In this document: positions 1-64,000 of the stretch, piece after piece | How positions within the stretch are numbered: position 1 is the first letter of the stretch | How the letters are laid out: each line of letters opens with the position of its first letter | Source of the DNA: Nanohaloarchaea archaeon SW_7_43_1 | Lineage (GTDB): Archaea; Nanohalarchaeota; Nanosalinia; Nanosalinales; Nanosalinaceae | Assembly: GCA_003009795.1 (NCBI GenBank) | Contig: PXPE01000001.1 | Location: 124,001-188,000 of the forward strand | DNA: 64,000 nucleotides | Direction: 5' to 3' | Notes under the pieces: model-generated | Databases searched by the model: none | Told to the model about the DNA's origin: nothing | What the model saw: the letters and a program-made list of their open reading frames with translations, nothing else | Translations under genes and position numbers: made by a program

Positions 1-2355
1 GAGTTTTTCGACCGATACGTCGATCTCGGAGGGCTTAAAGTGGGTCATCGGGATGTCTGAGGCGTCGTATCTAACTGTTCCATCTTTGTTTACGTAAAGG
101 CCGTGTTTTTCTCTCAGTAGTCCTTTCTCTACAGGTTCGACGTGCTTGTGTTTGCCGCTCATACCTCTTACTGATTTCAGAAGCTCCGGCAGATTTCTCA
201 TCCCTAGGTTTTCCATCGCGTTGTCGATAAGTTTTCGTGTGTCTATTTCGGTGTACTTGTATCGCTCAATCCTCTGGTTGCCACATTTCTCACATTCATC
301 TACTTCTTCATCGTGCTCATTGTCGCATTCCTTGCAGAACCAGATCGGGTTTGCCGGGGCGTCACAGTCGATACAGTAGGAGAAGTATGTGTATTCGTTG
401 CATTTCGTGCACCGGTTGTGAAGTATTCTCTGTTTGACTTTTCCTTTCTCATCGTGTAATTTATTGTTGTAAGTTGCGGTAAGGTTTCTCATTCTGCCTC
501 CTTCCTTCTTTCCGCAAGGGAAAAGCAACTGTGGGTCTCCTTTGATCGTTCTTTTCTCTGCTTTCTCCGGTCTGCCCATTCTGGATCCGAGATAATGAGG
601 TGCCTGATCTCTTACCTCTATTCCTGAGACTTCCTGTATAAACTCCGGGATCTCGTTTTGGTTTTCGAGTTCAGGTTTTCTATCAGTATTCCCGAGAAGT
701 CTATTCAGGACTTTGAGATCTTCTTTCCTTACTTTGATTTCGGCATCCTCAGTTTTATGCTGTACTAGTATATCTTCCAGGGCTTTCTTGGTCTTCTCGC
801 CCGATAAGTCGTCTTCCTGTACAGAGCGGTATAATGCTTTGAATCTTTCAACCGAGGTTTCATCCCAATGATAAGTCCATTTCGGATGAAGCGGGATACC
901 AAGTTTCTCTGAGATCTTGAATGCTTCCTCAGGGCTTGGATCTCTCTCTGAAAAATCTTTACCAAGTTTTACTCCCTGCTTTTCCAGTTCTTGAGCCAGT
1001 TCTTTTTCCCACCATTCCTCAACATAGGCTGAGGGTAGAAGTTTTTTGCCGTTCTCCAAAAACTCTCCGTAGGTTACGAGCATGTCACCGAGGAAAAGTA
1101 TTTCATCGACTTTTCTCTCCAGATCCCGTGCCTGTTCCCGAGATTCAACCTTGATTACTTCTCCGTTCTTTAATCGAACAACCGGCGGGTGTATCGTATC
1201 ACAGGCAGTTCCGACGGTTGCTTTACCAGGATATTCGACCTTGAACTGTGTTCCTATTGCAGCGAACCTTTCTGTGATCTCCATTGTCGCTGGATGGAAG
1301 GAGACGGCTGCCAGACCGTTAGTTCTTGAGTGTCCGTATCGAAGTCGGAATCCTCCTTTTTCTCCAGGATGACCTAGAACCGGTCTCCCTGCCGTCAGGG
1401 AGCCCAGGTATTTATCGGAAGGTGTGTAACCTTTCTGCTCAGAACTGTCTGAATCCTCGTCTCCTGAGGAGTGAATTGATTTCTGGAGCTCAATGTATTT
1501 TTCAACCCAGCTCCAGTGCTCAAGCTCGAACTCGGATCCCCATTTTTCAATTCTCTTCTCAATTTTTGGCGCTTTCAACGGTAAACCGTCAAGATAGACA
1601 AGACACATTCCTCCTCTAATCCGGTTGGTGTCGATCCTCTCTAAGTCTTTGTGGTTAGAGACATCTAATTGTTCGGTCGGGGAACCTGTTACCTCGACAG
1701 GAACGTTTTCCGCAATCATTTCTGTCTCCTCTCTGGTGGGATTGTACTGCTTTGCAGTAACCCTGTTGTAGTAGTCCTCAACCTCGGCTGCATATCTCTT
1801 GACGACGGTTTCCGAGGGTTTAAACCGGTCGAGACCGACTCCTATCCTCACATAATCGGCGAGAAGGACACTCATAGCGGAGGCGGTTCCTCCTGCGGAT
1901 CGAATAGGTCCTGAGTAGTAAATAGCAAGGTATTCAGAGCCGTCATCGTTTTCCCTTATTCTGATATCTCCTATTCCTTCAAGCGGTGCAGTGGTTATAC
2001 CGCCTGTCATGTAGGAGACGCCGACTCTTATCCCTGCATCACAGGCTCTCTCAGTCTCTTCAAACTCATGGAATCTTCCTTCAGCTATTTCTCTGGCGAT
2101 GGAGAATGCCACTCTTTCATCGTTTTTTCCGTACTCATCTTCAAGCTCTCTGATTCGTTCTGCCACACCGGAGTCTTCCAGTTCCGCAAACTGGGCTGCG
2201 ATAACAAGGCTGGAAGCTTTTTCCGGTAGGTCTTCAGCTCTCGGAATATCTACTTTCTGCTCCGGATCTCTAGACTGGGATCGGGCCTCATTAGCAATCT
2301 TATACGCTTTATCTGTTCTCTCATCTATAGTTTCAAAATATTCTTCAGTATCCAT
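1..2355 (-). CDS. polC: DNA polymerase D large subunit DP2 (partial, C-terminus beyond window)
   Basis: This is the catalytic subunit of the archaeal replicative polymerase PolD. The frame stays open for 785 codons from the ATG at 2355 to the window edge; the family is usually 1100-1300 residues, so the catalytic aspartate region is expected outside the window. The N-terminal half has the DP2 signature stretches YYSGPIRSAGGTASA and KATVGTACDTIHPPVV. Two cysteine clusters at about residues 645-690 (CTKC, CIDC, CKEC, CEKC) are the DP2 zinc-binding segments. The ATG overlaps the stop of the small subunit gene by one base (TAATG), which implies translational coupling. No intein is visible in the part present. 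Confidence 0.95.
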   Translation of the reverse strand, partial: MDTEEYFETIDERTDKAYKIANEARSQSRDPEQKVDIPRAEDLPEKASSLVIAAQFAELEDSGVAERIRELEDEYGKNDERVAFSIAREIAEGRFHEFEETERACDAGIRVGVSYMTGGITTAPLEGIGDIRIRENDDGSEYLAIYYSGPIRSAGGTASAMSVLLADYVRIGVGLDRFKPSETVVKRYAAEVEDYYNRVTAKQYNPTREETEMIAENVPVEVTGSPTEQLDVSNHKDLERIDTNRIRGGMCLVYLDGLPLKAPKIEKRIEKWGSEFELEHWSWVEKYIELQKSIHSSGDEDSDSSEQKGYTPSDKYLGSLTAGRPVLGHPGEKGGFRLRYGHSRTNGLAAVSFHPATMEITERFAAIGTQFKVEYPGKATVGTACDTIHPPVVRLKNGEVIKVESREQARDLERKVDEILFLGDMLVTYGEFLENGKKLLPSAYVEEWWEKELAQELEKQGVKLGKDFSERDPSPEEAFKISEKLGIPLHPKWTYHWDETSVERFKALYRSVQEDDLSGEKTKKALEDILVQHKTEDAEIKVRKEDLKVLNRLLGNTDRKPELENQNEIPEFIQEVSGIEVRDQAPHYLGSRMGRPEKAEKRTIKGDPQLLFPCGKKEGGRMRNLTATYNNKLHDEKGKVKQRILHNRCTKCNEYTYFSYCIDCDAPANPIWFCKECDNEHDEEVDECEKCGNQRIERYKYTEIDTRKLIDNAMENLGMRNLPELLKSVRGMSGKHKHVEPVEKGLLREKHGLYVNKDGTVRYDASDIPMTHFKPSEIDVSVEKL

Positions 2356-3977
2356 TAGAAAAACCTTTTGACCCTGGTGTTTCGAGTTTTGTAGTTGACC
2401 ATTGTGACTTTGCCTGGATCCGGCTCATGTCCCATCCTTTCCTGGAAATCGGTCTGCTCTTGGAAGCTTGAGGAGTTGATGACGTTGACTCCTTTGTAAC
2501 TTTCGTTGCTGTGAGAGTGGAAGTGACCTGATACAAAGACATCCGGTTCCTCAGTAATGGCTAGATGGTCTTCTCCCTCAGGTGAAAGTTGGTTGGAGCC
2601 ATAAGATGGAGCGAGATGCCTTCTTTTAAGCAGATCTATCATTACATGATATGGCTCTTGGTAGGCCTTTTCCCTCAGAGCCTGGATTCTATCCACATGA
2701 TCGTCAAAGCTATAGCCATGATAGATAAGGTTCTTTATACCCTTGCTTCTTATCGCATGTAGTCTCACCGTCTGAGGGTTCTGAACAAAATGTACATTGT
2801 TATAATCATAGATCTCAGGCATTGCTTTTTCCGGTAGTCTTGGCTGTGGCTCCGCAAGTCTTGTAATGTCGTGGTTTCCAGGACCTACTATCAGCTGGAT
2901 ATGTTCCGGGACTTTTTCTACCCAGTCCTCGAACAGTTGATACTGTTTGTAAATATCCGTTACCTCCAATTCTTCCTTCTGACCAGGGTAAGAGCCGACA
3001 CCCTCAACTATATCGCCGCCTATAACAACATAACCGACTTTTTCGGCATTCTCTGATTTCAGCCAGTCCGCGAACTCCATGAACTTGTCATGTCTCGTGT
3101 CTTTTGATCCAAGATGGAGATCTGAAATATAGGCGGCCTCGACATCCTCTGAAGTGGTTTCAACACCATCCGGTATCGGCAAATCAGGTCTTACAACGCT
3201 GTTCGCATAGATAATGTCTCCTCCCATGCTCCCGATTACGCCGATAGCTTCGTCAGGAACTATTCTTTTTCCATCTCTCTCATCTATTAATGCTTTGAAC
3301 GTCCCTGTTTTATCTTCTAGCTCTACTATCCATCTACCTGAGTTAGTTGAGTATTTTTCTTTTACGAAGCCGATTGCAGTGGCCTCTTCACCTTCGTTTC
3401 TTCTTTCAAGTCGATTAAGTGTTGTTGCTGCTTGCAGCTCTTTTCTCCTCATTAACAGCTTCTTCATCTTGTCGTAACGATCATTATAGTACTGCAGGAA
3501 CTCTGGAACATCCTTTTCATCCTTAGAGATTTCTTTCTCATCCATTATCTCAACTTTTGTATCCATTTCGTTCCTATCTCTCTCATCTAGTATCTCAATA
3601 TTCTGATTAGCTTTAGAACTGTTCACGTCATCAGTAGAAATCCTTTTTGGCTCACTATTTTCGGATGTGTTTTCTTCTTGTTTTCGGGAGTTTCCCATTT
3701 CTCCAGTTGAAGCATCTTTTTTTTTCCGAACAGTTTTCTGGCCTGAGTGTCCGTTAGGTGAGGATCCGTTCGACTTTGGGCTGCCGCTGTTGAGAGCCGA
3801 GCTGTTGGATTCCTCCCGTTTCTCCCTAAGGTCCTCTAGCATGTTCTCAGAAATATACATAGGTGTGATATCAAGATCTCTGATTGCCTCAATATCTTTA
3901 TCGGTGATATCTTCAGCGGCTTCTTTGCCTACTATGCATCCTTCTTTCGTCAGTTTCTTTACAGCGTGCTTGTTCAT
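2355..3977 (-). CDS. polB: DNA polymerase D small subunit DP1 (Mre11-like 3'-5' exonuclease)
   Basis: This is the proofreading subunit of PolD. The 540 residues contain a short N-terminal domain, a polar low-complexity linker (about 55-150), an OB-fold region (about 195-265) and a calcineurin-like phosphodiesterase domain. The metal-ligand motifs are intact: SDLHLGS near 285, GGDIVEG near 320, GPGNHD near 365 and SGHFHSH near 483. It sits between orc1/cdc6 and the large subunit, all read leftward, giving an initiator-polymerase operon next to the origin. The serine- and lysine-rich linker is typical of a flexible tether between the DP2-interacting and nuclease parts. Confidence 0.96.
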   Translation of the reverse strand: MNKHAVKKLTKEGCIVGKEAAEDITDKDIEAIRDLDITPMYISENMLEDLREKREESNSSALNSGSPKSNGSSPNGHSGQKTVRKKKDASTGEMGNSRKQEENTSENSEPKRISTDDVNSSKANQNIEILDERDRNEMDTKVEIMDEKEISKDEKDVPEFLQYYNDRYDKMKKLLMRRKELQAATTLNRLERRNEGEEATAIGFVKEKYSTNSGRWIVELEDKTGTFKALIDERDGKRIVPDEAIGVIGSMGGDIIYANSVVRPDLPIPDGVETTSEDVEAAYISDLHLGSKDTRHDKFMEFADWLKSENAEKVGYVVIGGDIVEGVGSYPGQKEELEVTDIYKQYQLFEDWVEKVPEHIQLIVGPGNHDITRLAEPQPRLPEKAMPEIYDYNNVHFVQNPQTVRLHAIRSKGIKNLIYHGYSFDDHVDRIQALREKAYQEPYHVMIDLLKRRHLAPSYGSNQLSPEGEDHLAITEEPDVFVSGHFHSHSNESYKGVNVINSSSFQEQTDFQERMGHEPDPGKVTMVNYKTRNTRVKRFF

Positions 3978-4004
3978 TCAACCCTCCCCCTTTTTCCCTT
4001 TTGT

Positions 4005-5210
4005 CTATATGTAGAATTTCTCTTCAACCAGTTCCCGAATCTGGCTTTTAATGTTGCTAGACAGGTCAACACTTATCTGCCTGGTCCGGCCATGCCTCCC
4101 CTTAGACATAACATTTGCATTGATAATACCAAGCATATCAAGCTCTGAGATTAATCCTGAGACCCTTCTCTGCGTTAGTTCTGAAACCTCTACGTTTTGG
4201 CAAAGTTCTTTGTATTCAGAGTAGACATCTCCTGTAGCGATCTCGTTTTCCTCCTCTGTCGCATTGAGGATAGTGTAAAGTACCAGTTTCGAATGTTTTG
4301 GCTGAGATCTTACTGTCTCAACAACCCTGTCTCTTTCAATCTTACTCTGTGCTCTATCAACATGTTGTTTTACGATCTGTTCGGATTCACTTCTTTCAGC
4401 TAGCTCTCCTGCTACTCTTATTAGATCGAGAGCTCTTCTGGCATCGCCGTGTTCTTGGGCGGCTAGAGCAGAACATTTTGAGATAACTCCATCCTTAAGA
4501 ACATCCTCTCTAAACCCTCTATCAGCCCTATCCTTCAGTATCTCTCTCAGCTCAATTGCGTTGTACGGAGGGAATATAATTTCTTCCTCCGATAGACTGG
4601 ATTTGACTCTGGAGTCCATGTATTCTGTGAAGTTGAGGTCGTTCGAAATTCCTACAATAGAAACCTTGGTTTCCTTTAGATCATCGTTTATTCTTGTAAG
4701 GTTATAGAGAAACTCATCTCCTACCTTTTTTACTAGAGCATCAATTTCGTCTAAAGCTATTATAACAACTCCTTTTTGCTCCTGTAGAGCTTCGAAGAAT
4801 CTGTTGTAGACTTCATCAGTTGGAAGGCCTGTACTTGGGACATCATCTCCTAGCTGTCCGGCCAGTTTAGCTAGCAGTCTGTACTCCGTATCCGCAACTT
4901 TCTTCATCTTACAGTTAATATAAACAATTTCTAAGTCTTTACTCTCGTTTTTAGCTACTGTGTGCAACTCGTTTGTAACATGCTTTGTAATAAGCGATTT
5001 TCCAGTTCCCACAGATCCATAGATAAAGACGTTGCTTGGATCATTTCCTCTAAGAGCTGGGGCAAGTATCGAGGCTAGGTCATCTATCTGTTCATCTCTG
5101 TGTAATATGTTATCAGGAACCCAGTTAGTTGTGAGGGCATCTTTATTTTTGAAGAATGTATCTTGGTCGATATAGTTTGAGAACATCGACTGCAAGTTAC
5201 TTTGGCTCAT
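4005..5210 (-). CDS. cdc6: Orc1/Cdc6 replication initiator
   Basis: This AAA+ origin-binding initiator and probable MCM loader is 401 residues, the normal size. Walker A is GSVGTGKS (65-72) and Walker B is IIALDEID (about 150-157). The C-terminal 100 residues fit the winged-helix DNA-binding domain. It is the first gene of the leftward orc1-DP1-DP2 group, and its start at 5210 borders the ORB-containing intergenic region. Archaeal initiators commonly bind the origin next to their own gene, so this protein is the expected ligand of the five ORB-like elements. It is the only Orc1/Cdc6 in the window. Confidence 0.96.
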   Translation of the reverse strand: MSQSNLQSMFSNYIDQDTFFKNKDALTTNWVPDNILHRDEQIDDLASILAPALRGNDPSNVFIYGSVGTGKSLITKHVTNELHTVAKNESKDLEIVYINCKMKKVADTEYRLLAKLAGQLGDDVPSTGLPTDEVYNRFFEALQEQKGVVIIALDEIDALVKKVGDEFLYNLTRINDDLKETKVSIVGISNDLNFTEYMDSRVKSSLSEEEIIFPPYNAIELREILKDRADRGFREDVLKDGVISKCSALAAQEHGDARRALDLIRVAGELAERSESEQIVKQHVDRAQSKIERDRVVETVRSQPKHSKLVLYTILNATEEENEIATGDVYSEYKELCQNVEVSELTQRRVSGLISELDMLGIINANVMSKGRHGRTRQISVDLSSNIKSQIRELVEEKFYI

Positions 5211-5251
5211 TCCCTACCCTCCATTTTGTACCGTGATCCCATCTGTGTTAT

Positions 5252-5270
5252 TTCCATTTGAAACTAAGGT
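5252..5270 (+). promoter_or_regulatory. ORB-like Orc1-binding element 1
   Basis: TTCCATTTGAAACTAAGGT matches the archaeal mini-ORB pattern (TTCCAnTnGAAACnAAGG) but lacks the terminal G-run. It is nearest the cdc6 start and may also mediate autoregulation of that gene. Confidence 0.7.
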
Positions 5271-5281
5271 TTATATTAGTA

Positions 5282-5300
5282 CTCCAGTTGAAGCCAAGGT
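5282..5300 (+). promoter_or_regulatory. ORB-like Orc1-binding element 2
   Basis: CTCCAGTTGAAGCCAAGGT has the same layout as element 1 and the same orientation. The two begin 30 bases apart, about three helical turns, so initiators would sit on the same face of the DNA. Confidence 0.7.
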
Positions 5301-5324
5301 TTTGAGAAAACGACTTAACCCCCA

Positions 5325-5345
5325 CCCCCTGTTTTCATGTGGAAC
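5325..5345 (-). promoter_or_regulatory. ORB-like Orc1-binding element 3 (inverted)
   Basis: On the minus strand this reads GTTCCACATGAAAACAGGGG, with one more G. It has the full G-run and points the opposite way to elements 1, 2 and 4. An AT-rich segment lies between it and element 4. Confidence 0.75.
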
Positions 5346-5368
5346 TCTTCTAACCACACATCTACTGA

Positions 5369-5383
5369 TATAACAGTGTTATA
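5369..5383. repeat. Origin-linked palindrome, variant copy (TATAACAGTGTTATA)
   Basis: This differs from the main TATAACGGCGTTATA palindrome at two mirrored positions (G to A and C to T), so perfect dyad symmetry around a central G is retained. It lies in the AT-rich part of the origin between ORB elements 3 and 4. Confidence 0.6.
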
Positions 5384-5416
5384 TTATATTATGCTGTTAT
5401 AACGAATAACTTAATC

Positions 5417-5504
5417 CCTAGAAAATAATTCTCCAGTCGAAATTAAGGGGTCGGTGCCTAGAAACCCAATTTTGGTCCCAGACTTGAATATGAGAAGCCT
5501 AGAA
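5417..5504 (+). repeat. Three phased CCTAGAA repeats inside the origin
   Basis: CCTAGAA(A) occurs at 5417, 5457 and 5498, spaced 40 and 41 bases (about four helical turns). The copies flank and follow ORB element 4. The phasing suggests a bound protein, but the word is short and the function unknown. Confidence 0.5.
5431..5450 (+). promoter_or_regulatory. ORB-like Orc1-binding element 4
   Basis: CTCCAGTCGAAATTAAGGGG is a full-length element with the G-run. With inverted element 5 it brackets the more AT-rich right half of the origin. Confidence 0.78.
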
Positions 5505-5671
5505 CCGATTTAGTATTTTAGCTCATAAGAACGTTGTCAGATTGTTTTAGACATTATCAAATTCTAAGAAGTATCAATAAGTTATATAATGTATTTTTGT
5601 ACTTTTTTACATTTGCCTAAGCTCTCAAAACCTGTTTTAGGGTTTGAAAAATGTTTAGAACACCATTTACA

Positions 5672-5692
5672 CCCCCTGATTTCAAGTGGAAC
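5672..5692 (-). promoter_or_regulatory. ORB-like Orc1-binding element 5 (inverted)
   Basis: On the minus strand this reads GTTCCACTTGAAATCAGGGG, with one more G. It is nearly identical to element 3 and closes the origin on the right, about 220 bases from element 4. Confidence 0.78.
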
Positions 5693-5747
5693 CAGACTTT
5701 TCTGAGATATCGGAGAAATATACTACTAGAGATTTTCCTGGATTTTT

Positions 5748-5762
5748 TATAACGGCGTTATA
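5748..5762. repeat. Origin-linked palindrome copy 1 (perfect, intergenic)
   Basis: TATAACGGCGTTATA is a 7+1+7 palindrome. It lies in the non-coding origin region, to the right of ORB element 5. The same 15-mer recurs at 7845, 9252 and 11634. Confidence 0.8.
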
Positions 5763-5932
5763 CTATTCTTACTTATCCTTCCAATTTTCCAGACTTGATA
5801 TTATCTTAGACCGTAAATATTTATCTTTAAATTACGGTTCACCAAACAAGTATGACTTAACTTGGATTAGTTTGAATCCTTACTATAGCTCCCAAAAGTA
5901 ATAAGTAGATATTGCCTCAATATTATCTTATT

Positions 5933-6178
5933 ATGACAATGAGTGTAGATCTGCCTGATGGTTTGGAGAACGAAATTGACTCAGAGGTATCTAATGGAAG
6001 GTATAAGTCCAAGTCAGAATTAGTCAGGGATGCTGTCAGAAGGCTTTTAGAGGAGAGAAATAAGCTAGAGTACAGAAAGCTCTCTGTCAAAGCCCAAGAA
6101 AGGATAGATCTGGCGAGGGAGACAGGAGAAGAGTACAATCCTGAAGAAATTAGAAAAGAATTAGGGATTGAGAGTTAG
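5933..6178 (+). CDS. Ribbon-helix-helix antitoxin (ParD/CopG-like)
   Basis: This 81-residue protein begins MTMSVDLPDGLENEID, a typical RHH beta-strand and first helix, followed by SKSELVRDAVRRLLEE, the second helix. The charged C-terminal tail would wrap the toxin. The ATG at 5933 is preferred over the upstream TTG at 5912, which adds non-RHH residues. It is followed without spacing by a RelE-like gene, so it is inferred to be the antitoxin and autorepressor of a type II module at the edge of the origin. Confidence 0.85.
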   Translation: MTMSVDLPDGLENEIDSEVSNGRYKSKSELVRDAVRRLLEERNKLEYRKLSVKAQERIDLARETGEEYNPEEIRKELGIES

Positions 6179-6463
6179 ATGAATTATAGTTTCAAAGAAA
6201 CAGCCAAGAATTCACTTGAAGAACTAGATGTTGATGAGGTAAAGGAAATTCTGCGTTTAATTGAAGAAATGATAGAGGAAGGATTCAGTCATCCTAAGGT
6301 AAAGATGATTAAGGAACGGAATGGAGACTGGGTATACAGATTAAAGGTAGATAGGGAGAACACTAACCACAGAGTTTTTCTTGACTATGTTGAAGGAGAT
6401 ATCAAGATACTGGATATCATGCATAGAGATGTTGCTTACGAAGGCAAGTACGGAAATGGATGA
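6179..6463 (+). CDS. RelE/ParE-family toxin
   Basis: This 94-residue protein fits the small RelE/ParE fold: a helical N-terminus followed by the strands WVYRLKVDREN, HRVFLDYV and IKILDIMHRDVAY, the usual RelE core. The ATG directly follows the antitoxin stop (TAGATG), so the genes are co-translated. RelE proteins cleave mRNA at the ribosome and ParE proteins poison gyrase; the sequence alone does not decide between them. Placement next to the origin could stabilise this chromosomal region. Confidence 0.8.
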   Translation: MNYSFKETAKNSLEELDVDEVKEILRLIEEMIEEGFSHPKVKMIKERNGDWVYRLKVDRENTNHRVFLDYVEGDIKILDIMHRDVAYEGKYGNG

Positions 6464-6484
6464 GAATGTTCCCAGTTTCTCCAA

Positions 6485-6497
6485 TTATTTAAGATAA
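6485..6497 (+). promoter_or_regulatory. TATA-like promoter of the small membrane gene
   Basis: TTATTTAAGATAA lies about 20-25 bases before the ATG at 6511, the archaeal TATA spacing for a leaderless transcript. Confidence 0.45.
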
Positions 6498-6510
6498 AAA
6501 ACCTGATTTC

Positions 6511-6672
6511 ATGGCTATGTCAAACCACGACGGAACAGATTATCAATCACCGTCTTCAAAAAGCGCTAGAATCTGCGCTAATATTGTTGCATCAGTACTA
6601 CTTACTGTATTAGCTATGGTGAGAGCAGTCTTCAAAGCAGTGTTTGGCATACTTTCGGCTATGGCTGGTTGA
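6511..6672 (+). CDS. Small membrane protein, 53 residues
   Basis: I do not recognise this short open frame. It begins MAMSNHDGTDYQSPSSKSAR and continues with about 33 residues dominated by A, V, L, I and F, which could form one membrane helix. It ends in MAG and overlaps the convergent gene by 14 bases. A TATA-like box about 20-25 bases upstream supports it as real. Its position after the toxin gene could also make it a membrane-active toxin, but nothing in the sequence proves this. Confidence 0.45.
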   Translation: MAMSNHDGTDYQSPSSKSARICANIVASVLLTVLAMVRAVFKAVFGILSAMAG

Positions 6673-8581
6673 GTTCTTTTTCCAAAAATCTTTCCAGTTT
6701 TTCTGTCTCTTTGTCCAGTAATTGTAGTTTGTTTTCTAAATTTGATTCCTTCAGATTACCAGATTTCCTGGTTAGACCATTTTCCGTTCTGCGGATGAAA
6801 GTTCCTTCAGACATCTCTAACTTTTCAGTAATAGATCCAGGTCTCTGTCTTTTTGATACCTTGAAATTGCTTGTCTCAAGAACAGAGTCACTGCTCTCGA
6901 CATTTCTCTTCATTTTAACTCTTCCATTTTCTGTGTTCCATTTGATACTGGTTTCCCTCTGCTCCATACTGATCTCGATATCGGAAGTAGGGGATGAAAG
7001 TGTTCTGAAAAAGTTCCCGATAAAGACTGATCTTGTGGAGTTCATCGAGTTCCTGACTTTGATATTATGTTCTTCTCCATCAAGCTTCACTGTATGGTTT
7101 CCTGTTTCAGTTCCCAAGACTCTCCAGTTCAGAGTTTTTTCTTCCCCGGCCGGAACTGATAATGATCTAGTCTGATTTTCTAGCATCCCTAGTTCTGTTC
7201 CTTTCTCTGTCCTCAGTTTGAATGTTTTATTGATCGTGAATTTGTTTGGATTCTCGATTACCGCAGTGACTTCTCTAGTACTTCCCTTTCTAAGTTCCGG
7301 ACTGAAAAAGTTTATCTTCAGAGGTTTCCCGATCCTGATAGTATCACGAGTCTGGGCCAGAATATTATCTTCAATTAGGATCAATTCGACATCTTTTTCT
7401 CCATACGAAAGGTTCTTGATCTCAACTTTGCTGCTTCCTTCTTCTAGATTGACATCTTTTGATCCGGTTCTGTTATTGATTCTGTAAATAATATCTCCAT
7501 AGAGACTTTTCTGGGAGAATATTTTCGCTTCCAGAGTTCTATTGTTTGAATCGGGTTTGATGTTGACTGGTGTCCGGTACTTTATCTCGGCGTTTGCTGA
7601 TTCAATTACTTCTGTCAAGTTGTCATTTGTTTTGAATCCTGAGACCACATAGTTGAGCTGGTTATTTTCTATCGATAGATCTGCTTTCTGTATCTCGATG
7701 TTTTTCTTGTTAGTATTGAAGGTCTTACCTCCAGAGGTAATCGGGCGGTAGGTTTCAGTACTGATGTTTTCATAGTCTTGGGTTGTCAGGTTGATGTTTC
7801 TGTCAAGAATACTGGATCCTTTTGGTAGTCTCTGACTGAACGAATATAACGGCGTTATACTAACTCCTGGTTCAAGAAGATAGTTTGAAGCATTCGACTC
7901 AACTGTCTTCCGATCACCGTGTTCTACTATCTTCTGCGGTGTCTCAAATGATATTTCTAATTTGCAAATGTTTTCCTTACAGCCTCTCTTTGTTTCAAAG
8001 TTTTTGTTTTGGATCGGATCCTTCTTCATTTCTGGATTGCCATAAAGTCTTAGTGAGCTCTCCATTTTCTCTCTGATACCGGTTTTATGGATAGTGGTTG
8101 GGGAGTAGATCAGATTGGTTGTCTTCAACTGGTTGATTGATGCTTTGAGAGAGTTACCTAATGTCTTTCTGTGAAGGAAGAAGTTATAGCCAGTTAAGGA
8201 AGAGTAAGCAGGATAGTTTATACTTGAGTAACCGAGATAGCTGGAGGCGCCTTTTTCCAGGAATTTTTCTTTCATTTCCCCTTTTGATGCTAAGTTAGAG
8301 TTATCCCAGACAATCGTTTTTTGCATTTCTGGAATCTGTTCAGGTTCAAACGTTTTCTCACCACTGTATCTTCCTGAAGATTTACTTTCCTCCGGTAGAA
8401 CCCAATTATTCCCATCACCTATACCCTGGTAGTAAAGGATATCAGCCTCTTCCATGTTGTTTTGGAGAGATGTCTGGTTAAGGTTCGGATGCCTGTCCGG
8501 CCAGACAAAAGCATAAAGCAGTTTCATAACCGATTTTTGTACGTTTCCTTCACTCAGTGTATCGATACCAAGCTCTTCCAT
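6659..8581 (-). CDS. C25-peptidase-like surface protein, C-terminal part (probably split from next gene)
   Basis: This frame carries the second half of a gingipain-like (C25) domain. ADILYYQGIGDGNNW matches the region where active members have YHGHG, and EKFLEKGASSYLGYS matches the alanine/glycine-rich strand after the catalytic cysteine. SSLRLYGNPEMKKDP matches the usual GDP end motif. The catalytic His and Cys appear absent (YYQGIG, WDNSN). The rest resembles beta-rich extracellular repeats, with no membrane anchor. It overlaps the upstream gene by 32 bases in another frame, and the domain's first half lies there, so the pair may be one gene with a frameshift. ATG at 8581 was chosen over TTG at 8590. 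Confidence 0.6.
   Translation of the reverse strand: MEELGIDTLSEGNVQKSVMKLLYAFVWPDRHPNLNQTSLQNNMEEADILYYQGIGDGNNWVLPEESKSSGRYSGEKTFEPEQIPEMQKTIVWDNSNLASKGEMKEKFLEKGASSYLGYSSINYPAYSSLTGYNFFLHRKTLGNSLKASINQLKTTNLIYSPTTIHKTGIREKMESSLRLYGNPEMKKDPIQNKNFETKRGCKENICKLEISFETPQKIVEHGDRKTVESNASNYLLEPGVSITPLYSFSQRLPKGSSILDRNINLTTQDYENISTETYRPITSGGKTFNTNKKNIEIQKADLSIENNQLNYVVSGFKTNDNLTEVIESANAEIKYRTPVNIKPDSNNRTLEAKIFSQKSLYGDIIYRINNRTGSKDVNLEEGSSKVEIKNLSYGEKDVELILIEDNILAQTRDTIRIGKPLKINFFSPELRKGSTREVTAVIENPNKFTINKTFKLRTEKGTELGMLENQTRSLSVPAGEEKTLNWRVLGTETGNHTVKLDGEEHNIKVRNSMNSTRSVFIGNFFRTLSSPTSDIEISMEQRETSIKWNTENGRVKMKRNVESSDSVLETSNFKVSKRQRPGSITEKLEMSEGTFIRRTENGLTRKSGNLKESNLENKLQLLDKETEKLERFLEKELNQP
7845..7859. 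repeat. Origin-linked palindrome copy 2 (perfect, in CDS)
   Basis: TATAACGGCGTTATA lies inside the C25-like C-terminal gene. Read in that gene's frame it encodes I-T-P-L-Y, a different reading phase from copies 3 and 4, so conservation is at the DNA level. Confidence 0.8.
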
Positions 8582-10745
8582 TCTTTCCAAACCTCTTTCC
8601 CAAGTTAAATTCGAAAGTGTTCCATTGGAACTCGAAGTACATCTCCATCAACTGCTCGGTATAGGTCAAGGCTTTGACGATAACAAGAAAGCTTTCTAAC
8701 GCGTTAGCCGCGTTCTCAGAGACAAACTTCTCAACAATTTCACCTATATCATCTACTTCTCCTAGAAATGCAGTGATCTCTACCGGCGTTAGACTTAGAA
8801 GGAATTTTACGGGATTGGCTCTGTACTCTACGAGATGTGTTGTATCATGGCCTTCTTTCTTAAAAACCGATTCAAGACTTGAACCGTATCTCAATCCTCC
8901 GCCGCCCGTCGAGAGAATAACAGGCCAGGTACTGTGAAGATATTCCGAGGCAACGAGAGCCTCGTCTCCTAACTCTCTGTTTATCGACCTGTGGAATAAA
9001 AGTGATGCAGTCGTGGTGTTTTCCGGGTATCTTCCGATACCGGCCTCAAGGAAACGGTCTTTATTCAGGTTCCCGTAATCCAGATCCGTTGTGTAGGTAT
9101 TCCCGTCTTCAGGATCATCGAAGAAGCCTTTCTCAACAGGATCGGATTTCAGTTTCGCTGGAGCATCTAGAAGAGAAATATACTTGCCCTGGAAGATTGT
9201 CTTCCTGTTCTCACCTATCCTATCGAAGATGTTTTCGATTCTGTTTTCTAGTATAACGGCGTTATAATTATCTTCTGTGTGGAGAGGCATCGATCCCTGT
9301 TTCACCGCCATATAGGAGGCGAGAATCCCCTTTTCCGATTCCAGGTCAGCAGCTACAACATGGTTTGGCTCAAACTTCTCGATGAACAAGTTCTGAATTT
9401 CCTTCAAACTGTAGTTGCTGAAATCTCTGTCAGCATCTTCCTGGTTAAAGGTTACAGTTGCATCTTTCTTCGATGCTAATGCAGAAACATAAACCAGTTT
9501 CTTCCTAGAACCAGCGTAGTACTTTTCCCTGGAAACATCGAATTCATCATTGAGGTTCCCAAGATTATCCGAATCAACTACGGTCTTATTCATTCCTCCC
9601 GGAACAGAATTGATATTTGAAACCGATACCGACTGATCCAATGCGACCGCCTTAAACAGTTCTCTATCCGTACCGGTAAAAACCGTGTTCTCCAAGCCTT
9701 GGCTCGTATTAACTTCGTTTATTATATCCAGTATCTTGATATCATTATCTACAGCAACACCGATCTCACTTTCATTATCACCTGTGTAATCACCTGTCCT
9801 CGGTCCAACAGTCAGACCAGGATACTCCCTGCTGTATACCTTATCCCCGCCGTAATCAAAGAAGGAGAGATTATTGTTCTGCCTTGCTACAATGAGTTTC
9901 TTGGATGGTATCAACTGAATATTTCTTACATTTTTTTCTCCTGAGGAAGAGCTAATTTGTCCTGTTTTAGTATGCCTAAATACCAATCTTCCCTCCGTGG
10001 TGTAAACAAATTTGTTCGATATAACTTGAGGATGAGATAGGACTTTATCTGTATTAATACTCCAATTTCTTCCTCCGCTTTGTGAGTAGAGATCGATGCT
10101 TGACTTCCCTGAAATAATCACACCATCGCTAGAATTCTCGGTCTTAAGTATATTATTTTTTGGCTGAGATTTCCATAAAACTGTTCCGTTTAGATCGACA
10201 AAATTGGAAACAGCTTTATTGCCATTAAAGGGTTTCCCTCCAGCTCCGACCGCTATCCTATTATTTGAATAAAAACTGTAAGGATGCCAAGAATAACCTC
10301 CTCCACTGAAAGAAGAGATTTTTTCACCTGTTTCATTGTAAAATTCTAGTGTGTTGAGGGTTCCTCCCGCAAATAATGAACTATCGTTAATTCGATACAA
10401 TTGAACGGAGTCTACATAGTTACCCAGATTCTTCTCATGAATAAGATTTCCTGTTTTTCTGTCTCGCAATTCGAGATTTCGACCACCTATTCGAGTTCCT
10501 AAGGCTATATGTTCATCATTCACATGGAAATCTGAAGATAGATAACCTTCTGGTTTCCGAGTCCATGAATTATTGGCATTGAGTTTCTCGATATAATTTT
10601 TTGAAACTAAAAATACCTCTAAATTATCAATTTTCATATCTTCTAAGCTTTCTTTAGCGCTAAAATCATCTATTTGCTCTGTTTGGAGTGCAAGACCGAT
10701 AGGTAACAGAGGAATTAGAATTAAAATGGCAATTAGTTTTCTCAT
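8550..10745 (-). CDS. Secreted beta-propeller protein with N-terminal half of a C25-like domain
   Basis: The start at 10745 gives a clear signal peptide, MRKLIAILILIPLLPIGLAL; the open frame reaches further upstream but those residues look non-coding. Residues about 40-430 are rich in short beta repeats with tryptophan and glycine, like a PQQ or FG-GAP propeller (GDYTGDNESEIGVAVDND). The C-terminal third has LDYGNLNKDRFLEAGIGRYP, which corresponds to the DLDGDGxPDxAVGRIP segment of C25 peptidase-like domains. The frame then ends abruptly while the adjoining gene continues the domain. It is probably a cell-surface protein; the function is unknown. Confidence 0.65.
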   Translation of the reverse strand: MRKLIAILILIPLLPIGLALQTEQIDDFSAKESLEDMKIDNLEVFLVSKNYIEKLNANNSWTRKPEGYLSSDFHVNDEHIALGTRIGGRNLELRDRKTGNLIHEKNLGNYVDSVQLYRINDSSLFAGGTLNTLEFYNETGEKISSFSGGGYSWHPYSFYSNNRIAVGAGGKPFNGNKAVSNFVDLNGTVLWKSQPKNNILKTENSSDGVIISGKSSIDLYSQSGGRNWSINTDKVLSHPQVISNKFVYTTEGRLVFRHTKTGQISSSSGEKNVRNIQLIPSKKLIVARQNNNLSFFDYGGDKVYSREYPGLTVGPRTGDYTGDNESEIGVAVDNDIKILDIINEVNTSQGLENTVFTGTDRELFKAVALDQSVSVSNINSVPGGMNKTVVDSDNLGNLNDEFDVSREKYYAGSRKKLVYVSALASKKDATVTFNQEDADRDFSNYSLKEIQNLFIEKFEPNHVVAADLESEKGILASYMAVKQGSMPLHTEDNYNAVILENRIENIFDRIGENRKTIFQGKYISLLDAPAKLKSDPVEKGFFDDPEDGNTYTTDLDYGNLNKDRFLEAGIGRYPENTTTASLLFHRSINRELGDEALVASEYLHSTWPVILSTGGGGLRYGSSLESVFKKEGHDTTHLVEYRANPVKFLLSLTPVEITAFLGEVDDIGEIVEKFVSENAANALESFLVIVKALTYTEQLMEMYFEFQWNTFEFNLGKRFGKNGRAWYRYTE
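9252..9266. repeat. Origin-linked palindrome copy 3 (perfect, in CDS)
   Basis: TATAACGGCGTTATA lies inside the propeller gene and encodes Y-N-A-V-I on the minus strand. It is 1407 bases from copy 2. Confidence 0.8.
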
Positions 10746-10832
10746 AAGTTGAGTAAAATTGAGCTCCTTTAAAAATTCTGCTGATGTTGGAAACCGTAAT
10801 AACTGTTGGATCCGGAGAAGGTAATACTGGAT

Positions 10833-11855
10833 ATGATGAAAGCAACTCTGATTTGTACTGTATATAATGAAGGAGAATCCATCCGAGAACTTCTGGACTC
10901 GATAGTGAATCAGTCGGTTACTCCGGATGAAGCCATTTTTGTTGATGGCGGTTCTTCTGACAGTACTCAGGAGATAATTGAAGAATATGCTGAAGATCAT
11001 AATTGGCTGGAACTTGTAGTGGATATAGGCGCCAATATAGCCGAGGGCAGAAATACCGCGGTCGAACATGCCTCTAATGATTATATCGTATCGACCGATG
11101 GTGGCTGTGTCCTAGATGAGGGATGGTATGATGAGATGAGTGATGCATTAGAGGAATCAGACTATGTAACAGGGATGTGGGAATATCAGGCCGATAATCT
11201 GTTCAAAAAAGTACAGGGCAAAATAGTGTCATCGGCGCACACTGTTGAAGAACTGAAGAAAGGTAACAGAGGGCCAAGCTCGCGATCAGTAGGTTTCTCG
11301 GTACAGGCCTGGAAAGATGCAGGCGGTTATCCGGAAACTCTTTATACAGGAGAAGACTCAAAGTTCAACGCTAAAGTAATGTCGGAGGGTTATAAGCCGG
11401 CGATCGCTGAAGACGCAATGGTCTACTGGCAAATGCGTCCCACCTGGAAAGATTTCTATCGGCAGTTCTACAAATATGGTGAAGGGGATGCTAGAGGGGG
11501 AAACCTGTTTATTCACCCATCCCAGAAATTTGGTGCTAGTAAGAATGTATGGTTGTTCTCGACTGCGTCATTAGCGATCTTGTCAATGATTTCTCTGATT
11601 TATACGTTTGTTTCTGGTTCGGAATTGGCTCTGTATAACGCCGTTATATTATTTACCTTATTGGTTATTCCAATAGGATACTATATGTCTGCTTTGAAGG
11701 AAATACTGATTGAAGATGGGCTCAAAGCATTTCTAATCGCGTTAGGAATTTCTCAGCTGAAATATTGGGCTTGGTACGATGGATTTGTATTGAATTGTTT
11801 GAAAGAACCAAGTCTGATTTCACATCAGTTTAAGGAGGCGTCGAGATTGAGATGA
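10833..11855 (+). CDS. Family 2 glycosyltransferase, membrane-anchored
   Basis: The N-terminus KATLICTVYNEGESIREL and IFVDGGSSDST are the GT2 nucleotide-sugar binding strands; IVSTDGG is the DxD-type metal site. About residues 235-300 hold two or three hydrophobic helices, so it acts at the cytoplasmic membrane face. The ATG pair at 10833/10836 is preferred over TTG at 10806. It opens a rightward operon of glycosyltransferases and phosphatase-superfamily enzymes joined by ATGA overlaps. The sugar and acceptor cannot be read from the sequence. Confidence 0.85.
   Translation: MMKATLICTVYNEGESIRELLDSIVNQSVTPDEAIFVDGGSSDSTQEIIEEYAEDHNWLELVVDIGANIAEGRNTAVEHASNDYIVSTDGGCVLDEGWYDEMSDALEESDYVTGMWEYQADNLFKKVQGKIVSSAHTVEELKKGNRGPSSRSVGFSVQAWKDAGGYPETLYTGEDSKFNAKVMSEGYKPAIAEDAMVYWQMRPTWKDFYRQFYKYGEGDARGGNLFIHPSQKFGASKNVWLFSTASLAILSMISLIYTFVSGSELALYNAVILFTLLVIPIGYYMSALKEILIEDGLKAFLIALGISQLKYWAWYDGFVLNCLKEPSLISHQFKEASRLR
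11634..11648. repeat. Origin-linked palindrome copy 4 (perfect, in CDS)
   Basis: TATAACGCCGTTATA is the reverse complement form, differing only at the central base. It lies in a glycosyltransferase gene (Y-N-A-V-I within a membrane segment) and is the last perfect copy in the window. Confidence 0.8.
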
Positions 11856-12931
11856 AAATAGGTATGGTAACGACACAGTTTGCCGAAGTAGGTGGAGTAG
11901 AGAATGTGGTTAGAAGTCTTTCTAGAGAAATGAGAGAAAAACATGAAGTTCATCTAATTACTAGAGACCGACCTCAAAATACAGAGGATTTTTCTAGATT
12001 TGAAGAAGTACATATCATAGAGAACACAGATTCATATCTTAATTATCTGAGCAGTGGTAGAAAATGGTTTGAGGAGAACTCAGGAGATTTTGATGTTCTG
12101 CATTTTCATAACTGGTCGCCAATAATACCGGCCAGAGAAATAAAAACTCCTAAAATCTTGACCTTTCACGGTACAACTGTTGATATTTTTTTAGGAAATA
12201 AACAATATCACAAAGCTCCGATTTACTGGATGCTAGAAGAATATGCAATTAATATAGCTGATAAAGTAACTTCAATTACTGAATCTCATCTAGAGCCATT
12301 CTTCGTGTCTAATTATGAGATAATAAGGAATGGTGTTAATACCGAAAAATATCTTCCTACAGAAACGGAGGAGAAAAGGCAGGAATTGCAAGATAAATAT
12401 AATATAGAAGGAAAAGGAATACTGATAGTAGCTCAACATGAAGAAAACAAAGGCCACAGAAACCTGATCGAAGCAGCATCAAAAATAGACCAGAAACATA
12501 CACTGATGACACCAAGCACAGGCCCACTCCAGAGAGAAATAGAAGAGATAGCCGAAGAAAAAGATGTCAACGCAGAATTCTACGGCAAAATACCTGAAGA
12601 GGAACTAATCGAACTATACCAGGCTGCAGACATTTTTTGCCTGCCAAGCTGGAACGAAGGACTACCACTCTCAATGCTAGAAGCACTAAGCTGCGGTTCA
12701 CCAATACTAGTTTCTGATGTTGCTGATAACCCAATTATAGTGGATGAATCAAAAGCAGGCCTAACAGTAGAACCAAAGGATGTAAAAGACCTTCAAAAAC
12801 AGCTGTTGAAACTTCTTGATTCAAACCTTGATCAGAAATCAGAAAATGCTAGAAACTACGCAGAGAAAAACCTTGACCGGGAAAATATATCTCTACAGTA
12901 CCAACAACTATACAGTGAAATCGCAAAATGA
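11852..12931 (+). CDS. Family 4 glycosyltransferase
   Basis: The GT-B fold is shown by MKIGMVTTQFAEVGGVENVV (glycine-rich acceptor-side loop), GILIVAQHEENKGHRNLIEA and the EX7E motif in NEGLPLSMLEALSCGSPIL. The length of 359 residues is normal. Its ATG overlaps the stop of the preceding GT2 gene (ATGA), so the two are co-translated. It is probably a retaining transferase that uses an NDP-sugar during surface glycan assembly. Confidence 0.9.
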   Translation: MKIGMVTTQFAEVGGVENVVRSLSREMREKHEVHLITRDRPQNTEDFSRFEEVHIIENTDSYLNYLSSGRKWFEENSGDFDVLHFHNWSPIIPAREIKTPKILTFHGTTVDIFLGNKQYHKAPIYWMLEEYAINIADKVTSITESHLEPFFVSNYEIIRNGVNTEKYLPTETEEKRQELQDKYNIEGKGILIVAQHEENKGHRNLIEAASKIDQKHTLMTPSTGPLQREIEEIAEEKDVNAEFYGKIPEEELIELYQAADIFCLPSWNEGLPLSMLEALSCGSPILVSDVADNPIIVDESKAGLTVEPKDVKDLQKQLLKLLDSNLDQKSENARNYAEKNLDRENISLQYQQLYSEIAK

Positions 12932-13917
12932 AAGTGAAAGACTGGTCAAAAGTAGCTGAGGAATACCTTGAACTAATGCCTGACACAGAGAAGATAGGGG
13001 TCGTAACTGATACCGCTGAGACAAGTTCAGGAGTTGGAAGAGTAAGCAGAGAGCTCGCCCAACAATTCTCGAATCGAGATTTTGAGGTTATACTTTACAC
13101 TATAGATGGCAGGATATCTGAAGATAAAATAGATGAGCTGGAACCTGATGTAGAGGTAAAGGAAATTGACAGAAGTTCCTCCATTGATCCTAGAGAAGTA
13201 AATAGGATAAAGAGTTTATTTGAAGAGGATGATGTTGATTGGATGAATTCTCATGGCTTCTATCTTGCTATGGTGGCGGCGTTTTCCGATGTGAAGACCC
13301 TGAAGACATACCACGCACATATCACGGCCTGGTCCGAAATCAGGAAACATCCAATACACTGGATAAAATGGGTTGTGGAAGAATCACCGTCTATCTGGCT
13401 AGCGAATCAGAGAGTTTCAATCAGCGAATACGCTGCCAGACAGATGAAACGGTTCTACCTCTCAAATTCGAAAATGATCTACAACGGAATAGACACCGAA
13501 AGGTTCAGAGAGAAAGAAACAGACTACAGATCAAAAATAGATATTCCAGAAGATGCTTTTGTAGTAGGAAGTTTATCAGCGCTGAAAAAATACAAAAATC
13601 AAGAGAAAACACTTGAAGTATTTGCGAAAGAATACGCAAGGAGAGGGGATGTATATCTGGTAATTGGCGGAGACGGACCAAGAAGAGAACATCTAGAAGA
13701 AAAGGCCTCCAAGCTAGGAATCACGGAAAAGACAAAATTCCTCGGTTATGTTCATGATAAAGACCTAGTAGATTTCTACAACTCAATCGATCTCTTCATC
13801 TATCCTTCCAAATGGGAAGGATTTGGTCTTCCCCCATTAGAAGCAAAACTTTGTGGGTGTGAGATAAAAATACCTAATCAAGAAACAGCATTGAGAGAGG
13901 TAGAAGGAGGCGAGTGA
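12928..13917 (+). CDS. Family 4 glycosyltransferase, short C-terminus
   Basis: The acceptor-side domain contains SSGVGRVSRELAQQF. The donor side contains FVVGSLSALKKYKNQEKTLE, LVIGGDGPRREHLEE and the EX7E motif EGFGLPPLEAKLCG. Only about 22 residues follow that motif, whereas the neighbouring paralogue has about 75, so the terminal helices that fold back on the N-domain are missing. The ATGA overlap with the previous gene shows operon membership. The truncation may reduce activity or reflect recent damage. Confidence 0.82.
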   Translation: MKVKDWSKVAEEYLELMPDTEKIGVVTDTAETSSGVGRVSRELAQQFSNRDFEVILYTIDGRISEDKIDELEPDVEVKEIDRSSSIDPREVNRIKSLFEEDDVDWMNSHGFYLAMVAAFSDVKTLKTYHAHITAWSEIRKHPIHWIKWVVEESPSIWLANQRVSISEYAARQMKRFYLSNSKMIYNGIDTERFREKETDYRSKIDIPEDAFVVGSLSALKKYKNQEKTLEVFAKEYARRGDVYLVIGGDGPRREHLEEKASKLGITEKTKFLGYVHDKDLVDFYNSIDLFIYPSKWEGFGLPPLEAKLCGCEIKIPNQETALREVEGGE

Positions 13918-13918
13918 T

Positions 13919-14746
13919 ATGTTTTCGAAAATATATTTAAAGTATGATCGAATACTGAAGAAAAAATTAGGTGATTTTCCTGGTTTGACCAGATTGTCCT
14001 TTTTTCTCTACAAGCTTGCGGAGAGGAATATTGAGAAAGTGGAGGGGGGGGAGTCTGTGTTTGAGATGGAATGGGATAATTTAATTATTCTAGACGCCTG
14101 TAGGTTTGATACTTTCAGAGAATGTTATGATGGAGAGATTGATTCCCGTATTTCTCTAGGAAGCTCTACACTAGAGTATATGGAGAAAAATTTCTCTTCG
14201 GGTAACTTTGTGGACACTATTTATGTAACAGGGAATCCTCACTTCCATCCATCACAGTTTAAGAACCTGACTGGTAGAAATTTAGAAGATGTTTTCCACA
14301 GTGTTTTTCATACGTATCAAACCGACTGGGATAAAGATGCAAATACAGTATTACCTGAACCATTAATTAGAGATGCAAAAACAGCTAGGAATCTGTTTGA
14401 GGATGAGAATCTAGTAATTCATTTTATGCAGCCTCATTATCCATTTGTCAACTCAGATCTTGCTAAGGGCGGTATTAATCCCGAACTTGATGATTCTGCT
14501 GAAAGTGTTTGGAGGAAGGCAGAAAAAGGAGAATACTCTCGTAAAGAGGTTTATCAGACCTACGAATCTCACCTTGAATTTGTTCTGCCTAAAGCGAAAG
14601 AATTGGCAGAAACTCTTGAGGGAAAGACAGTAATAACCTCCGATCACGGTAATCTTGTAGGGGAAAACGGATTATATGGACATCCCTCAAGAGCACGAGC
14701 ACGATGTCTAAGAAAGGTACCACTCTTGGTGATATACGATGAGTAA
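13919..14746 (+). CDS. Alkaline-phosphatase-superfamily hydrolase, sulfatase-like (copy A1)
   Basis: This 275-residue member has EWDNLIILDACRFDTF, whose aspartate is a metal ligand, LGSSTLEYME near the expected nucleophile, HFMQPHYPF and the metal motif TSDHGNLVGE. It lacks the CxPSR sulfatase signature, so it may be a phosphohydrolase or phosphotransferase. It is closely related to the gene at 15602 and overlaps the gene at 14739 by 8 bases. With the next gene it forms one of two tandem A-B modules. The likely substrate is a phosphorylated or sulfated glycan or lipid-linked sugar. Confidence 0.75.
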   Translation: MFSKIYLKYDRILKKKLGDFPGLTRLSFFLYKLAERNIEKVEGGESVFEMEWDNLIILDACRFDTFRECYDGEIDSRISLGSSTLEYMEKNFSSGNFVDTIYVTGNPHFHPSQFKNLTGRNLEDVFHSVFHTYQTDWDKDANTVLPEPLIRDAKTARNLFEDENLVIHFMQPHYPFVNSDLAKGGINPELDDSAESVWRKAEKGEYSRKEVYQTYESHLEFVLPKAKELAETLEGKTVITSDHGNLVGENGLYGHPSRARARCLRKVPLLVIYDE

Positions 14747-15605
14747 GGTACTCGTAGTAACCTTTGATGGAATGGATAAAGACTTAATTAGAGATTATAA
14801 TTGCGAAAATCTTCTTGGGATGGAAGAGTTTGGCACGATAGATAACTCAACAGGGATTTCTACTATAATAACAAATGAACTCTGGGCAAGCTTCATCACA
14901 GGGAAGACCTGGAAAGGCCATGGAATAATTTCTAAGAATAGGCCTGAATCAGACTTTCTCTTCGAGATAGAGAAACTAAATAGATACAAATTCTTCAGGA
15001 AGTTCATGGGTATAAGAAGATCTATTTATGACAATATTCCTTTCCTTAACTCTAGCATAAGAGCTTACGATAAAAGGGATTTGAAAAGTGATACCCTCTT
15101 TGAGAAGGTACCTTCCTCGAAAGCTATAGATGTTAGAAGTTATAACCTTATTTACAATGTAGACATGATGTCCGGCCTGAAAAAAGGCGTTTCTGCAGCC
15201 ACAAAGGAATTAGAACGCTTTACAGAATACAAGAAAAAAGAACTTTTTCAGGCTATGGGAGAAGAATACAGCTTTATTATGACTCATTTCCATAAACCGG
15301 ATCATATTCATCATTGGTACTGGGAAGTAGGGAAAAACGAGAAAGTGGAGAAAACATACCATGAAATGGACGAGTTAGCTGGAGAAATAATGGATAAGGC
15401 TGAGCAGAACGAATTTGAGAAAGTGATATTCATTAGCGATCATGGCCTTCCAGATATGCAGAAAGGAGCACACAACGAAAATGCATTCTACGCATGCAAT
15501 CACGAACTATTCGGAGATGAAAAGCCGCATATAACAGATTTTCACGACAGGATTTTGGAACTAATCAGTCAAGGAGGCGATGAAATCGAAGGTGTTGATT
15601 TTTGA
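14739..15605 (+). CDS. Alkaline-phosphatase-superfamily phosphodiesterase-like (copy B1)
   Basis: This 288-residue protein opens KVLVVTFDGMDKDLI, the type I phosphodiesterase/nucleotide pyrophosphatase first metal strand. It has NELWASFITG at the nucleophile position, MTHFHKPDHIHHWYW and ISDHGLPD as further metal ligands. It lacks a signal peptide, so it is probably cytoplasmic. It is a paralogue of the gene at 16423 and overlaps its sulfatase-like partners at both ends. The substrate is unknown; a nucleotide-sugar, polyprenyl-phosphate or glycan phosphodiester is plausible. Confidence 0.75.
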   Translation: MSKVLVVTFDGMDKDLIRDYNCENLLGMEEFGTIDNSTGISTIITNELWASFITGKTWKGHGIISKNRPESDFLFEIEKLNRYKFFRKFMGIRRSIYDNIPFLNSSIRAYDKRDLKSDTLFEKVPSSKAIDVRSYNLIYNVDMMSGLKKGVSAATKELERFTEYKKKELFQAMGEEYSFIMTHFHKPDHIHHWYWEVGKNEKVEKTYHEMDELAGEIMDKAEQNEFEKVIFISDHGLPDMQKGAHNENAFYACNHELFGDEKPHITDFHDRILELISQGGDEIEGVDF

Positions 15606-16426
15606 TTGATTTTAAAGCCCTATCAAAGAATATTAGGAGAAGAAATTGGAAGCCGTTTCTTTTGAAAATATATCGGCCTATTTTTAGAAGAAAGGACCAT
15701 GAGGGCGTTGATATTCTTGAAGAGGAGTGGGATAATTTGATTATTCTAGACGCCTGTAGGTATGATATTTTTAAAGAGGAGAACTTCTTAGAAGGGGATT
15801 TGGAAAAAAGAGTCAGCAAAGGCTCTAGTTCGAGTGAATGGCTAGCTGAGAACTTTCCGGAAGATGAATATGAGAATATAGTATATGTATCCGCTAATCC
15901 TCACTTGTGTCCATTTGAGCTTGATTATATTGGAGATGCAATGGACTCGAGTAAATTTCATGATTTTGCGCCCGTTTATCTAGAGGAGCCTGAGGAAGAC
16001 ATTAAATCAGCTAACTACATGAGTGTGCATCCTGGAACTGTAAATGAATTTGCAAGGGAATTTGCTGAAAAGTATCCTCTCAAGAAACTGATTGTGCATT
16101 ACATGCAGCCGCATATTCCTTATATAGGTGAAACAAAGATTAGGCTAGATCAAGAGGTAGAGAACCCGTTTGAGCTTTTCCAACATCCCAAATGTCGGGA
16201 AGGGTACCGTGATAACTTGAGGCTGGTGCTTGAACATGTGAGAGAACTAATACCTCACCTCTCCGGGCAGACTGTTGTTTCTGCGGATCATGGAGAACTT
16301 TTTGATGAGAGAGGGTTATATGGTCATCCTACCGGTATTTACTTCTCTGATCTCGTGACTGTTCCTTGGTTTGAAGTTGATGGCAATTACTTAGATAATG
16401 AGGAAACAAGAGGTATTGATATATGA
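15602..16426 (+). CDS. Alkaline-phosphatase-superfamily hydrolase, sulfatase-like (copy A2)
   Basis: This paralogue of the gene at 13919 has EEWDNLIILDACRYDIF, KGSSSSEWLAENF, HYMQPHIPYIG and SADHGELFDERGLYGHP. DNA around the first motif (14073-14115 against 15725-15767) remains strikingly alike, suggesting recent duplication or gene conversion. The likely start is TTG at 15602, overlapping the previous stop by four bases. The role should match that of A1, with substrate divergence possible. Confidence 0.73.
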   Translation: MIDFKALSKNIRRRNWKPFLLKIYRPIFRRKDHEGVDILEEEWDNLIILDACRYDIFKEENFLEGDLEKRVSKGSSSSEWLAENFPEDEYENIVYVSANPHLCPFELDYIGDAMDSSKFHDFAPVYLEEPEEDIKSANYMSVHPGTVNEFAREFAEKYPLKKLIVHYMQPHIPYIGETKIRLDQEVENPFELFQHPKCREGYRDNLRLVLEHVRELIPHLSGQTVVSADHGELFDERGLYGHPTGIYFSDLVTVPWFEVDGNYLDNEETRGIDI

Positions 16427-17298
16427 AACAGAATTTTAATCGAGTTATTATCATAGCGTTTGACGGCTTAGATTACCAGAAGATTCGGAAGTACGACTGC
16501 GAAAATGTGATGCAGGAAGAGTTTGGAAAAATCTCTCTAGAGAATATGCCCTTGACTACTGGACCTCTATGGAGTTCATTTATTACAGGTATGCATCCGG
16601 AGGAGCACGGTGTTCAAAAGACGATGAACTGGACCAATCAGAAAGTGCAGAAGTTTGAGAATTTGATGGGAGACCTTCCTTTTACAGATTTCTGGAAAGG
16701 TATTAGATGGACTATCTTCCGTAACCTTGGCTCCCTTAATGCAGGGGTAGTGGGTGCTTACAGGGAGAACTTGGAGGTAAATGAAACTATTTTTGAGGAC
16801 ATTGAGCCCTCAATCTCGCTTAATGTTCCTGGTCAAGATATTAATACTGCCTTGAGCACAATCATTATTTCAAGGGCGCTTGGAAAAGATGCCCCTCTTC
16901 CTAAAGACGTTATGGAAAGGGATATTGACGCTGAGCATCTGAAAAGGAAAGAGGAAACATTCGAGGCTCTGAAGGATGAGAATTTTGCGTTGTTGATGTC
17001 TCATTTTCATAAGTCTGATTTCATGCAGCATCTTTATGGTTTCAGTGAGGAGAAGGAAAGAGAACTCTATAGAGTATTCGATAAGCTAGCCGGAGAAATC
17101 AAAGAATATGCATCTGATGATGACTTGCTGATCTTCTGCTCTGATCACGGTCTTGAGGACGGAGGTCACAGAGATCAGGCATTTTACTCTCTAAATCATG
17201 AGCTAGGCCTTGAAAATCCTCATATAACTGAGTTCCGAGATATTCTGAAGTCTATAGAGGTTAAGAGGGCTGAGGAGATTAGAGAGCTGGATCTCTAA
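16423..17298 (+). CDS. Alkaline-phosphatase-superfamily phosphodiesterase-like (copy B2)
   Basis: This paralogue of the gene at 14739 has IIIAFDGLDYQKIRKYDCEN, TTGPLWSSFITGMHPEEHG, MSHFHKSDFMQHLY and FCSDHGLEDGG, the complete set of metal and nucleophile segments. It overlaps A2 by ATGA and ends tail-to-tail with the sulfatase gene on the other strand, sharing four bases. It is the last gene of the rightward operon that starts at 10833. Confidence 0.75.
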   Translation: MKQNFNRVIIIAFDGLDYQKIRKYDCENVMQEEFGKISLENMPLTTGPLWSSFITGMHPEEHGVQKTMNWTNQKVQKFENLMGDLPFTDFWKGIRWTIFRNLGSLNAGVVGAYRENLEVNETIFEDIEPSISLNVPGQDINTALSTIIISRALGKDAPLPKDVMERDIDAEHLKRKEETFEALKDENFALLMSHFHKSDFMQHLYGFSEEKERELYRVFDKLAGEIKEYASDDDLLIFCSDHGLEDGGHRDQAFYSLNHELGLENPHITEFRDILKSIEVKRAEEIRELDL

Positions 17299-18665
17299 AG
17301 GTATCCCATTTTATCCAGCTTGTCTTTGATTTCTTCCTCTACCTCCTTCTCTTCTCCGCTGAAATTGCCGAGCTTCTCTCTAATACTCTCCTTAAGTTCC
17401 TCGACTAAATCCGGATTCAAATCCGTTTTCTCTTGGTGGAAACCGTTGATTCTGAAGCCTTTCTTTTCTCCGTTGCTATCTACTACAAGCTTTGAATCCT
17501 GCTTTATTGCTGCCTGTAGACCTCTACTGAACCATCCTATATCTTTTGGAGGATTGAGCTTCTCCAGCTCCTCTATATACCCTCCTAATGCCTTGTCCCT
17601 CTCCATGTGGACTATTTCTCTTTTTTTCTCATCTGGAAGAAGGCAGGGCCTGCTCTCCACTTCTTCAACCGTTTCGCCTGTAGCAGCTTTTAGAAGGGAG
17701 TTTGGAAGATCTATGAGAGAAACAGGTTTTTCTACATTATCCTCTCGGAAGGGGCCTCCCGCAATAACAAGAGGAACGCGCGTAAGGCTTTCATTAAGAG
17801 CTGTATCATGATAAAGAAGCCTGTTATACTCGCCAAAGTTTTCCCCATGGTCTGAAGTGAAAACTATAATTGTGTCTTCGTACACTCCTTCTTTTTTCAG
17901 CTTGTCTATCAACTGTCCGACTCTGTAGTCTAGGTATGCAACTTCGGCATCGTATCTGGATTCTACAACATCCATTTCCTCATCTTTAAGTTCGAGATTT
18001 CCCGCCGTATAATCTAGGCAATGTCCCCAGTCAGCTACTCTGTCGACTGCTTCTTCGTCCATTTCTTCTCCAACTTCTCTTTCGAACTTCTTTCGGAACT
18101 TTCTAGGTGCCTCATACTTGTTGTGAGGGTTTGTGGGGTTCCAAAATGTAAAGAAGTGTCTGGAATCTTCTCTTGATTCAAGCCATTTTCCAATCTTTTT
18201 CGTTGCGTAACGAGTTCTATTATCTTGGCCAAAAAGAAGGTTCCAAACCATCCCCTCCATATGCCAGAAATTAGGCTCGAACTTATCCTTCAAAGAAATG
18301 TCTTCATAGTAGTCAAATCCTCTTTCAAAACCTAGATCTGAACGAATGTGGAGGGACAAATTGTAAGCCCTTGTCTCGTAGCCTTCATCACTGAAGTAAT
18401 TCCCGATAGTCCTGTACTCCTCATCTAGGGGTGAACCCTTCGCTGGCCAATCCATGTTTGAACAGTACTCTCCTGTAAGAAATGAAGGCTGTGAAGCTGC
18501 TGTCCAAGGTCCGGTAGCGTATGCCTTTTCGTAGAAGACTCCTTTCTCTGCCAGCTGGTCAATATTTGGTGTCAGCTTTTTTCCGTCTCTTCTGTATCCT
18601 GTGTAAGAGAGTCTATCGGCCCGCATAGCATCGGCCATTATAACTAGCACATTTTTCTTTTCCAT
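17295..18665 (-). CDS. Sulfatase
   Basis: This 456-residue protein has the sulfatase N-terminus NVLVIMADAMRADRLSYTGY and the nucleophile region WTAASQPSFLTGEY, where a serine stands at the formylglycine position and the usual arginine is replaced by phenylalanine. TNPHNKYEAP and VFTSDHGENFGEY supply the other metal ligands. No signal peptide is seen. The C-terminus KDKLDKMGYL resembles the tails of two RHH proteins and a PAPS-reductase-like protein elsewhere in the window. It probably hydrolyses or transfers sulfate or phosphate esters on glycans. Confidence 0.85.
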   Translation of the reverse strand: MEKKNVLVIMADAMRADRLSYTGYRRDGKKLTPNIDQLAEKGVFYEKAYATGPWTAASQPSFLTGEYCSNMDWPAKGSPLDEEYRTIGNYFSDEGYETRAYNLSLHIRSDLGFERGFDYYEDISLKDKFEPNFWHMEGMVWNLLFGQDNRTRYATKKIGKWLESREDSRHFFTFWNPTNPHNKYEAPRKFRKKFEREVGEEMDEEAVDRVADWGHCLDYTAGNLELKDEEMDVVESRYDAEVAYLDYRVGQLIDKLKKEGVYEDTIIVFTSDHGENFGEYNRLLYHDTALNESLTRVPLVIAGGPFREDNVEKPVSLIDLPNSLLKAATGETVEEVESRPCLLPDEKKREIVHMERDKALGGYIEELEKLNPPKDIGWFSRGLQAAIKQDSKLVVDSNGEKKGFRINGFHQEKTDLNPDLVEELKESIREKLGNFSGEEKEVEEEIKDKLDKMGYL

Positions 18666-18687
18666 ACTGAAGAAAGAGTATCTTTTT

Positions 18688-18700
18688 ACTTATAACTTTA
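18688..18700 (+). promoter_or_regulatory. TATA-like promoter of the glycosyltransferase at 18715
   Basis: ACTTATAACTTTA lies 15-27 bases before the ATG at 18715, which fits a leaderless archaeal transcript and supports that start over GTG at 18712. Confidence 0.45.
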
Positions 18701-18714
18701 GAATAGCATTTGTG

Positions 18715-19734
18715 ATGGCCCGAAATATAGAAGACTTGGATATCCTGTGGCTGGGATATGATGGAGTACATCCGGCACATAGAAACTTCGCTGATAGCAT
18801 AGGTGCGGAAGTAGTTAATTTAACTATAGATAGTGATCCAGGATGGTCCAATGCCTGGAGATATGTTGAAAATGGTATTAAACAAGGTCACTATGATTAT
18901 GTGATTTGCAATGAGGGACCTTCTCTCCGTAGCGGGGCGCCTATGAAGTTTTACTCTTGGTTGAAACCAGGTGAATCAAATACTAAAGTGATTAGGTATC
19001 TAGCCAATGCTAATTACTATTTTATTACACAAGGTGATGGCGCTAGACCTTACTTCAATAGATTTGTAGCAAATTTTGTGGATGGTGGGATTGCCAATTC
19101 AAAATTTACAGAGAAGAACGGTAAGAAATTTATTGACGGACCTATAAGAACTGCAATTCCTCCAATAAGACAGGAACTTTATGATAAACTGCCCAAAAAT
19201 GGTCATAACTGTGGAAGTAGAAAGATTCTTTCAGTAGGAAACAACTCCTGGTATAAGGGTAAGGATTTACTTGTTGAGGCCTTTCAGATCGTTAAAGAAG
19301 ATTATCCAGAGGCAGAGTTAATTTTAGTAGGTAGTGAAACTAAGGAGTGGAGCGATAAAGACAATGTAAAAGCACTAGGCAGAGTTAAAGATGTTGCACC
19401 TTACTATGACAAGGCAGATGTGTATGTTCAGTCCTCTCGAGGAGATGGATTTGGAGTAGTGGTTCCAGAAGCCATGAGGTCAGGAATTCCTACTGTTGTT
19501 ACAGAGACTACTGGTGCAAGTGAGATAGTAAGGGACTTAGATGATAATTTGATAAGAGATGTAGATCCAAAAGATATCGCTCAAGGCATTAAATATTATT
19601 TCGAACTTTCTGAAAAAAGAAAAAAACAATTATCAGAGACCGCCAGAGATCTATCCGAACCTTTTTCTCCAGAAAATCGTAAGAGCCAGTTTAGGGAAGA
19701 ATCCGAAGAGCTAGTAGAAGAACTAGAGAAATGA
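18715..19734 (+). CDS. Family 4 glycosyltransferase
   Basis: The donor-binding domain shows KILSVGNNSWYKGKDLLVEA, AELILVGSETKEW and the EX7E-like region RGDGFGVVVPEAMRSGIPTV. The N-terminal domain starts LDILWLGYDGVHPAH and lacks the usual glycine-rich loop. It is 339 residues from the ATG at 18715. It overlaps the following GT2 frame by ATGA, so the two form a short operon between two leftward groups. The specific sugar is unknown. Confidence 0.85.
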   Translation: MARNIEDLDILWLGYDGVHPAHRNFADSIGAEVVNLTIDSDPGWSNAWRYVENGIKQGHYDYVICNEGPSLRSGAPMKFYSWLKPGESNTKVIRYLANANYYFITQGDGARPYFNRFVANFVDGGIANSKFTEKNGKKFIDGPIRTAIPPIRQELYDKLPKNGHNCGSRKILSVGNNSWYKGKDLLVEAFQIVKEDYPEAELILVGSETKEWSDKDNVKALGRVKDVAPYYDKADVYVQSSRGDGFGVVVPEAMRSGIPTVVTETTGASEIVRDLDDNLIRDVDPKDIAQGIKYYFELSEKRKKQLSETARDLSEPFSPENRKSQFREESEELVEELEK

Positions 19735-20189
19735 TATCAATTGTTATACCTGCAAGAAACGAGAAAGAGAATTTGAAAGACTTATTGGAATCGATAGACC
19801 AAACCACCTATGATGATTATGAAGTTATAGTGGTTGACGGGGGATCTACAGATGGAACTAAACATGTGGCTGATAAATATGATGCAAGAGTGATTGGAGG
19901 TCCTCAAGAAGGTCCTGCAGTGGCCAGGAATGTTGGTTGGGAGAATGCTAGAGGGGAATTTGTGTATTTCTTGGATGCAGATAGATTAATTGGGCCTAAA
20001 ACCTTGAATAATGTTGCAGAGGCTTTTGAAGAAAATTCCGAGGTTGATGTATTTCATGTAGAGACCGTTGACAAGTTTGTTACAGATAACTGGGTTTCTA
20101 AAGCGATAGCTGCGGAAAACGGTGCTTTGACAGGAAAACAACATAGAGCAGAAATTTTCAGGAAGCTAAAGGAGGTTATAGGGCTGTGA
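19731..20189 (+). pseudogene. Family 2 glycosyltransferase, N-terminal fragment (frameshifted)
   Basis: MISIVIPARNEKENLKDLLE, VIVVDGGSTDGT, ARNVGWENARGEFVYFLDAD form a textbook GT2 catalytic half. After about residue 140 the frame changes to unrelated residues and stops. The other frame continues the protein as FQEAKGGYRAVIIRKEVLED, the normal GT2 acceptor-loop segment, so a one-base deletion near 20150-20160 splits the gene. A sequencing error or programmed shift is possible, but no long homopolymer is present (a T4 run). Confidence 0.72.
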
Positions 20190-20665
20190 TAATACGAAAA
20201 GAAGTTTTGGAGGACATTGGAGGTTATGATGATGAGATGGCATATGGAGAGGATTTTGATATTCCTGAGAGGATAGATAAGGCGGGTTATAGAAGAGAAT
20301 GGGTTAAAGGCGAAGAGTACCACAAACTAGTTTCCTCCTTATCAGAGGTATATAGACAGGGCAGATGGTATGGTAAGAGCATACTTTGGATGGTTTACAA
20401 GCATCCTAGCTCCTTTCCGAGCCTTCTCAGTATAGGCTTATTTTCTACCCTGCCATTTATTACACTTGGAGCTGTCCTCTTTTCTCCCCTAACTTATCTG
20501 GCAGCCCTACAATATTTACTAATAGGCTTCTATGTTATTCTAGGTTTCTACAGAACTCGTAATCCTTATATAGTGGCTGTTCCCTTGATTAAGGTAGTAA
20601 GGAGTATTGCAGAGGTTGTAGGTATTGTGGAAGGGTTCTTCACTACGGACTTTGGTCGCGAATGA
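20186..20665 (+). pseudogene. Family 2 glycosyltransferase, C-terminal fragment with membrane helices
   Basis: This is the downstream part of the frameshifted GT2. It holds IGGYDDEMAYGEDFDIPERI, the conserved GT2 ED segment, then RQGRWYGKS and two or three hydrophobic helices (about residues 80-135). The nominal GTG start at 20186 lies inside the domain, so independent translation would give an inactive product. Joined with the upstream frame it makes a normal membrane-anchored GT2 of about 310 residues. Its end overlaps the convergent gene by 23 bases. Confidence 0.7.
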
Positions 20666-21569
20666 TATTAATGTAGCTGGAAATGACTGACTCTTTGTCA
20701 GACCCAATCTTCTTTGCTATGTGTCTACAGTCTTTATCTCCAGATTCTGGCTCTGTATTATTCCAGTTATCTACGAGGAATTCATCCGGCAGGTACTCGT
20801 TTAGAGGCCTGATATCTGAGGTCAGAACTGGTATCCCTGCGGCAAGCGATTCCAGAAGTGCGAGAGGTAGGTCAACGGTTTTCTCAAGGTTATGGTATGG
20901 AAAAACGGCTAGCTTGGCTTCTGAAAGAGCTTTCTCGGGAAGCCCCTCATGCAGAAATATCTCCCCGTTACCGATCTTCTCCTTCATCTCAGGAAATCTT
21001 TTCAGGACTGTCTCATCGTCCTGTATGAAGTAGCAGTGTACAGGATGTTCCTCAGAAGCCATATACATAAGTCTATCTATCCCTTTATCGGGGCGGGCGT
21101 GACCAAAATGCACTATCTTGTCGTTGGAGCTTTCGATATCAAAGAACTTGTCTTCTACGATAGGACGTAATGTAGAAGTATTACTGATTTTAATCTCATC
21201 TCTGTAGAATTCTTCCATATTTTCCGAGGGTAGTATAACTTTGTCGCAAAGCAGAGGAAGGAACGTCCGTTTAACGGTTCTACGGAAAAGGTTCTCTGGC
21301 TTTATATTATAGTAGTTGACGAAAATCTGTGTATCTGAAAGAATATTGAATTTCAGAAGTCTAAGGAAGAATTTCGAGTTCAGGAAAGGTGTAAAGTATA
21401 GATGAACAACGTCGTAGTCGCCTTCTCTTACGTTGTTGATTACGTCCTCTTTCTGAACTATGAAGTTATCTACATGATGTCCACTATCTTTCAGAGCTTC
21501 TTCCATACGGTTATGCATAGAAGCTAAACCACCAAAACCCGGGTCCTGTATCAGAAATGCGAACTTCAT
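20643..21569 (-). CDS. Family 4-like glycosyltransferase
   Basis: This 308-residue protein begins MKFAFLIQDPGFGGLASMHN, with a glycine-rich acceptor-side loop. KIVHFGHARPDKGIDRLMYM is the donor-domain strand and VDLPLALLESLAAGIPVLTS the EX7E-equivalent region, in which the first glutamate is replaced. It ends a leftward four-gene group with two HPr-kinase-like proteins and a flippase, joined by ATGA-type overlap. It probably adds a sugar during surface glycan assembly. Confidence 0.78.
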   Translation of the reverse strand: MKFAFLIQDPGFGGLASMHNRMEEALKDSGHHVDNFIVQKEDVINNVREGDYDVVHLYFTPFLNSKFFLRLLKFNILSDTQIFVNYYNIKPENLFRRTVKRTFLPLLCDKVILPSENMEEFYRDEIKISNTSTLRPIVEDKFFDIESSNDKIVHFGHARPDKGIDRLMYMASEEHPVHCYFIQDDETVLKRFPEMKEKIGNGEIFLHEGLPEKALSEAKLAVFPYHNLEKTVDLPLALLESLAAGIPVLTSDIRPLNEYLPDEFLVDNWNNTEPESGDKDCRHIAKKIGSDKESVISSYINIIRDQSP

Positions 21570-22498
21570 ACTTTATCCTCTATGAAGCTAGCTATTTTTC
21601 GTGGCTGTCTTTCAAGCGGCACACGCAGCTTTTTGATTTTTACACTTTCAAAGCAGTCTTCCAAAATCTCTCTGTTTTTCGCTTCTGAGTCCTCCATGTA
21701 TTCGTTGGCTTCTTCAAACTCGGTTCTCCATATATTATAGTTTTCCTCAAATCCAGAGCGCTGCATCTGGTTCCATAAAACCATTTTATGGATGAAGTCT
21801 TCTTTTCTCATATTTTCTAATCTCATATCATTGCGTTTCTCCGGTTGAATGTAGAAAGCAGTATCAATCTCTCTTTTCTCTGTTTCAAAGTTCATATCAT
21901 AAGGATCAATCTTCACAGGTTCGATGAATCGATCCAGAGCTTTACCTACGATGGGCAAAGGCAGTTTTCTTATTTGTCTGAATGATTTTGCTTTTGGCTT
22001 TGAGTAATCAGCATTCAGATTATTCAGGAGGCTCTGGAATTTCTCTATATTATGGTTGCCGATATAAAGCGGCATCCGAAGAGGAATTGCCTCACCGGAA
22101 CTATTTACTGGTGCATCTTCGTCGGCCATAAACTTGAAGCCTCTCAAGTTCAGGGCTAAATTGATTCCGGTCTTCCCTGTATTAGGCGGTCCTGTAAGCA
22201 CATAGGCGTTTTCACTATCTGAGAATGTAGAAAAGTGGCTCAGAGATATTTCTTCACGTAGAAGCCGATAGTATTCTGCATCGAGAACATAGCTATTTAG
22301 ATCGCTGTTTCGTTCCGTATTTGTTTTTACAACTGTTTTCTCTCCGATTTTTGAGAAATCTATACTGTATCTATTCCCTGATTTTAGAATCACCATTCTA
22401 TCATCGGTGAACAGATAGGAGTTCCCGGCACGAGAATATCTTTCAGCACTCATATCTTTTTTCTGAATATTTGGATTCAAAGGTTCAGGAAATTTCAC
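21566..22498 (-). CDS. HPr-kinase-like P-loop protein, divergent
   Basis: This 310-residue protein has Walker A GPPNTGKT (103-110) followed by RGFKFMADEDAPV (about 119-131), the acidic strand that follows the P-loop in HPr kinase/phosphorylase-like folds. The remainder is charged and not recognised. It overlaps its upstream partner at 22495 by four bases, suggesting the two kinases work together. There is no HPr or PTS gene in the window, so the substrate is probably something else, for example a sugar, a carrier lipid or a peptide. Confidence 0.6.
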   Translation of the reverse strand: MKFPEPLNPNIQKKDMSAERYSRAGNSYLFTDDRMVILKSGNRYSIDFSKIGEKTVVKTNTERNSDLNSYVLDAEYYRLLREEISLSHFSTFSDSENAYVLTGPPNTGKTGINLALNLRGFKFMADEDAPVNSSGEAIPLRMPLYIGNHNIEKFQSLLNNLNADYSKPKAKSFRQIRKLPLPIVGKALDRFIEPVKIDPYDMNFETEKREIDTAFYIQPEKRNDMRLENMRKEDFIHKMVLWNQMQRSGFEENYNIWRTEFEEANEYMEDSEAKNREILEDCFESVKIKKLRVPLERQPRKIASFIEDKV

Positions 22499-23472
22499 TT
22501 TTCATCACTTCCTATTAGCTCTTTGACATCTTCAAAGCTGCTGTAAGATAGATTCTTCACTTTAGTGTCTTCCAGGCTTTCTCTGTAAATTTGTTCTCGG
22601 GATACAATATTCTCATCTGTGATAAAGCTGAATAGGGAAGGATAGTGATGTGTGTGGAACTCCTGTAAGTTATCGGCTAATCCAAGTAATCGATCGACAT
22701 CGTTTTCCACATCTGAAGTTCTGAACTTTCCTCTGTTCAGTAAGAATATCTTTTCCAGCTCTGTGGGCTCTGAAGCTATATTTTTGTCATCCGTTTCAAC
22801 TATTTCCTGTCCGAAGACTCTTTCCCCAGTTTTCTCCAGTATTGAGGTTCTTTCAACTGTGAAATCGGTTACGCGGAGCATCTCAGGGTATGGATAGACT
22901 TTCCCATCCTTTAAAAACACCAAGTTATCAGCCATGAGTTTGTAATCATTTTCCGCCAGGTAGAGACCTAATGTAGTCTTCCCGACCCCGCCGAATCCCG
23001 TGAATACATAGGCCTCGCCGTCTTTCTCAACAGCTGAGGCATGCACAGGATAGAAGCCTTTTTGCTGCATCTTCCACATTAATGGAAGCTGAATAGCACG
23101 TCTGATTATAAAGTACTCGTAGTATTCGTTCCACGTGCGCTCTTTACCTTTTTTCGCCATCCTGCCGTAATGCTTCCAGGTCTCTGGGTCGAGGTATGCA
23201 GCTATCTGTAGCTCATCCTCCATGCTTACCCTGCATTTTAGAGGTCCGTCGCTGTAGATCATCTCATTTTCATTAATCTGTGTTCCAGCACCTAGATCTG
23301 AGAAAGCGTCTTCGTCAAACTCTGGAGCTTCAAAATGAACAGATACTCTCATATCAACATCTTCCACCTCCTGCTGGAAACTCTTCAATCGTTTCTCCAA
23401 AAACTGTCTGAACCCTTCTTTACCGGTCTCTACTTCCAGACTGGTTCCGTGTATATCGAATTCTGATTTCAT
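22495..23472 (-). CDS. HPr-kinase-like P-loop protein
   Basis: This 325-residue protein has HASAVEKDGEAYVFTG followed by GFGGVGKTT (159-167) and YKLMADNLVFLKDGKVYPYP, a good match to the P-loop and following acidic strand of HprK-like proteins found in cell-surface polysaccharide and peptide-modification loci. It lies one base from the flippase stop and overlaps the second kinase. A role in phosphorylating a glycan precursor or regulating export is inferred from context only. Confidence 0.68.
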   Translation of the reverse strand: MKSEFDIHGTSLEVETGKEGFRQFLEKRLKSFQQEVEDVDMRVSVHFEAPEFDEDAFSDLGAGTQINENEMIYSDGPLKCRVSMEDELQIAAYLDPETWKHYGRMAKKGKERTWNEYYEYFIIRRAIQLPLMWKMQQKGFYPVHASAVEKDGEAYVFTGFGGVGKTTLGLYLAENDYKLMADNLVFLKDGKVYPYPEMLRVTDFTVERTSILEKTGERVFGQEIVETDDKNIASEPTELEKIFLLNRGKFRTSDVENDVDRLLGLADNLQEFHTHHYPSLFSFITDENIVSREQIYRESLEDTKVKNLSYSSFEDVKELIGSDEK

Positions 23473-23473
23473 T

Positions 23474-25057
23474 CTATGAGAACCTCTCTATCACTTCATC
23501 TAAGTAAGGTATATCAACACCTATCTTTCTTTCCGCTGCTTTGATAATCATTTTGTCATCTTCGGAAAGTGTACGTGTTAAAAGCAGCAGACCTAGATAA
23601 ATTACTCCAAAGGCTGCTAGTGCAGGAACTAACATCCATTCTGGAACAGGATCAGCTAGGGCTTTGATCAGGAAGTAGGTTGAAACTGCTGCAACCAGCC
23701 CTGAGAAAAATATCTTCCACATAGAGATCTTGAAAGGCTGCTTACTTGTTAGGTAGTTCACAACTATTATACTAGCTACAGAACTGGTAACAAGGGAGAA
23801 AGATGTAGCTATCGCAGCGCCTAGAACTCCATAATCAGGGATTAATAGTAGATTCAAACCTATATTGACTAGGCCTGTCATAGAGGCTAGATAGAAGTTG
23901 TATTTTGTTTGGCTTGTAGCCTCGATTATCTGGCGGCTAATACCGGTTAGTGAGGAGGCAAGGTATCCGAAAGCAAGTATTGAAAGTGCTGTTGCCGTTG
24001 AAGAATAGCTGAAACCGATGAAGTTAACTGTCTGCTCTAGGTACTCAGGACTGAAAAGCAGCTTTAGTCCGGGCTTTGAGAAAAGTGCCATGAGGAGGAA
24101 CATTGGTAAGGTAATCATCAAAACCCATTTTGTGGTGGTCTTGTATACCTGCGCCATATCCTCAATCTTACCTTCTGAGTAAAACTCGGTCATTACTGGA
24201 GTGGCTAGAGAACCTATAGCACTGGGAATAACACTGATGATTGTGGCTGTCGGAAGCGCCGCGTTGTAGAGCCCTACTGCAGAACTGTTCTTCATATATC
24301 CGAGTAGGAATATATCTGCCCAGGAGGTAATTTGATTAAAAACATCGGAAAGAACTAAAGGTGCGGAATGTCGTACGATTTTGGCTCTCTCCCGAACAGA
24401 GTTGATGCTTCCGGAAATGAATGGAAAAATCTTTCTATCGATCAGGTACAGGCCTAAAATACCTGATGAGATCCATCCGGCAGCAAATCCGATGCTAGCA
24501 CCAAAAAGACCGTAGTTGAACCACAAAAGCACAGCGGTTACAGCGATTTTCACAATGCTCTCAGTAATATTTCGGATGTAGATCTTGAAACGTATTTTCT
24601 TGAAAGCCACAGCGATGTTAGTTGTAACAGTTGCCAGAGTGCAGAAAGGGACTGCGATAGAGAATACTCTGAGAACAGAGGCAACCTGTTCTGATCGAAA
24701 TATTTGTATGGCTAAGAAGTCTGCTGATAGGAAAAGTCCTATAGAAATTATAATGCTGGTAAGAAGTGTAACACGTATTGAAAAGTCAAATACTCCCTGA
24801 ATACGTTCTTCGTCATCCTTATTCCTGTAATAAGGAATAAAACGCTGTACGCTGGAAGGAATTCCTAACATAACCAGACTTGTGATAACACTGAAGGCCA
24901 TCATTCCTAGAGAAAGAACACCGTAAAGATCGGAGCCAAGCGCATTTGCGGCTACAATTTGGTAGATATAGCCAAATACCTTCGTTAGCATTACACCTAC
25001 GAAGGAAATACCCGCGCCTTTCACAAGTGTTCTTAAAGCATCAGATGCCGAAGCCAT
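23474..25057 (-). CDS. Polysaccharide flippase (Wzx/MOP family)
   Basis: This 527-residue protein has about 14 hydrophobic helices and the family N-terminus with GISFVGVMLTKVFGYIYQIV and LGSDLYGVLSLGMMAF. It probably flips lipid-linked oligosaccharide across the membrane. It is the first gene of the leftward group flippase, two HprK-like kinases and a glycosyltransferase. It divides back-to-back from the phosphatase-superfamily gene at 25114, so the short gap holds both promoters. Confidence 0.9.
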   Translation of the reverse strand: MASASDALRTLVKGAGISFVGVMLTKVFGYIYQIVAANALGSDLYGVLSLGMMAFSVITSLVMLGIPSSVQRFIPYYRNKDDEERIQGVFDFSIRVTLLTSIIISIGLFLSADFLAIQIFRSEQVASVLRVFSIAVPFCTLATVTTNIAVAFKKIRFKIYIRNITESIVKIAVTAVLLWFNYGLFGASIGFAAGWISSGILGLYLIDRKIFPFISGSINSVRERAKIVRHSAPLVLSDVFNQITSWADIFLLGYMKNSSAVGLYNAALPTATIISVIPSAIGSLATPVMTEFYSEGKIEDMAQVYKTTTKWVLMITLPMFLLMALFSKPGLKLLFSPEYLEQTVNFIGFSYSSTATALSILAFGYLASSLTGISRQIIEATSQTKYNFYLASMTGLVNIGLNLLLIPDYGVLGAAIATSFSLVTSSVASIIVVNYLTSKQPFKISMWKIFFSGLVAAVSTYFLIKALADPVPEWMLVPALAAFGVIYLGLLLLTRTLSEDDKMIIKAAERKIGVDIPYLDEVIERFS

Positions 25058-25113
25058 TTATCGAACATAGAAGGTCCTAGATATATTAAACTCATATTTC
25101 ACAAAACCTCAAT

Positions 25114-26172
25114 ATGACAAAACTCTTGGTGGTTGGATGGGATGGAGCTAGTCATAACTATTTAGAGGAGATTCAACTAGACTACTACGGATCTTTACAA
25201 AATCAAGGCAAACTCCTCCCGGAAGATGTCTACAAAGGTATTCCGATTGATTCGGGTACTGCTTGGACTACTATCACTACAGGTACTGGGGTCAACGAGC
25301 ACGGTTTCCTGAGCATCAATAATGTTGTTAAGTCAAAGAGTTTCCTCAATTTCACGAAGAGTATCGCTAAACTAATACCGAACAGAAAGCTGAGAACTTA
25401 CGCTTTCTACGGCCCTAACAAATTGTTCAATCTTAAAGACAGAACTCCCAGATCCCAAGATGTCCAATACAAAAGACTCTGGGATTATATTGACGACAGT
25501 CTAACGGTAAGTGTGCCGCTGACCTATCCTGCTTGGAAACATAATGGTGTAATGTTTTCAGGTATTCCTGCACCTAAAGACGGCGCTCTACCTACTTCTT
25601 ATCCTCAAAGCTATGAAGACTATAGGAAGAGGATCAATGCCTATAATTATCTAGGAGGCAAAAAGACTCCTTTAGAAGAAAGTTCTAAACCGAATCTTCA
25701 GGAGTACAAGGATAGGATCTACGAATTAAATGAGGAGGCTTTTCAGGTTGTGGAGGAACTGGATGAAGAGAGGGATTTCCAGCTGATCTTCGGAGTCTTC
25801 CCAATTATTGATGATCTTCTACACGCTCTTGATCCGGAAGACAACCGGGATGAGATAGAAGCAGCTTATGAATGGATTGATAACAGAACACAAGAACTAG
25901 TGGAGAAGGTTAATCCTGACAATGTTCTAATCCTTTCCGATCATGGTATGATGCCTGCTGAGGAATCGCTTAACCCGAATCAGTATCCTGGTCTGGAGAT
26001 GGATCATGATCCGATGAATGGTATCTGGGCTTCCAACACAGATCTTGAACTTGAAGAGCAGAAGGACGTTACACCTAAGATTCTTGAGTTGTTCGGAAAA
26101 GAGTTCAAGAAGGAGAAGTTCGAGATGGAGGTTGAACCGGATACGGAAGAATTTGAGGATATAAAGGTCTAA
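25114..26172 (+). CDS. Alkaline-phosphatase-superfamily phosphodiesterase-like
   Basis: This 352-residue protein has KLLVVGWDGASHNYLEEI (first metal site), PIDSGTAWTTITTGTG (nucleophile threonine region), FPIIDDLLHALDPED and LILSDHGMMPAEESLNP. It is a type I phosphodiesterase-like member with no signal peptide. Shared ancestry with the B1 and B2 copies is visible in the motifs, but it is longer. A short gap separates it from the divergent flippase, suggesting co-regulation with the glycan cluster. Confidence 0.75.
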   Translation: MTKLLVVGWDGASHNYLEEIQLDYYGSLQNQGKLLPEDVYKGIPIDSGTAWTTITTGTGVNEHGFLSINNVVKSKSFLNFTKSIAKLIPNRKLRTYAFYGPNKLFNLKDRTPRSQDVQYKRLWDYIDDSLTVSVPLTYPAWKHNGVMFSGIPAPKDGALPTSYPQSYEDYRKRINAYNYLGGKKTPLEESSKPNLQEYKDRIYELNEEAFQVVEELDEERDFQLIFGVFPIIDDLLHALDPEDNRDEIEAAYEWIDNRTQELVEKVNPDNVLILSDHGMMPAEESLNPNQYPGLEMDHDPMNGIWASNTDLELEEQKDVTPKILELFGKEFKKEKFEMEVEPDTEEFEDIKV

Positions 26173-26217
26173 GATTGATTGGGAAAATGTAATAATTTTC
26201 TAGAGGAAGACTACAAC

Positions 26218-26457
26218 ATGACTAAGGTCTCTGTTGATAGCGAAGGAAAGATATATCTTCCGGAATAAATCAGAGAAGGATTCGTGGGAGAGTTCCATGT
26301 TGTAAAGCTTCAGAATTCGATAAAACTTGTACCTATTGAAGATGTTCCTGTTGAAGGACTGAGAGAAGCTACTAACGGAGCCGAGATTGTTGACCTTGAT
26401 GGTATTAGTGAGAAGGTTGATAGGAAGGCGAAAGAGGAACTTAAAGAGGAGTTCTAA
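26218..26457 (+). pseudogene. AbrB/VapB-type antitoxin pseudogene (in-frame stop)
   Basis: The 80-codon frame reads TKVSVDSEGKIYLPE, an in-frame TAA, then IREGFVGEFHVVKLQNSI, which matches the swapped-hairpin AbrB pattern (GRIxIPKEIRE...). The stop stands where lysine or glutamate is expected, so one substitution inactivated it. No toxin follows; the next gene is a complete VapB of the same family, suggesting a decayed tandem duplicate. Confidence 0.65.
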
Positions 26458-26524
26458 CGAAGAATCCCCTAAGTTAGATCTGGAAAGGGCCAGGGTTGAA
26501 GGTTAGTTCTCAGAATGAAGGAAA

Positions 26525-26537
26525 TTTATTTAAATTT
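26525..26537 (+). promoter_or_regulatory. TATA-like promoter of vapBC
   Basis: TTTATTTAAATTT is centred about 26 bases before the ATG at 26557, which supports leaderless transcription from that ATG and rejects the upstream start at 26515. Confidence 0.5.
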
Positions 26538-26556
26538 TGCCATTGATCTAAACTTT

Positions 26557-26781
26557 ATGGAAGTTAAAGCAGATGACGGAAGAATCTATATTCCTAAGGA
26601 AACAAGAGATAGGATGGGAACAAAGTTTGAGCTTATAGATAGAGGAGATAAAATAATTCTGGTTCCACTTGCGAAAGACCCTTTGAAGGCTCTTAGGGAG
26701 GAAGTTGGGGATATAGATAAATCTGTTGAAGAGCTCAGAAAAGACGCTTTAGAGACTGCGATGAAAGAGGCGGGAAGGTAA
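26557..26781 (+). CDS. vapB: VapB-type antitoxin (AbrB domain)
   Basis: This 74-residue protein begins MEVKADDGRIYIPKETRDRM, the AbrB/MazE DNA-binding hairpin, and continues FELIDRGDKIILVPL. The acidic C-terminal tail would bind the toxin. The ATG at 26557 is preferred because of the TATA box and because the upstream extension is not AbrB-like. Its stop directly abuts the PIN toxin ATG. It probably represses its own promoter with VapC. Confidence 0.85.
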   Translation: MEVKADDGRIYIPKETRDRMGTKFELIDRGDKIILVPLAKDPLKALREEVGDIDKSVEELRKDALETAMKEAGR

Positions 26782-27150
26782 ATGTATGTTGATGCCGATT
26801 TTGTCCTGGCTCTTTTCAAAGAGGATGACTGGTTAAAAGAGAATGCCCAAGCAGTATCTGAAAGAGAAGATGATCTCTGGACTTCAAGCTATACTTTAGT
26901 CGAACTCCTACTTGTTTCATACAGAGAAGGTTGGAATTCTTTGAAAATTATTTCCTATACTTGTCAAATGTTAAGGGTTGAAGGAGAAACAGAGGAGATT
27001 AAGGCGGCAGCCAGCCATATAGAAGAAAATGGTTTTACCCCGTTTGATGCACTGCATCTTGTGTCTTCCGGCAATGATGTCATGGTAACAAGCGATCAGA
27101 GCTACGAAGGTTATACGGATAGACTGAAACTTGAAGATATTGGTGGCTAG
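26782..27150 (+). CDS. vapC: VapC-type PIN-domain ribonuclease toxin
   Basis: This 122-residue PIN protein shows the four acidic residues that bind metal: MYVDADFVLALF, SYTLVELLLVS, TPFDALHLV and TSDQSYEG. VapC toxins cleave tRNA or rRNA; the target is not readable here. It directly follows vapB without spacing. The pair belongs to a run of toxin-antitoxin genes extending to about 30.3 kb. Confidence 0.88.
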   Translation: MYVDADFVLALFKEDDWLKENAQAVSEREDDLWTSSYTLVELLLVSYREGWNSLKIISYTCQMLRVEGETEEIKAAASHIEENGFTPFDALHLVSSGNDVMVTSDQSYEGYTDRLKLEDIGG

Positions 27151-27297
27151 GAGATATTATTTTTTACAGAGTATAAACGACGTTATATTCTTAGTTTGTA
27201 TCACTATAATTATCAGAAATGATTATTTCATAGCCGCGAAGTAAGAATTTCTTGTTTTTGTGTAAAGTTTTTAACAGTTTTTATGTAAATTAGTTAC

Positions 27298-28029
27298 ATG
27301 AATACTAAAAATGTCTCAAGTAGAGAAGCTGAAATAATAGATGAAATAGAGGGCAGAGAGATGCTATTCTTCTCGCCAACTGATATATCCCGTTTCCTGG
27401 GTATAGAGAAGAGGAACGCCTATAATCTTCTTTCCAGGATGCAGAAGAAAGAACTAGTAGAGAGGATAGAATCTGGAAAATATGTCCTGACCAAAAAATA
27501 TAATTCCCGAGATATCTATGAACTGGCTTCAAACATCATTAAGACATCTTACCTTGGATTCTTTAGCGCTCTGCATTTCCATAGTCTTACAGAACAGGTT
27601 CCGCAGAAAACCCAGATTGCATCAACCAAAAGAAAAAACTCCTTGAACATACAGGGGAGAAAAGCCGAGTTTGTGAAGATCCGTCCAGAAGATTTCTTCG
27701 GCTACGAGGATTATAACGGCGTTGTATCCTCCGATCCAGAAAAAACGCTGATAGATTGCCTAAGATTACCACAAAAAGCAGGAGACTTCTCCAATATAGC
27801 AGGTCTGGAGTTCAAAAACTTTCACACTGAAAAACTGATCAGGTACTGTGAGAAGACTGGTAGCTCCGCGGTCGCCTCCAGACTAGGATACCTGCTTGAC
27901 CAAAATGAAGTTAAATTCAATAAAGAGAGGCTGAAAACTATTACTAGCTATTACTGCAAGCTTGATCCAGGTAAAAACAATAAAAACGCTTCTAAAGAAT
28001 GGAAAATTTATGCTAACCGTGAAATATGA
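27298..28029 (+). CDS. AbiEi-type antitoxin
   Basis: This 243-residue protein has an N-terminal winged helix (FFSPTDISRFLGIEKRNAYN, then LVERIESGKYVL) and a C-terminal domain containing SSDPEKTLIDCLRLPQKAG, typical of AbiEi transcriptional repressors of type IV toxin-antitoxin systems. Its stop overlaps the AbiEii start by ATGA. It contains a one-mismatch copy of the TATAACGGCGTTATA palindrome. AbiE systems can act in phage defence. Confidence 0.82.
   Translation: MNTKNVSSREAEIIDEIEGREMLFFSPTDISRFLGIEKRNAYNLLSRMQKKELVERIESGKYVLTKKYNSRDIYELASNIIKTSYLGFFSALHFHSLTEQVPQKTQIASTKRKNSLNIQGRKAEFVKIRPEDFFGYEDYNGVVSSDPEKTLIDCLRLPQKAGDFSNIAGLEFKNFHTEKLIRYCEKTGSSAVASRLGYLLDQNEVKFNKERLKTITSYYCKLDPGKNNKNASKEWKIYANREI
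27712..27726. repeat. Degenerate copy of the palindrome (one mismatch)
   Basis: TATAACGGCGTTGTA lies inside the AbiEi gene. A single substitution breaks the right arm. It may be a weak site or chance. Confidence 0.4.
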
Positions 28030-28787
28030 TGATTGATAGACAGAAACTAAGAAAGTTACATGAAGAAGATCTACCACTTCATATCCTCGAACAGGACTAT
28101 ATCCAGGCCCTATTCCTCACAGAGCTCTACAGCAAAACGGAAAAACTTGTTTTCAAAGGAGGCACTTATCTAAAACATGCATACGGTCTGGACAGGTTCT
28201 CAGAGGATCTTGACTTCACAGCAGTAGAAGAAAATGTAGAGAAAGATGTAAGAAGCGCCAAAGACGCTCTAGAAGATTATGGTATAGCTGCTGAGATCGA
28301 TAAAGTTAATGAAAACAGCATTTCATTCAGTTGCAGGCTCCGGTTTGAAGGCCCGCTCTACAAAGGCAAGGAACAGTCAAGAGGAAGTGTAGAGATCGAT
28401 ATTTCCAAGAGAGAAGATGTACTGCTTGAACCGGAATGGAAAAGACTGTTCTTCGAATACCCAGAAACCCGGGTAGTAAACGCTCTGGGCTTGAAAAAGA
28501 AAGAGTTACTGGCGGAGAAACTCCGGGCTCTGAGTACCAGAGAAAAAGCAAGAGATCTCTATGACTGCTGGTTCCTGATGAAACAGGGTACTGGGATCGA
28601 TCTCAAACTTTTTCAGAAGAAAATGAAGGTTGTAGATGCAGAACCTGTTATAGAAATAGCTAAAGACCAGCAGAACTGGAAAGGCGATCTTGAAATGTTT
28701 CTCGAGAACCCTCCAGAGTTCAACCAAGTGAAAGAGGAAGTAATGCAAATACTTGAGGAAGAAGGTTTCGAGATGAAAACGTCATAA
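28026..28787 (+). CDS. AbiEii-type nucleotidyltransferase toxin
   Basis: This 253-residue protein carries the nucleotidyltransferase motif KGGTYL followed by RFSEDLDF, and VEIDISKRED as the later acidic site. The C-terminal segment KEKARDLYDCWFL is the domain end typical of AbiEii/DUF1814. It is the toxin of the pair and would transfer nucleotides to tRNA or another target. It is coupled to AbiEi by a four-base overlap. Confidence 0.85.
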   Translation: MMIDRQKLRKLHEEDLPLHILEQDYIQALFLTELYSKTEKLVFKGGTYLKHAYGLDRFSEDLDFTAVEENVEKDVRSAKDALEDYGIAAEIDKVNENSISFSCRLRFEGPLYKGKEQSRGSVEIDISKREDVLLEPEWKRLFFEYPETRVVNALGLKKKELLAEKLRALSTREKARDLYDCWFLMKQGTGIDLKLFQKKMKVVDAEPVIEIAKDQQNWKGDLEMFLENPPEFNQVKEEVMQILEEEGFEMKTS

Positions 28788-28820
28788 ATAATGGCAACGA
28801 ATTAAAGGATGTGAATCAAG

Positions 28821-29042
28821 ATGACTGATACAACTGTAGAACTTTCAGAGGAAACTTACGGCCTATTAGCTAAGAGAGCGAAAGACAAGGGATTCAAAAC
28901 GACGGACGAGTACATCAACTATGTTCTTGACCAGGTCGCAGAGAAAGCGAGAAAAAAGGTGGAAACAGACGACCAAGAGTTCAGCGAGGAAGACGAGGAA
29001 AAGGTCAAGAAACGGCTGAAAAGCCTGGGATACCTAGACTAA
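28821..29042 (+). CDS. Small RHH-like protein with LGYLD tail
   Basis: This 73-residue protein starts TDTTVELSEETYGLLAKRAK and continues FKTTDEYINYVLDQVA, consistent with a ribbon-helix-helix domain. A highly charged linker leads to EEDEEKVKKRLKSLGYLD. The tail closely matches the 30627 protein and resembles the ends of the PAPS-reductase-like protein and the sulfatase. No toxin partner follows directly. A transcription regulator or adaptor is the best guess. Confidence 0.68.
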   Translation: MTDTTVELSEETYGLLAKRAKDKGFKTTDEYINYVLDQVAEKARKKVETDDQEFSEEDEEKVKKRLKSLGYLD

Positions 29043-29087
29043 AACCTTCCGTTTTCTTTTTCACATTTGCTCTCTAACAACTATTCT

Positions 29088-29759
29088 ATGCAAGCCGTTT
29101 TCCTTGGAATGAATGATGGCGGTGAGAAAGTCTATAACTGGCTGAACGATAGAAACGATATAGAGGTTAAAGCACTTTTGACTGAGAAAAATCAGCTATC
29201 TTTGGTTGAAGACATAGAGCCGGATATTATGATTTCCTCAGGATTTGAACACAAAGTTCCGGAAGAGATAATTGAAGTTCCGGAACAAGGAATTGTCAAC
29301 CTCCATCCCTCTTTTCTACCACACAACAGAGGGTCTCACCCCAATATATGGAGCATAATTGAGGATACTCCGGCCGGCGTCTCCATACATTACATGACTG
29401 AGGAGATTGATGGAGGCCCTATTATTGATAGGAAAGAGGTTAGAGTAGAACCCTCCGATACCGCAGGGAAGCTATACGACAGGCTTCAAAATGAAATGTT
29501 TGAGCTTTTCAAGGAGAACTGGTCTGATATTAAAGAGGGAGTTAAAGGTGAGGAACAGACCGGTTCAACGACAACACATTACGAAAGAGAGCTAGGGGAG
29601 ATCAGCGAACTAGATCTTGACGAAAAAGTAGAAGTGGGAGAGTTCCTGAAAAAACTCCGGGGTCTGACCTGGAAGCCGTACAAGAATGCTTACTTCGAGA
29701 AGTATGGTGAGAAATACTTTGTTGAAGTTGAGATTATTCCTGAGAGCGAGATAGACTGA
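29088..29759 (+). CDS. Formyltransferase-family protein
   Basis: From the ATG at 29088 (the TTG at 29067 adds unlikely residues), the 223-residue protein has the 10-formyltetrahydrofolate-dependent transferase core: NLHPSFLPHNRG with the catalytic histidine and GVSIHYMTEEIDGGPII with the catalytic aspartate. It is shorter than methionyl-tRNA formyltransferase, and archaea do not formylate initiator tRNA. Formylation of an amino sugar in surface glycan synthesis is therefore more likely, consistent with the nearby sulfate and sugar genes. Confidence 0.78.
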   Translation: MQAVFLGMNDGGEKVYNWLNDRNDIEVKALLTEKNQLSLVEDIEPDIMISSGFEHKVPEEIIEVPEQGIVNLHPSFLPHNRGSHPNIWSIIEDTPAGVSIHYMTEEIDGGPIIDRKEVRVEPSDTAGKLYDRLQNEMFELFKENWSDIKEGVKGEEQTGSTTTHYERELGEISELDLDEKVEVGEFLKKLRGLTWKPYKNAYFEKYGEKYFVEVEIIPESEID

Positions 29760-29767
29760 TTTAGATC

Positions 29768-29881
29768 TTATTCTAGTTTTTTGAAAAGAGATTTGTATTT
29801 ATCTGCTATATCTTGAAATTTTTGCTTAGATTCTAACCACTTGTTTGCTTCCTCTGTTTCAGTTTCAAGTTGTGTTTTCAT
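29768..29881 (-). CDS. Short ORF downstream of the Doc toxin
   Basis: This 37-codon frame begins MKTQLETETEEANKWLES and is a single charged helix by composition. It overlaps the end of the Fic/Doc gene by 17 bases. It could be a small antitoxin or simply chance; no known family is recognised. Confidence 0.3.
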   Translation of the reverse strand: MKTQLETETEEANKWLESKQKFQDIADKYKSLFKKLE

Positions 29882-30272
29882 TGGGTGTTTCACCTGTTTT
29901 GATCCATTGGGCTGTTTCCTCAATACTCATTGAGGGTAATTCCCACTTTATAGCATAATGTAGTTCATCAGTGTTTTGTATTTTATGGGGGCTGAATGAT
30001 TCATTATTCTCTTGTAGAAAACGATCGGTTATCATTACTGCAGTTCTTTTGTTACCATCATTGAAAGGATGTTTTTCTATTAGTTTTTGTAGATAGATGG
30101 CTGCTGACCCGTAAACATCATCTTCACTTCTTGCATCTTCCAGTACTTCTTGAATTCTTTCAAGCCCTTTCTCTCGAGATCCTTTAAGACCTTCTGTTCT
30201 CACTCTACTATTTTCTTTTACCACTTCGTGAGCGGTTAGAATATCTTGGATACTGGGGTGCCAGAAAGGCAT
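29865..30272 (-). CDS. doc: Fic/Doc-family toxin
   Basis: This 135-residue protein contains the Fic motif HPFNDGNKRTA (about residues 68-78), with the catalytic histidine and the NKR ending typical of Doc. Doc phosphorylates EF-Tu-like elongation factors; other Fic proteins AMPylate. No Phd-type antitoxin is seen upstream; a 37-codon ORF overlaps the 3' end. It is the last of the toxin genes in the 26-30 kb island. Confidence 0.82.
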   Translation of the reverse strand: MPFWHPSIQDILTAHEVVKENSRVRTEGLKGSREKGLERIQEVLEDARSEDDVYGSAAIYLQKLIEKHPFNDGNKRTAVMITDRFLQENNESFSPHKIQNTDELHYAIKWELPSMSIEETAQWIKTGETPNENTT

Positions 30273-30594
30273 ATAGAACTAACTGGTTAGATAGGGATTT
30301 AATATCCAGGTTTTGAGCGATTTTGTCTTTTAAAACATCTTAACAGATTCTTTGCCGTCATGGCTACTTTTACAGGACCTAAGCCTCTTGGAACCGAGCT
30401 TAGATGTGAGGTTTCCTTTGATTTCTCAACTTCATTCTTGGAGTTCCCCGATCTATTTATGCCACATATCTTTCTCAAGTTCTACAGAGGACTTAACGCT
30501 ATCTACAACACCTGTTAACCTCCCAATCTATATCTGTATCAACCATATTTTTCTCTGAGTTTTCATCAATTTATGATTTACGCTGATGAGTTGA
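30273..30594. other. Non-coding gap before the RHH gene
   Basis: About 320 bases separate the Doc toxin and the RHH gene. The only frame of note is a 52-codon ORF at 30360-30518 (MATFTGPKPLGTEL...), which resembles nothing I know and may be a gene remnant. No hairpins or repeats stand out. Confidence 0.4.
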
Positions 30595-30603
30595 TTTATA
30601 AAC
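30595..30603 (+). promoter_or_regulatory. TATA box of the RHH gene at 30627
   Basis: TTTATAAAC is centred about 28 bases before the ATG, the expected spacing for a leaderless transcript. Confidence 0.5.
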
Positions 30604-30626
30604 ATATTTTGCATAAGATATGCATT

Positions 30627-30821
30627 ATGCCGAGAAAAACTATCTCCCTGCCAGAGGACCTCGCAGAATTCGTGGACGAGAACCATATCAATCTCTCCCG
30701 GTTTGTACAGGACAAGCTGAGGGAGCTGGCAGAGTCAGAAATTGAGGAGGAAGAGCTCTCTGAGGACCAGGCAAAGGAGATTGCTCAAAAACTGGAAGAC
30801 CTCGGTTATCTTGACAGGTGA
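30627..30821 (+). CDS. Small RHH protein with LGYLD tail
   Basis: This 64-residue protein begins MPRKTISLPEDLAEFVDEN, with the RHH strand and first helix, then LSRFVQDKLRELAE, the second helix. It ends LSEDQAKEIAQKLEDLGYLD plus R, like the 28821 protein. The ATG at 30627 is chosen by the TATA box and the RHH start. It sits 6 bases before the DUF2061 gene, so it may regulate the following sulfur-related operon. Confidence 0.72.
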   Translation: MPRKTISLPEDLAEFVDENHINLSRFVQDKLRELAESEIEEEELSEDQAKEIAQKLEDLGYLDR

Positions 30822-30827
30822 AAAACA

Positions 30828-31040
30828 ATGGTAGAGCATAGAAAAAGAACGGTTCTGAAAGCAGCGACTTATAGAGTATTTGCAACAATTACTGTTTTCC
30901 TAGTTTCATTCTCATATACGGGAAGCTTCGCTTCTGCTGCAAGTATCGGACTTACAGCAGCTGTTGCCAAAACCTTGCTTTACTACACATGGGAGAGACT
31001 CTGGGCAAATATTTCTTGGGGTCTCAAGACCACAAATTAA
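30828..31040 (+). CDS. DUF2061 small membrane protein
   Basis: This 70-residue protein has RKRTVLKAATYRVFATITVF, two hydrophobic helices and AVAKTLLYYTWERLW, all diagnostic of DUF2061. Members are often found near or fused to sulfate-activation enzymes. Here it lies 0.8 kb before a PAPS-reductase/CysD-like gene. That context suggests a role linked to sulfate or sulfonated metabolites; the biochemical function is unknown. Confidence 0.82.
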   Translation: MVEHRKRTVLKAATYRVFATITVFLVSFSYTGSFASAASIGLTAAVAKTLLYYTWERLWANISWGLKTTN

Positions 31041-31058
31041 ACTTGGACGATCGAAAAA

Positions 31059-31841
31059 ATGAAAGTAATCGGAATTGACGCGGCTACCTGGGACCTGATA
31101 AAACCACATAGAGAAGAACTACCAAACTTCGACCGTCTGATGGAAGAATGCGACTACAAGACAGTTACTGTGGAAGAAACACCAAAAAGTGCGCCTCTCT
31201 GGACATCAATATTCACAGGATTAAGACAGAGCGAGCACGGTCACAAGGACTTTGTAGTTGATGATGAACTGCAGAAAAGAAGGGATATTGATGGAACATT
31301 TGTCTGGGAAAAACTCGATGATATCGACACCATAGTTCTACAGGTTCCCGCGGTTATTCCGCCGATAAACTACAACGCAGAGTATGAGCCGGAAGGATTC
31401 GGCGTCTCCAGCGATCTAGACGAACTCGAGGCCGACAGAAAGAAATTATTGGAGAAATCCAAGGATGTTCTCGAGGAAGATCCTGAGTTCTTCGCTGTCG
31501 TATTCATGCAGCTGGATCGTGTCTCCCACTTTTACTGGAACGACAAGGAACTGATCCTAGAATGGTACAAGAAGATGGACGAAGTACTTGGAGAGCTACT
31601 GGAATACTATGACTTCGAGTCTGATGAGCCTCTAATCGTTCTCTCAGACCACGGGTTTGCGGAGCATGGAGAAGGCAGAGTACAGACCTTGCCAGAGGAA
31701 ACACCGCACGGAACTTTGGAAGGCGACCATCACGAGGACGCAGTTCTGATCACAAAAAACGTAGATTTCGAAATCAATCAACCAGAAGACGTTGCAAAAG
31801 CTATTCTAAACAACTACGGGAAGTATTATCCAACCCACTAA
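31059..31841 (+). CDS. Alkaline-phosphatase-superfamily hydrolase
   Basis: This 260-residue protein begins MKVIGIDAATWDLIKPHREE, has PKSAPLWTSIFTGLRQSEHG at the nucleophile region, VVFMQLDRVSHFYW, VLSDHGFAEHGEGR and EGDHHEDAVL as metal-site segments. It is a phosphodiesterase-like member without signal peptide. It lies between DUF2061 and the PAPS-reductase-like gene in one rightward operon, so its substrate may be a sulfur-containing nucleotide or sulfated sugar. Confidence 0.76.
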   Translation: MKVIGIDAATWDLIKPHREELPNFDRLMEECDYKTVTVEETPKSAPLWTSIFTGLRQSEHGHKDFVVDDELQKRRDIDGTFVWEKLDDIDTIVLQVPAVIPPINYNAEYEPEGFGVSSDLDELEADRKKLLEKSKDVLEEDPEFFAVVFMQLDRVSHFYWNDKELILEWYKKMDEVLGELLEYYDFESDEPLIVLSDHGFAEHGEGRVQTLPEETPHGTLEGDHHEDAVLITKNVDFEINQPEDVAKAILNNYGKYYPTH

Positions 31842-31863
31842 ATTATATTAAGAGCTGATTATT

Positions 31864-32778
31864 ATGCCAGAATCACCTGTAACACGGGAAGAAATTGAAA
31901 ACGCACCTACAAAAGCCAAGATAAAAGCCGGAGAAGAAGTTGTCAAACGAGCCCTTGAAGAGTACGATCCCGAGAAAACGGTTATCGGATTTACAGGAGG
32001 GAAAGACTCGACAATCACTGCCTGGCTCGTCAAGCGAGTATGTGAGGAACACGGTATCCAGAAACCGGATTTCATGTTTGTAGATCACGGCCAGCATTTC
32101 GATGAGCTTGAAGACTATGTCAAAAGACTTGCCGACGACTGGGGATTTGAGGTTATGGTCGCAAAGAACGAAGATCTTATAGAGAAGGCAGAAAACCCGG
32201 GCGACAAAGTAGATGTATCAGAACTTAACGAGAGAAATCAGAGAGAAGCCGAAAGAGTAGGAGACTACGAGGAAGTACCGTGGCTGATGGACACCGAAGC
32301 AGGAAACCACCTTCTCAAAACAGTTCCAATGAACGAGTTACTGGAGAACCACAATATTGAAGCAGTGATCAACGGAGTCCGATGGGACGAACACGAGTCA
32401 CGAGGAGATGAAGACTTCTACAGCCCAAGAAATGAACCTGAACATATGAGAGTGCACCCTATTTTGCAGCTTACAGAGCGAGATGTCTGGGACGTATCAT
32501 GGTTCCACATGGTGCCTGACGTAACCGGGGTCGAAATCGAAGAGTACCCGGAAAACAAGGACGATCTGCCAGAAGGACTTTCCAAACAAGGTGTTCCTAT
32601 CAGTCCGAAGTATTGGGCAGGATTCAGATCCCTGGGATCAGAGATCTCAACCGACAAGCACAAAGAAGAACCTGCATGGCTACAGGATGTAGAGAACACC
32701 AAGGAAAGAGCAGGCAGAGCCCAGAACAAAGACGATAAAGAAATCATGGAAAAGCTCAGGTCTTTAGGCTATATGTGA
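31864..32778 (+). CDS. PAPS-reductase/CysD-family PP-loop protein
   Basis: This 304-residue adenine-nucleotide alpha-hydrolase has the PP-loop IGFTGGKDSTITAW (about residues 39-52), FVDHGQHFDELEDYV, INGVRWDEHESRG and LTERDVWDVSWFHMV, as in the CysD/CysH family. It could reduce PAPS or form the small subunit of ATP sulfurylase; a partner CysN is not visible. The C-terminus DKEIMEKLRSLGYM matches the tail seen on the nearby RHH proteins. It closes an operon with RHH, DUF2061 and phosphatase-superfamily genes. Confidence 0.82.
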   Translation: MPESPVTREEIENAPTKAKIKAGEEVVKRALEEYDPEKTVIGFTGGKDSTITAWLVKRVCEEHGIQKPDFMFVDHGQHFDELEDYVKRLADDWGFEVMVAKNEDLIEKAENPGDKVDVSELNERNQREAERVGDYEEVPWLMDTEAGNHLLKTVPMNELLENHNIEAVINGVRWDEHESRGDEDFYSPRNEPEHMRVHPILQLTERDVWDVSWFHMVPDVTGVEIEEYPENKDDLPEGLSKQGVPISPKYWAGFRSLGSEISTDKHKEEPAWLQDVENTKERAGRAQNKDDKEIMEKLRSLGYM

Positions 32779-32887
32779 CTATCTGGCTTAACTGTAGCTT
32801 CTGTAGAGCTATTTTATAATGTTGCAGCTCTGTAGAACCTTTTTAAGTTCTTTTTCTCTACCGGAATACCGGAATTCTTTGTTTTTG

Positions 32888-32896
32888 TTTATAAAG
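32888..32896 (+). promoter_or_regulatory. TATA box of the LAGLIDADG gene
   Basis: TTTATAAAG is centred about 27 bases before the ATG at 32919, fitting a leaderless transcript. Confidence 0.5.
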
Positions 32897-32918
32897 TAAA
32901 TATTAGCCAAATACTGAT

Positions 32919-33773
32919 ATGGAATTAAAAGAAGCTAAAAAGATACGAAGTCTCTATCACGATAAAAAAATGGCTCAAAAAGAGATAGCTAGCGAAATGG
33001 GGTTAACTCAGCCCTGTATTTCGAAGAAAATGAAGAAATACGGTATCAAATCAGATTTTAATGGTTTCTGGAGTCAAGAGGATGAAGAAATACTGGTCGA
33101 AATCTATAATGAAAGGTCTAAGAACGAGGTGGTTTCAGAATTCCCTGATAGAAGCTGGAGGGCCATAAAGCAGAAGGCCAATAATCTGGGTCTGAGTGTG
33201 TCAATAGAGGAACATAGAAATAGTGAAGAATTAAGAAAAATTCTGGCTAAAAATTCTAGAGAAAGAGCAATTAAAGTGAATTTTGGCGATGTAGAATCGG
33301 TGTCTTATGTTTTAGGCGTGGTTGACGGTGACGGATTCAATGATAATGATAACACCGTAGGTTTGGAGGTGAAGAATCCTGATTTTGCCGGCAAATTTGC
33401 TGAGAATTTGGAATTAATTGGTTTAAATCCGGGAAGGGGGCAGAGAAGAGGCAAGGAGACTGTCTGGGGATCTTCCAAAGAACTAGTTAACTGGATAAAT
33501 AGTTTCGATTATGATTCCAAATTCGAATGGCTGGTAGAAAAAGGAGATATCTGGAAGTATATTGAAGGCGTTTATGACTCTGATGGCGATTTTAGTAGTT
33601 CCGGACCCAGAATATGCTCATATGATGAGAGTGAGAAAAGATTCATTAAGAGGGTTTACGATTATCTCGATTTGAAAAGTAGCGTTCAATCAAACAATGT
33701 GTATGTCAGGGTTTCAAGCGTTGAGAAATTTTTCGACAATGTAGATCCAGTATATGAGAAGAGAAGACCCTAG
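32919..33773 (+). CDS. Free-standing LAGLIDADG homing endonuclease with HTH and Myb-like domains
   Basis: This 284-residue protein has an N-terminal helix-turn-helix (AQKEIASEMGLTQPCISKKM, about 19-38) and a SANT/Myb-like helix set with three tryptophan positions (WSQEDEEILVEIY, SWRAIKQKANNLG). Two LAGLIDADG helices follow: VLGVVDGDGF (131-140) and YIEGVYDSDGDF (about 214-225), each with the catalytic aspartate. It is not inside an intein or intron that I can see. It probably cuts a specific DNA site; the target is unknown. Confidence 0.82.
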   Translation: MELKEAKKIRSLYHDKKMAQKEIASEMGLTQPCISKKMKKYGIKSDFNGFWSQEDEEILVEIYNERSKNEVVSEFPDRSWRAIKQKANNLGLSVSIEEHRNSEELRKILAKNSRERAIKVNFGDVESVSYVLGVVDGDGFNDNDNTVGLEVKNPDFAGKFAENLELIGLNPGRGQRRGKETVWGSSKELVNWINSFDYDSKFEWLVEKGDIWKYIEGVYDSDGDFSSSGPRICSYDESEKRFIKRVYDYLDLKSSVQSNNVYVRVSSVEKFFDNVDPVYEKRRP

Positions 33774-34198
33774 TCCTGATGTATTTTCCAGGTATAGAAG
33801 CTTTCGAAGACATAGTTGAAGCCGAAACCTGCTATTATACCGATTGTGTTGGCTATTACAACAGGAATTCCGAACATGCCGTAGAGTATTTTCAGTACTA
33901 CCAGCGCCACAACCACTCCTCCGCTCCTGACCAGATTAGACTTCAGAAACCTCCTTAGACCGCCTTTTTGGGCGTCAAATGTCCATTTTTCGTTTAACAG
34001 GAACATGAAGATGATGCTGAGTTCTGCGCTGATCAGTTTTGCTACCTCTATCATTAATTCCGTATTCCGTTCAAGAAGAAATATAACGCCGTTATCAACC
34101 ATTAAACCGATAAAACCGATAAAGGCAAACTTGGAGATTCTCTTCATATTCAGGAGTTCTTTTATACGGTTCTGGTATCTCATAGAAAGATTTTTCAC
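33770..34198 (-). CDS. GtrA-like membrane protein
   Basis: This 142-residue protein has four hydrophobic helices and the GtrA-family pattern FAFIGFIGLMVDNGVIFLL, FLLNEKWTF and GFNYVFESFYTW. GtrA proteins are thought to help move polyprenyl-linked sugars across membranes. The GTG start at 34198 overlaps the epimerase stop (GTGA), so it is translated with that gene. A near-perfect copy of the origin-linked palindrome lies in its coding region. Confidence 0.85.
   Translation of the reverse strand: MKNLSMRYQNRIKELLNMKRISKFAFIGFIGLMVDNGVIFLLERNTELMIEVAKLISAELSIIFMFLLNEKWTFDAQKGGLRRFLKSNLVRSGGVVVALVVLKILYGMFGIPVVIANTIGIIAGFGFNYVFESFYTWKIHQD
34082..34096. repeat. Degenerate copy of the palindrome (one mismatch)
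   Basis: TATAACGCCGTTATC lies inside the GtrA-like gene. The inner 13 bases are a perfect dyad; only the outermost base differs. Confidence 0.45.
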
Positions 34199-35097
34199 TG
34201 CTTGAGAAGTTCTTTCACTGTTTTTGTGACTGATTCCCGAGAGTTCCGCTCTGGTTTCCAGCCTTCATTTTCCAGCTTTGAAATATCCAGTCTCATTTCG
34301 GGTACATCGCCTTCCCATCCTTTCTCGCCGCCTGTATAGCTGAACTTAGGATTGAGGTTCATTTCCTCCGAAACTATCTCTGCAATACCGTCGACATCTA
34401 TCGAGTCCCTGCTTCCGATGTTGAAAACGGTATCCTCCGCTTTCCATGCATGGATTATTCCCTCGACCGTGTTCTCAATATGCAGGTATGATTTCCTTTG
34501 TTTCCCGTTGCCAAGGATTTCCAGTTTTTCAGGTTTTTCCTTTAGTTTGTGTATAAAGTCATATATTACTCCTTTCCGATTCCTTCTTCCTACGATGTTA
34601 GCGAGTCTGAGAATACTTAGTTCAATATCAAAAATCTGGGAGTAAACCTTGCACATGTGTTCTCCACCTGCCTTTGTCGCTCCGTACATTGAGATCGGAT
34701 CAAGGTTTGCGTCCTCAGGTGTAGGTATCTCTGTTTCCTCACCGTAAACCACTGAAGAAGATGCGAAAACTATTTCGTCTACATTATTCTCGATGCATGC
34801 ATCAAGCACGTTCTTTGTTCCTTGAAGGTTCTCCTCAAAATCCTTGTCTTTATCTCCGGGAAATGTTTTGACTTTCGGGTTCGCGGCAAAGTGAAAAACC
34901 GTGTCTAAATCCTTGAAATGAGGTTCTATCTCCTTTTTTGATTTAATGTCGGCCTCAACCATCTCAATGCTTTCGGAAACATTTTCATTTTTCCCGGAGG
35001 ATAGATTATCGATTACTCTTATACTGTGGTTCCTATCCAGTTCCTCACAGAGATGTGAGCCGATAAATCCTGCTCCCCCGGTCACCAAAATCCGCAT
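34195..35097 (-). CDS. NAD-dependent sugar epimerase/dehydratase (SDR family)
   Basis: This 300-residue extended SDR has the NAD-binding motif TGGAGFIGSHLCEEL at residues 6-20, the active-site segment SMYGATKAGGEH (YxxxK) and FASSSVVYGE. It resembles UDP-glucose 4-epimerase-type enzymes, though the precise sugar cannot be assigned. It heads a two-gene leftward unit with the GtrA-like protein, supplying modified sugar nucleotides for surface glycans. Confidence 0.88.
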   Translation of the reverse strand: MRILVTGGAGFIGSHLCEELDRNHSIRVIDNLSSGKNENVSESIEMVEADIKSKKEIEPHFKDLDTVFHFAANPKVKTFPGDKDKDFEENLQGTKNVLDACIENNVDEIVFASSSVVYGEETEIPTPEDANLDPISMYGATKAGGEHMCKVYSQIFDIELSILRLANIVGRRNRKGVIYDFIHKLKEKPEKLEILGNGKQRKSYLHIENTVEGIIHAWKAEDTVFNIGSRDSIDVDGIAEIVSEEMNLNPKFSYTGGEKGWEGDVPEMRLDISKLENEGWKPERNSRESVTKTVKELLKQ

Positions 35098-35153
35098 AAT
35101 TAGGTATTACCAGACAGGAGTTTAAAATATTCTGAGCTCACTAATTACTTTCA

Positions 35154-35900
35154 ATGGCCAAAAAAAGAGTTTCCCTCACACTGGATAAAAATATTGTTGA
35201 GAAAATTGACCGTGAAGCAGATAGAAGAGATCTGAACCGTTCACAGATGGTGGAAAATATTATCGATCAGTATTTCAGTCAAAAAGGATTGGATACAGCT
35301 ATCGTTCTCTGTGGGGATGAAGAGGTCAAAGCTTTGGAGCTATACGAAGGCAAACCTGTTTTAAGCCATATACTTGATAATCTTTCGGAGGAAGGTTTCA
35401 GTAGAGTAATTCTTCTGGTGGGTCAAAACCGTGTTATAGAGGAAGAGTTTGGATCAGATTACAGTGATCTGGCTTTAGAATACATATTTGAGGAAAAAAC
35501 TCATGGTACTGCTGAAGCCCTTTCAGAAGCTGAGAGCAGGATAAACAATAATTTTGCAGTGCTCAACGGCCATGTGATTGCGGAAGTTGATTTCCAGGAT
35601 ATGCTGAATGTTCATAGAGACGAGGATGCGCTCGGCACTATTGCTCTTACCGCTGTTGAGGATCCAAGCAGTTACGGCGTTGCCAGACTTAAGGGTCGGA
35701 AAATACTCGGGTTTGAGGAAAAGCCTAAGAAAGGGGAAGAGCCTTCCCGGCTCATAAACGCTGGAGCCTATATATTCGATCCTGACGTTTTTTCCAGACT
35801 TGAAGAGAACAGTCTAGAAACTGCTTTCTCCCGTTTCGCCTCGGAATCAAAGCTTTATGGCTATATTTACGGCGGAGAATGGGAAGACATAGACGAGTAG
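35154..35900 (+). CDS. RHH domain fused to a degenerate sugar nucleotidyltransferase
   Basis: Residues 1-42 are a ribbon-helix-helix domain (KRVSLTLDKNIVEKIDREA, RSQMVENIIDQYF). Residues 47-248 follow the NDP-sugar pyrophosphorylase fold: LYEGKPVLSHIL, EKTHGTAEALSEAE, SSYGVARLKGRKILGFEEKP and NAGAYIFDP. The signature GGxGTRL loop is replaced by LCGDEEVKAL, and the metal-binding aspartate after the NG of the family NGD motif is a histidine (NGHVI). It may therefore bind sugar nucleotides without catalysing, acting as a sensor-regulator. It lies divergent from an epimerase gene, its likely target. Confidence 0.75.
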   Translation: MAKKRVSLTLDKNIVEKIDREADRRDLNRSQMVENIIDQYFSQKGLDTAIVLCGDEEVKALELYEGKPVLSHILDNLSEEGFSRVILLVGQNRVIEEEFGSDYSDLALEYIFEEKTHGTAEALSEAESRINNNFAVLNGHVIAEVDFQDMLNVHRDEDALGTIALTAVEDPSSYGVARLKGRKILGFEEKPKKGEEPSRLINAGAYIFDPDVFSRLEENSLETAFSRFASESKLYGYIYGGEWEDIDE

Positions 35901-35901
35901 A

Positions 35902-36330
35902 TCAAAGTTTCTGATAAAGCATCTGTTCAAGTTTTCTGCCTTTTTCTGAAAGTATTTCCTCAAGTATCATACCCAAGTTATACAGCATTGAAACAGAGAA
36001 ACCTGTTATGAGGAAGTTGTAAGGAGGTTCTATTCTTCCGGTGTAGTATGTCATGGCCACGGGTAGAAGTGCAGCAACGTAATGAACCATGCTTAGAACC
36101 ATTACATCTGATTCTTCGTATTCTATCTCGCTGAAAGTGTTCCTGTAACTGTAAAGGATTAACGCAGCAAAACCGGTAATCGCACCAAGTCCATACATTA
36201 ATGCTTCTACAACAGTAGGGAGACCGCCGCTGTAATTTACGAGTAAAGCACCTGAACCCCAGAAAGCGATCGTGAAGCCGTACGCCTTCGATTCATTGGC
36301 TAAAGTGGATCTTAGGAAGTTCTTTCTCAT
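35902..36330 (-). CDS. Membrane protein of unknown function
   Basis: This 142-residue protein has four hydrophobic helices (about residues 20-35, 40-62, 78-96 and 105-125) and a lysine-containing C-terminal tail. I do not recognise a family. It ends two bases from the convergent RHH-nucleotidyltransferase gene. Confidence 0.65.
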   Translation of the reverse strand: MRKNFLRSTLANESKAYGFTIAFWGSGALLVNYSGGLPTVVEALMYGLGAITGFAALILYSYRNTFSEIEYEESDVMVLSMVHYVAALLPVAMTYYTGRIEPPYNFLITGFSVSMLYNLGMILEEILSEKGRKLEQMLYQKL

Positions 36331-36429
36331 TTGAACACTAAATTAGATTTCCCTGATGAAAAAGGTTAGAGTCTGTTCTAGAGACATACCATGAATTGCT
36401 TTTTATCTTAGACTAATCATAACAATTGT

Positions 36430-37212
36430 GTGAAGCTGATAGTTCTAGGATCAGGGTCCTGTATAATGGATCAAACAGAGAGGGCGTGTTCCAGCTATCT
36501 TCTGAAATATAACGATAAAAGTGTATTAGTCGATACAGGAATGGGAATGGCTAATAATCTACCTAGAATCGAGGAATCCCATCAGGATATCAATGCCATA
36601 ATAAATACGCACAGGCATCCGGATCACATCTCAGATTTAATACCTTTTATTCAGAACAAACTGGTCGAGAACATCTATTATTCAAAGAATGAGGAGTATA
36701 TAACTCTTTACGGCCCCGAAGGCCATTCTGAATATGTTGAGAGCAGAATAGCTTATGAAATGGATGAGTCTGTAGAAAGTCTTAATGAGAATAATTCTTT
36801 CGAAATTAAGGTTGTGGAGTTTTCTGAGGGCTCTGTAAATGATTATCCGGATTTGGAATGTATAGAGGCGGATCACGGCGGCTCTGAGTTTCCATGTTAT
36901 TCTCTGAAGTTTGAAACCGATAATTACAGTATAGTGTTTACGGGAGATACTGATTTTCATGATCGGCTTGTAGATTTCTGCGATGGTGCCGATCTTGTTG
37001 TAGCGGACTGTTCCATGCCTGATAATAGTAAGGTTGAAGGTCATATGACTCCTTCAGAATGTGCGCAGCTTTCCTCTTCCGCTAATGTAGATAAGTTGGT
37101 TCTTTCACATCTGTATCCTGAGGTTGATAATATTGATCTCAGGTCTCGGGTCAAAGCCGATTTTGAAGGAGAAGTAGTGGTTGCAGAGGATTTGAAAGAA
37201 ATATCTTCTTGA
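36430..37212 (+). CDS. Metallo-beta-lactamase-fold hydrolase (RNase Z-like)
   Basis: This 260-residue protein has the zinc motif INTHRHPDHISDL (HxHxDH), later ligands in EADHGGSE, VFTGDTDFHD and LVLSHLYPE. The start MKLIVLGSGSCIMDQTERAC fits RNase Z-like and related cytoplasmic MBL hydrolases. It lacks an obvious tRNA-binding exosite, so a general MBL phosphodiesterase or hydrolase is safer than tRNase Z. It starts at GTG. Confidence 0.8.
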   Translation: MKLIVLGSGSCIMDQTERACSSYLLKYNDKSVLVDTGMGMANNLPRIEESHQDINAIINTHRHPDHISDLIPFIQNKLVENIYYSKNEEYITLYGPEGHSEYVESRIAYEMDESVESLNENNSFEIKVVEFSEGSVNDYPDLECIEADHGGSEFPCYSLKFETDNYSIVFTGDTDFHDRLVDFCDGADLVVADCSMPDNSKVEGHMTPSECAQLSSSANVDKLVLSHLYPEVDNIDLRSRVKADFEGEVVVAEDLKEISS

Positions 37213-37257
37213 CGGGTTAGTCTTAAAAACTTCTATTGTATTACTTTGTATTACGAT

Positions 37258-37875
37258 ATGTTTACTGGCGAACATCCCTCTGTTACGGATAGTGGTGATG
37301 ACTGGAAAGATATCAACAGTCTACTGGAATCTAGACATCCAGTAGGCCTACTATCGCTTGATGAAGGCAAAATACTGAACGGAGAAATACACCAAGCCAA
37401 CCCCAAAGACTTATACTTTGGCGAAGTTGAGGTCATAAAAGGAGAATATGTAATTCTTCCTTCTGACTTAATAGAGATGGTAGATGATGATCTCTGGAGT
37501 GAGCCCACCAAACTTGCTGAAGACCAGAGAAATGACTGGGGTTTCTACATAGGCCGTTCGACAGGATCTCCACTGGAAGTAAAATACGACGAGAATATAC
37601 CTTCTGAAGAAGGATGGCACTCTCACAGTGGTTTTGAAGCATATGTGCCGACCAAAGGCGATATTGAACTAGGTATGAGAGGTTTTGAAGACGATTTGAA
37701 TCAGGAATTCCAGAGTGTAGAAATAGATGAAAACCAACTATATTTGGTTGATCCATATGTTCAGCACAAAGTTATTGATCAAAGCGAAGACCCTGATCTA
37801 GCCATAATAAGATACCCTGAGGATAGCCAAGAAATGGTTTCAAAATACGACGGACAGGGAAACAAAATCTATTGA
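37258..37875 (+). CDS. Cupin-like protein
   Basis: The central part GWHSHSGFEAYVPTKGDIEL and LYLVDPYVQHKVID have the histidine arrangement of a cupin barrel that binds a metal. Length is 205 residues from the ATG at 37258; the TTG at 37246 is an alternative. The N-terminal 90 residues are not recognised. Position between sugar epimerase loci suggests a sugar isomerase or epimerase role, but that is weak. Confidence 0.6.
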   Translation: MFTGEHPSVTDSGDDWKDINSLLESRHPVGLLSLDEGKILNGEIHQANPKDLYFGEVEVIKGEYVILPSDLIEMVDDDLWSEPTKLAEDQRNDWGFYIGRSTGSPLEVKYDENIPSEEGWHSHSGFEAYVPTKGDIELGMRGFEDDLNQEFQSVEIDENQLYLVDPYVQHKVIDQSEDPDLAIIRYPEDSQEMVSKYDGQGNKIY

Positions 37876-37926
37876 AACACTATTTCGTGTCCTATTGATA
37901 AAAATCCTTATGAAGGAGAATAATAC

Positions 37927-38862
37927 ATGGAAAAGGCACTAGTAACTGGCGGAGCAGGATTTATCGGCTCAAACATTGTTCATCAACTCGTTGACCGTGG
38001 TATAAATGTAGTCGTTCTAGACAGTCTATACCTGGGATCCGAAAGCAATCTGGGAGATGTAAGGGACGAGATTGAATTTATTCAGGGCTCGGTTACTGAT
38101 AGAGAAAAAGTCGAACAAGCAGTTGAAGGATGTGACACTGTTTTCCATCAGGCGGCGAGATCTTCTTCCCCGATGCATAAAGACGAACCTGTTGAAGGCG
38201 CCAAAGTTAATGTTGAAGGATTCATCAACACCGTGGAGGCGGCTAAAAACGCTGAAGTTGAAAAAATTGTATACGCTTCCACAAGCTCAATGTACGGCAG
38301 CGTAGAACCTCCCCACAGCGAGAAACAGGTTGTAACCCCTACCAACCTATACACGGCTTCAAAAATGTCGCGTGAGCTGTATGCAAAAGTCTACTCCCGG
38401 TCCACAAAAATTCATTTCACAGGACTGCGATATTTCTCGGTATATGGACCTCGGGAAAAAGCAAAAGGAGATTATGCGAATGTCATCACCCAGTTCATGT
38501 GGAAGATGATGGAGGATAAGAAACCTGTTATCTGGGGTGATGGAACCCAGAGCAGAGACTTCACCTACGTGAAGGACATCGCAAGAGCCAACATCAAGGC
38601 CGCAGAGATAAAAGAAGAAACTAACGGCGAATACTACAATATCGGAACAGGTACAGATACTTCTTTCAACGATCTGACTGATACCCTGAACAAAGTACTG
38701 GATAAGAGCATTGAACCCGAATACATCAAGCATCCAAGAGATAATCCTGTCATGACCACAAAAGCCCACCTTGAACGTACAAAAAAGGAACTTGGATGGG
38801 AACCACAAGTGGAACTCAGGGAAGGCCTTGAGAAGACCTACAGCTTCTACAGAAACCAATAA
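37927..38862 (+). CDS. NAD-dependent sugar epimerase (UDP-GlcNAc 4-epimerase-like)
   Basis: This 311-residue extended SDR has ALVTGGAGFIGSNIVHQLVD, VFHQAARSSSPMHKDEP, STSSMYGS and YTASKMSRELYAKVY (YxxxK), then RYFSVYGPRE and FTYVKDIARANIKA. It resembles the WbpP/GalE group that interconverts UDP-N-acetylhexosamines. A GAAGGAG Shine-Dalgarno-like sequence precedes the ATG. The neighbours downstream are the N-glycosylation genes, so it likely supplies their sugar nucleotides. Confidence 0.88.
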   Translation: MEKALVTGGAGFIGSNIVHQLVDRGINVVVLDSLYLGSESNLGDVRDEIEFIQGSVTDREKVEQAVEGCDTVFHQAARSSSPMHKDEPVEGAKVNVEGFINTVEAAKNAEVEKIVYASTSSMYGSVEPPHSEKQVVTPTNLYTASKMSRELYAKVYSRSTKIHFTGLRYFSVYGPREKAKGDYANVITQFMWKMMEDKKPVIWGDGTQSRDFTYVKDIARANIKAAEIKEETNGEYYNIGTGTDTSFNDLTDTLNKVLDKSIEPEYIKHPRDNPVMTTKAHLERTKKELGWEPQVELREGLEKTYSFYRNQ

Positions 38863-38922
38863 ACCGGTAAGCAACCATTTGTGACCTTATAGAACCAGCT
38901 CTTGATGGAAGGAAAGACTGAA

Positions 38923-39990
38923 TTACAGGAATAAAGCCAGACCTAAAATTACTACGAACACCTCTAATACCATTAGGGAGACTGTGATCTCTTTCTCATT
39001 CATACCTCTGTCCATGAAGACATGGGTCAGCGAGTAAATACTTTCATGCTGGTTCCTCAACTCATTACCTTCCAGTAACCCCCAGGAGTGTGCTTCAAAC
39101 CGGTTTCTGGCTTTAAGGAAGAACTCTAGGAACCATGGACCGAATATGAATACCCCGAACTTCTCCATATCGCCGAGAACCATCACCGAGAATAGGGCAG
39201 CTCCACAGAGATATGTAAGTGAATCACCTGGGAGAATGGATGCAGGATACCAGTTATAGATTAAGAATCCGAACAGAGCTCCTGAAAGACTGAAGCCCAT
39301 AAGAGCTGCTTCTATTCTACCGTTGAACAGTGCAAAGGTTCCAAGCCCCAATGCAGCTATCAGGCTCATTCCCGCTGACAGCCCGTTGGTACCGGCTAAC
39401 ATATTTACGACATTGGCGACAAACAGCAGTCCGAGAGGCAACAGCACCAGAGGATAGAACAGACCCCATTCGATAACTCCTATAATTGGAAAGTTCATGG
39501 TCCAGGAACCGGCCCCTACAGCCATAAGAGGGAATACAGCGGGCAGCACAAAGATCATCTTGCTGAGCTGGCTTAAACCTACTCTGTCTATGTCAGGATT
39601 ATCGAACTCTACCTGATCCCCGAAAACATCCATTATCTCAAACAACCTGTTCGAAGAGCTTTGCTCGACTTCTATTCCTTCCCCAACATGGATATCATCT
39701 ATCAGACCTATCAGCGTGATTATGTTGATTGAACATACTGATGCAAGAACCAATTCGTTCTGGATCCCCACTTGCAAAATTTTTCCCAGTCCGATCACAG
39801 CCATTGTGGAAAAAAGAACGCCGAACAGTACTACAATTCCTCCAGAGGTCGCAATTTTAGGTTTTCGGGGTTTCTGTTGATCTTTACCGTAGATGCCTGA
39901 GGAAAGCAGATATTTTTTTGCCAAAGGAACTCCAAAAGCTACGGAAATAAAACTGAGAACCGTTGCAGAGATAATTAACGATAATTCCAT
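38923..39990 (-). CDS. Dolichyl-phosphate GlcNAc-1-phosphotransferase (Alg7-like, GPT family)
   Basis: This 355-residue membrane protein has about ten helices and the GPT-family motifs TSGGIVVLFGV, GLIDDIHVG, NMLAGTNGLSAGMSL and ILPGDSLTYLCGA. It transfers a sugar-1-phosphate from a UDP-sugar to dolichyl phosphate, the first step of N-glycan assembly. It lies 6 bases downstream of the oligosaccharyltransferase gene, pairing the first and last steps of the pathway. Confidence 0.88.
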   Translation of the reverse strand: MELSLIISATVLSFISVAFGVPLAKKYLLSSGIYGKDQQKPRKPKIATSGGIVVLFGVLFSTMAVIGLGKILQVGIQNELVLASVCSINIITLIGLIDDIHVGEGIEVEQSSSNRLFEIMDVFGDQVEFDNPDIDRVGLSQLSKMIFVLPAVFPLMAVGAGSWTMNFPIIGVIEWGLFYPLVLLPLGLLFVANVVNMLAGTNGLSAGMSLIAALGLGTFALFNGRIEAALMGFSLSGALFGFLIYNWYPASILPGDSLTYLCGAALFSVMVLGDMEKFGVFIFGPWFLEFFLKARNRFEAHSWGLLEGNELRNQHESIYSLTHVFMDRGMNEKEITVSLMVLEVFVVILGLALFL

Positions 39991-39996
39991 TATATC

Positions 39997-42690
39997 TCAC
40001 TCTGTATCAATTTCCCACATTCTGACAAACTCTCCGGTATTACCGCCGTCAACCTTGTTGAACATGTCAAGTCCGTGACCGTCCATTAGATAAAGCCTCA
40101 CCAGTGTCGAATCTGCTATCTCCTTCGGTACCAGGACTGCCCGGGCGGCTGTACCTCTTCCGGCATTGGCTGTACCTAAAGCTCTCTCTATGCTGCGGTA
40201 AGGATTTATAGCAACACAGTAACTGGCATCTGTTTCCACTTCGTAATTAATACTTCCTTCATTAGTTAAAGCACAATCCAGATTCGTTCTGCCTCTTGCC
40301 TCAAGTGTTGGAGCCTTAGTCTCAGAGATTTCAACACTTGTTTGACCTACTTCAATAGGCACATAGAGCCCCAGACCTCTTCTACCTCTAAAGTTGACAA
40401 CAGTGTTGTTATCTTTGTCACGGCTTAGAGATCGCTGTATATTGCTCGAGGTCTGTAGCTGTTGCATTGACTTGAAGTTTTCATTGTCTCTGTTCGCGAT
40501 CTGGCTAACAGCTGAGTACTTACCTATCATGGTCTCATCAAGTACAACGTAATCTGCTGAGTGTTTTTCCAAGAATTCCGTATGATTCTCAGGATTGTCT
40601 GAGGTTAAAAACTCGGCCAGAGGGAAGTTGATTTTCTCCTCTGAACCGTAGTATCCGTTGTTTCCTCCGTCGGCTACAGCAGCTCTTTCACCTATTGATT
40701 CGAACCAGTAACCGTAGTCCCACCATGAAAGAATTACATCTCCTTCTTCGGTGTTTTGCTCCATCCATTCAAGATTCTCCATCCACAGATTGTTAGGTGA
40801 TCCTCCAAGATTGTCTGCATTTGCAATACCTGCCGATAAATTAACAGTCAGAGTAAGGACTATTACAGCTGCGATAACCGATATCTTGAGATCGAAGTCT
40901 CTTACCTCTTCTATGAAATCCATATCTTGGATAAAGTAGTATGCTATCCCGTTCAGTGCTACTACCGCTCCGGCTACAACACCCAGTGAGATACTAAGTG
41001 CTGATCCACCCACTAGAACAGCTATGAGATCTATCACTATAATAGCTGATCCGATTCCGAGTAAAGAAACATCATCGGGATCCATTTCCTGGAACTTTCT
41101 GACCACTCTGGAAAATGCATAACCGGCGATTAATGCTGTTGGGAAAGCCGCTAGGAAGATGAGCCGTGACCTTGATACTGCTCCCAAGATTGATGTTAAA
41201 GCCCAAAGGAACGGTAGAACTTGATACCACTTGTACTCTATACTGAAACTGCTTTTCTGACCGAGCGCGCTCACAATTATTAAGCCGCCCGCAACAGCGA
41301 GTGCCGGCGAACCTATTGCCCGTACAATACTTCCTCCCTGGAAGAACGATGCGAACGCTATAACCCATGCAAACAGCACTCCTACCATTAGAAGGTAGTA
41401 GTTTTTCCCTTTCATCTCTTTTTCCACGAAACCTGTTTTTCTGAGCAGCATCGCTGCAATATATGTTCCTCCGAAAACTATTCCGGCAAACGCTAGCGAC
41501 CATGCACCATTAAGTTTTGATAGAGCTCCTAGTAGAGGAGTAAAAGGTCTTAAGACCGTAAGTGATTCCGGTAAAACACTTGCAACGTTAGTAGAAGAGA
41601 CTGCCCCCAGTTGTCCGACTAATTGATTTAACCCGGCCGGAGTATTTTCTGCGACAGTACCTGCAATAACTCCTCCTCCGTTCCGTGTCACACTTCCCAC
41701 CAAACCAAAGAAAACACTTTCAAGGAACTCTGAGTATAGAGGTGACAGAGCCAGAGCGATCAGCCCGGACAGTACTGCAGCTGGTGTGTAATATGGTAGA
41801 TAAGTATTATCTATTAGATCAAGATCCTCGACCAGATAACGGCTCCAAAGCAAAGCCAGAAGCCCAATATTGCCGACGAACAATGTATCGGTTATCCAGA
41901 ATCTTTCAGGATTCATTACTGCTGCAAATCCGCCAGCTACGATAACTAAAGGTGTGTAGGATGCCACAAGGTTCTCGGTATCCTCGTTGATGAACATCAT
42001 TACCAGAACTACAAGCGGATACAGAAGCCAGAGATATTTTGAACCTCCCCAGCTGATGGAGAAAATCCCAAGCGCCAAACCGGAGAACAGACCGAATAGC
42101 TGGCTTTTCTCTTTCCATGCTCTAGTAAAGCAGTAAAGTGATACAAGCATGAAGAATGAGCCGGTTGGCTCCTTATCGAAGAAGCCTGCTGAAGTTCTGT
42201 GAAGAATGCCTGGAATTGTAGCTAGGGAGAAAGCTGCTGCAACTCCAGTATACTCATCATAAAGTTCTTTACCTAAGAAGTATGTGATGAAAACTCCTCC
42301 TGCACCCATCAAAGCCGGGTAGAACTGAGCCCAAGTTAAATAGGATTCAAAGAACAGGAAAGGCCCTAACCAGTAAAGAACTGCCGGGAAGATAATATTG
42401 CCATTATTGAAGTTATGGAACGGAGCATTGTAAGGAAAGTAACGCATGAAATCGACAGCAGGTACGTTTCCTTCAAGTGCAAGGTGTTGGCTCTGCCGGA
42501 AAATCCAGTAAGGGTCCAGAGCCTGTAAATATTTCATACCCTGAGCCGGCATGTATCTAATATATAATGCGAGCAAGAATATCCCGGAAGCAGCTAGAAA
42601 TCCCCAGTTATTCAGTACAGCGGTTTTAGGATCGTTTCTGAACTTCCTTCCTCTTTCCTCCAACCGCTCCTTGAAATCTGGGATCTTCAT
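39997..42690 (-). CDS. aglB: Oligosaccharyltransferase AglB (STT3 family)
   Basis: This 897-residue protein transfers lipid-linked oligosaccharide to asparagine in N-x-S/T sequons outside the membrane. The first loop has ALDPYWIFRQ (D about 59), the membrane part has about 13 helices, and the C-terminal globular domain carries SWWDYGYWFESIGERA (about 655), the WWDYG catalytic-site motif. The size is normal for archaeal AglB. It precedes the Alg7-like gene in the same leftward operon. Confidence 0.95.
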   Translation of the reverse strand: MKIPDFKERLEERGRKFRNDPKTAVLNNWGFLAASGIFLLALYIRYMPAQGMKYLQALDPYWIFRQSQHLALEGNVPAVDFMRYFPYNAPFHNFNNGNIIFPAVLYWLGPFLFFESYLTWAQFYPALMGAGGVFITYFLGKELYDEYTGVAAAFSLATIPGILHRTSAGFFDKEPTGSFFMLVSLYCFTRAWKEKSQLFGLFSGLALGIFSISWGGSKYLWLLYPLVVLVMMFINEDTENLVASYTPLVIVAGGFAAVMNPERFWITDTLFVGNIGLLALLWSRYLVEDLDLIDNTYLPYYTPAAVLSGLIALALSPLYSEFLESVFFGLVGSVTRNGGGVIAGTVAENTPAGLNQLVGQLGAVSSTNVASVLPESLTVLRPFTPLLGALSKLNGAWSLAFAGIVFGGTYIAAMLLRKTGFVEKEMKGKNYYLLMVGVLFAWVIAFASFFQGGSIVRAIGSPALAVAGGLIIVSALGQKSSFSIEYKWYQVLPFLWALTSILGAVSRSRLIFLAAFPTALIAGYAFSRVVRKFQEMDPDDVSLLGIGSAIIVIDLIAVLVGGSALSISLGVVAGAVVALNGIAYYFIQDMDFIEEVRDFDLKISVIAAVIVLTLTVNLSAGIANADNLGGSPNNLWMENLEWMEQNTEEGDVILSWWDYGYWFESIGERAAVADGGNNGYYGSEEKINFPLAEFLTSDNPENHTEFLEKHSADYVVLDETMIGKYSAVSQIANRDNENFKSMQQLQTSSNIQRSLSRDKDNNTVVNFRGRRGLGLYVPIEVGQTSVEISETKAPTLEARGRTNLDCALTNEGSINYEVETDASYCVAINPYRSIERALGTANAGRGTAARAVLVPKEIADSTLVRLYLMDGHGLDMFNKVDGGNTGEFVRMWEIDTE

Positions 42691-42777
42691 AATCTATACT
42701 CAAATTATGTCAGACTTTTTTTAATTCTCTCCCGACTTACAATTAGTTTAAAAGAAACAGAGGAGAAGGAACTTGTT

Positions 42778-43692
42778 GTGGAGCTAGAAAAACAGTTTAA
42801 CAAGGTTTACCAGGACTACGATAAGTATTTTGTTATACCTGTAGCCATTATCGCCCTTTCCTTAGCTGTTATGGGTTATAGCTATGTTTCGAACGGTGAA
42901 GTAATGGAGAAAGGATTGGATTTTACAGGAGGAACTGAGGTCAAGTTCGCGATAAACGATAGTTTTGAGACTCAGGAAATAGCAAGTGTTTTTTCGGATG
43001 CCGGAAGGAACGATGTACAGGCAGTTAAACAGACTTCCGGTGAAGAAACCTCGCTTCTTGTTAGGATACCTCCTCCGCAGATAGATGAATCCGAAGCTCA
43101 GAATATATTAGAGGAAGCCGGCTATCAAGTAGAGGTTGAAAGTCTTCGATCCATCTCATCCTCAGTATCGGAGGAATTCTTCGTACAGGCACAGTTAGCA
43201 TTTGCGATGGCTTTCACTATCATGAGTCTGGTGATATTCTATGCTTTCAAGGACTTAACGCCTTCTCTCGCTGTAATATTCGCCGCAGCAGGCGACATAA
43301 TATTTGCGATGGCAGGAATGGTAATATTCAATATCCCACTCACTCTCGGATCATTCGCGGCTTTACTGATGCTTATCGGTTATTCAGTTGACACAGATAT
43401 TGTGCTGTCAACAAGAGTCCTGAGACAGCAGAGAAAATCGTTGCAACACAGAATCTGGACAGCGATAAAGACAGGAGTTACTATGAGCTCCGGTGGAATC
43501 ACAGGCTTCGCATTGCTTTACCTTGTATCAAATGTGCTTGTCGGACCTTCCGAACTCTCAAATATTGCAGCGGTAATGGTTCTAGGATTGATAGCGGATA
43601 TTCCTCTGACATACTTTGGAAACGCATTAATACTTAAAAAATACGTTGAAGGAGACTTTGCATCCTTAGGAGAGTGGTTCAGATGGAAGTAA
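42778..43692 (+). CDS. secF: Protein translocase subunit SecF
   Basis: This 304-residue protein has an N-terminal helix, the periplasm-like domain with GLDFTGGTEVKF, and five more helices containing LMLIGYSVDTDIVLSTRVL, the SecF signature. With SecD it assists membrane protein export using the ion gradient. It starts at GTG 42778 after a GGAGAAGG ribosome-binding site. Its end overlaps SecD by 10 bases. Confidence 0.95.
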   Translation: MELEKQFNKVYQDYDKYFVIPVAIIALSLAVMGYSYVSNGEVMEKGLDFTGGTEVKFAINDSFETQEIASVFSDAGRNDVQAVKQTSGEETSLLVRIPPPQIDESEAQNILEEAGYQVEVESLRSISSSVSEEFFVQAQLAFAMAFTIMSLVIFYAFKDLTPSLAVIFAAAGDIIFAMAGMVIFNIPLTLGSFAALLMLIGYSVDTDIVLSTRVLRQQRKSLQHRIWTAIKTGVTMSSGGITGFALLYLVSNVLVGPSELSNIAAVMVLGLIADIPLTYFGNALILKKYVEGDFASLGEWFRWK

Positions 43693-45287
43693 AGGAACTG
43701 ATGAAAGAATGGAGGATCCTGGCCCTTATCATAGTACTAGGAACGTCTTTCGTGCTTCTAGGTCCGCATTATGAAACAGTTGACGGCGAGACAACTATTA
43801 CAACTGAGATAAACAAAGGCTTGGATCTAAAGGGAGGTACCAGGGTCTTGCTCGGGGTACAAGGAAACAATACTTCAGAAGCACAGGTCAACCAGATTGG
43901 TACAATACTTGAACAGAGAATATCTGCCTTCGGTTTAACCCAGACCTCGGTAAGAACAGTGAGGCTCGGAGATGAATACCGTGTACTCGTAGAGGTAGCT
44001 ACCACGAATCAGACACAGATCCGTGAACTTATATCACAGGAAGGTAATTTCCAAGCGAGAATGCCATTGAAGGTGGCAGATGAACAGGAGTTTTCACTGG
44101 ACGAGACCTATAACTTCCAGTACAATGATGGAACAGTAACGGTTGATGGCGAAACATACTCGCCAGGGGATGAGTTCACACTGGAAAATACTGACTTCGT
44201 TTATGTCAACAATACTGAGGATGACAGAGCCAGTATACACGTAGTTGCGTATGATGGAGAGGACGTCCAGCGAGTTCTAACTTCACGGTCCCGAGTGAGT
44301 CAGCAAGGAGGCGGATACTCGTTCAGATTCCCCGTGGTACTCTCCTCTGAGGCAGCTGACCGTGTTCAGTCAGTAGCTCAGAACTATCCGACGACCACGG
44401 TTGGAGGAGAACCTTACTTGGGCAAGATCAGCGGTACAGGTCCTGCAAAGCTCATGCTCTACGTCGACGGCAATCGGCAAAGCGCATTAAACATGGCCTC
44501 AGTCTTCAAGACAAAGGTCGTAAACCAGCCATCGATCAACGGAGGAGGACAAAATGCAGAGCAGGCAAGAAGTGATATGGAAGAGCTTCAGGCAATTCTT
44601 CAATCCGGCAAGCTTCCGGCACCTGTAGAAATTGATTCACTATCGACCATTTCATCCTCACTCGGAGCACAGTTTATGTCCGCAGCTATAATATCTATAA
44701 TCGCATCACTGATAGCAGTAGGAGGATTAGTTTACGTAAGGTACAGCAATGCCAAACTGGTAGTACCTATTGTAATAACAGGTGCCTCCGAAGTATTCAT
44801 CCTTCTCGGATCGTTCTTTTCAACCATCATAACTCTTGATCTGGCATCGATCGCGGGAATTATCGCCGCGGTAGGAACCGGAGTAGACGACCAGATAATT
44901 ATTACGGACGAATCAGGTAGAGATATCGTCAGAGACTGGAAGAAACGGCTTAAACGAGCTTTCTTCGTAATCTTCACATCTGCAGCCTCAACAATCGGAG
45001 CCATGATGCCGATTGTCTCACCTTCAATCTCCAATATGGCGATCGGTGCAGCAGGTCTAGGTTTAATCGGTTACACACTTTATAGTCAGAGAACCCGACC
45101 ACATTACTTTGCGATCGGAGCGATCGCAGTTGGAGTATCGGCCTTCGCATTCCAGCTCAGCCCGTCCAGCTTCGCGCTGCAGTCAGTCAGAGGGTTTGCA
45201 GTAACAACGATCCTTGGAGTATTGGTAGGAATCAGTATCACAAGACCGGCATACGCCAAGATGCTGGAATACATTGAGGAGAAATAG
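43683..45287 (+). CDS. secD: Protein translocase subunit SecD
   Basis: The 534-residue protein has NKGLDLKGGTRVLLGV after the first helix, a large extracytoplasmic domain, and a C-terminal set of helices with AAVGTGVDDQIIITDE, the SecD signature. The ATG at 43683 is preferred over GTG 43674. The secF-secD order is the usual archaeal one. Its end faces the convergent NAC gene. Confidence 0.95.
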   Translation: MEVKELMKEWRILALIIVLGTSFVLLGPHYETVDGETTITTEINKGLDLKGGTRVLLGVQGNNTSEAQVNQIGTILEQRISAFGLTQTSVRTVRLGDEYRVLVEVATTNQTQIRELISQEGNFQARMPLKVADEQEFSLDETYNFQYNDGTVTVDGETYSPGDEFTLENTDFVYVNNTEDDRASIHVVAYDGEDVQRVLTSRSRVSQQGGGYSFRFPVVLSSEAADRVQSVAQNYPTTTVGGEPYLGKISGTGPAKLMLYVDGNRQSALNMASVFKTKVVNQPSINGGGQNAEQARSDMEELQAILQSGKLPAPVEIDSLSTISSSLGAQFMSAAIISIIASLIAVGGLVYVRYSNAKLVVPIVITGASEVFILLGSFFSTIITLDLASIAGIIAAVGTGVDDQIIITDESGRDIVRDWKKRLKRAFFVIFTSAASTIGAMMPIVSPSISNMAIGAAGLGLIGYTLYSQRTRPHYFAIGAIAVGVSAFAFQLSPSSFALQSVRGFAVTTILGVLVGISITRPAYAKMLEYIEEK

Positions 45288-45313
45288 TTGACCTACTGAA
45301 GAGATAGCGATAG

Positions 45314-45339
45314 AAAAATATGAATTAAGAAATATTTTT
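45314..45339. terminator. AT-only hairpin between convergent secD and NAC genes
   Basis: AAAAATAT and ATATTTTT form an inverted repeat with a 10-base loop, followed by T. It could serve both directions. The stem is weak because it has no G-C pairs. Confidence 0.35.
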
Positions 45340-45647
45340 TACTGAAGCTCCATCACTGCTTCGGCCACATCTTCCGCGTCTTCCAGTGCTTTCTTTGCTT
45401 CGTCTTCGCTGCACCCTGTTTTCTCCATTACCAGTTCTATGTCATCTGAGTTGATTTCCTCTACTTCGCTGTAACTGCCCTGGAGCTGGAAGATTTCTTG
45501 GCCTTTGGCCTCAATTTTGGAAAGATCAGGATTTTTGAATACGAGTTTCTTGTCGCCGACTGTTACCTCTACCTTATCAGTGTCAATTTCTTCCATATCC
45601 ATTCCCATCTGCTTCATAGCCTGCATCATATCTTTTCCGCCGAACAT
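45339..45647 (-). CDS. nac: Nascent polypeptide-associated complex protein (archaeal NAC)
   Basis: This 102-residue protein has a NAC domain (about 18-65, including KLVFKNPDLSKIEAKGQEIF) and a C-terminal UBA domain (VMEKTGCSEDEAKKALEDAE). Archaeal NAC is a homodimer that binds nascent chains at the ribosome. The methionine-rich N-terminus and length are typical. It lies beside the secretion genes but on the opposite strand. Confidence 0.93.
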   Translation of the reverse strand: MFGGKDMMQAMKQMGMDMEEIDTDKVEVTVGDKKLVFKNPDLSKIEAKGQEIFQLQGSYSEVEEINSDDIELVMEKTGCSEDEAKKALEDAEDVAEAVMELQ

Positions 45648-45699
45648 ATTCTATAGATAACACACCTGTTTTTTATATCCGTGATCCAGCAGAGAATAT

Positions 45700-46884
45700 A
45701 TGCTGGAAATACTTGTTTTAATTTTAACGGGAGTATTAGTAGGTGTTTTCACGGGATTGACGCCCGGAATCCATCCGAACACAGTTATTTTTGCTCTTTT
45801 ACCGCTTTACTTTGCTTTTGATTTTAGTTTTGCTATCTATGCCTCCTTTGTCTCGGGCGTATCCCTCTCCCATACTTTCCATGACTTTATACCCTCAATA
45901 TTCCTCGGCGTTCCTGAGCCTGAATCCGCTTTAACTGCAATTCCTGGGCAGAGAATGGCTCTCCAAGGTAGAGGTCTTCAGGCATTCCAGTACACTGTGT
46001 ATGGAGGCCTTTACTCTATGTTAACAGCCCTCCTTCTAGCATACCCCCTCTTCCTTACGTTGGAAGGTATCTACAGTTTTTTCGAGCCGGTGATGCATTA
46101 CTGTCTATTTTTTGTAACTTTATTTGTTGTTTTCAAATCAGATAGCCGGTTCAATGCAGCTCTTGTCGCATTACTTAGCGGGCTTCTAGGGCTTGTCTCT
46201 TTCTCCTCCCCAGTCAATCAGCAGTACGTTCTCACACCAATATTTGCAGGCATGTTTGCTTTTCCCTCGATTTTCAATGCTCTGAGTGAAGGTGTTGAGA
46301 TACCGGAGCAGATAGAACTCCCGACTTCAAGAAGGATTTATTTTCTCGGCGGTATAACAGGTTTTATCTCCTCGCTCCCGATAACAGTTTTTCCCGGCCT
46401 CAGTAACTCTATCTCCACGACTTTTCTGATGCCTTTAGTGGATAAAAAGGAGAAATTCATCGCTTCAATGGGTGCGGTCAATACCTCGGATATTTTTCTT
46501 TCATTCTTGACTTTGATGGCTATTGAGAGAGCTCGTTCAGGTGCATCAGTAGCACTTCAGACCACAGGCAACAGCGATATGGTGTTCTTTGTTCTCGGCG
46601 CCTCGATTTTTGCCGCCGGAATTTCTGCACCTTTGGCCCTGAAAACCGTTCGCCTGTTTCTAGGCTCTTTCTTGATGGATAACCAGAAAGTCTTGTCCTA
46701 CTCTGTAATGCTTGTACTTCTTGCTGCAACTATCGGTTTAACAGGTTCTTTTGGTTTCTTGATATTTCTGACCTCTTCAGCGATCGGCTTCCTGGCAAGT
46801 ATAACCGGTGAAAGGCATTCCTGTATGGCGGTTTTGCTTTTCCCGGCTATCAGCTTCTTTATGGAGATCAGTATATTTATGTGA
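45700..46884 (+). CDS. TctA/DUF112-family membrane protein
   Basis: This 394-residue protein has about 9-10 hydrophobic helices and begins VLVGVFTGLTPGIHPNTVIF, the conserved N-terminal motif of the archaeal DUF112/TctA branch. The FIPSIFLGVPEPESALTAIP segment is the second conserved loop. Bacterial TctA imports tricarboxylates with TctB and TctC; neither is present, and the archaeal branch has no confirmed substrate. Confidence 0.85.
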   Translation: MLEILVLILTGVLVGVFTGLTPGIHPNTVIFALLPLYFAFDFSFAIYASFVSGVSLSHTFHDFIPSIFLGVPEPESALTAIPGQRMALQGRGLQAFQYTVYGGLYSMLTALLLAYPLFLTLEGIYSFFEPVMHYCLFFVTLFVVFKSDSRFNAALVALLSGLLGLVSFSSPVNQQYVLTPIFAGMFAFPSIFNALSEGVEIPEQIELPTSRRIYFLGGITGFISSLPITVFPGLSNSISTTFLMPLVDKKEKFIASMGAVNTSDIFLSFLTLMAIERARSGASVALQTTGNSDMVFFVLGASIFAAGISAPLALKTVRLFLGSFLMDNQKVLSYSVMLVLLAATIGLTGSFGFLIFLTSSAIGFLASITGERHSCMAVLLFPAISFFMEISIFM

Positions 46885-46905
46885 TTTAAGAAAAGAGGTA
46901 ACAGT

Positions 46906-47907
46906 ATGAACGAACGAAAAATCTTTCTAGTTCTACTGGCATTTGTTTTTGGGTCTATAGCATTTTTGATGGCCAGACCGTTTCTAGGTTATATAATAGG
47001 AGCAGGTTTGCTTGCTTTCCTTCTCCACCCTGTTCACAGGAGAGTTTCTATACATGTACCCGACCGTATTTCAGGTTTACTGGTTGTCATGCTTGGAATA
47101 ACGGTGCTTATAGTTCCGTTTATTTTTGCAGCTATAGCGGTTTTTGAGGATGCCAGGAATCTTGTTGATGATGTTAACCGGACAGAGGTAGTTGATACAG
47201 GAGAGATTGAACAGAGAGTATTTGAACTGACAGGAAGAGAAGTTAATATCAGGCAGAATGGAAACCAGTTATTCCAAAGGTTTACCAGCACCACCTTGGG
47301 CGGCTTCACGGAATTTTTGCGGTTCTTCACACATTTCGCCATAGGCATTACGATAATGGTATTCTTGCTGTACTATCTTCTAGTGGACGGTAAACAGTTT
47401 TTTGAATGGGTAAAGGCGATAATACCGCTTTCAGATGAAATAAAGGACTCCCTCTTCAATGAAATGAGAAGCACCTCGTGGGCTGTTATAGAAGGTCATG
47501 TGTTGGTAGCAATAATCCAGGGCTTGATCGCCGGTCTAGGTTTATTCCTGACCGGAGTACCGAATTACTTTTTCTGGACGTTCATAATGGTGTTACTAGG
47601 ATTCATACCGATATTCGGAACATTCCTTATTTGGGGCCCAGCTACAGCATACCTCTTTCTCATCGGAGACGTGTCGAACGCATTGTTCCTGGCTATCTAT
47701 GGATTAGTGATTGTAAGCCTAACCGACAACGTGATCAGACCCTTCGCAGTTGACCGAGGCTCAAATCTTCACCCTGCAGTTATTCTAATCGGAGTAATAG
47801 GCGGAGTTTATGTGTTTGGAGCCGTAGGATTGTTTATAGGACCAATAACGCTTGGAATATTCAAATCAGTTCTTTTGGTGTTCAAAAACAACTACGAAGA
47901 TTTATAA
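46906..47907 (+). CDS. AI-2E/PerM-family transporter
   Basis: This 333-residue membrane protein has about 8 helices, with the family pattern ITIMVFLLYYLLVDGKQFF, SSWAVIEGHVLVAIIQG-like middle segment and the C-terminal IFGTFLIWGPATAYLFLIG and NVIRPFAVDRGSNLHPAVIL. Members export small molecules or exchange ions; none of these can be chosen here. It follows the TctA-like gene by 21 bases with a GAGGT ribosome-binding site. Confidence 0.88.
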   Translation: MNERKIFLVLLAFVFGSIAFLMARPFLGYIIGAGLLAFLLHPVHRRVSIHVPDRISGLLVVMLGITVLIVPFIFAAIAVFEDARNLVDDVNRTEVVDTGEIEQRVFELTGREVNIRQNGNQLFQRFTSTTLGGFTEFLRFFTHFAIGITIMVFLLYYLLVDGKQFFEWVKAIIPLSDEIKDSLFNEMRSTSWAVIEGHVLVAIIQGLIAGLGLFLTGVPNYFFWTFIMVLLGFIPIFGTFLIWGPATAYLFLIGDVSNALFLAIYGLVIVSLTDNVIRPFAVDRGSNLHPAVILIGVIGGVYVFGAVGLFIGPITLGIFKSVLLVFKNNYEDL

Positions 47908-47930
47908 GCGGCTCTCCACGTAAATATAAT

Positions 47931-48788
47931 ATGGCAGATATAGCTAATGCGGCCATACTTGCATCGCTCGTAGTAGGAATGATATCCATTCCAGCAGCTT
48001 CAGGAAACATTGAAGCAGAAAACACAGTTTCCGAGCCTTTAGACGATATATCCTCGACAGAGAATACACCTGTCCAGGAAACAACAGAGCTCGATTCTGA
48101 CTCATTCAGTAAAGTAGTTGAAACAGCTTTCTCTAAGATCAGGACAGAAGTAAGTTCAGGGTCAGTAGATGGCGAGCTTGAGACTCCTCAGTCAAGGCTA
48201 AAACTCGAAAAGAAACCTGATGGAGTTGAGTGGAAAATGGAAACTCCACATGGAACACTTACAGCCGCTCAAAAATCAGACAAAGTAATCGAGAGAACAG
48301 AGACACCACACGGAACACTTGAGAAAACACGGGAAAATGGAGCTGTCAAGACCAGCTTCCGCGGATCGGACAGAGATAAGGTAGAGAAAATATCCGGAGA
48401 GCTTCGAGACCTAATGGAGGAAAGAAAGCAGAAATACCGGTCGAAGACTGATGAAATGAGACTGGATCAGTACAGAGAAGGAGTAAGTCTTGACGTGGCC
48501 CAGAAGACACCGGAGAAAGTAATCATTGACAATCGGATGAACCAGAGACTTGATCTAACCAGTTGGGAAGTAGCCAACAACAATCCGGATTACTTTGAAC
48601 TGAACTCAGATCTAGAGCAAGAACAGAAACTTCATATCTATTCATCCGATAGATCAGAGATCAACGTGACTGAAAACGATTCCGACAAATATGTCTACGG
48701 TTCAGACTTGACATGGGAAGATGATGCAGATACCGCAAAACTCTTAGATTCAGAAGGGAACGAGATAGATCTCTACACATACAGCTAG
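47931..48788 (+). CDS. Surface protein with 20-residue repeats and a lamin-tail domain
   Basis: This 285-residue protein has a hydrophobic signal segment near residues 6-24 and an acidic linker. Three 20-residue repeats starting ETPQSRL, ETPHGTL and ETPHGTL follow at about 82-141. The C-terminal 90 residues resemble an extracellular lamin-tail (LTD) domain: IIDNRMNQRLDLTSWEV, a strand-rich core, then TWEDDADTAKLLDSEGNEID. LTD domains often occur on secreted nucleases and surface proteins, but there is no nuclease domain here. Confidence 0.68.
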   Translation: MADIANAAILASLVVGMISIPAASGNIEAENTVSEPLDDISSTENTPVQETTELDSDSFSKVVETAFSKIRTEVSSGSVDGELETPQSRLKLEKKPDGVEWKMETPHGTLTAAQKSDKVIERTETPHGTLEKTRENGAVKTSFRGSDRDKVEKISGELRDLMEERKQKYRSKTDEMRLDQYREGVSLDVAQKTPEKVIIDNRMNQRLDLTSWEVANNNPDYFELNSDLEQEQKLHIYSSDRSEINVTENDSDKYVYGSDLTWEDDADTAKLLDSEGNEIDLYTYS

Positions 48789-49081
48789 AGTTTCTCTATC
48801 TCCCCCCTCAATTTATATTTTTCTCGAGTAAAGAGCCGCTTCATTACCATCTCCTCGTCCTCCTGGATGATCACTATATTCTTGAAAATGGACAGCAAAC
48901 TATCAGATTTATTCATTCTCTTGATCTCGTACTTAATGCCTAAAATACCGGCCAGAGCAATATAAAGATAAGAAATAACCATAAAAGAGGTAGAGTTGTA
49001 TCCTAACTGCCTAACAGCTAGATAAGCTATACCGTAGAATGCAAAGCCGATTGAAAGAGGCACTTTGAGTCTACTCAACAT
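48785..49081 (-). CDS. Small membrane protein of unknown function
   Basis: This 98-residue protein has two hydrophobic helices (about 8-28 and 33-50) followed by a basic cytoplasmic tail. I recognise no family. It ends four bases inside the convergent lamin-tail gene. Confidence 0.6.
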   Translation of the reverse strand: MLSRLKVPLSIGFAFYGIAYLAVRQLGYNSTSFMVISYLYIALAGILGIKYEIKRMNKSDSLLSIFKNIVIIQEDEEMVMKRLFTREKYKLRGEIEKL

Positions 49082-49135
49082 GAAAACTTTTTGGAGATAC
49101 TGAGTTAAAAAGCAAACTTTAGTTATCCAGTATAG

Positions 49136-49489
49136 ATGAAAGGAGTTTACCTAGTATTCTTCCGGTTATCTGAATCGAAAATGATCCAGATAGGGGCCTT
49201 GGGAGAGCTCAGTTTCGATTCCGGAACCTATATCTATGCTGGTTCAGGGAGAAACTCTATTGAGAAAAGAATTGAACGCCATTTCTCTTCGCCAGAAAGT
49301 AAATTCTGGCATATAGACTACTTTAGTGCCGAGGCAAAGTCTATTGATTACTTCATATTACCAGAGAAATCAGAGTATGAATGTTTCATGGCGGAAAACC
49401 TCCATTACTGGTGTGAACCTGTTGAAGCATTCGGTTGTTCTGACTGTGACTGTAATTCACATCTTTTCAGAGTTCCAGAAAACTTTTGA
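49136..49489 (+). CDS. DUF123/Uri-type GIY-YIG protein
   Basis: This 117-residue protein has GVYLVFF and GTYIYAGSGRNSIEKRIERH, the GIY-YIG core of DUF123. HIDYFSAEA is a conserved metal-side strand, and the cysteine-rich GCSDCDCNSHLF ends the domain. DUF123 proteins are compact archaeal and bacterial GIY-YIG nucleases of uncertain role, possibly DNA repair. The repair glycosylase Ogg follows downstream. Confidence 0.85.
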   Translation: MKGVYLVFFRLSESKMIQIGALGELSFDSGTYIYAGSGRNSIEKRIERHFSSPESKFWHIDYFSAEAKSIDYFILPEKSEYECFMAENLHYWCEPVEAFGCSDCDCNSHLFRVPENF

Positions 49490-49512
49490 CTTTTTGATCA
49501 CAGTTTTCTAAT

Positions 49513-49698
49513 ATGGTCTATTTCCAGTGCCCGGATTGCGGGTATAAACAGAGATCGAAGGCGGAGAAAAGGTTGACTTGTCATAGATGCGGTCGGAGCT
49601 ACAAGAAATCGGATTCCAAAAAATCCAATGACAAGACTGAAGACGTAGATGAGGAGAAAGGTACAGGATTCTTCAAGTACTCAAAATCCGATAAGTAA
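49513..49698 (+). CDS. Small zinc-ribbon protein
   Basis: This 61-residue protein has two CxxC pairs (QCPDCGYKQRS and TCHRCGRSY), forming one zinc ribbon, then a charged K/D/E-rich tail. It resembles DUF1922-like archaeal zinc ribbons that accompany nucleic-acid enzymes. It lies between the DUF123 and Ogg genes. Confidence 0.75.
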   Translation: MVYFQCPDCGYKQRSKAEKRLTCHRCGRSYKKSDSKKSNDKTEDVDEEKGTGFFKYSKSDK

Positions 49699-49733
49699 TT
49701 TGATTATTATAGTTTAGCAGATACAGTTCTTGC

Positions 49734-50603
49734 ATGAGAGAGTACAGGTTCAAGTCCGAAGACATTGATCTTGAATTGACATTAACCTGTGGTCAGACAT
49801 TCTGTTGGAACAGGTTTGAGGGAGAACTCTATGGAGAAGGCGGTAACAGGTTCTACAGTTTCAGGAAAGAAAAACCTTTGATCGCAGAGCAAAAAGATAA
49901 CTATCTTCTTGTAGAGACAGATTTATCCGAGAAAGAAGTCAGGAAGGCGCTGGATCTGGAGACAGATCTGGAGAAGGTCTTCAGCGAGTTTCCCGAGAGT
50001 GAGGCTCTGGAAAGATCGGTATCGGAGCTCTGGGGTTTGAGAATAATCAGCGATGAGTTCTTTCCCTGTCTTGTGAGCTATCTCTGTTCACCTCAGATGA
50101 GGATTCCACGGATCAAGAAAATGCATAACGATATAGCCCGGAAGTTCGGCGAAGAAGTAGAGGTTGATGGGAAGACGGTTTACCGGTTCCCAGAACCCGA
50201 GGAACTGGCAGAAGCATCGGAAGAAGCACTCAGAGAACTCGGTGTCGGTTACAGGGCGGAGTATATAGTGAAGTCGACGGAAATGATAGAGAACGGGCAC
50301 TACAGTCACGAGGAACTCTCTGAAATGAATTATGAAGAGGCTAGAGAACATATCAAGCAGCTCTATGGAGTTGGAGACAAAGTTGCGGACTGCGTTCTTC
50401 TGTTTTCCAAAGGATTTCACGAGGCCTACCCGATCGATACCTGGGCTCAGAAATGTATCAAAACCCATTACCCTAATCTTCACCACGATAAATATGAGAA
50501 GACTTCAGAGAATGTGAGACAACATTTTGGCCAAAAAGCTGGCTATGCACAGGAATATCTTTTCCATGCAGCCAGGAAAAATATAATAGAAGTTGAGGAC
50601 TGA
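49734..50603 (+). CDS. ogg: 8-oxoguanine DNA glycosylase/AP lyase
   Basis: This 289-residue OGG1-family protein has the N-terminal TLTCGQTFCWNRFEG segment and the helix-hairpin-helix LYGVGDKVADCVLLFS, with catalytic Lys at about 216. The active-site Asp is in AYPIDTWAQKCI (about 235). It removes 8-oxoguanine from DNA and cuts the abasic site. The length matches the archaeal OGG1-type enzyme rather than the shorter Ogg2 or AGOG. Confidence 0.93.
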   Translation: MREYRFKSEDIDLELTLTCGQTFCWNRFEGELYGEGGNRFYSFRKEKPLIAEQKDNYLLVETDLSEKEVRKALDLETDLEKVFSEFPESEALERSVSELWGLRIISDEFFPCLVSYLCSPQMRIPRIKKMHNDIARKFGEEVEVDGKTVYRFPEPEELAEASEEALRELGVGYRAEYIVKSTEMIENGHYSHEELSEMNYEEAREHIKQLYGVGDKVADCVLLFSKGFHEAYPIDTWAQKCIKTHYPNLHHDKYEKTSENVRQHFGQKAGYAQEYLFHAARKNIIEVED

Positions 50604-50612
50604 ACCGGGAAT

Positions 50613-50918
50613 ATGATGGAACAGCAGGAAAAAGTTGCGGAATTTGTGGAAAAACATAATATGCAGGCGACTTCAGCATTCAGAATTATGGATCTGGTAG
50701 CCGAAGTCGGTGAGATAGCCTCGGACGCAACTAAGTCGGCCGATTATGGGGAAAGCGAGGAAGAGCTGAGAGTGGAGAAAGATGAACTGGGTGATGCATT
50801 ATTCTCTTTGATCTCCGTTGCAAACGATCTGGGAATCGACCTGGAGGAAGCTCTTGATGAGTCTCTAGATAAGTACGAGTCAAGGATTGAGGAGAAAGGT
50901 GATGCCGGAAGTGAATGA
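50613..50918 (+). CDS. MazG-like nucleotide pyrophosphohydrolase
   Basis: This 101-residue all-helical protein has LVAEVGEIASDATKSADYG (ExxE) and KDELGDALFSLISVANDLG (ExxD), the metal-binding pattern of MazG-type NTP pyrophosphohydrolases. It may cleanse oxidised or noncanonical dNTPs, consistent with the Ogg gene 10 bases upstream. It overlaps the following ubiquitin-like gene by 17 bases. Confidence 0.86.
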   Translation: MMEQQEKVAEFVEKHNMQATSAFRIMDLVAEVGEIASDATKSADYGESEEELRVEKDELGDALFSLISVANDLGIDLEEALDESLDKYESRIEEKGDAGSE

Positions 50919-51135
50919 AGCAATCAGGGTTCGAATGACAAGAGATGATCTGGAATCGGAAGAAAAGAAAGAACTTGAGCTGAAGGAGAGAACTGATGTG
51001 AAACAGCTTCTTGATAAACAGGGTATAGAGAGGCAGGAAGTACTTGTATCAAGGAATGGAACGATTCTAACTGATAATCATGAGATCAAGGATGGTGACG
51101 AAATCAGGGTTATGGATGTCATTGCTGGCGGTTGA
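50902..51135 (+). CDS. Ubiquitin-like beta-grasp protein with GG tail (SAMP/MoaD-like)
   Basis: From the ATG at 50902 this 77-residue protein begins MPEVNEAIRVRMTRDDLES, with a first beta hairpin, and ends DEIRVMDVIAGG, the diglycine tail needed for activation by an E1-like enzyme. Archaeal SAMPs serve in protein conjugation or as sulfur carriers for tRNA and molybdopterin. No E1 homologue is in the window. The start lies within the MazG-like gene in another frame, so both are probably cotranslated. Confidence 0.82.
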   Translation: MPEVNEAIRVRMTRDDLESEEKKELELKERTDVKQLLDKQGIERQEVLVSRNGTILTDNHEIKDGDEIRVMDVIAGG

Positions 51136-51166
51136 TTTTTTATTCTAACTACCTAATTACTACTTA

Positions 51167-51493
51167 ATGGAATTTTTGGATCTGGAGGGTAAGGACGAGA
51201 AAGACATAGTCTTTGATGTTTTCGATTTGAATAAACTCCAGAAATCTCTTTTCAGAGAGATGCAGGATGCTAAACTTACTGTAAAAGAGCTGGCATCACA
51301 GGTAGATCGAAACCGTTCCACGGTGCAGAGAGCGTTACAGGATATGCTGGATAAAGACCTCATCATGAGAGAAGGAAAGACTGATAAGACAGTCTACTAT
51401 GTCTATACAACTCTCCCACTGGAAGAACTGCGTGAAGTCACGAAAAACACTCTGGAACAGTGGCATGAAAAGGTTGAAAGCAAGCTTTCCTAG
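51167..51493 (+). CDS. Winged-helix transcription regulator
   Basis: This 108-residue protein has LTVKELASQVDRNRSTVQRALQDML, a clear helix-turn-helix, then DKTVYYVYTT as the wing. The C-terminus forms a long helix, probably for dimerisation. It resembles archaeal TrmB/ArsR-like helix-turn-helix proteins. The convergent gene overlaps its last four bases. Confidence 0.82.
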   Translation: MEFLDLEGKDEKDIVFDVFDLNKLQKSLFREMQDAKLTVKELASQVDRNRSTVQRALQDMLDKDLIMREGKTDKTVYYVYTTLPLEELREVTKNTLEQWHEKVESKLS

Positions 51494-51789
51494 AACTCCC
51501 AGAACAGATATCCGAAATAAGTAACTGCTGTTAGATGGCTTAGAACTGTTGCTAATGGCTTAAGGTTTAGGCCGGTTACTGTTACCATGAATCCAAGTAG
51601 AACTATAACTGAAACAGCTTCATGTGAATAGTTATCTATGAAGTTCCTAAAATTCTCAAAATAATTTTCTTGTCTACTTAATGTATAGATGACTGCTCCT
51701 ACAAGAAAGTACTTTATTAGAATAGCTGCAACGTTCCAAGAATTCTCCACAAGTTTGTACCCGAATGAGACCATTAAATGTAAAACCAT
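51490..51789 (-). CDS. Small membrane protein of unknown function
   Basis: This 99-residue protein has three hydrophobic segments (about 18-38, 60-75 and 80-97). I recognise no family. It lies two bases downstream of the PRC-barrel gene on the same strand and is likely cotranscribed with it. Confidence 0.62.
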   Translation of the reverse strand: MVLHLMVSFGYKLVENSWNVAAILIKYFLVGAVIYTLSRQENYFENFRNFIDNYSHEAVSVIVLLGFMVTVTGLNLKPLATVLSHLTAVTYFGYLFWEF

Positions 51790-51791
51790 GT

Positions 51792-52058
51792 CTACTCGTC
51801 TACATCGTCAGTCTTGAAATCCTTGATAATAATTACGTCATCAACCGATTCAACCATCCTATACGGAATAACAACGTTTCTTGTCCCACCAACCTTTTGT
51901 GCAAGATAGGAACCTTTCTCAGCTCCGACAACGACAGAACGAACACCGAACTTGCTCAAATTAACTTCAATGTCCTTCATTTTACCGCAGTAAGAACCTT
52001 TTCTCGTAAAAACATCTTTTCCAGTAATGTCGGAGTAATCAAGGATATTATCAGCCAT
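51792..52058 (-). CDS. PRC-barrel domain protein
   Basis: This 88-residue protein starts ILDYSDITGKDVFTRKGSYC and has KVGGTRNVVIPYRMVESVDD, the two halves of a PRC barrel. Short archaeal PRC-barrel proteins are implicated in RNA metabolism and in cell division (the CdpB group). A TTTATATAA box about 40 bases upstream (52097-52105) is a candidate promoter with a short leader. Confidence 0.85.
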   Translation of the reverse strand: MADNILDYSDITGKDVFTRKGSYCGKMKDIEVNLSKFGVRSVVVGAEKGSYLAQKVGGTRNVVIPYRMVESVDDVIIIKDFKTDDVDE

Positions 52059-52190
52059 TAATTTATCACTCTACAGCCCAAAATTCCGTCTAGAAATTTA
52101 TATAACCTTTCCAAGCAGAGTCCTCAAACATTTACTTCAAAACACCACCTTTTCTTATTAAACAGTTAAGCTGCAAAAATTAAGATACGA

Positions 52191-52282
52191 GTCGGGGTCG
52201 CATAGTCTGGTTCATTGCGATGGCTTGCTAAGCCATTGGGGGTCTTTAGGCTCCCACGCGGGTTCAAATCCCGCCCCTGACG
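52191..52282 (+). tRNA. trnS: tRNA-Ser (anticodon GCT)
   Basis: The acceptor stem GTCGGGG pairs with CCCTGAC (one G-U). The anticodon stem ATGGC/GCCAT holds the loop TTGCTAA, giving GCT for AGC/AGU codons. A long variable arm (about 52236-52256) marks a class II tRNA. The T arm GCGGG-TTCAAAT-CCCGC is perfect, and the discriminator is G. CCA is not encoded, and no intron is present. A T-run follows within a few bases. Confidence 0.95.
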
Positions 52283-52426
52283 CTTTTTCTAGCTAATATT
52301 GGACTTGGACCTTTCTCACTCGGGGAAGAAATTGAACTTTCTTTGCGGAAATGACTGATAACTATAATTAGAGGTTCAGAGAAACTAGATCAGAGAATGA
52401 AAATATCGATAGAGCGGGAAAAAAGA

Positions 52427-53050
52427 TTACCGGTCTTTAGGTGGACGCTCACTAAGTTCCTCTTTACTATCAACTAGTCCATTACTTATCATTAATTGAG
52501 ATATCTCTCTCCATTCTTCTATAAGACTCTCTTTCTGTCCTCGCAGCTGACTTATTCCGCCTTCGGCACCCTTCAGGTTATCTTCTACAGCCTGTGAATT
52601 TTCCTCGAAAACCTCTTCTTCAATCATTTCGCAAAGGCCTATTGCAGACTCTAGAACTTCATTGAGGTCTTTGAAGTACCTTAATGATAACTGAGCTTCT
52701 TGCTTATCTCCATTTTTTGCCGCCTCTTTACCTAGGTCTTCGACTAATTCACAGTACTCTTGACTTAACCACATGGCGGTTCTGGCTACATTCAAAAGTT
52801 TTACTTGCTCCTCTTCATCGGATAGTTCCTGATTACCAGATTCAGATTGTTGTATAACCTTTTCAAACTCTTCAATGTGGTTCTCAAAGTCTTCAAGGTC
52901 TGTCTCAGATTTTTCTAATTCATTGATTATGCTTTGATGATCTACATGTTGTGCTTCTTTCCTATTAACTTTGGCAATATCAGCAAACCTTTCTGAGATA
53001 TTATCTAGAATGGCCAAAATCTTTTTGTGAACCTTTCTTTTGTCACTCAT
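52427..53050 (-). CDS. Coiled-coil protein of unknown function
   Basis: This 207-residue acidic protein lacks signal or membrane segments. Most of it has helical heptad-like spacing, for example ELEKSETDLEDFENHIEEFE and later segments with leucine and glutamate. I recognise no domain. It is the last of four leftward genes (to 55570) rich in coiled coils and membrane helices. Confidence 0.62.
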   Translation of the reverse strand: MSDKRKVHKKILAILDNISERFADIAKVNRKEAQHVDHQSIINELEKSETDLEDFENHIEEFEKVIQQSESGNQELSDEEEQVKLLNVARTAMWLSQEYCELVEDLGKEAAKNGDKQEAQLSLRYFKDLNEVLESAIGLCEMIEEEVFEENSQAVEDNLKGAEGGISQLRGQKESLIEEWREISQLMISNGLVDSKEELSERPPKDR

Positions 53051-53136
53051 ATCAAATAATTATAGTTTTTTGTATAAAAAAGTTGATAGACCTGCGGTTC
53101 TGTATCAGGCTTTATCTCTATGGTATTTTCAGATAC

Positions 53137-53874
53137 CTAAAAGGATTCCTTTATCGTTCTCACTATTCTCCTTTTCCACCTTGACAGCCTGTTCCGAGTC
53201 CCGCTTATAAGGAGGTAAGTGGATCTTAGTATCCTGTTTTTCAGCCAGTGAACGACTAGGTATGCGAACATAAAGGCAAAGATTCCGCCCTGGACCCCTG
53301 AAAAATGTGTAACGTAAAACTGGGATCCGGATATGTAACCGTAGGAGCTTAGAACCGCGAATATACCTGTAAGCAGTGAAACTGTTTCTTCTGCGTGTCC
53401 AATCGGAGCCTTGATATTAAACGAGTTGTTGTGGTAAAATCCTTCCACCAGGAATATGAGGCCGCCGGCCCCCATTATAATCCCCAGAAAAATGTCTCCG
53501 AATACAGGGCCGATAAAGTTCCAGGTCTGGACTAATGCTAGGAACAGGAAGAAGTTCATCAGTGCGAGGCTCACATTGAACGGATTGAATATTCTCCTGG
53601 TGTTATCGACCCAGATACCTGTCTCCTTTAACAGGTCTTTAGTCTCCGTGTTCGATTTCCTCCAGTCAAAGGCAAAGGATTTGATTCTTTTCTTGGTATC
53701 CGCCTCTACAATTTCCTTGTTATACTTTTGTGGCCAGTTTGGCGTAGAAAGACTTAAACTCCATTTACCGTTCTTTTTGTCGGCGTAAAGAACAAAATCA
53801 AAATCTCCGTAATGGGTCCACCGGATCTTACCTCTTTCCTCATATGCTTTACCCCAGTTTTTAGCTCCTCCCAT
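53137..53874 (-). CDS. Membrane protein with soluble N-terminal domain
   Basis: The first 85 residues include WTHYGDFDFVLYADKKNGKW and look like a beta-rich soluble domain. Three to four hydrophobic helices follow, then a basic tail. Length is 245 residues from the ATG at 53874; a TTG at 53904 would add ten. I recognise no family. It lies between two coiled-coil genes on the same strand. Confidence 0.6.
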   Translation of the reverse strand: MGGAKNWGKAYEERGKIRWTHYGDFDFVLYADKKNGKWSLSLSTPNWPQKYNKEIVEADTKKRIKSFAFDWRKSNTETKDLLKETGIWVDNTRRIFNPFNVSLALMNFFLFLALVQTWNFIGPVFGDIFLGIIMGAGGLIFLVEGFYHNNSFNIKAPIGHAEETVSLLTGIFAVLSSYGYISGSQFYVTHFSGVQGGIFAFMFAYLVVHWLKNRILRSTYLLISGTRNRLSRWKRRIVRTIKESF

Positions 53875-54117
53875 AACATTCAAGCCTCTAGAAAACTTCC
53901 TCAAACAACATAGCTATACTAGCATCCTTTTGTTGTATCATACCGCGATTATCTCAGAAAGGGTTATAACCATTATTTCCCATAGCTTGAACCCTTTTTG
54001 TTATCTTAAGCTTCTCAATGCCCGACAACATGATGAATGTTGCAGGTATCTTTAGTTCCAATATCTTCAATTGGTAGATACTCTAATGTTTAGCTGTATT
54101 AATTATTTTTCTAGCTC

Positions 54118-55185
54118 TCAGCCTGCTTGTACTGTCTTCTGTAGCTTCCGCTCCACGTTTTCCCCTTCCTGTATAAGCCTTTCAAGGTTGGATTCAAACT
54201 CACTTAACTGCGCTTCTTCACGTTGATTGGCCACATCTGCATTCTGCATAGCACTCTGTAAAACCTGGTCTTCCTGTTTTATATCCTGGAGGAACTGCCT
54301 TATCTCCTGGGCTTCTTCAGCAAGCTCTTCCTTTTCCTGGTTTAAGTGCTGGGTTTCCTGTTTTACTTGTTTCATCATCTGTTTTCTTTTCTGATGTATC
54401 TGTTTTAGTTCCTGTTCAATATTCTGGTCTTCATTTTTCAGTTGTTTCAAGAATGATACTGCTTTGTTCTCTTCCTTAGAGTTTGAACCTTCTTCCAGGC
54501 TTTCTTTCTCATAGTTTTTGATCAGACCCTCAAGCTCCTGATCCTCCTCTACATGCTTTTCCTCTATCTGGTCAAGCTCTTTGATCTCCTCGTTCAATCC
54601 ATTCAACACTTCTTCAACTAAGCGGAGTTTTTCCAGAGCGTCGTTTATCTCATCCGCTGTCTGTGCTTCCTGCTGGAGAAGATTTTCCATATCTCCTAGT
54701 TCTTCCTCGTTAGACGAAACCGCTCGATAGAGTTCATCGACTGATTCTGCTTCACCTATCTGTCTGATAACATTTTCCTCATCTCTTAGAATCTGATCAA
54801 GCTCCTGTCTATCCTGGCTTTCTTTTCTACTGATATCTTTTTCCTCTTTTTCTATCTGTATTATTTCGTTTTCCTCAAGACTTTCCAGAAGACTATCTAT
54901 TTTCTGCTCTATGTCCTCCAGTTCCAAAGTTTCCTGTTTATCTTCTTTCTCAATACTTAGAATATCTTTCAGACCACTTGCCTTTTGTTCTTCCCGGGCT
55001 GTTTGATTTTCTTTCCTTTTTTCATCTTCTATCTCTTCTTGAAGTTCCTCAAGCTGTTCCTTGTATTTTTGTTTTTCCTCCTTAGTCTTTAGCTTCTCTC
55101 TACGGTATTCGGGGAACATTCTACCGATCAAAGGAAGACTTCCAAGTACTCTTGTAGTCCAAGAATATTTTTTGCGTCTAGCCAT
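54118..55185 (-). CDS. Long coiled-coil protein
   Basis: This 355-residue protein has a basic N-terminus (MARRKKYSWTTRVLGSLPL) followed by near-continuous coiled coil from about residue 30 to the end, very rich in E, Q and L. It has no globular domain that I can recognise. It resembles filament-forming or spacer proteins; the basic start could bind membrane or nucleic acid. It is 25 bases from the upstream membrane gene. Confidence 0.65.
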   Translation of the reverse strand: MARRKKYSWTTRVLGSLPLIGRMFPEYRREKLKTKEEKQKYKEQLEELQEEIEDEKRKENQTAREEQKASGLKDILSIEKEDKQETLELEDIEQKIDSLLESLEENEIIQIEKEEKDISRKESQDRQELDQILRDEENVIRQIGEAESVDELYRAVSSNEEELGDMENLLQQEAQTADEINDALEKLRLVEEVLNGLNEEIKELDQIEEKHVEEDQELEGLIKNYEKESLEEGSNSKEENKAVSFLKQLKNEDQNIEQELKQIHQKRKQMMKQVKQETQHLNQEKEELAEEAQEIRQFLQDIKQEDQVLQSAMQNADVANQREEAQLSEFESNLERLIQEGENVERKLQKTVQAG

Positions 55186-55210
55186 TTTTTATCAATTTGT
55201 CATTGCTTGT

Positions 55211-55570
55211 TCATGAAGCTTTTGAGATAAGGATTTCTCTCTGCACGTGATAGCTTTCCCGCCTTATCATCGTTACGTAACTTGTCCCTGCATACAGTAT
55301 GAATATCAGAGACGTTCCGAGGTACGATGAAACGTCTTCTACAAACTTTAACTGGTCAAAACCGATTATTGTGGCCACACTGGTTACAACGCTGGCGTAG
55401 AAAAATACTTTGAGAACGGCCTGAAACATCTTCATATACCTGTAATATTTTAGTGCGTTATTGTATCTCTCTAACTCTTCATCATCAAGCCTTTTCTCAA
55501 GATAGATCCTGACATCCTTATCAGCTTTTCCCAGAGGCGTCAGCTCAAACAGGTAATCCTTGATCCTCAT
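55211..55570 (-). CDS. Small membrane protein with cytoplasmic N-domain
   Basis: This 119-residue protein has an N-terminal charged segment (LTPLGKADKDVRIYLEKRLD), then two hydrophobic helices (about 53-71 and 85-103). It has no recognised family. It starts the leftward group, divergently from the HtrA-like gene. Confidence 0.58.
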   Translation of the reverse strand: MRIKDYLFELTPLGKADKDVRIYLEKRLDDEELERYNNALKYYRYMKMFQAVLKVFFYASVVTSVATIIGFDQLKFVEDVSSYLGTSLIFILYAGTSYVTMIRRESYHVQREILISKAS

Positions 55571-55629
55571 TATATAGAGGTTTTTTTGCGACCGTTTGGT
55601 ATAAAACTTTCATCAAAACTAGTTGAACC

Positions 55630-56751
55630 ATGAATCCAGATTCTAAAACAGTAGCTGCATCAGCAGTATTCTTGGTATTGGGCGGTGCTCTTGGCGGAGC
55701 AGCCACCTACAACTACATGCAGTCTGAGATCCAGAATTTGGATGATAGACTTGAGAATCTTGAAAGCAGTGCAAATGTGGTCAGATTGAACTATACTGAA
55801 AATACCGGTCTTTCCTCACTTTTCGATTCTGTGGATCAATCAACAGTATATATCAGAGCGAATGGTACAGGAAGATCCCAGGGTTCAGGATTTGTATATG
55901 ATGAAACCGGTCATATTGTTACTAATGAACATGTAGTTGCAGACGCTGACAGAGTAGAAGTAGGATTTATCGATGGTTCTACACGGAGAGCAAGAATTGT
56001 TGGAACCGATCCATACACTGACCTAGCGGTTCTAAAGGTCAACAAGAGAGATCTTGATCCTCTGGAGCTAGCGGATTCTTCAGAAGTGAAGGTCGGACAG
56101 AAAGCGGTAGCTGTAGGAAATCCATTCGGGCTCAGAAGCTCGATTACCTCCGGTATAATATCACAGAAAGGTAGAAGCCTGAGAACTCAAGGAGGATTTT
56201 CAACACCTAATGTTCTTCAGACAGATGCCGCAATCAATCCAGGTAACTCAGGAGGCCCATTAATGAACCTTAAAGGAGAGGGGGTTGGTGTCAATACTGC
56301 CATTGAATCTAATACAGGAACTTTCTCAGGAGTAGGATTTGCAATTCCATCCAACACCGTCAGAAACGTTATCCCATCATTAATTGAAGACGAAGATCAT
56401 CAACATCCATGGCTCGGAATATCCGGTGTCGATATCAGCCCGGAAATCGCTGATAGAATGAATCTGAAAAATACTACAGGATTCCTAGTGGTCAATGTGA
56501 TAGATGACAGCCCGGCCGATAAAGCAGGGCTGAAAGCAGGAAACAGAACAGAGGAAATTAACGGTAACTCTGTAAGGCTTGGGGGAGACGTGATAACAGC
56601 CATAAATGGAAAAAAGATGAGAGGTATAAACGACATTTTGCTTTACCTCTCCCGGGAAACGGAAGTAGATGAAGAGGTAAATGTAACTGTTATCCGGGAC
56701 AACGAGAAAGTTGACAGGGAAGTGACTCTTGGCGCTAGGTCAGATCAGTGA
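55630..56751 (+). CDS. HtrA/DegP-like serine protease with PDZ domain
   Basis: This 373-residue protein has an N-terminal membrane anchor (about 8-26), a short coiled coil and a trypsin-like domain. The catalytic triad is intact: His101 in TNEHVV, Asp131 in DPYTDLAVL and Ser207 in NPGNSGGPL. A PDZ domain follows (about 255-370). It would act on the outer face of the membrane in protein quality control or processing of surface proteins. Confidence 0.93.
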   Translation: MNPDSKTVAASAVFLVLGGALGGAATYNYMQSEIQNLDDRLENLESSANVVRLNYTENTGLSSLFDSVDQSTVYIRANGTGRSQGSGFVYDETGHIVTNEHVVADADRVEVGFIDGSTRRARIVGTDPYTDLAVLKVNKRDLDPLELADSSEVKVGQKAVAVGNPFGLRSSITSGIISQKGRSLRTQGGFSTPNVLQTDAAINPGNSGGPLMNLKGEGVGVNTAIESNTGTFSGVGFAIPSNTVRNVIPSLIEDEDHQHPWLGISGVDISPEIADRMNLKNTTGFLVVNVIDDSPADKAGLKAGNRTEEINGNSVRLGGDVITAINGKKMRGINDILLYLSRETEVDEEVNVTVIRDNEKVDREVTLGARSDQ

Positions 56752-57734
56752 GGACTGTATCTAAGTAAGGCAGCGATTCCACCAAGTTTCTCAATTCTTT
56801 CCCCGGCTTCATGATCTTTGTGTATGATGATTGTCTCACCGCCGTTGTTTTCCACAGTCTCTGATAAATCCGGGTTTTCACGGTTCTTTTCAGGGGTGAT
56901 CAGAAGTCTTTCTACGGCGCCTTGCTCCGCTAGTTCCTTGACAGGCTCTCCATAGCTTGCGTTCCCATCATCTCTAACTCCCTCAAGTAATTCTTCAACT
57001 ACCTCGGTTTCCTCAGATATTCTCGAGTCCTCAACCACTTTCTTCAGACCTCCGCGTTTTATTGCCTCCCTCAAACCGGTTTCACCTGTCACAGATGTAT
57101 CCTGTAAAAATACTTTCGACTGTATATCATCGGAGAGCAGATTCTTTACCTTGTTCTTCTCCATTCCTGGCCCAGCCAGAATGATGTTTTCTAGGTCACT
57201 TGCTGATCTCTCAACCGTTGATTTGACCTTCTTATAGAATCCGTCACCTTCCTTCTGGTCGGCATACATTTTTCCTGGAATGTTTTGCTCCACGCCAGAC
57301 ATATTCTTGATGCCTGATTCCTCCACCATGAAAAAGTCGGCCTTACCTTTCTCAACAAGGCAGAAAAGTACTTGGTATGACCGTTTCTCCTCCATCTCCT
57401 CTAGCTTGTTGAAATCCTCTCCTGTGAAGTTTCGCCAGATATCGAACTCCATCTCCGGCTCCAAGTTGAAGGTGTGGTATCCCAATTCAATATCATCGCT
57501 TCCCTCGGTAATTTCACCGGTAACTCTTAGACGATTCTCTTGGTATTTGATCTTCTCTGTCTCAAGCGTTAGTTTCAGTGTTTTTTTCTCCCGTCCATCC
57601 AGTTTGGTTCTCTGTGTTAGAGCTCTCAGAGTATCTCCGGGCTTAATAAAGTCTTTCAGGTGCCAGAGATCATCCTCATTTTCGATTCTGATCTTGGCAT
57701 AGCCTTCACCTCTATCAGTGTTTAACAGTTTCAT
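56745..57734 (-). CDS. pelA: Pelota (Dom34) mRNA surveillance protein
   Basis: This 329-residue protein has the Pelota N-domain (YAKIRIENEDDLWHLKDFIK), the PFxVAD-like middle segment in shortened form, and the eRF1-like C-terminus with IIIHKDHEAGERIEKLGGIA. The typical length is 340-360, so it is slightly short. Pelota rescues ribosomes stalled on mRNA with aRF1-like partners. Its end overlaps the HtrA gene by 7 bases. Confidence 0.9.
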   Translation of the reverse strand: MKLLNTDRGEGYAKIRIENEDDLWHLKDFIKPGDTLRALTQRTKLDGREKKTLKLTLETEKIKYQENRLRVTGEITEGSDDIELGYHTFNLEPEMEFDIWRNFTGEDFNKLEEMEEKRSYQVLFCLVEKGKADFFMVEESGIKNMSGVEQNIPGKMYADQKEGDGFYKKVKSTVERSASDLENIILAGPGMEKNKVKNLLSDDIQSKVFLQDTSVTGETGLREAIKRGGLKKVVEDSRISEETEVVEELLEGVRDDGNASYGEPVKELAEQGAVERLLITPEKNRENPDLSETVENNGGETIIIHKDHEAGERIEKLGGIAALLRYSPH

Positions 57735-57788
57735 TATATTAGAGAAGTCAACCTACAAATAAAAACCTAGAAACTTTAAGAATAATCC

Positions 57789-58934
57789 ATGGAAGAGAAG
57801 TTCGGAGTAGTCGTAGCTATGGGTTTAGCTATTTTCGGTTTAGCTTTCGTGGCAAACAGCGCAGATTTGGACTTTATTGATACTTCGGAACAAGATACTG
57901 AGAGTGTATTTATTGATAAGAGCTACGATAAAATCGGAGAATCAAATCCTGACGACCGTGTCATCGAGTTCGGAGATTTCCCTGTAGGAGAAGCCCGTGG
58001 AAACATTAGAGCGTACAGAAATGACAGAGCTTCCATCTCTGACTCTTTATTTTCCTTATTTGGTGGAGAAAAAATAGTTTTCAGATACAACGCCACTCAG
58101 CCGGAAACAGGAAATGTTTCGTTTGAAGTCCTAGGTAGAGAAGGAAAAGGAGATGTCTATGTAGAAGTGAATGATCGAAGGCTTTATTCTGAACCATTGA
58201 TAGCTACAGGATCTCCGAGAATTGAAGTCCCTCAGACAGCTCTGAAACCGGGTATTAACCGGTTCGAGATTGGAGTGGAAAGGAATTCATTCTTCGGATC
58301 AACAGAGTATGCGCTTGAGGAAGTTGAGACCCGGGTCAACGATAGAAAATTCCATGACTACGAAGATAATTTCCAGGTCTACAGCTATGAACTACAGGAT
58401 TACGTTGAGTCACCGTTAACGTTCACAATAACTAAATCGTTAAAGGCATCACCTCTTGAAATCATTATTAACGATCAGACAGTATACTCGAAAGACCAGG
58501 TAAGATCACAAAATGAAGTTGAAATTACGCCTAGAAATGCCAATCTTACACCGGGATCAAATGAGATAACATTTTCGACAGACAAGCCTTCACGGTACGA
58601 TATTGAAAATGCACAGATGACCATTAGATACATAGGGAACGTTGAAAGACAGAATATTGAATTCGACTTCCCTATCAATAATAACCAATTAGATCTAGTC
58701 AACAATGATGATACAACGGAGTATATCAGCTTTGAATATCAGAACCTACTGCCATCCCCTAGACCTGTAGACATCAAACTAAATGATTATCAAGAAACTT
58801 TGAACCCTAGAAACGGAGAAAACTCTATAGAGTTAGAGGAAGGAGTTATACAGCAGGAAAACAGTTTTTCATTTAGAAGCAACGGCACATACCAACTTGA
58901 CAAACTGAGGATATATACAGAAGGTGAGGAATAA
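57789..58934 (+). CDS. Membrane-anchored extracellular beta-rich protein
   Basis: This 381-residue protein has an N-terminal hydrophobic segment (about 7-23) and a long beta-rich region. Several repeated units follow the pattern of a short strand, a DRxxYS-type turn and PGxN, for example LKPGINRFEIGVERNSFFGS and NLTPGSNEITFSTDKPSRYD. The start ATG is well supported. It abuts the 978-residue protein without spacing, so the two are probably subunits of one surface structure. It has no recognised family. Confidence 0.68.
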   Translation: MEEKFGVVVAMGLAIFGLAFVANSADLDFIDTSEQDTESVFIDKSYDKIGESNPDDRVIEFGDFPVGEARGNIRAYRNDRASISDSLFSLFGGEKIVFRYNATQPETGNVSFEVLGREGKGDVYVEVNDRRLYSEPLIATGSPRIEVPQTALKPGINRFEIGVERNSFFGSTEYALEEVETRVNDRKFHDYEDNFQVYSYELQDYVESPLTFTITKSLKASPLEIIINDQTVYSKDQVRSQNEVEITPRNANLTPGSNEITFSTDKPSRYDIENAQMTIRYIGNVERQNIEFDFPINNNQLDLVNNDDTTEYISFEYQNLLPSPRPVDIKLNDYQETLNPRNGENSIELEEGVIQQENSFSFRSNGTYQLDKLRIYTEGEE

Positions 58935-61871
58935 GTGGGCTGGGGAAAGTATGTTGGTTTATTCATTCTTGGTTGTATACCGCCTTTCCTGTTCATTGGA
59001 GGGCCGGTACTTTTTCCCTTGTTAGGTGCTTTCTGGGGGTATGTCAAGTTCTGCATCAAAGTCGATATTATCGTAATTTATCTGATTGTAAGGCTGCCTA
59101 TCTGGCTCTTCATACAGTTACCTCTTTACAGCCTCAAGTACAGTACTCAAAAGATAGATGAAGTCTTCAGCCGAGGATTCAATGCTTTAAACAGGAGAAG
59201 AAAGCTTTCAGTTTTCTTTATTACAGTATTTGGCCTCTTTTTTGCATTTTTATTTCCGTTTAACACGAGTTTTCAGCCATTAAATCCTTTTTTCTGGTGG
59301 AGCAATATCATTAATGCATTGAGGGTTGCAGTTGGAGCATTAGGAACCACGATAATATTTTTGACAATTATTGAAACTTTCTCAGGAGGGGTTGCACAAA
59401 AAGAGATGCCTGGAAAATGGGCGAAATCAGAGCTGTTTGCCGAGCAGGATGCTGCAGTCGCAGCAGTTGCTCAAAGCGCTGACTCGGCTCAGAGAGCGGT
59501 TGAGGGAGCAATGAAAGCCAATGAAACCAAAAACAAAGCTCAGGGAGTTTACAGCGATATTAAGACGGCTGATACTAAAGGATCTATCAAGGCCCTTCCG
59601 AAAGATATGGGGAAGGCCCTGACGAATCTTGGAGAATCATTTGGTTTAGAAGTAGAAGCAGGAGCAGCTGAAGCAGAGGCGGGAGCAGCCGCTGCAGCAT
59701 CTAACCCGCTTGGCTGGATGGCTGTAGGAGTTTTCTTATTTGCCTTGTTTATCTTTGTGGTTCAATTAGTATTTGTCACAGCTTATTTCATCGGATTTCT
59801 TCAGTTCGTAGCGCCAATAGTTTTAGGGCCGGTTGCAGCTGCTCTTGGCCTTGGCTCTGATTACGGTAATTATCTCGGAGGTGAAGTAGCTGATAGATAT
59901 CTTGCAGGACTAAGGGTAAACTTTGACACATACGTCGATCCTGTACTTGAAGCTAGACAACGAGTTTACTGTCTGCTTCAAGGCCCTGCCTGTATGAGAC
60001 AGTGGAGACTTAATAATACCCGCACTCCAGGCTCTAATGCTGTTGGAGAACAGTATCTGCTCAGCATCAACAGGTTTGAGGTAGGTTCAGGTGATAGATT
60101 GGATATTGCTTACAAGGATGGTGACTATAAGGTACCTACATCTTTCGGCTTGAAGAATTCAAGGAACGGGTTGAAAGGAATCAATGCATTGAATGTAAGC
60201 TATAGGATACGTGTTATAGACTTTGATAGAGGCAGAGATGATCCATTCTGTGATACTGAATGGACGCCCGTCAGTGGTTTTGATATACGAGAAGATGCTG
60301 AAGGACGTTTCAAAGGTAATGACCTTTATCCTGGCACTGCGGCAAATACAAACTTCCTGACTCTAGATGAATTTAACTTGAAGAACTGTGGGTTGTTACA
60401 GCCTGGAGCAGGTGAGACAAGAACTGTGATACTTGATGTGAAGTATGATTACTTCTCTCAGGCCACGCTATACTTTGATGCTATGGCACAGGAAACACTA
60501 CTATCAGATCCTAGTATTGAGAAGAATTGGAAGAAATCTGAAACAGCTGATACTCCTGTAAAGTCCGCGCTGAACGTTAATTCGCCGGTACTGTTTGATC
60601 AAAGCGAAGGTGATTCACAACCGTTCTCAATGAGAACCACACTCTTCACAGAGGAAAGAAATATTGAATACAAGATAAATGAATTACAGGTTAGGAAATC
60701 ATCACAAGTAAGAAAAGCAGAAGGTGCTAACCGGAACTGCCAACTTGAATCTGCTAGTGGGAGAGGCGAAAATGTCATGGTACCCTCTGATAACGCGCCA
60801 GGAATAGGAGACAACGAAAAAGATGGTGAAACCAGGTGGTATGATTCAACCAATAGTCCCCCGTTCTTTGGATGTATAATGGAGCTTAAAGATATTGGCT
60901 CCATAAGTCCGGAAGGTGAAACACTTACCATGGGGGTTGCCTCAAACTACACGTTAAAACTTGAAGAACCTCTAGATAGATTCAGAGTGCTTAACACGCG
61001 ATGCACGGAATTTAACTGTCCTCTTTTGGTAACCAGGAATTTCGCTGATTCACAGGAAAGTAAAGATAACTGGAAACACAAATGTGAAGGCCCTGATGCC
61101 GGTAGAACAGGAGGAACAGCAGGTTGTTCAGTCGTACAGGGAGATCCAAACGACTGGTCTACAATAGGAGAAGATCTTATGACAGGTAATAAATCACTTG
61201 AATCAAGGATTGAAAGAGGTGAAATAGCTATTGATCCATTCCAAGTTGATGAATTAGGCGGTCCTAGCTACAATCTGACGAACATCCCAGCTCTTACTGG
61301 AAATGCTGGTAATGATGGGAGAACAGGGAAAGTTGCCGTAGGTTTGACACAGGATAAACTTGACCAGATAGAAAATGATTACTACTCCAGATTCGGAGAT
61401 ATAGAAGGTAGAGGTTTTGCACTGGTATCATATCTGAATACCGAAGGGGATAGAGATGTAGAGGTTAAAGAACTAGAATATATACTGTGTCGACAAGAAG
61501 GAGACCGTAAAAAATATGCCAGATACTTAGCCCAAACCCGGTACTTTGGTCAGGAACCGGCTTGGGTATCGTTCAGTCCTGCATTCACAAACTGTGGAAG
61601 CGATAAACTATGGGAGAGCTTCGGTAAGGGATTCAAAAGTGAACAGAAGATTAGACCATCAATACTTCTCGGACCGTATGCGTTGATTGTGGAGAACACG
61701 GTCAGAGGCTTGAAAGAAGAATATGACAACATGGCGGAACAGTATAGAGCCCTTAGTTGTGAGGGCGGAGATGGAAGTAGCTTCAAGGTATATGATCCTG
61801 ATGAAGGCTTGAAATGTGTAGGAGGGGAAGAGAGTTACCCTGAACAGGAGTCTAGTGGGGATGGAAGTTAG
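58935..61871 (+). CDS. Large membrane protein with cysteine-containing extracellular domain
   Basis: This 978-residue protein starts at GTG. About 140 N-terminal residues contain four hydrophobic helices; an alanine-rich cytoplasmic or linker segment follows (about 155-250, EAGAAEAEAGAAAAA), then two further helices (about 255-310). The C-terminal 650 residues are soluble and carry about 18 cysteines in pairs, likely disulfide-bonded outside the cell. The domain YDYFSQATLYFDAMAQETLL resembles a segment of the lipoprotein at 62710. I recognise no family; a surface apparatus component is inferred. Confidence 0.65.
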   Translation: MGWGKYVGLFILGCIPPFLFIGGPVLFPLLGAFWGYVKFCIKVDIIVIYLIVRLPIWLFIQLPLYSLKYSTQKIDEVFSRGFNALNRRRKLSVFFITVFGLFFAFLFPFNTSFQPLNPFFWWSNIINALRVAVGALGTTIIFLTIIETFSGGVAQKEMPGKWAKSELFAEQDAAVAAVAQSADSAQRAVEGAMKANETKNKAQGVYSDIKTADTKGSIKALPKDMGKALTNLGESFGLEVEAGAAEAEAGAAAAASNPLGWMAVGVFLFALFIFVVQLVFVTAYFIGFLQFVAPIVLGPVAAALGLGSDYGNYLGGEVADRYLAGLRVNFDTYVDPVLEARQRVYCLLQGPACMRQWRLNNTRTPGSNAVGEQYLLSINRFEVGSGDRLDIAYKDGDYKVPTSFGLKNSRNGLKGINALNVSYRIRVIDFDRGRDDPFCDTEWTPVSGFDIREDAEGRFKGNDLYPGTAANTNFLTLDEFNLKNCGLLQPGAGETRTVILDVKYDYFSQATLYFDAMAQETLLSDPSIEKNWKKSETADTPVKSALNVNSPVLFDQSEGDSQPFSMRTTLFTEERNIEYKINELQVRKSSQVRKAEGANRNCQLESASGRGENVMVPSDNAPGIGDNEKDGETRWYDSTNSPPFFGCIMELKDIGSISPEGETLTMGVASNYTLKLEEPLDRFRVLNTRCTEFNCPLLVTRNFADSQESKDNWKHKCEGPDAGRTGGTAGCSVVQGDPNDWSTIGEDLMTGNKSLESRIERGEIAIDPFQVDELGGPSYNLTNIPALTGNAGNDGRTGKVAVGLTQDKLDQIENDYYSRFGDIEGRGFALVSYLNTEGDRDVEVKELEYILCRQEGDRKKYARYLAQTRYFGQEPAWVSFSPAFTNCGSDKLWESFGKGFKSEQKIRPSILLGPYALIVENTVRGLKEEYDNMAEQYRALSCEGGDGSSFKVYDPDEGLKCVGGEESYPEQESSGDGS

Positions 61872-61887
61872 AACCATTCTAAAGAGT

Positions 61888-62703
61888 TTACCCGGATAAG
61901 GTGATGAATGTCAGTAGGTTTCTGGTGGCTATCGCTATTCCAAGTACTGAGATCAAGAAGAGATAGTAAATTTTTTCATCCCCTTCTACATTCTTCAGGA
62001 TGTAGTAGACTGCGGGAGGTATTATCAGTGATTTCATTATGTACATACCTTTCAGGGAGCCAAAGACATCTATGAAAAATCTTGCTAAAACATGTTTTTC
62101 ACCGGTTCTAGGAAACATAAGTGCTATGCCTGTGATCCCTGCATCGAAATAATGTGAGACAATAGGGATATAGAATTCGGGCTTAAGGAAGCCTGGTTTA
62201 ACCAGTTTCAAGATTGAGTAGCCCAGTATCATAGTTGTTCCCAGTGTAGCAGTTATCATCGCGAATCCTGGGAAGTTGTTTACCCTGTAAAAACTTAGCG
62301 AGATCAGAAGTATCACCGTTCCAATGGCTGAAAGTATTTTATGGTAGCTGTAGCTTGTCTTCGATTCTAACTTTCTTGACAGTATTATTGAGGCTATTAC
62401 AGTACCGAACATTAGAAGATAGATGAAAGGAGTCTCTAAGATGATCGTGTTGACCGCGTTTATGTCTTTTAGACCTCTGGCTGCTCCGCCGAGAAACACG
62501 AAAGGAGCTATACCTAGAAAGAATTCTTTGTTGAGATCTATATCCAGTTTCTTGATGACAGGATATCCAATGTATGCCGCTGTCAATGCGAATAAACCTG
62601 AGTATACAGCAGTATTGAAAGGGTTGTAGAAAACGGTTTCATCTATTATTGGGAGCCAGAACTTTTCCAGTAAAAAGCTTTTAACCCCGCTTAACAAACC
62701 CAT
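61888..62703 (-). CDS. DUF63-family membrane protein
   Basis: This 271-residue protein has about eight helices and the DUF63 pattern: FYNPFNTAVYSGLFALTAAY near the N-terminus, HYFDAGITGIALMF in the middle and IAIATRNLLTF near the end. DUF63 is archaeal; the function is unknown. The ATG at 62703 is preferred over TTG at 62715. It is divergent from the lipoprotein gene, only six bases away. Confidence 0.82.
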   Translation of the reverse strand: MGLLSGVKSFLLEKFWLPIIDETVFYNPFNTAVYSGLFALTAAYIGYPVIKKLDIDLNKEFFLGIAPFVFLGGAARGLKDINAVNTIILETPFIYLLMFGTVIASIILSRKLESKTSYSYHKILSAIGTVILLISLSFYRVNNFPGFAMITATLGTTMILGYSILKLVKPGFLKPEFYIPIVSHYFDAGITGIALMFPRTGEKHVLARFFIDVFGSLKGMYIMKSLIIPPAVYYILKNVEGDEKIYYLFLISVLGIAIATRNLLTFITLSG

Positions 62704-62709
62704 TGTTGT

Positions 62710-63636
62710 ATGCAAAGTAATACTACGGTTTTAACTTTGTTGTTTCTGACAGTTTTGGCCTCCGGATGCATGCACTCACCACCAGGAACTGTCACTGAAG
62801 GACCGGAGTCTGTTGATATACAGAGCATACAGGTTACACCTAGTGAGATCTATGAGGGGCAAAACGCTAGAGCTTCTTTAACAGCTTTTAACGCCGGTAA
62901 TATAGAGGCTGAGGTTACACTTGGAAAAAATGGTGAAAAAATGCTTACAGATTACTGTCCTGACATATTCGAGAATAAAGAGGAAAGATTTTCAGCTTCT
63001 ACCTCGAGAGTAGCAGAGACAAGACAAGGCAAAGAAGCTTCTTACAATCTGAAACCCGGCGACAAAATTAATGTAAGATGGTTTCTACAGCAACAAGGCA
63101 ATGTTCCGTTGATCGGGAAAAGATGTCAGATGTCGTTTTCAGTTCCGTTCAGTTACAGTGTTGAAGCCTATAGACAAGTCCAGATTAAACAGGATAGATC
63201 GGTGGAAGGATCACCTAATCTTGGATCAGAGTCTTCCAGCGGACCTCTAACATTGGCTATGGAAACCTTGCCCGGTTCTACAGGCCGTTCCAATACTTAT
63301 ATTGCAGAGGAGACCGGCGATGAAAGAATACAGTTACTGGTTCAGATGATAAACGAGGAACCACAGGAAGAATACAGGAAAGGTGTAGTCGAAATAAATA
63401 AGGAATCTTTCTCTATAGGCGCTACAGACCCCCTAGATGTTGATAGGGATGATTGTAAGTTCCCAGACGCAGATTTCCGTATGTACCAAGGGAAGAGCGT
63501 GGTCATACAATGCGATATCCCGGTGCCGCAGAATTTTGAAGAGCCTTCTGTGCTTTCAGATATTACCGCGAGTATAGATTATAATTACATTAAGGATGGA
63601 GGAACAAGAACAGTAAAGGTGGAGACCCGTGGATAA
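62710..63636 (+). CDS. Lipoprotein with two beta-sandwich-like domains
   Basis: This 308-residue protein has a signal peptide ending in the lipobox LASGC (Cys at about residue 20). Two beta-rich modules follow, each with a cysteine pair. The segment FSVPFSYSVEAYRQVQIKQD parallels a piece of the 978-residue protein, and the second half has RDDCKFPDADFRMYQGKSVV. It overlaps the next lipoprotein by 8 bases. It probably belongs to the same surface complex as the two upstream genes. Confidence 0.68.
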   Translation: MQSNTTVLTLLFLTVLASGCMHSPPGTVTEGPESVDIQSIQVTPSEIYEGQNARASLTAFNAGNIEAEVTLGKNGEKMLTDYCPDIFENKEERFSASTSRVAETRQGKEASYNLKPGDKINVRWFLQQQGNVPLIGKRCQMSFSVPFSYSVEAYRQVQIKQDRSVEGSPNLGSESSSGPLTLAMETLPGSTGRSNTYIAEETGDERIQLLVQMINEEPQEEYRKGVVEINKESFSIGATDPLDVDRDDCKFPDADFRMYQGKSVVIQCDIPVPQNFEEPSVLSDITASIDYNYIKDGGTRTVKVETRG

Positions 63637-64000
63637 CAAAATAATGATTCTAGCAGCGGTAGTTACTGTATCCGGCTGTACACATATGACCGGACCTTTA
63701 ACGCCTCCTAGTGGTCCTTCAGGTTCAGGCTTACAAGTTGAGACCCTTGATATCTCAGACGGTACTGTGAGCTCTGGTCAGACAGCATTAATCACTTTAG
63801 AGCTCAAAAACTATCACAGACAGGAGATAAACATAGATGATATATCACTGTACAATACAGGTATACTGGAGACAGAAAAACAAGGATGTAACCCTCCTCC
63901 CGCCCGTCTTGAGACAGCTAGAAAAGATTACATCCCGGAGATGCGGTGTCGTTGGACATTACAGGTACCTGAAGAAGAGGTCGAAAATTTTAACTCTAAG
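63629..64000 (+). CDS. Lipoprotein, partial (C-terminus beyond window)
   Basis: The frame is open to the window end for 124 codons. From GTG 63629 or ATG 63644 it has a short hydrophobic stretch ending VTVSGC, a lipobox. The sequence then reads LQVETLDISDGTVSSGQTAL and later GCNPPPARLETARKDYIPE, similar in style to the preceding lipoprotein (PSEIYEGQNA, CPDIF). It is likely a paralogue and a third or fourth subunit of the surface operon. Confidence 0.62.
   Translation, partial: MDNKIMILAAVVTVSGCTHMTGPLTPPSGPSGSGLQVETLDISDGTVSSGQTALITLELKNYHRQEINIDDISLYNTGILETEKQGCNPPPARLETARKDYIPEMRCRWTLQVPEEEVENFNSK

Follow-up and report, generated by a model that had tools for sequence, protein, structure and literature searches.

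Why would an archaeon join a DNA-binding domain to an enzyme that seems to have lost its catalytic site? The question is raised by one gene within a 64,000-nucleotide stretch (the window) of the complete, 956,550-bp genome of Nanohaloarchaea archaeon SW_7_43_1. A first-pass annotation had read the gene from its sequence as an RHH domain fused to an NDP-sugar pyrophosphorylase fold, transcribed divergently from an SDR gene, and had proposed a transcription factor that uses a dead sugar-nucleotide enzyme as its sensor. We followed up this reading by asking what the RHH domain may recognize, what remains of the enzyme and how both vary across archaea.

The architecture itself is borne out by profile searches and by the predicted fold (Table 1). 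RHH_1 (PF01402) matches residues 5–40 with 29.2 bits against a Pfam cut-off of 20.5, and NTP_transferase (PF00483) matches residues 59–245 with an E value of 8 × 10−26, also above its cut-off; no NCBIfam model reaches its curated cut-off for the protein. GDP-mannose pyrophosphorylases are the nearest solved sequences. An AlphaFold2 model, for which the input was a 53-sequence alignment, has a pLDDT of 92.4 and a pTM of 0.83, and its top Foldseek matches are human GMPPA/GMPPB complexes and plant VTC1, with an E value of 4 × 10−19 for the match to 7d74_G; a viral structure library returned generic nucleotidyltransferases only. The model contains the RHH helices at residues 12–24 and 29–44, and the strand, which requires a dimer partner, is unformed in the monomer. 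The base-reading strand is R5-x-S7-x-T9 in the window protein.

Looking for the same fusion in other archaea, as the first-pass annotation had suggested, we found it full-length in about 80 of the 394 genomes sampled by profile search. The closest comparison is with a sister genome of the same genus, Nanohaloarchaea archaeon SW_4_43_9, in which the copy (contig L004/G001) is 93% identical to that of the window and the dN/dS between the two is 0.13 over the whole gene and 0.11 over the nucleotidyltransferase domain. This recurrence, the confidence of the model and the low dN/dS argue that the fusion did not arise by chance. We found no account of an RHH–nucleotidyltransferase fusion in the open-access literature.

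Table 1 Features of the fusion gene and its surroundings; positions are those of the window unless a locus is named.
Feature	Position	Strand	Basis or remark
RHH–pseudo-nucleotidyltransferase fusion gene	35154–35900	+	248 aa, ATG start; ORF and Pfam domains
RHH_1/CopG DNA-binding domain, residues 5–40	35166–35273	+	PF01402
Degenerate sugar nucleotidyltransferase domain, residues 46–248	35289–35897	+	PF00483; Foldseek
Remnant of the deleted GGxGTR loop (GDEEV) and K59	35313–35330	+	Alignments; K59 aligned to the PKP lysine
HGTAEAL nucleotide-base motif, retained	35502–35522	+	G118 invariant in 55 of 55 degenerate fusions
NGH replacing metal-binding NGD	35565–35573	+	D in all intact members
SYGVA sugar-pocket motif, retained	35670–35684	+	G175 in 89% of degenerate members
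EKP motif, retained	35718–35726	+	K190 in 96% of degenerate members
INAG sugar-contact motif, retained	35754–35765	+	N202 in 71%, G204 in 93% of degenerate members
Divergent SDR, NAD-dependent epimerase/dehydratase family	34195–35097	−	PF01370, E 2.6 × 10−51; 56 bp from fusion gene
Single weak GTATTAC box, 7 bp before SDR start	35104–35110	+	GTTTTAC in sister genome
Predicted operator, tandem GTATTAC-TTT-GTATTAC, 10 bp centre to centre	37238–37254	+	Exact pair GTATTACTTTGTATTAC
Predicted target, cupin-like protein, 205 aa	37258–37875	+	ATG start; mechanical ORF listing from TTG 37246
Predicted target, second SDR (sugar epimerase/dehydratase), downstream of cupin gene and co-directional	37927–38862	+	PF01370, E 3.7 × 10−60
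Small RHH genes with upstream boxes	L195 1349–1579; L196 1477–1761; L198 1196–1459		

A candidate recognition element emerged when the 90 bp upstream of 81 fusion genes were compared with 626 control upstreams. The most enriched 6-mer, GTATGA, occurs in 22 of the 81 fusion upstreams and 21 of the 626 controls (p = 2 × 10−11), and the 7-mer GTATTAC in 20 and 23, respectively. GTAT[GT]A half-sites number 68 upstream of the fusions, compared with 14.2 ± 3.6 in dinucleotide shuffles, and 18 of the 22 pairs of half-sites that lie within 40 bp of each other show offsets of −+9, ++10, −−10 or +−11. All four offsets describe a single arrangement, in which a 7-bp pseudo-palindrome, GTAWTAC, recurs every 10 bp, or once per helix turn; the boxes upstream of fusion genes read GTAWTAC or GTATGAT at 10-bp spacing. 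The presence of a box also follows the RHH strand: 39 of 55 fusions with R-x-[ST]-x-T have one upstream, compared with 6 of 28 with other strands (p = 2 × 10−5, a generous value as the rows are related). This covariation nevertheless ties the box to the fusion protein. NikR, another RHH protein with a C-terminal ligand sensor, has a half-site identical to the top 6-mer (PMC7055735). Its full operator is GTATGA-N16-TCATAC, however, unlike the boxes 10 bp apart at the fusions, and NikR is a tetrameric nickel-binding sensor, whereas the C-terminal domain of the fusion is an NTP_transferase by Pfam. Fusions with a K-S-T strand (L158 and L159) have no GTAWTAC boxes upstream and have in common a CCTACTTTATGCGATA stretch, possibly a different operator.

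In the window, the element points away from the promoter on which attention had first fallen. The first-pass annotation had placed the operator in the intergenic DNA at 35098–35153, with the divergent SDR as regulatory target. Neither proposal finds much support: the segment contains a single box that is not kept in the sister genome and is probably not the main operator, and a search there for a palindromic operator found none. As the promoter of the fusion gene has just this weak box, 35098–35153 is not the best gel-shift fragment. The conserved pair instead fronts a different operon, at a distance of 1.34 kb beyond the fusion gene, and no other exact pair occurs in the 956-kb genome. It lies 4–20 bp upstream of the ATG of a cupin-like gene, the product of which has an HxH...E...H cupin-like pattern as judged by eye and no match in Pfam, NCBIfam or the PDB; no NCBIfam model exceeds its cut-off for the second SDR that follows. 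In most loci of the family, an equivalent pair is found beside the fusion, ahead of a gene for a cupin, an SDR or a related protein. Across the order, by comparison of positions, 15 of the 20 fusion-bearing genomes have a pair no more than about 2 kb from the fusion; G008 and G012 have none near it.

Pattern searches of whole genomes extend the predicted regulon beyond this neighbourhood. The only other near match in the window genome (G000:796441, one mismatch) lies 10–26 bp upstream of the start of a gene for a live nucleotidyltransferase, in which GGHATRLWP is intact. By pattern and inspection, all 18 readable orthologues from the order show a box pair within 50 bp before the ATG; six of these pairs include one weaker box, and in five the second box overlaps the ATG, one of the five having 11-bp spacing. 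Other sites precede genes for aldolase, PGK and ROK glucokinase and, in more distant genomes, enolase (aldolase, glucokinase and enolase were identified by eye from motifs; the PGK family was confirmed by Pfam in a relative). Exact pairs number about 32 across the order, compared with 0 for a reversed control pattern. Of the 394 genomes, 47 contain an exact pair, and the fusion is present in 33 of these (p = 1 × 10−15 overall and 3 × 10−7 outside the order, both uncorrected for phylogeny). By inspection, the boxes are flanked on one side by an AT-rich, TATA-like element and on the other by the start codon.

The distribution of the boxes also supplies a challenge to our reading. G010, another member of the family with a complete genome (973,463 bp), carries boxes at the genes for aldolase, PGK, nucleotidyltransferase and glucokinase, and searches of its sequence found neither a fusion nor a close RHH homologue. 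As for a different RHH protein that might explain these boxes, the search turned up only a 131-aa RHH frame, possibly NikR, of a kind that several fusion-bearing relatives also have. Boxes in a genome that lacks the fusion imply that another regulator can or does use them; in G010, another factor may either have taken over the boxes or always have shared them. Elsewhere in the archaea, stand-alone RHH proteins of 77–95 aa have three tandem GTAWTAC-like boxes directly before their own start, so the fusion is not alone in having the box. A different, order-wide regulator might thus own the boxes and the regulon, leaving the fusion to regulate something else or to play a minor part, and the promoter of the fusion gene in family f1, which is without a box pair, fits such an arrangement. 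We regard it as unlikely, given that in distant archaea the boxes stand before the gene for the fusion and vary with the residues of its RHH, that in most fusion-bearing genomes of the order a pair is found about 2 kb or less from the fusion, and that boxes and fusion co-occur outside the order.

The C-terminal domain of the fusion appears to have been stripped of the chemistry but not of the pocket. As the first-pass annotation had noted, the GGxGTRL loop is lost: when AIVLCGDEEVKALELYEGKPVLSH of the window protein is aligned to AVILAGGxGTRxRPxTYExPKPLIPVxGKP, about 10 columns are missing, and the GGxGTRxRPxTYExPKP of intact fusions has shrunk to CGDEEVKAL. The alignments likewise confirm NGH in the position of NGD. 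D245 aligns to the second metal aspartate of WxDxG, with the end of the chain directly beyond it. Close relatives vary at the metal positions, with NGH, NGN or NGD at the first and W-x-D/N/E/K at the second, the drift expected if catalysis has gone. The HGTAEAL, SYGVA and EKP segments are kept as described, and INAG can be added to them. Six residues (G54, G118, G175, G181, K190 and G204) are 89–100% conserved across 55 degenerate fusions, compared with a domain mean of 48%. By its motifs the domain is dead, yet by its dN/dS it is under purifying selection; catalysis is presumably absent from the window protein.

The dead form has living relatives. From the 84 fusion proteins extracted, one truncated copy was excluded from catalytic scoring, leaving 28 that are intact at all scored positions and 55 that are degenerate. 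On an unrooted maximum-likelihood tree, computed with the loop columns removed, catalytic intactness changes seven times, and no fewer than six changes are required by supported branches. The order to which the window belongs forms a single clade in which every fusion is degenerate, and L115 and L126, from the group neighbouring it, retain GGKGQ[KR]xKPITYExPKP. The dead form is most likely derived, because many relatives outside the order keep an intact catalytic site; the direction is read onto the unrooted tree on the grounds that losing a loop is far easier than regaining several residues.

Gene neighbourhoods differ between the two forms in raw counts. PGM/PMM (phosphoglucomutase/phosphomannomutase) lies directly downstream in the same direction for 11 of the 28 intact fusions, which as a marker of intactness is not significant under phylogenetic pairing. 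An SDR, UGD (UDP-sugar dehydrogenase), nucleotidyltransferase or UDP-GlcNAc 2-epimerase is the divergent neighbour of 26 of 40 degenerate and 0 of 20 intact fusions; this difference, too, is not significant under phylogenetic pairing, because the independent pairs are too few. A divergent SDR, as first annotated in the window, faces the fusion in eight loci of the family to which the window belongs. In four loci of neighbour clades (L115, L126, L135 and L138) the fusion is followed by PGK in the same direction, which ties it to glycolysis. Beside the fusion in the window are genes for a family 4 glycosyltransferase (38923–39990) and an STT3-like oligosaccharyltransferase (39997–42690), and 38923–42690 is likely to be a protein-glycosylation cluster. 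A 284-aa ORF at 32919–33773 has a weak, below-cut-off match to LAGLIDADG_3 and is a possible free-standing homing endonuclease.

A dead pyrophosphorylase need not act on DNA. GMPPA is a non-catalytic paralogue of GDP-mannose pyrophosphorylase that binds GDP-mannose, a dead enzyme kept as a sugar-nucleotide sensor (PMC11228364); it shares the fold of the fusion domain and, in complex with GMPPB, provides the best PDB matches. The fusion might similarly be a regulatory subunit that contacts a live nucleotidyltransferase, with the RHH serving as an oligomerization or localization module, and at five loci (L081, L086, L131, L132 and L143) a degenerate fusion does lie within about 4 kb of an intact or near-intact nucleotidyltransferase as a dead/live pair. 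GMPPA is eukaryotic, however, acts through GMPPB binding and has no DNA-binding domain, whereas the fusion adds an RHH that retains its base-reading residues, and these covary with the DNA boxes; in the window genome, moreover, the live enzyme is unlinked, at 796 kb. We therefore consider this account improbable, while noting that protein contact and ligand-responsive DNA binding could coexist. Less probable still is a nucleotidyltransferase that remains active through an alternative site and regulates itself as PutA or NadR do: K59, K190 and D245 persist, and the intact fusions, with their PGM/PMM neighbours, suggest that the ancestral form was probably active, but the whole triphosphate loop is deleted, NGD is lost in most family f1 members and the C-terminal aspartate varies among close relatives.

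The reading that we consider the probable one is a one-component repressor of sugar and sugar-nucleotide metabolism, with a dead NDP-sugar pyrophosphorylase as sensor and GTAWTAC operators. Its RHH domains would pair, and the operator statistics suggest that the protein binds DNA as a dimer, each dimer reading one 7-bp box and at least two such boxes, spaced by a turn of the helix, making up the operator. Because the boxes fall downstream of the TATA-like element and upstream of the start codon, bound protein should block initiation and so act as a repressor. The sensor has lost the triphosphate loop together with one of its metal ligands, whereas the base and sugar motifs of the pocket persist; its ligand is therefore expected to be a sugar nucleotide or sugar-1-phosphate, the binding of which would alter the affinity of the protein for the operator. 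In the window genome the predicted regulon would consist of the adjoining cupin–SDR operon and the live sugar-1-phosphate nucleotidyltransferase at 796 kb, control of which would amount to product feedback at the level of the gene; in relatives it may extend to PGK, aldolase, glucokinase and enolase. Box binding, repression and ligand identity are all predicted here from sequence. The core of the earlier proposal is supported and strengthened by the age of the fusion and its several independent changes of catalytic state, by conservation of the pocket, and by a predicted operator that varies with the RHH strand and a predicted regulon in sugar metabolism; its target and its operator are weakly supported.

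The conversion of an enzyme domain into the sensor of a repressor is an already-known principle. In NrtR, a Nudix fold joined to a winged helix controls NAD genes, an enzyme-fold domain repurposed as the metabolite sensor of a repressor. CggR, a bacterial SorC/DeoR-type HTH repressor of central glycolytic genes, senses fructose-1,6-bisphosphate through a domain related to sugar-phosphate enzymes. PutA, an RHH fused to a proline catabolic flavoenzyme that retains catalysis, is comparable to the intact members of the fusion family. TrmB, the archaeal sugar regulator of glycolytic genes, belongs to a winged-helix family with a sugar-binding domain and is unrelated to the fusion.

We put at about evens the broader proposition that these proteins represent a class of archaeal transcription factor that has not been described before. 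On this view, a moonlighting fusion of sugar-nucleotide enzyme and repressor would have decayed several times to a pure sugar-nucleotide sensor, and the class would govern nanohaloarchaeal glycolysis and sugar-nucleotide synthesis through GTAWTAC boxes. Live and dead versions of one enzyme–repressor fusion coexist, making the path from enzyme to sensor directly traceable. To our knowledge, it is poorly understood how tiny host-dependent archaea regulate their central sugar metabolism; the fusion offers a candidate master regulator with an exact predicted operator and a short list of targets, open to simple biochemistry.
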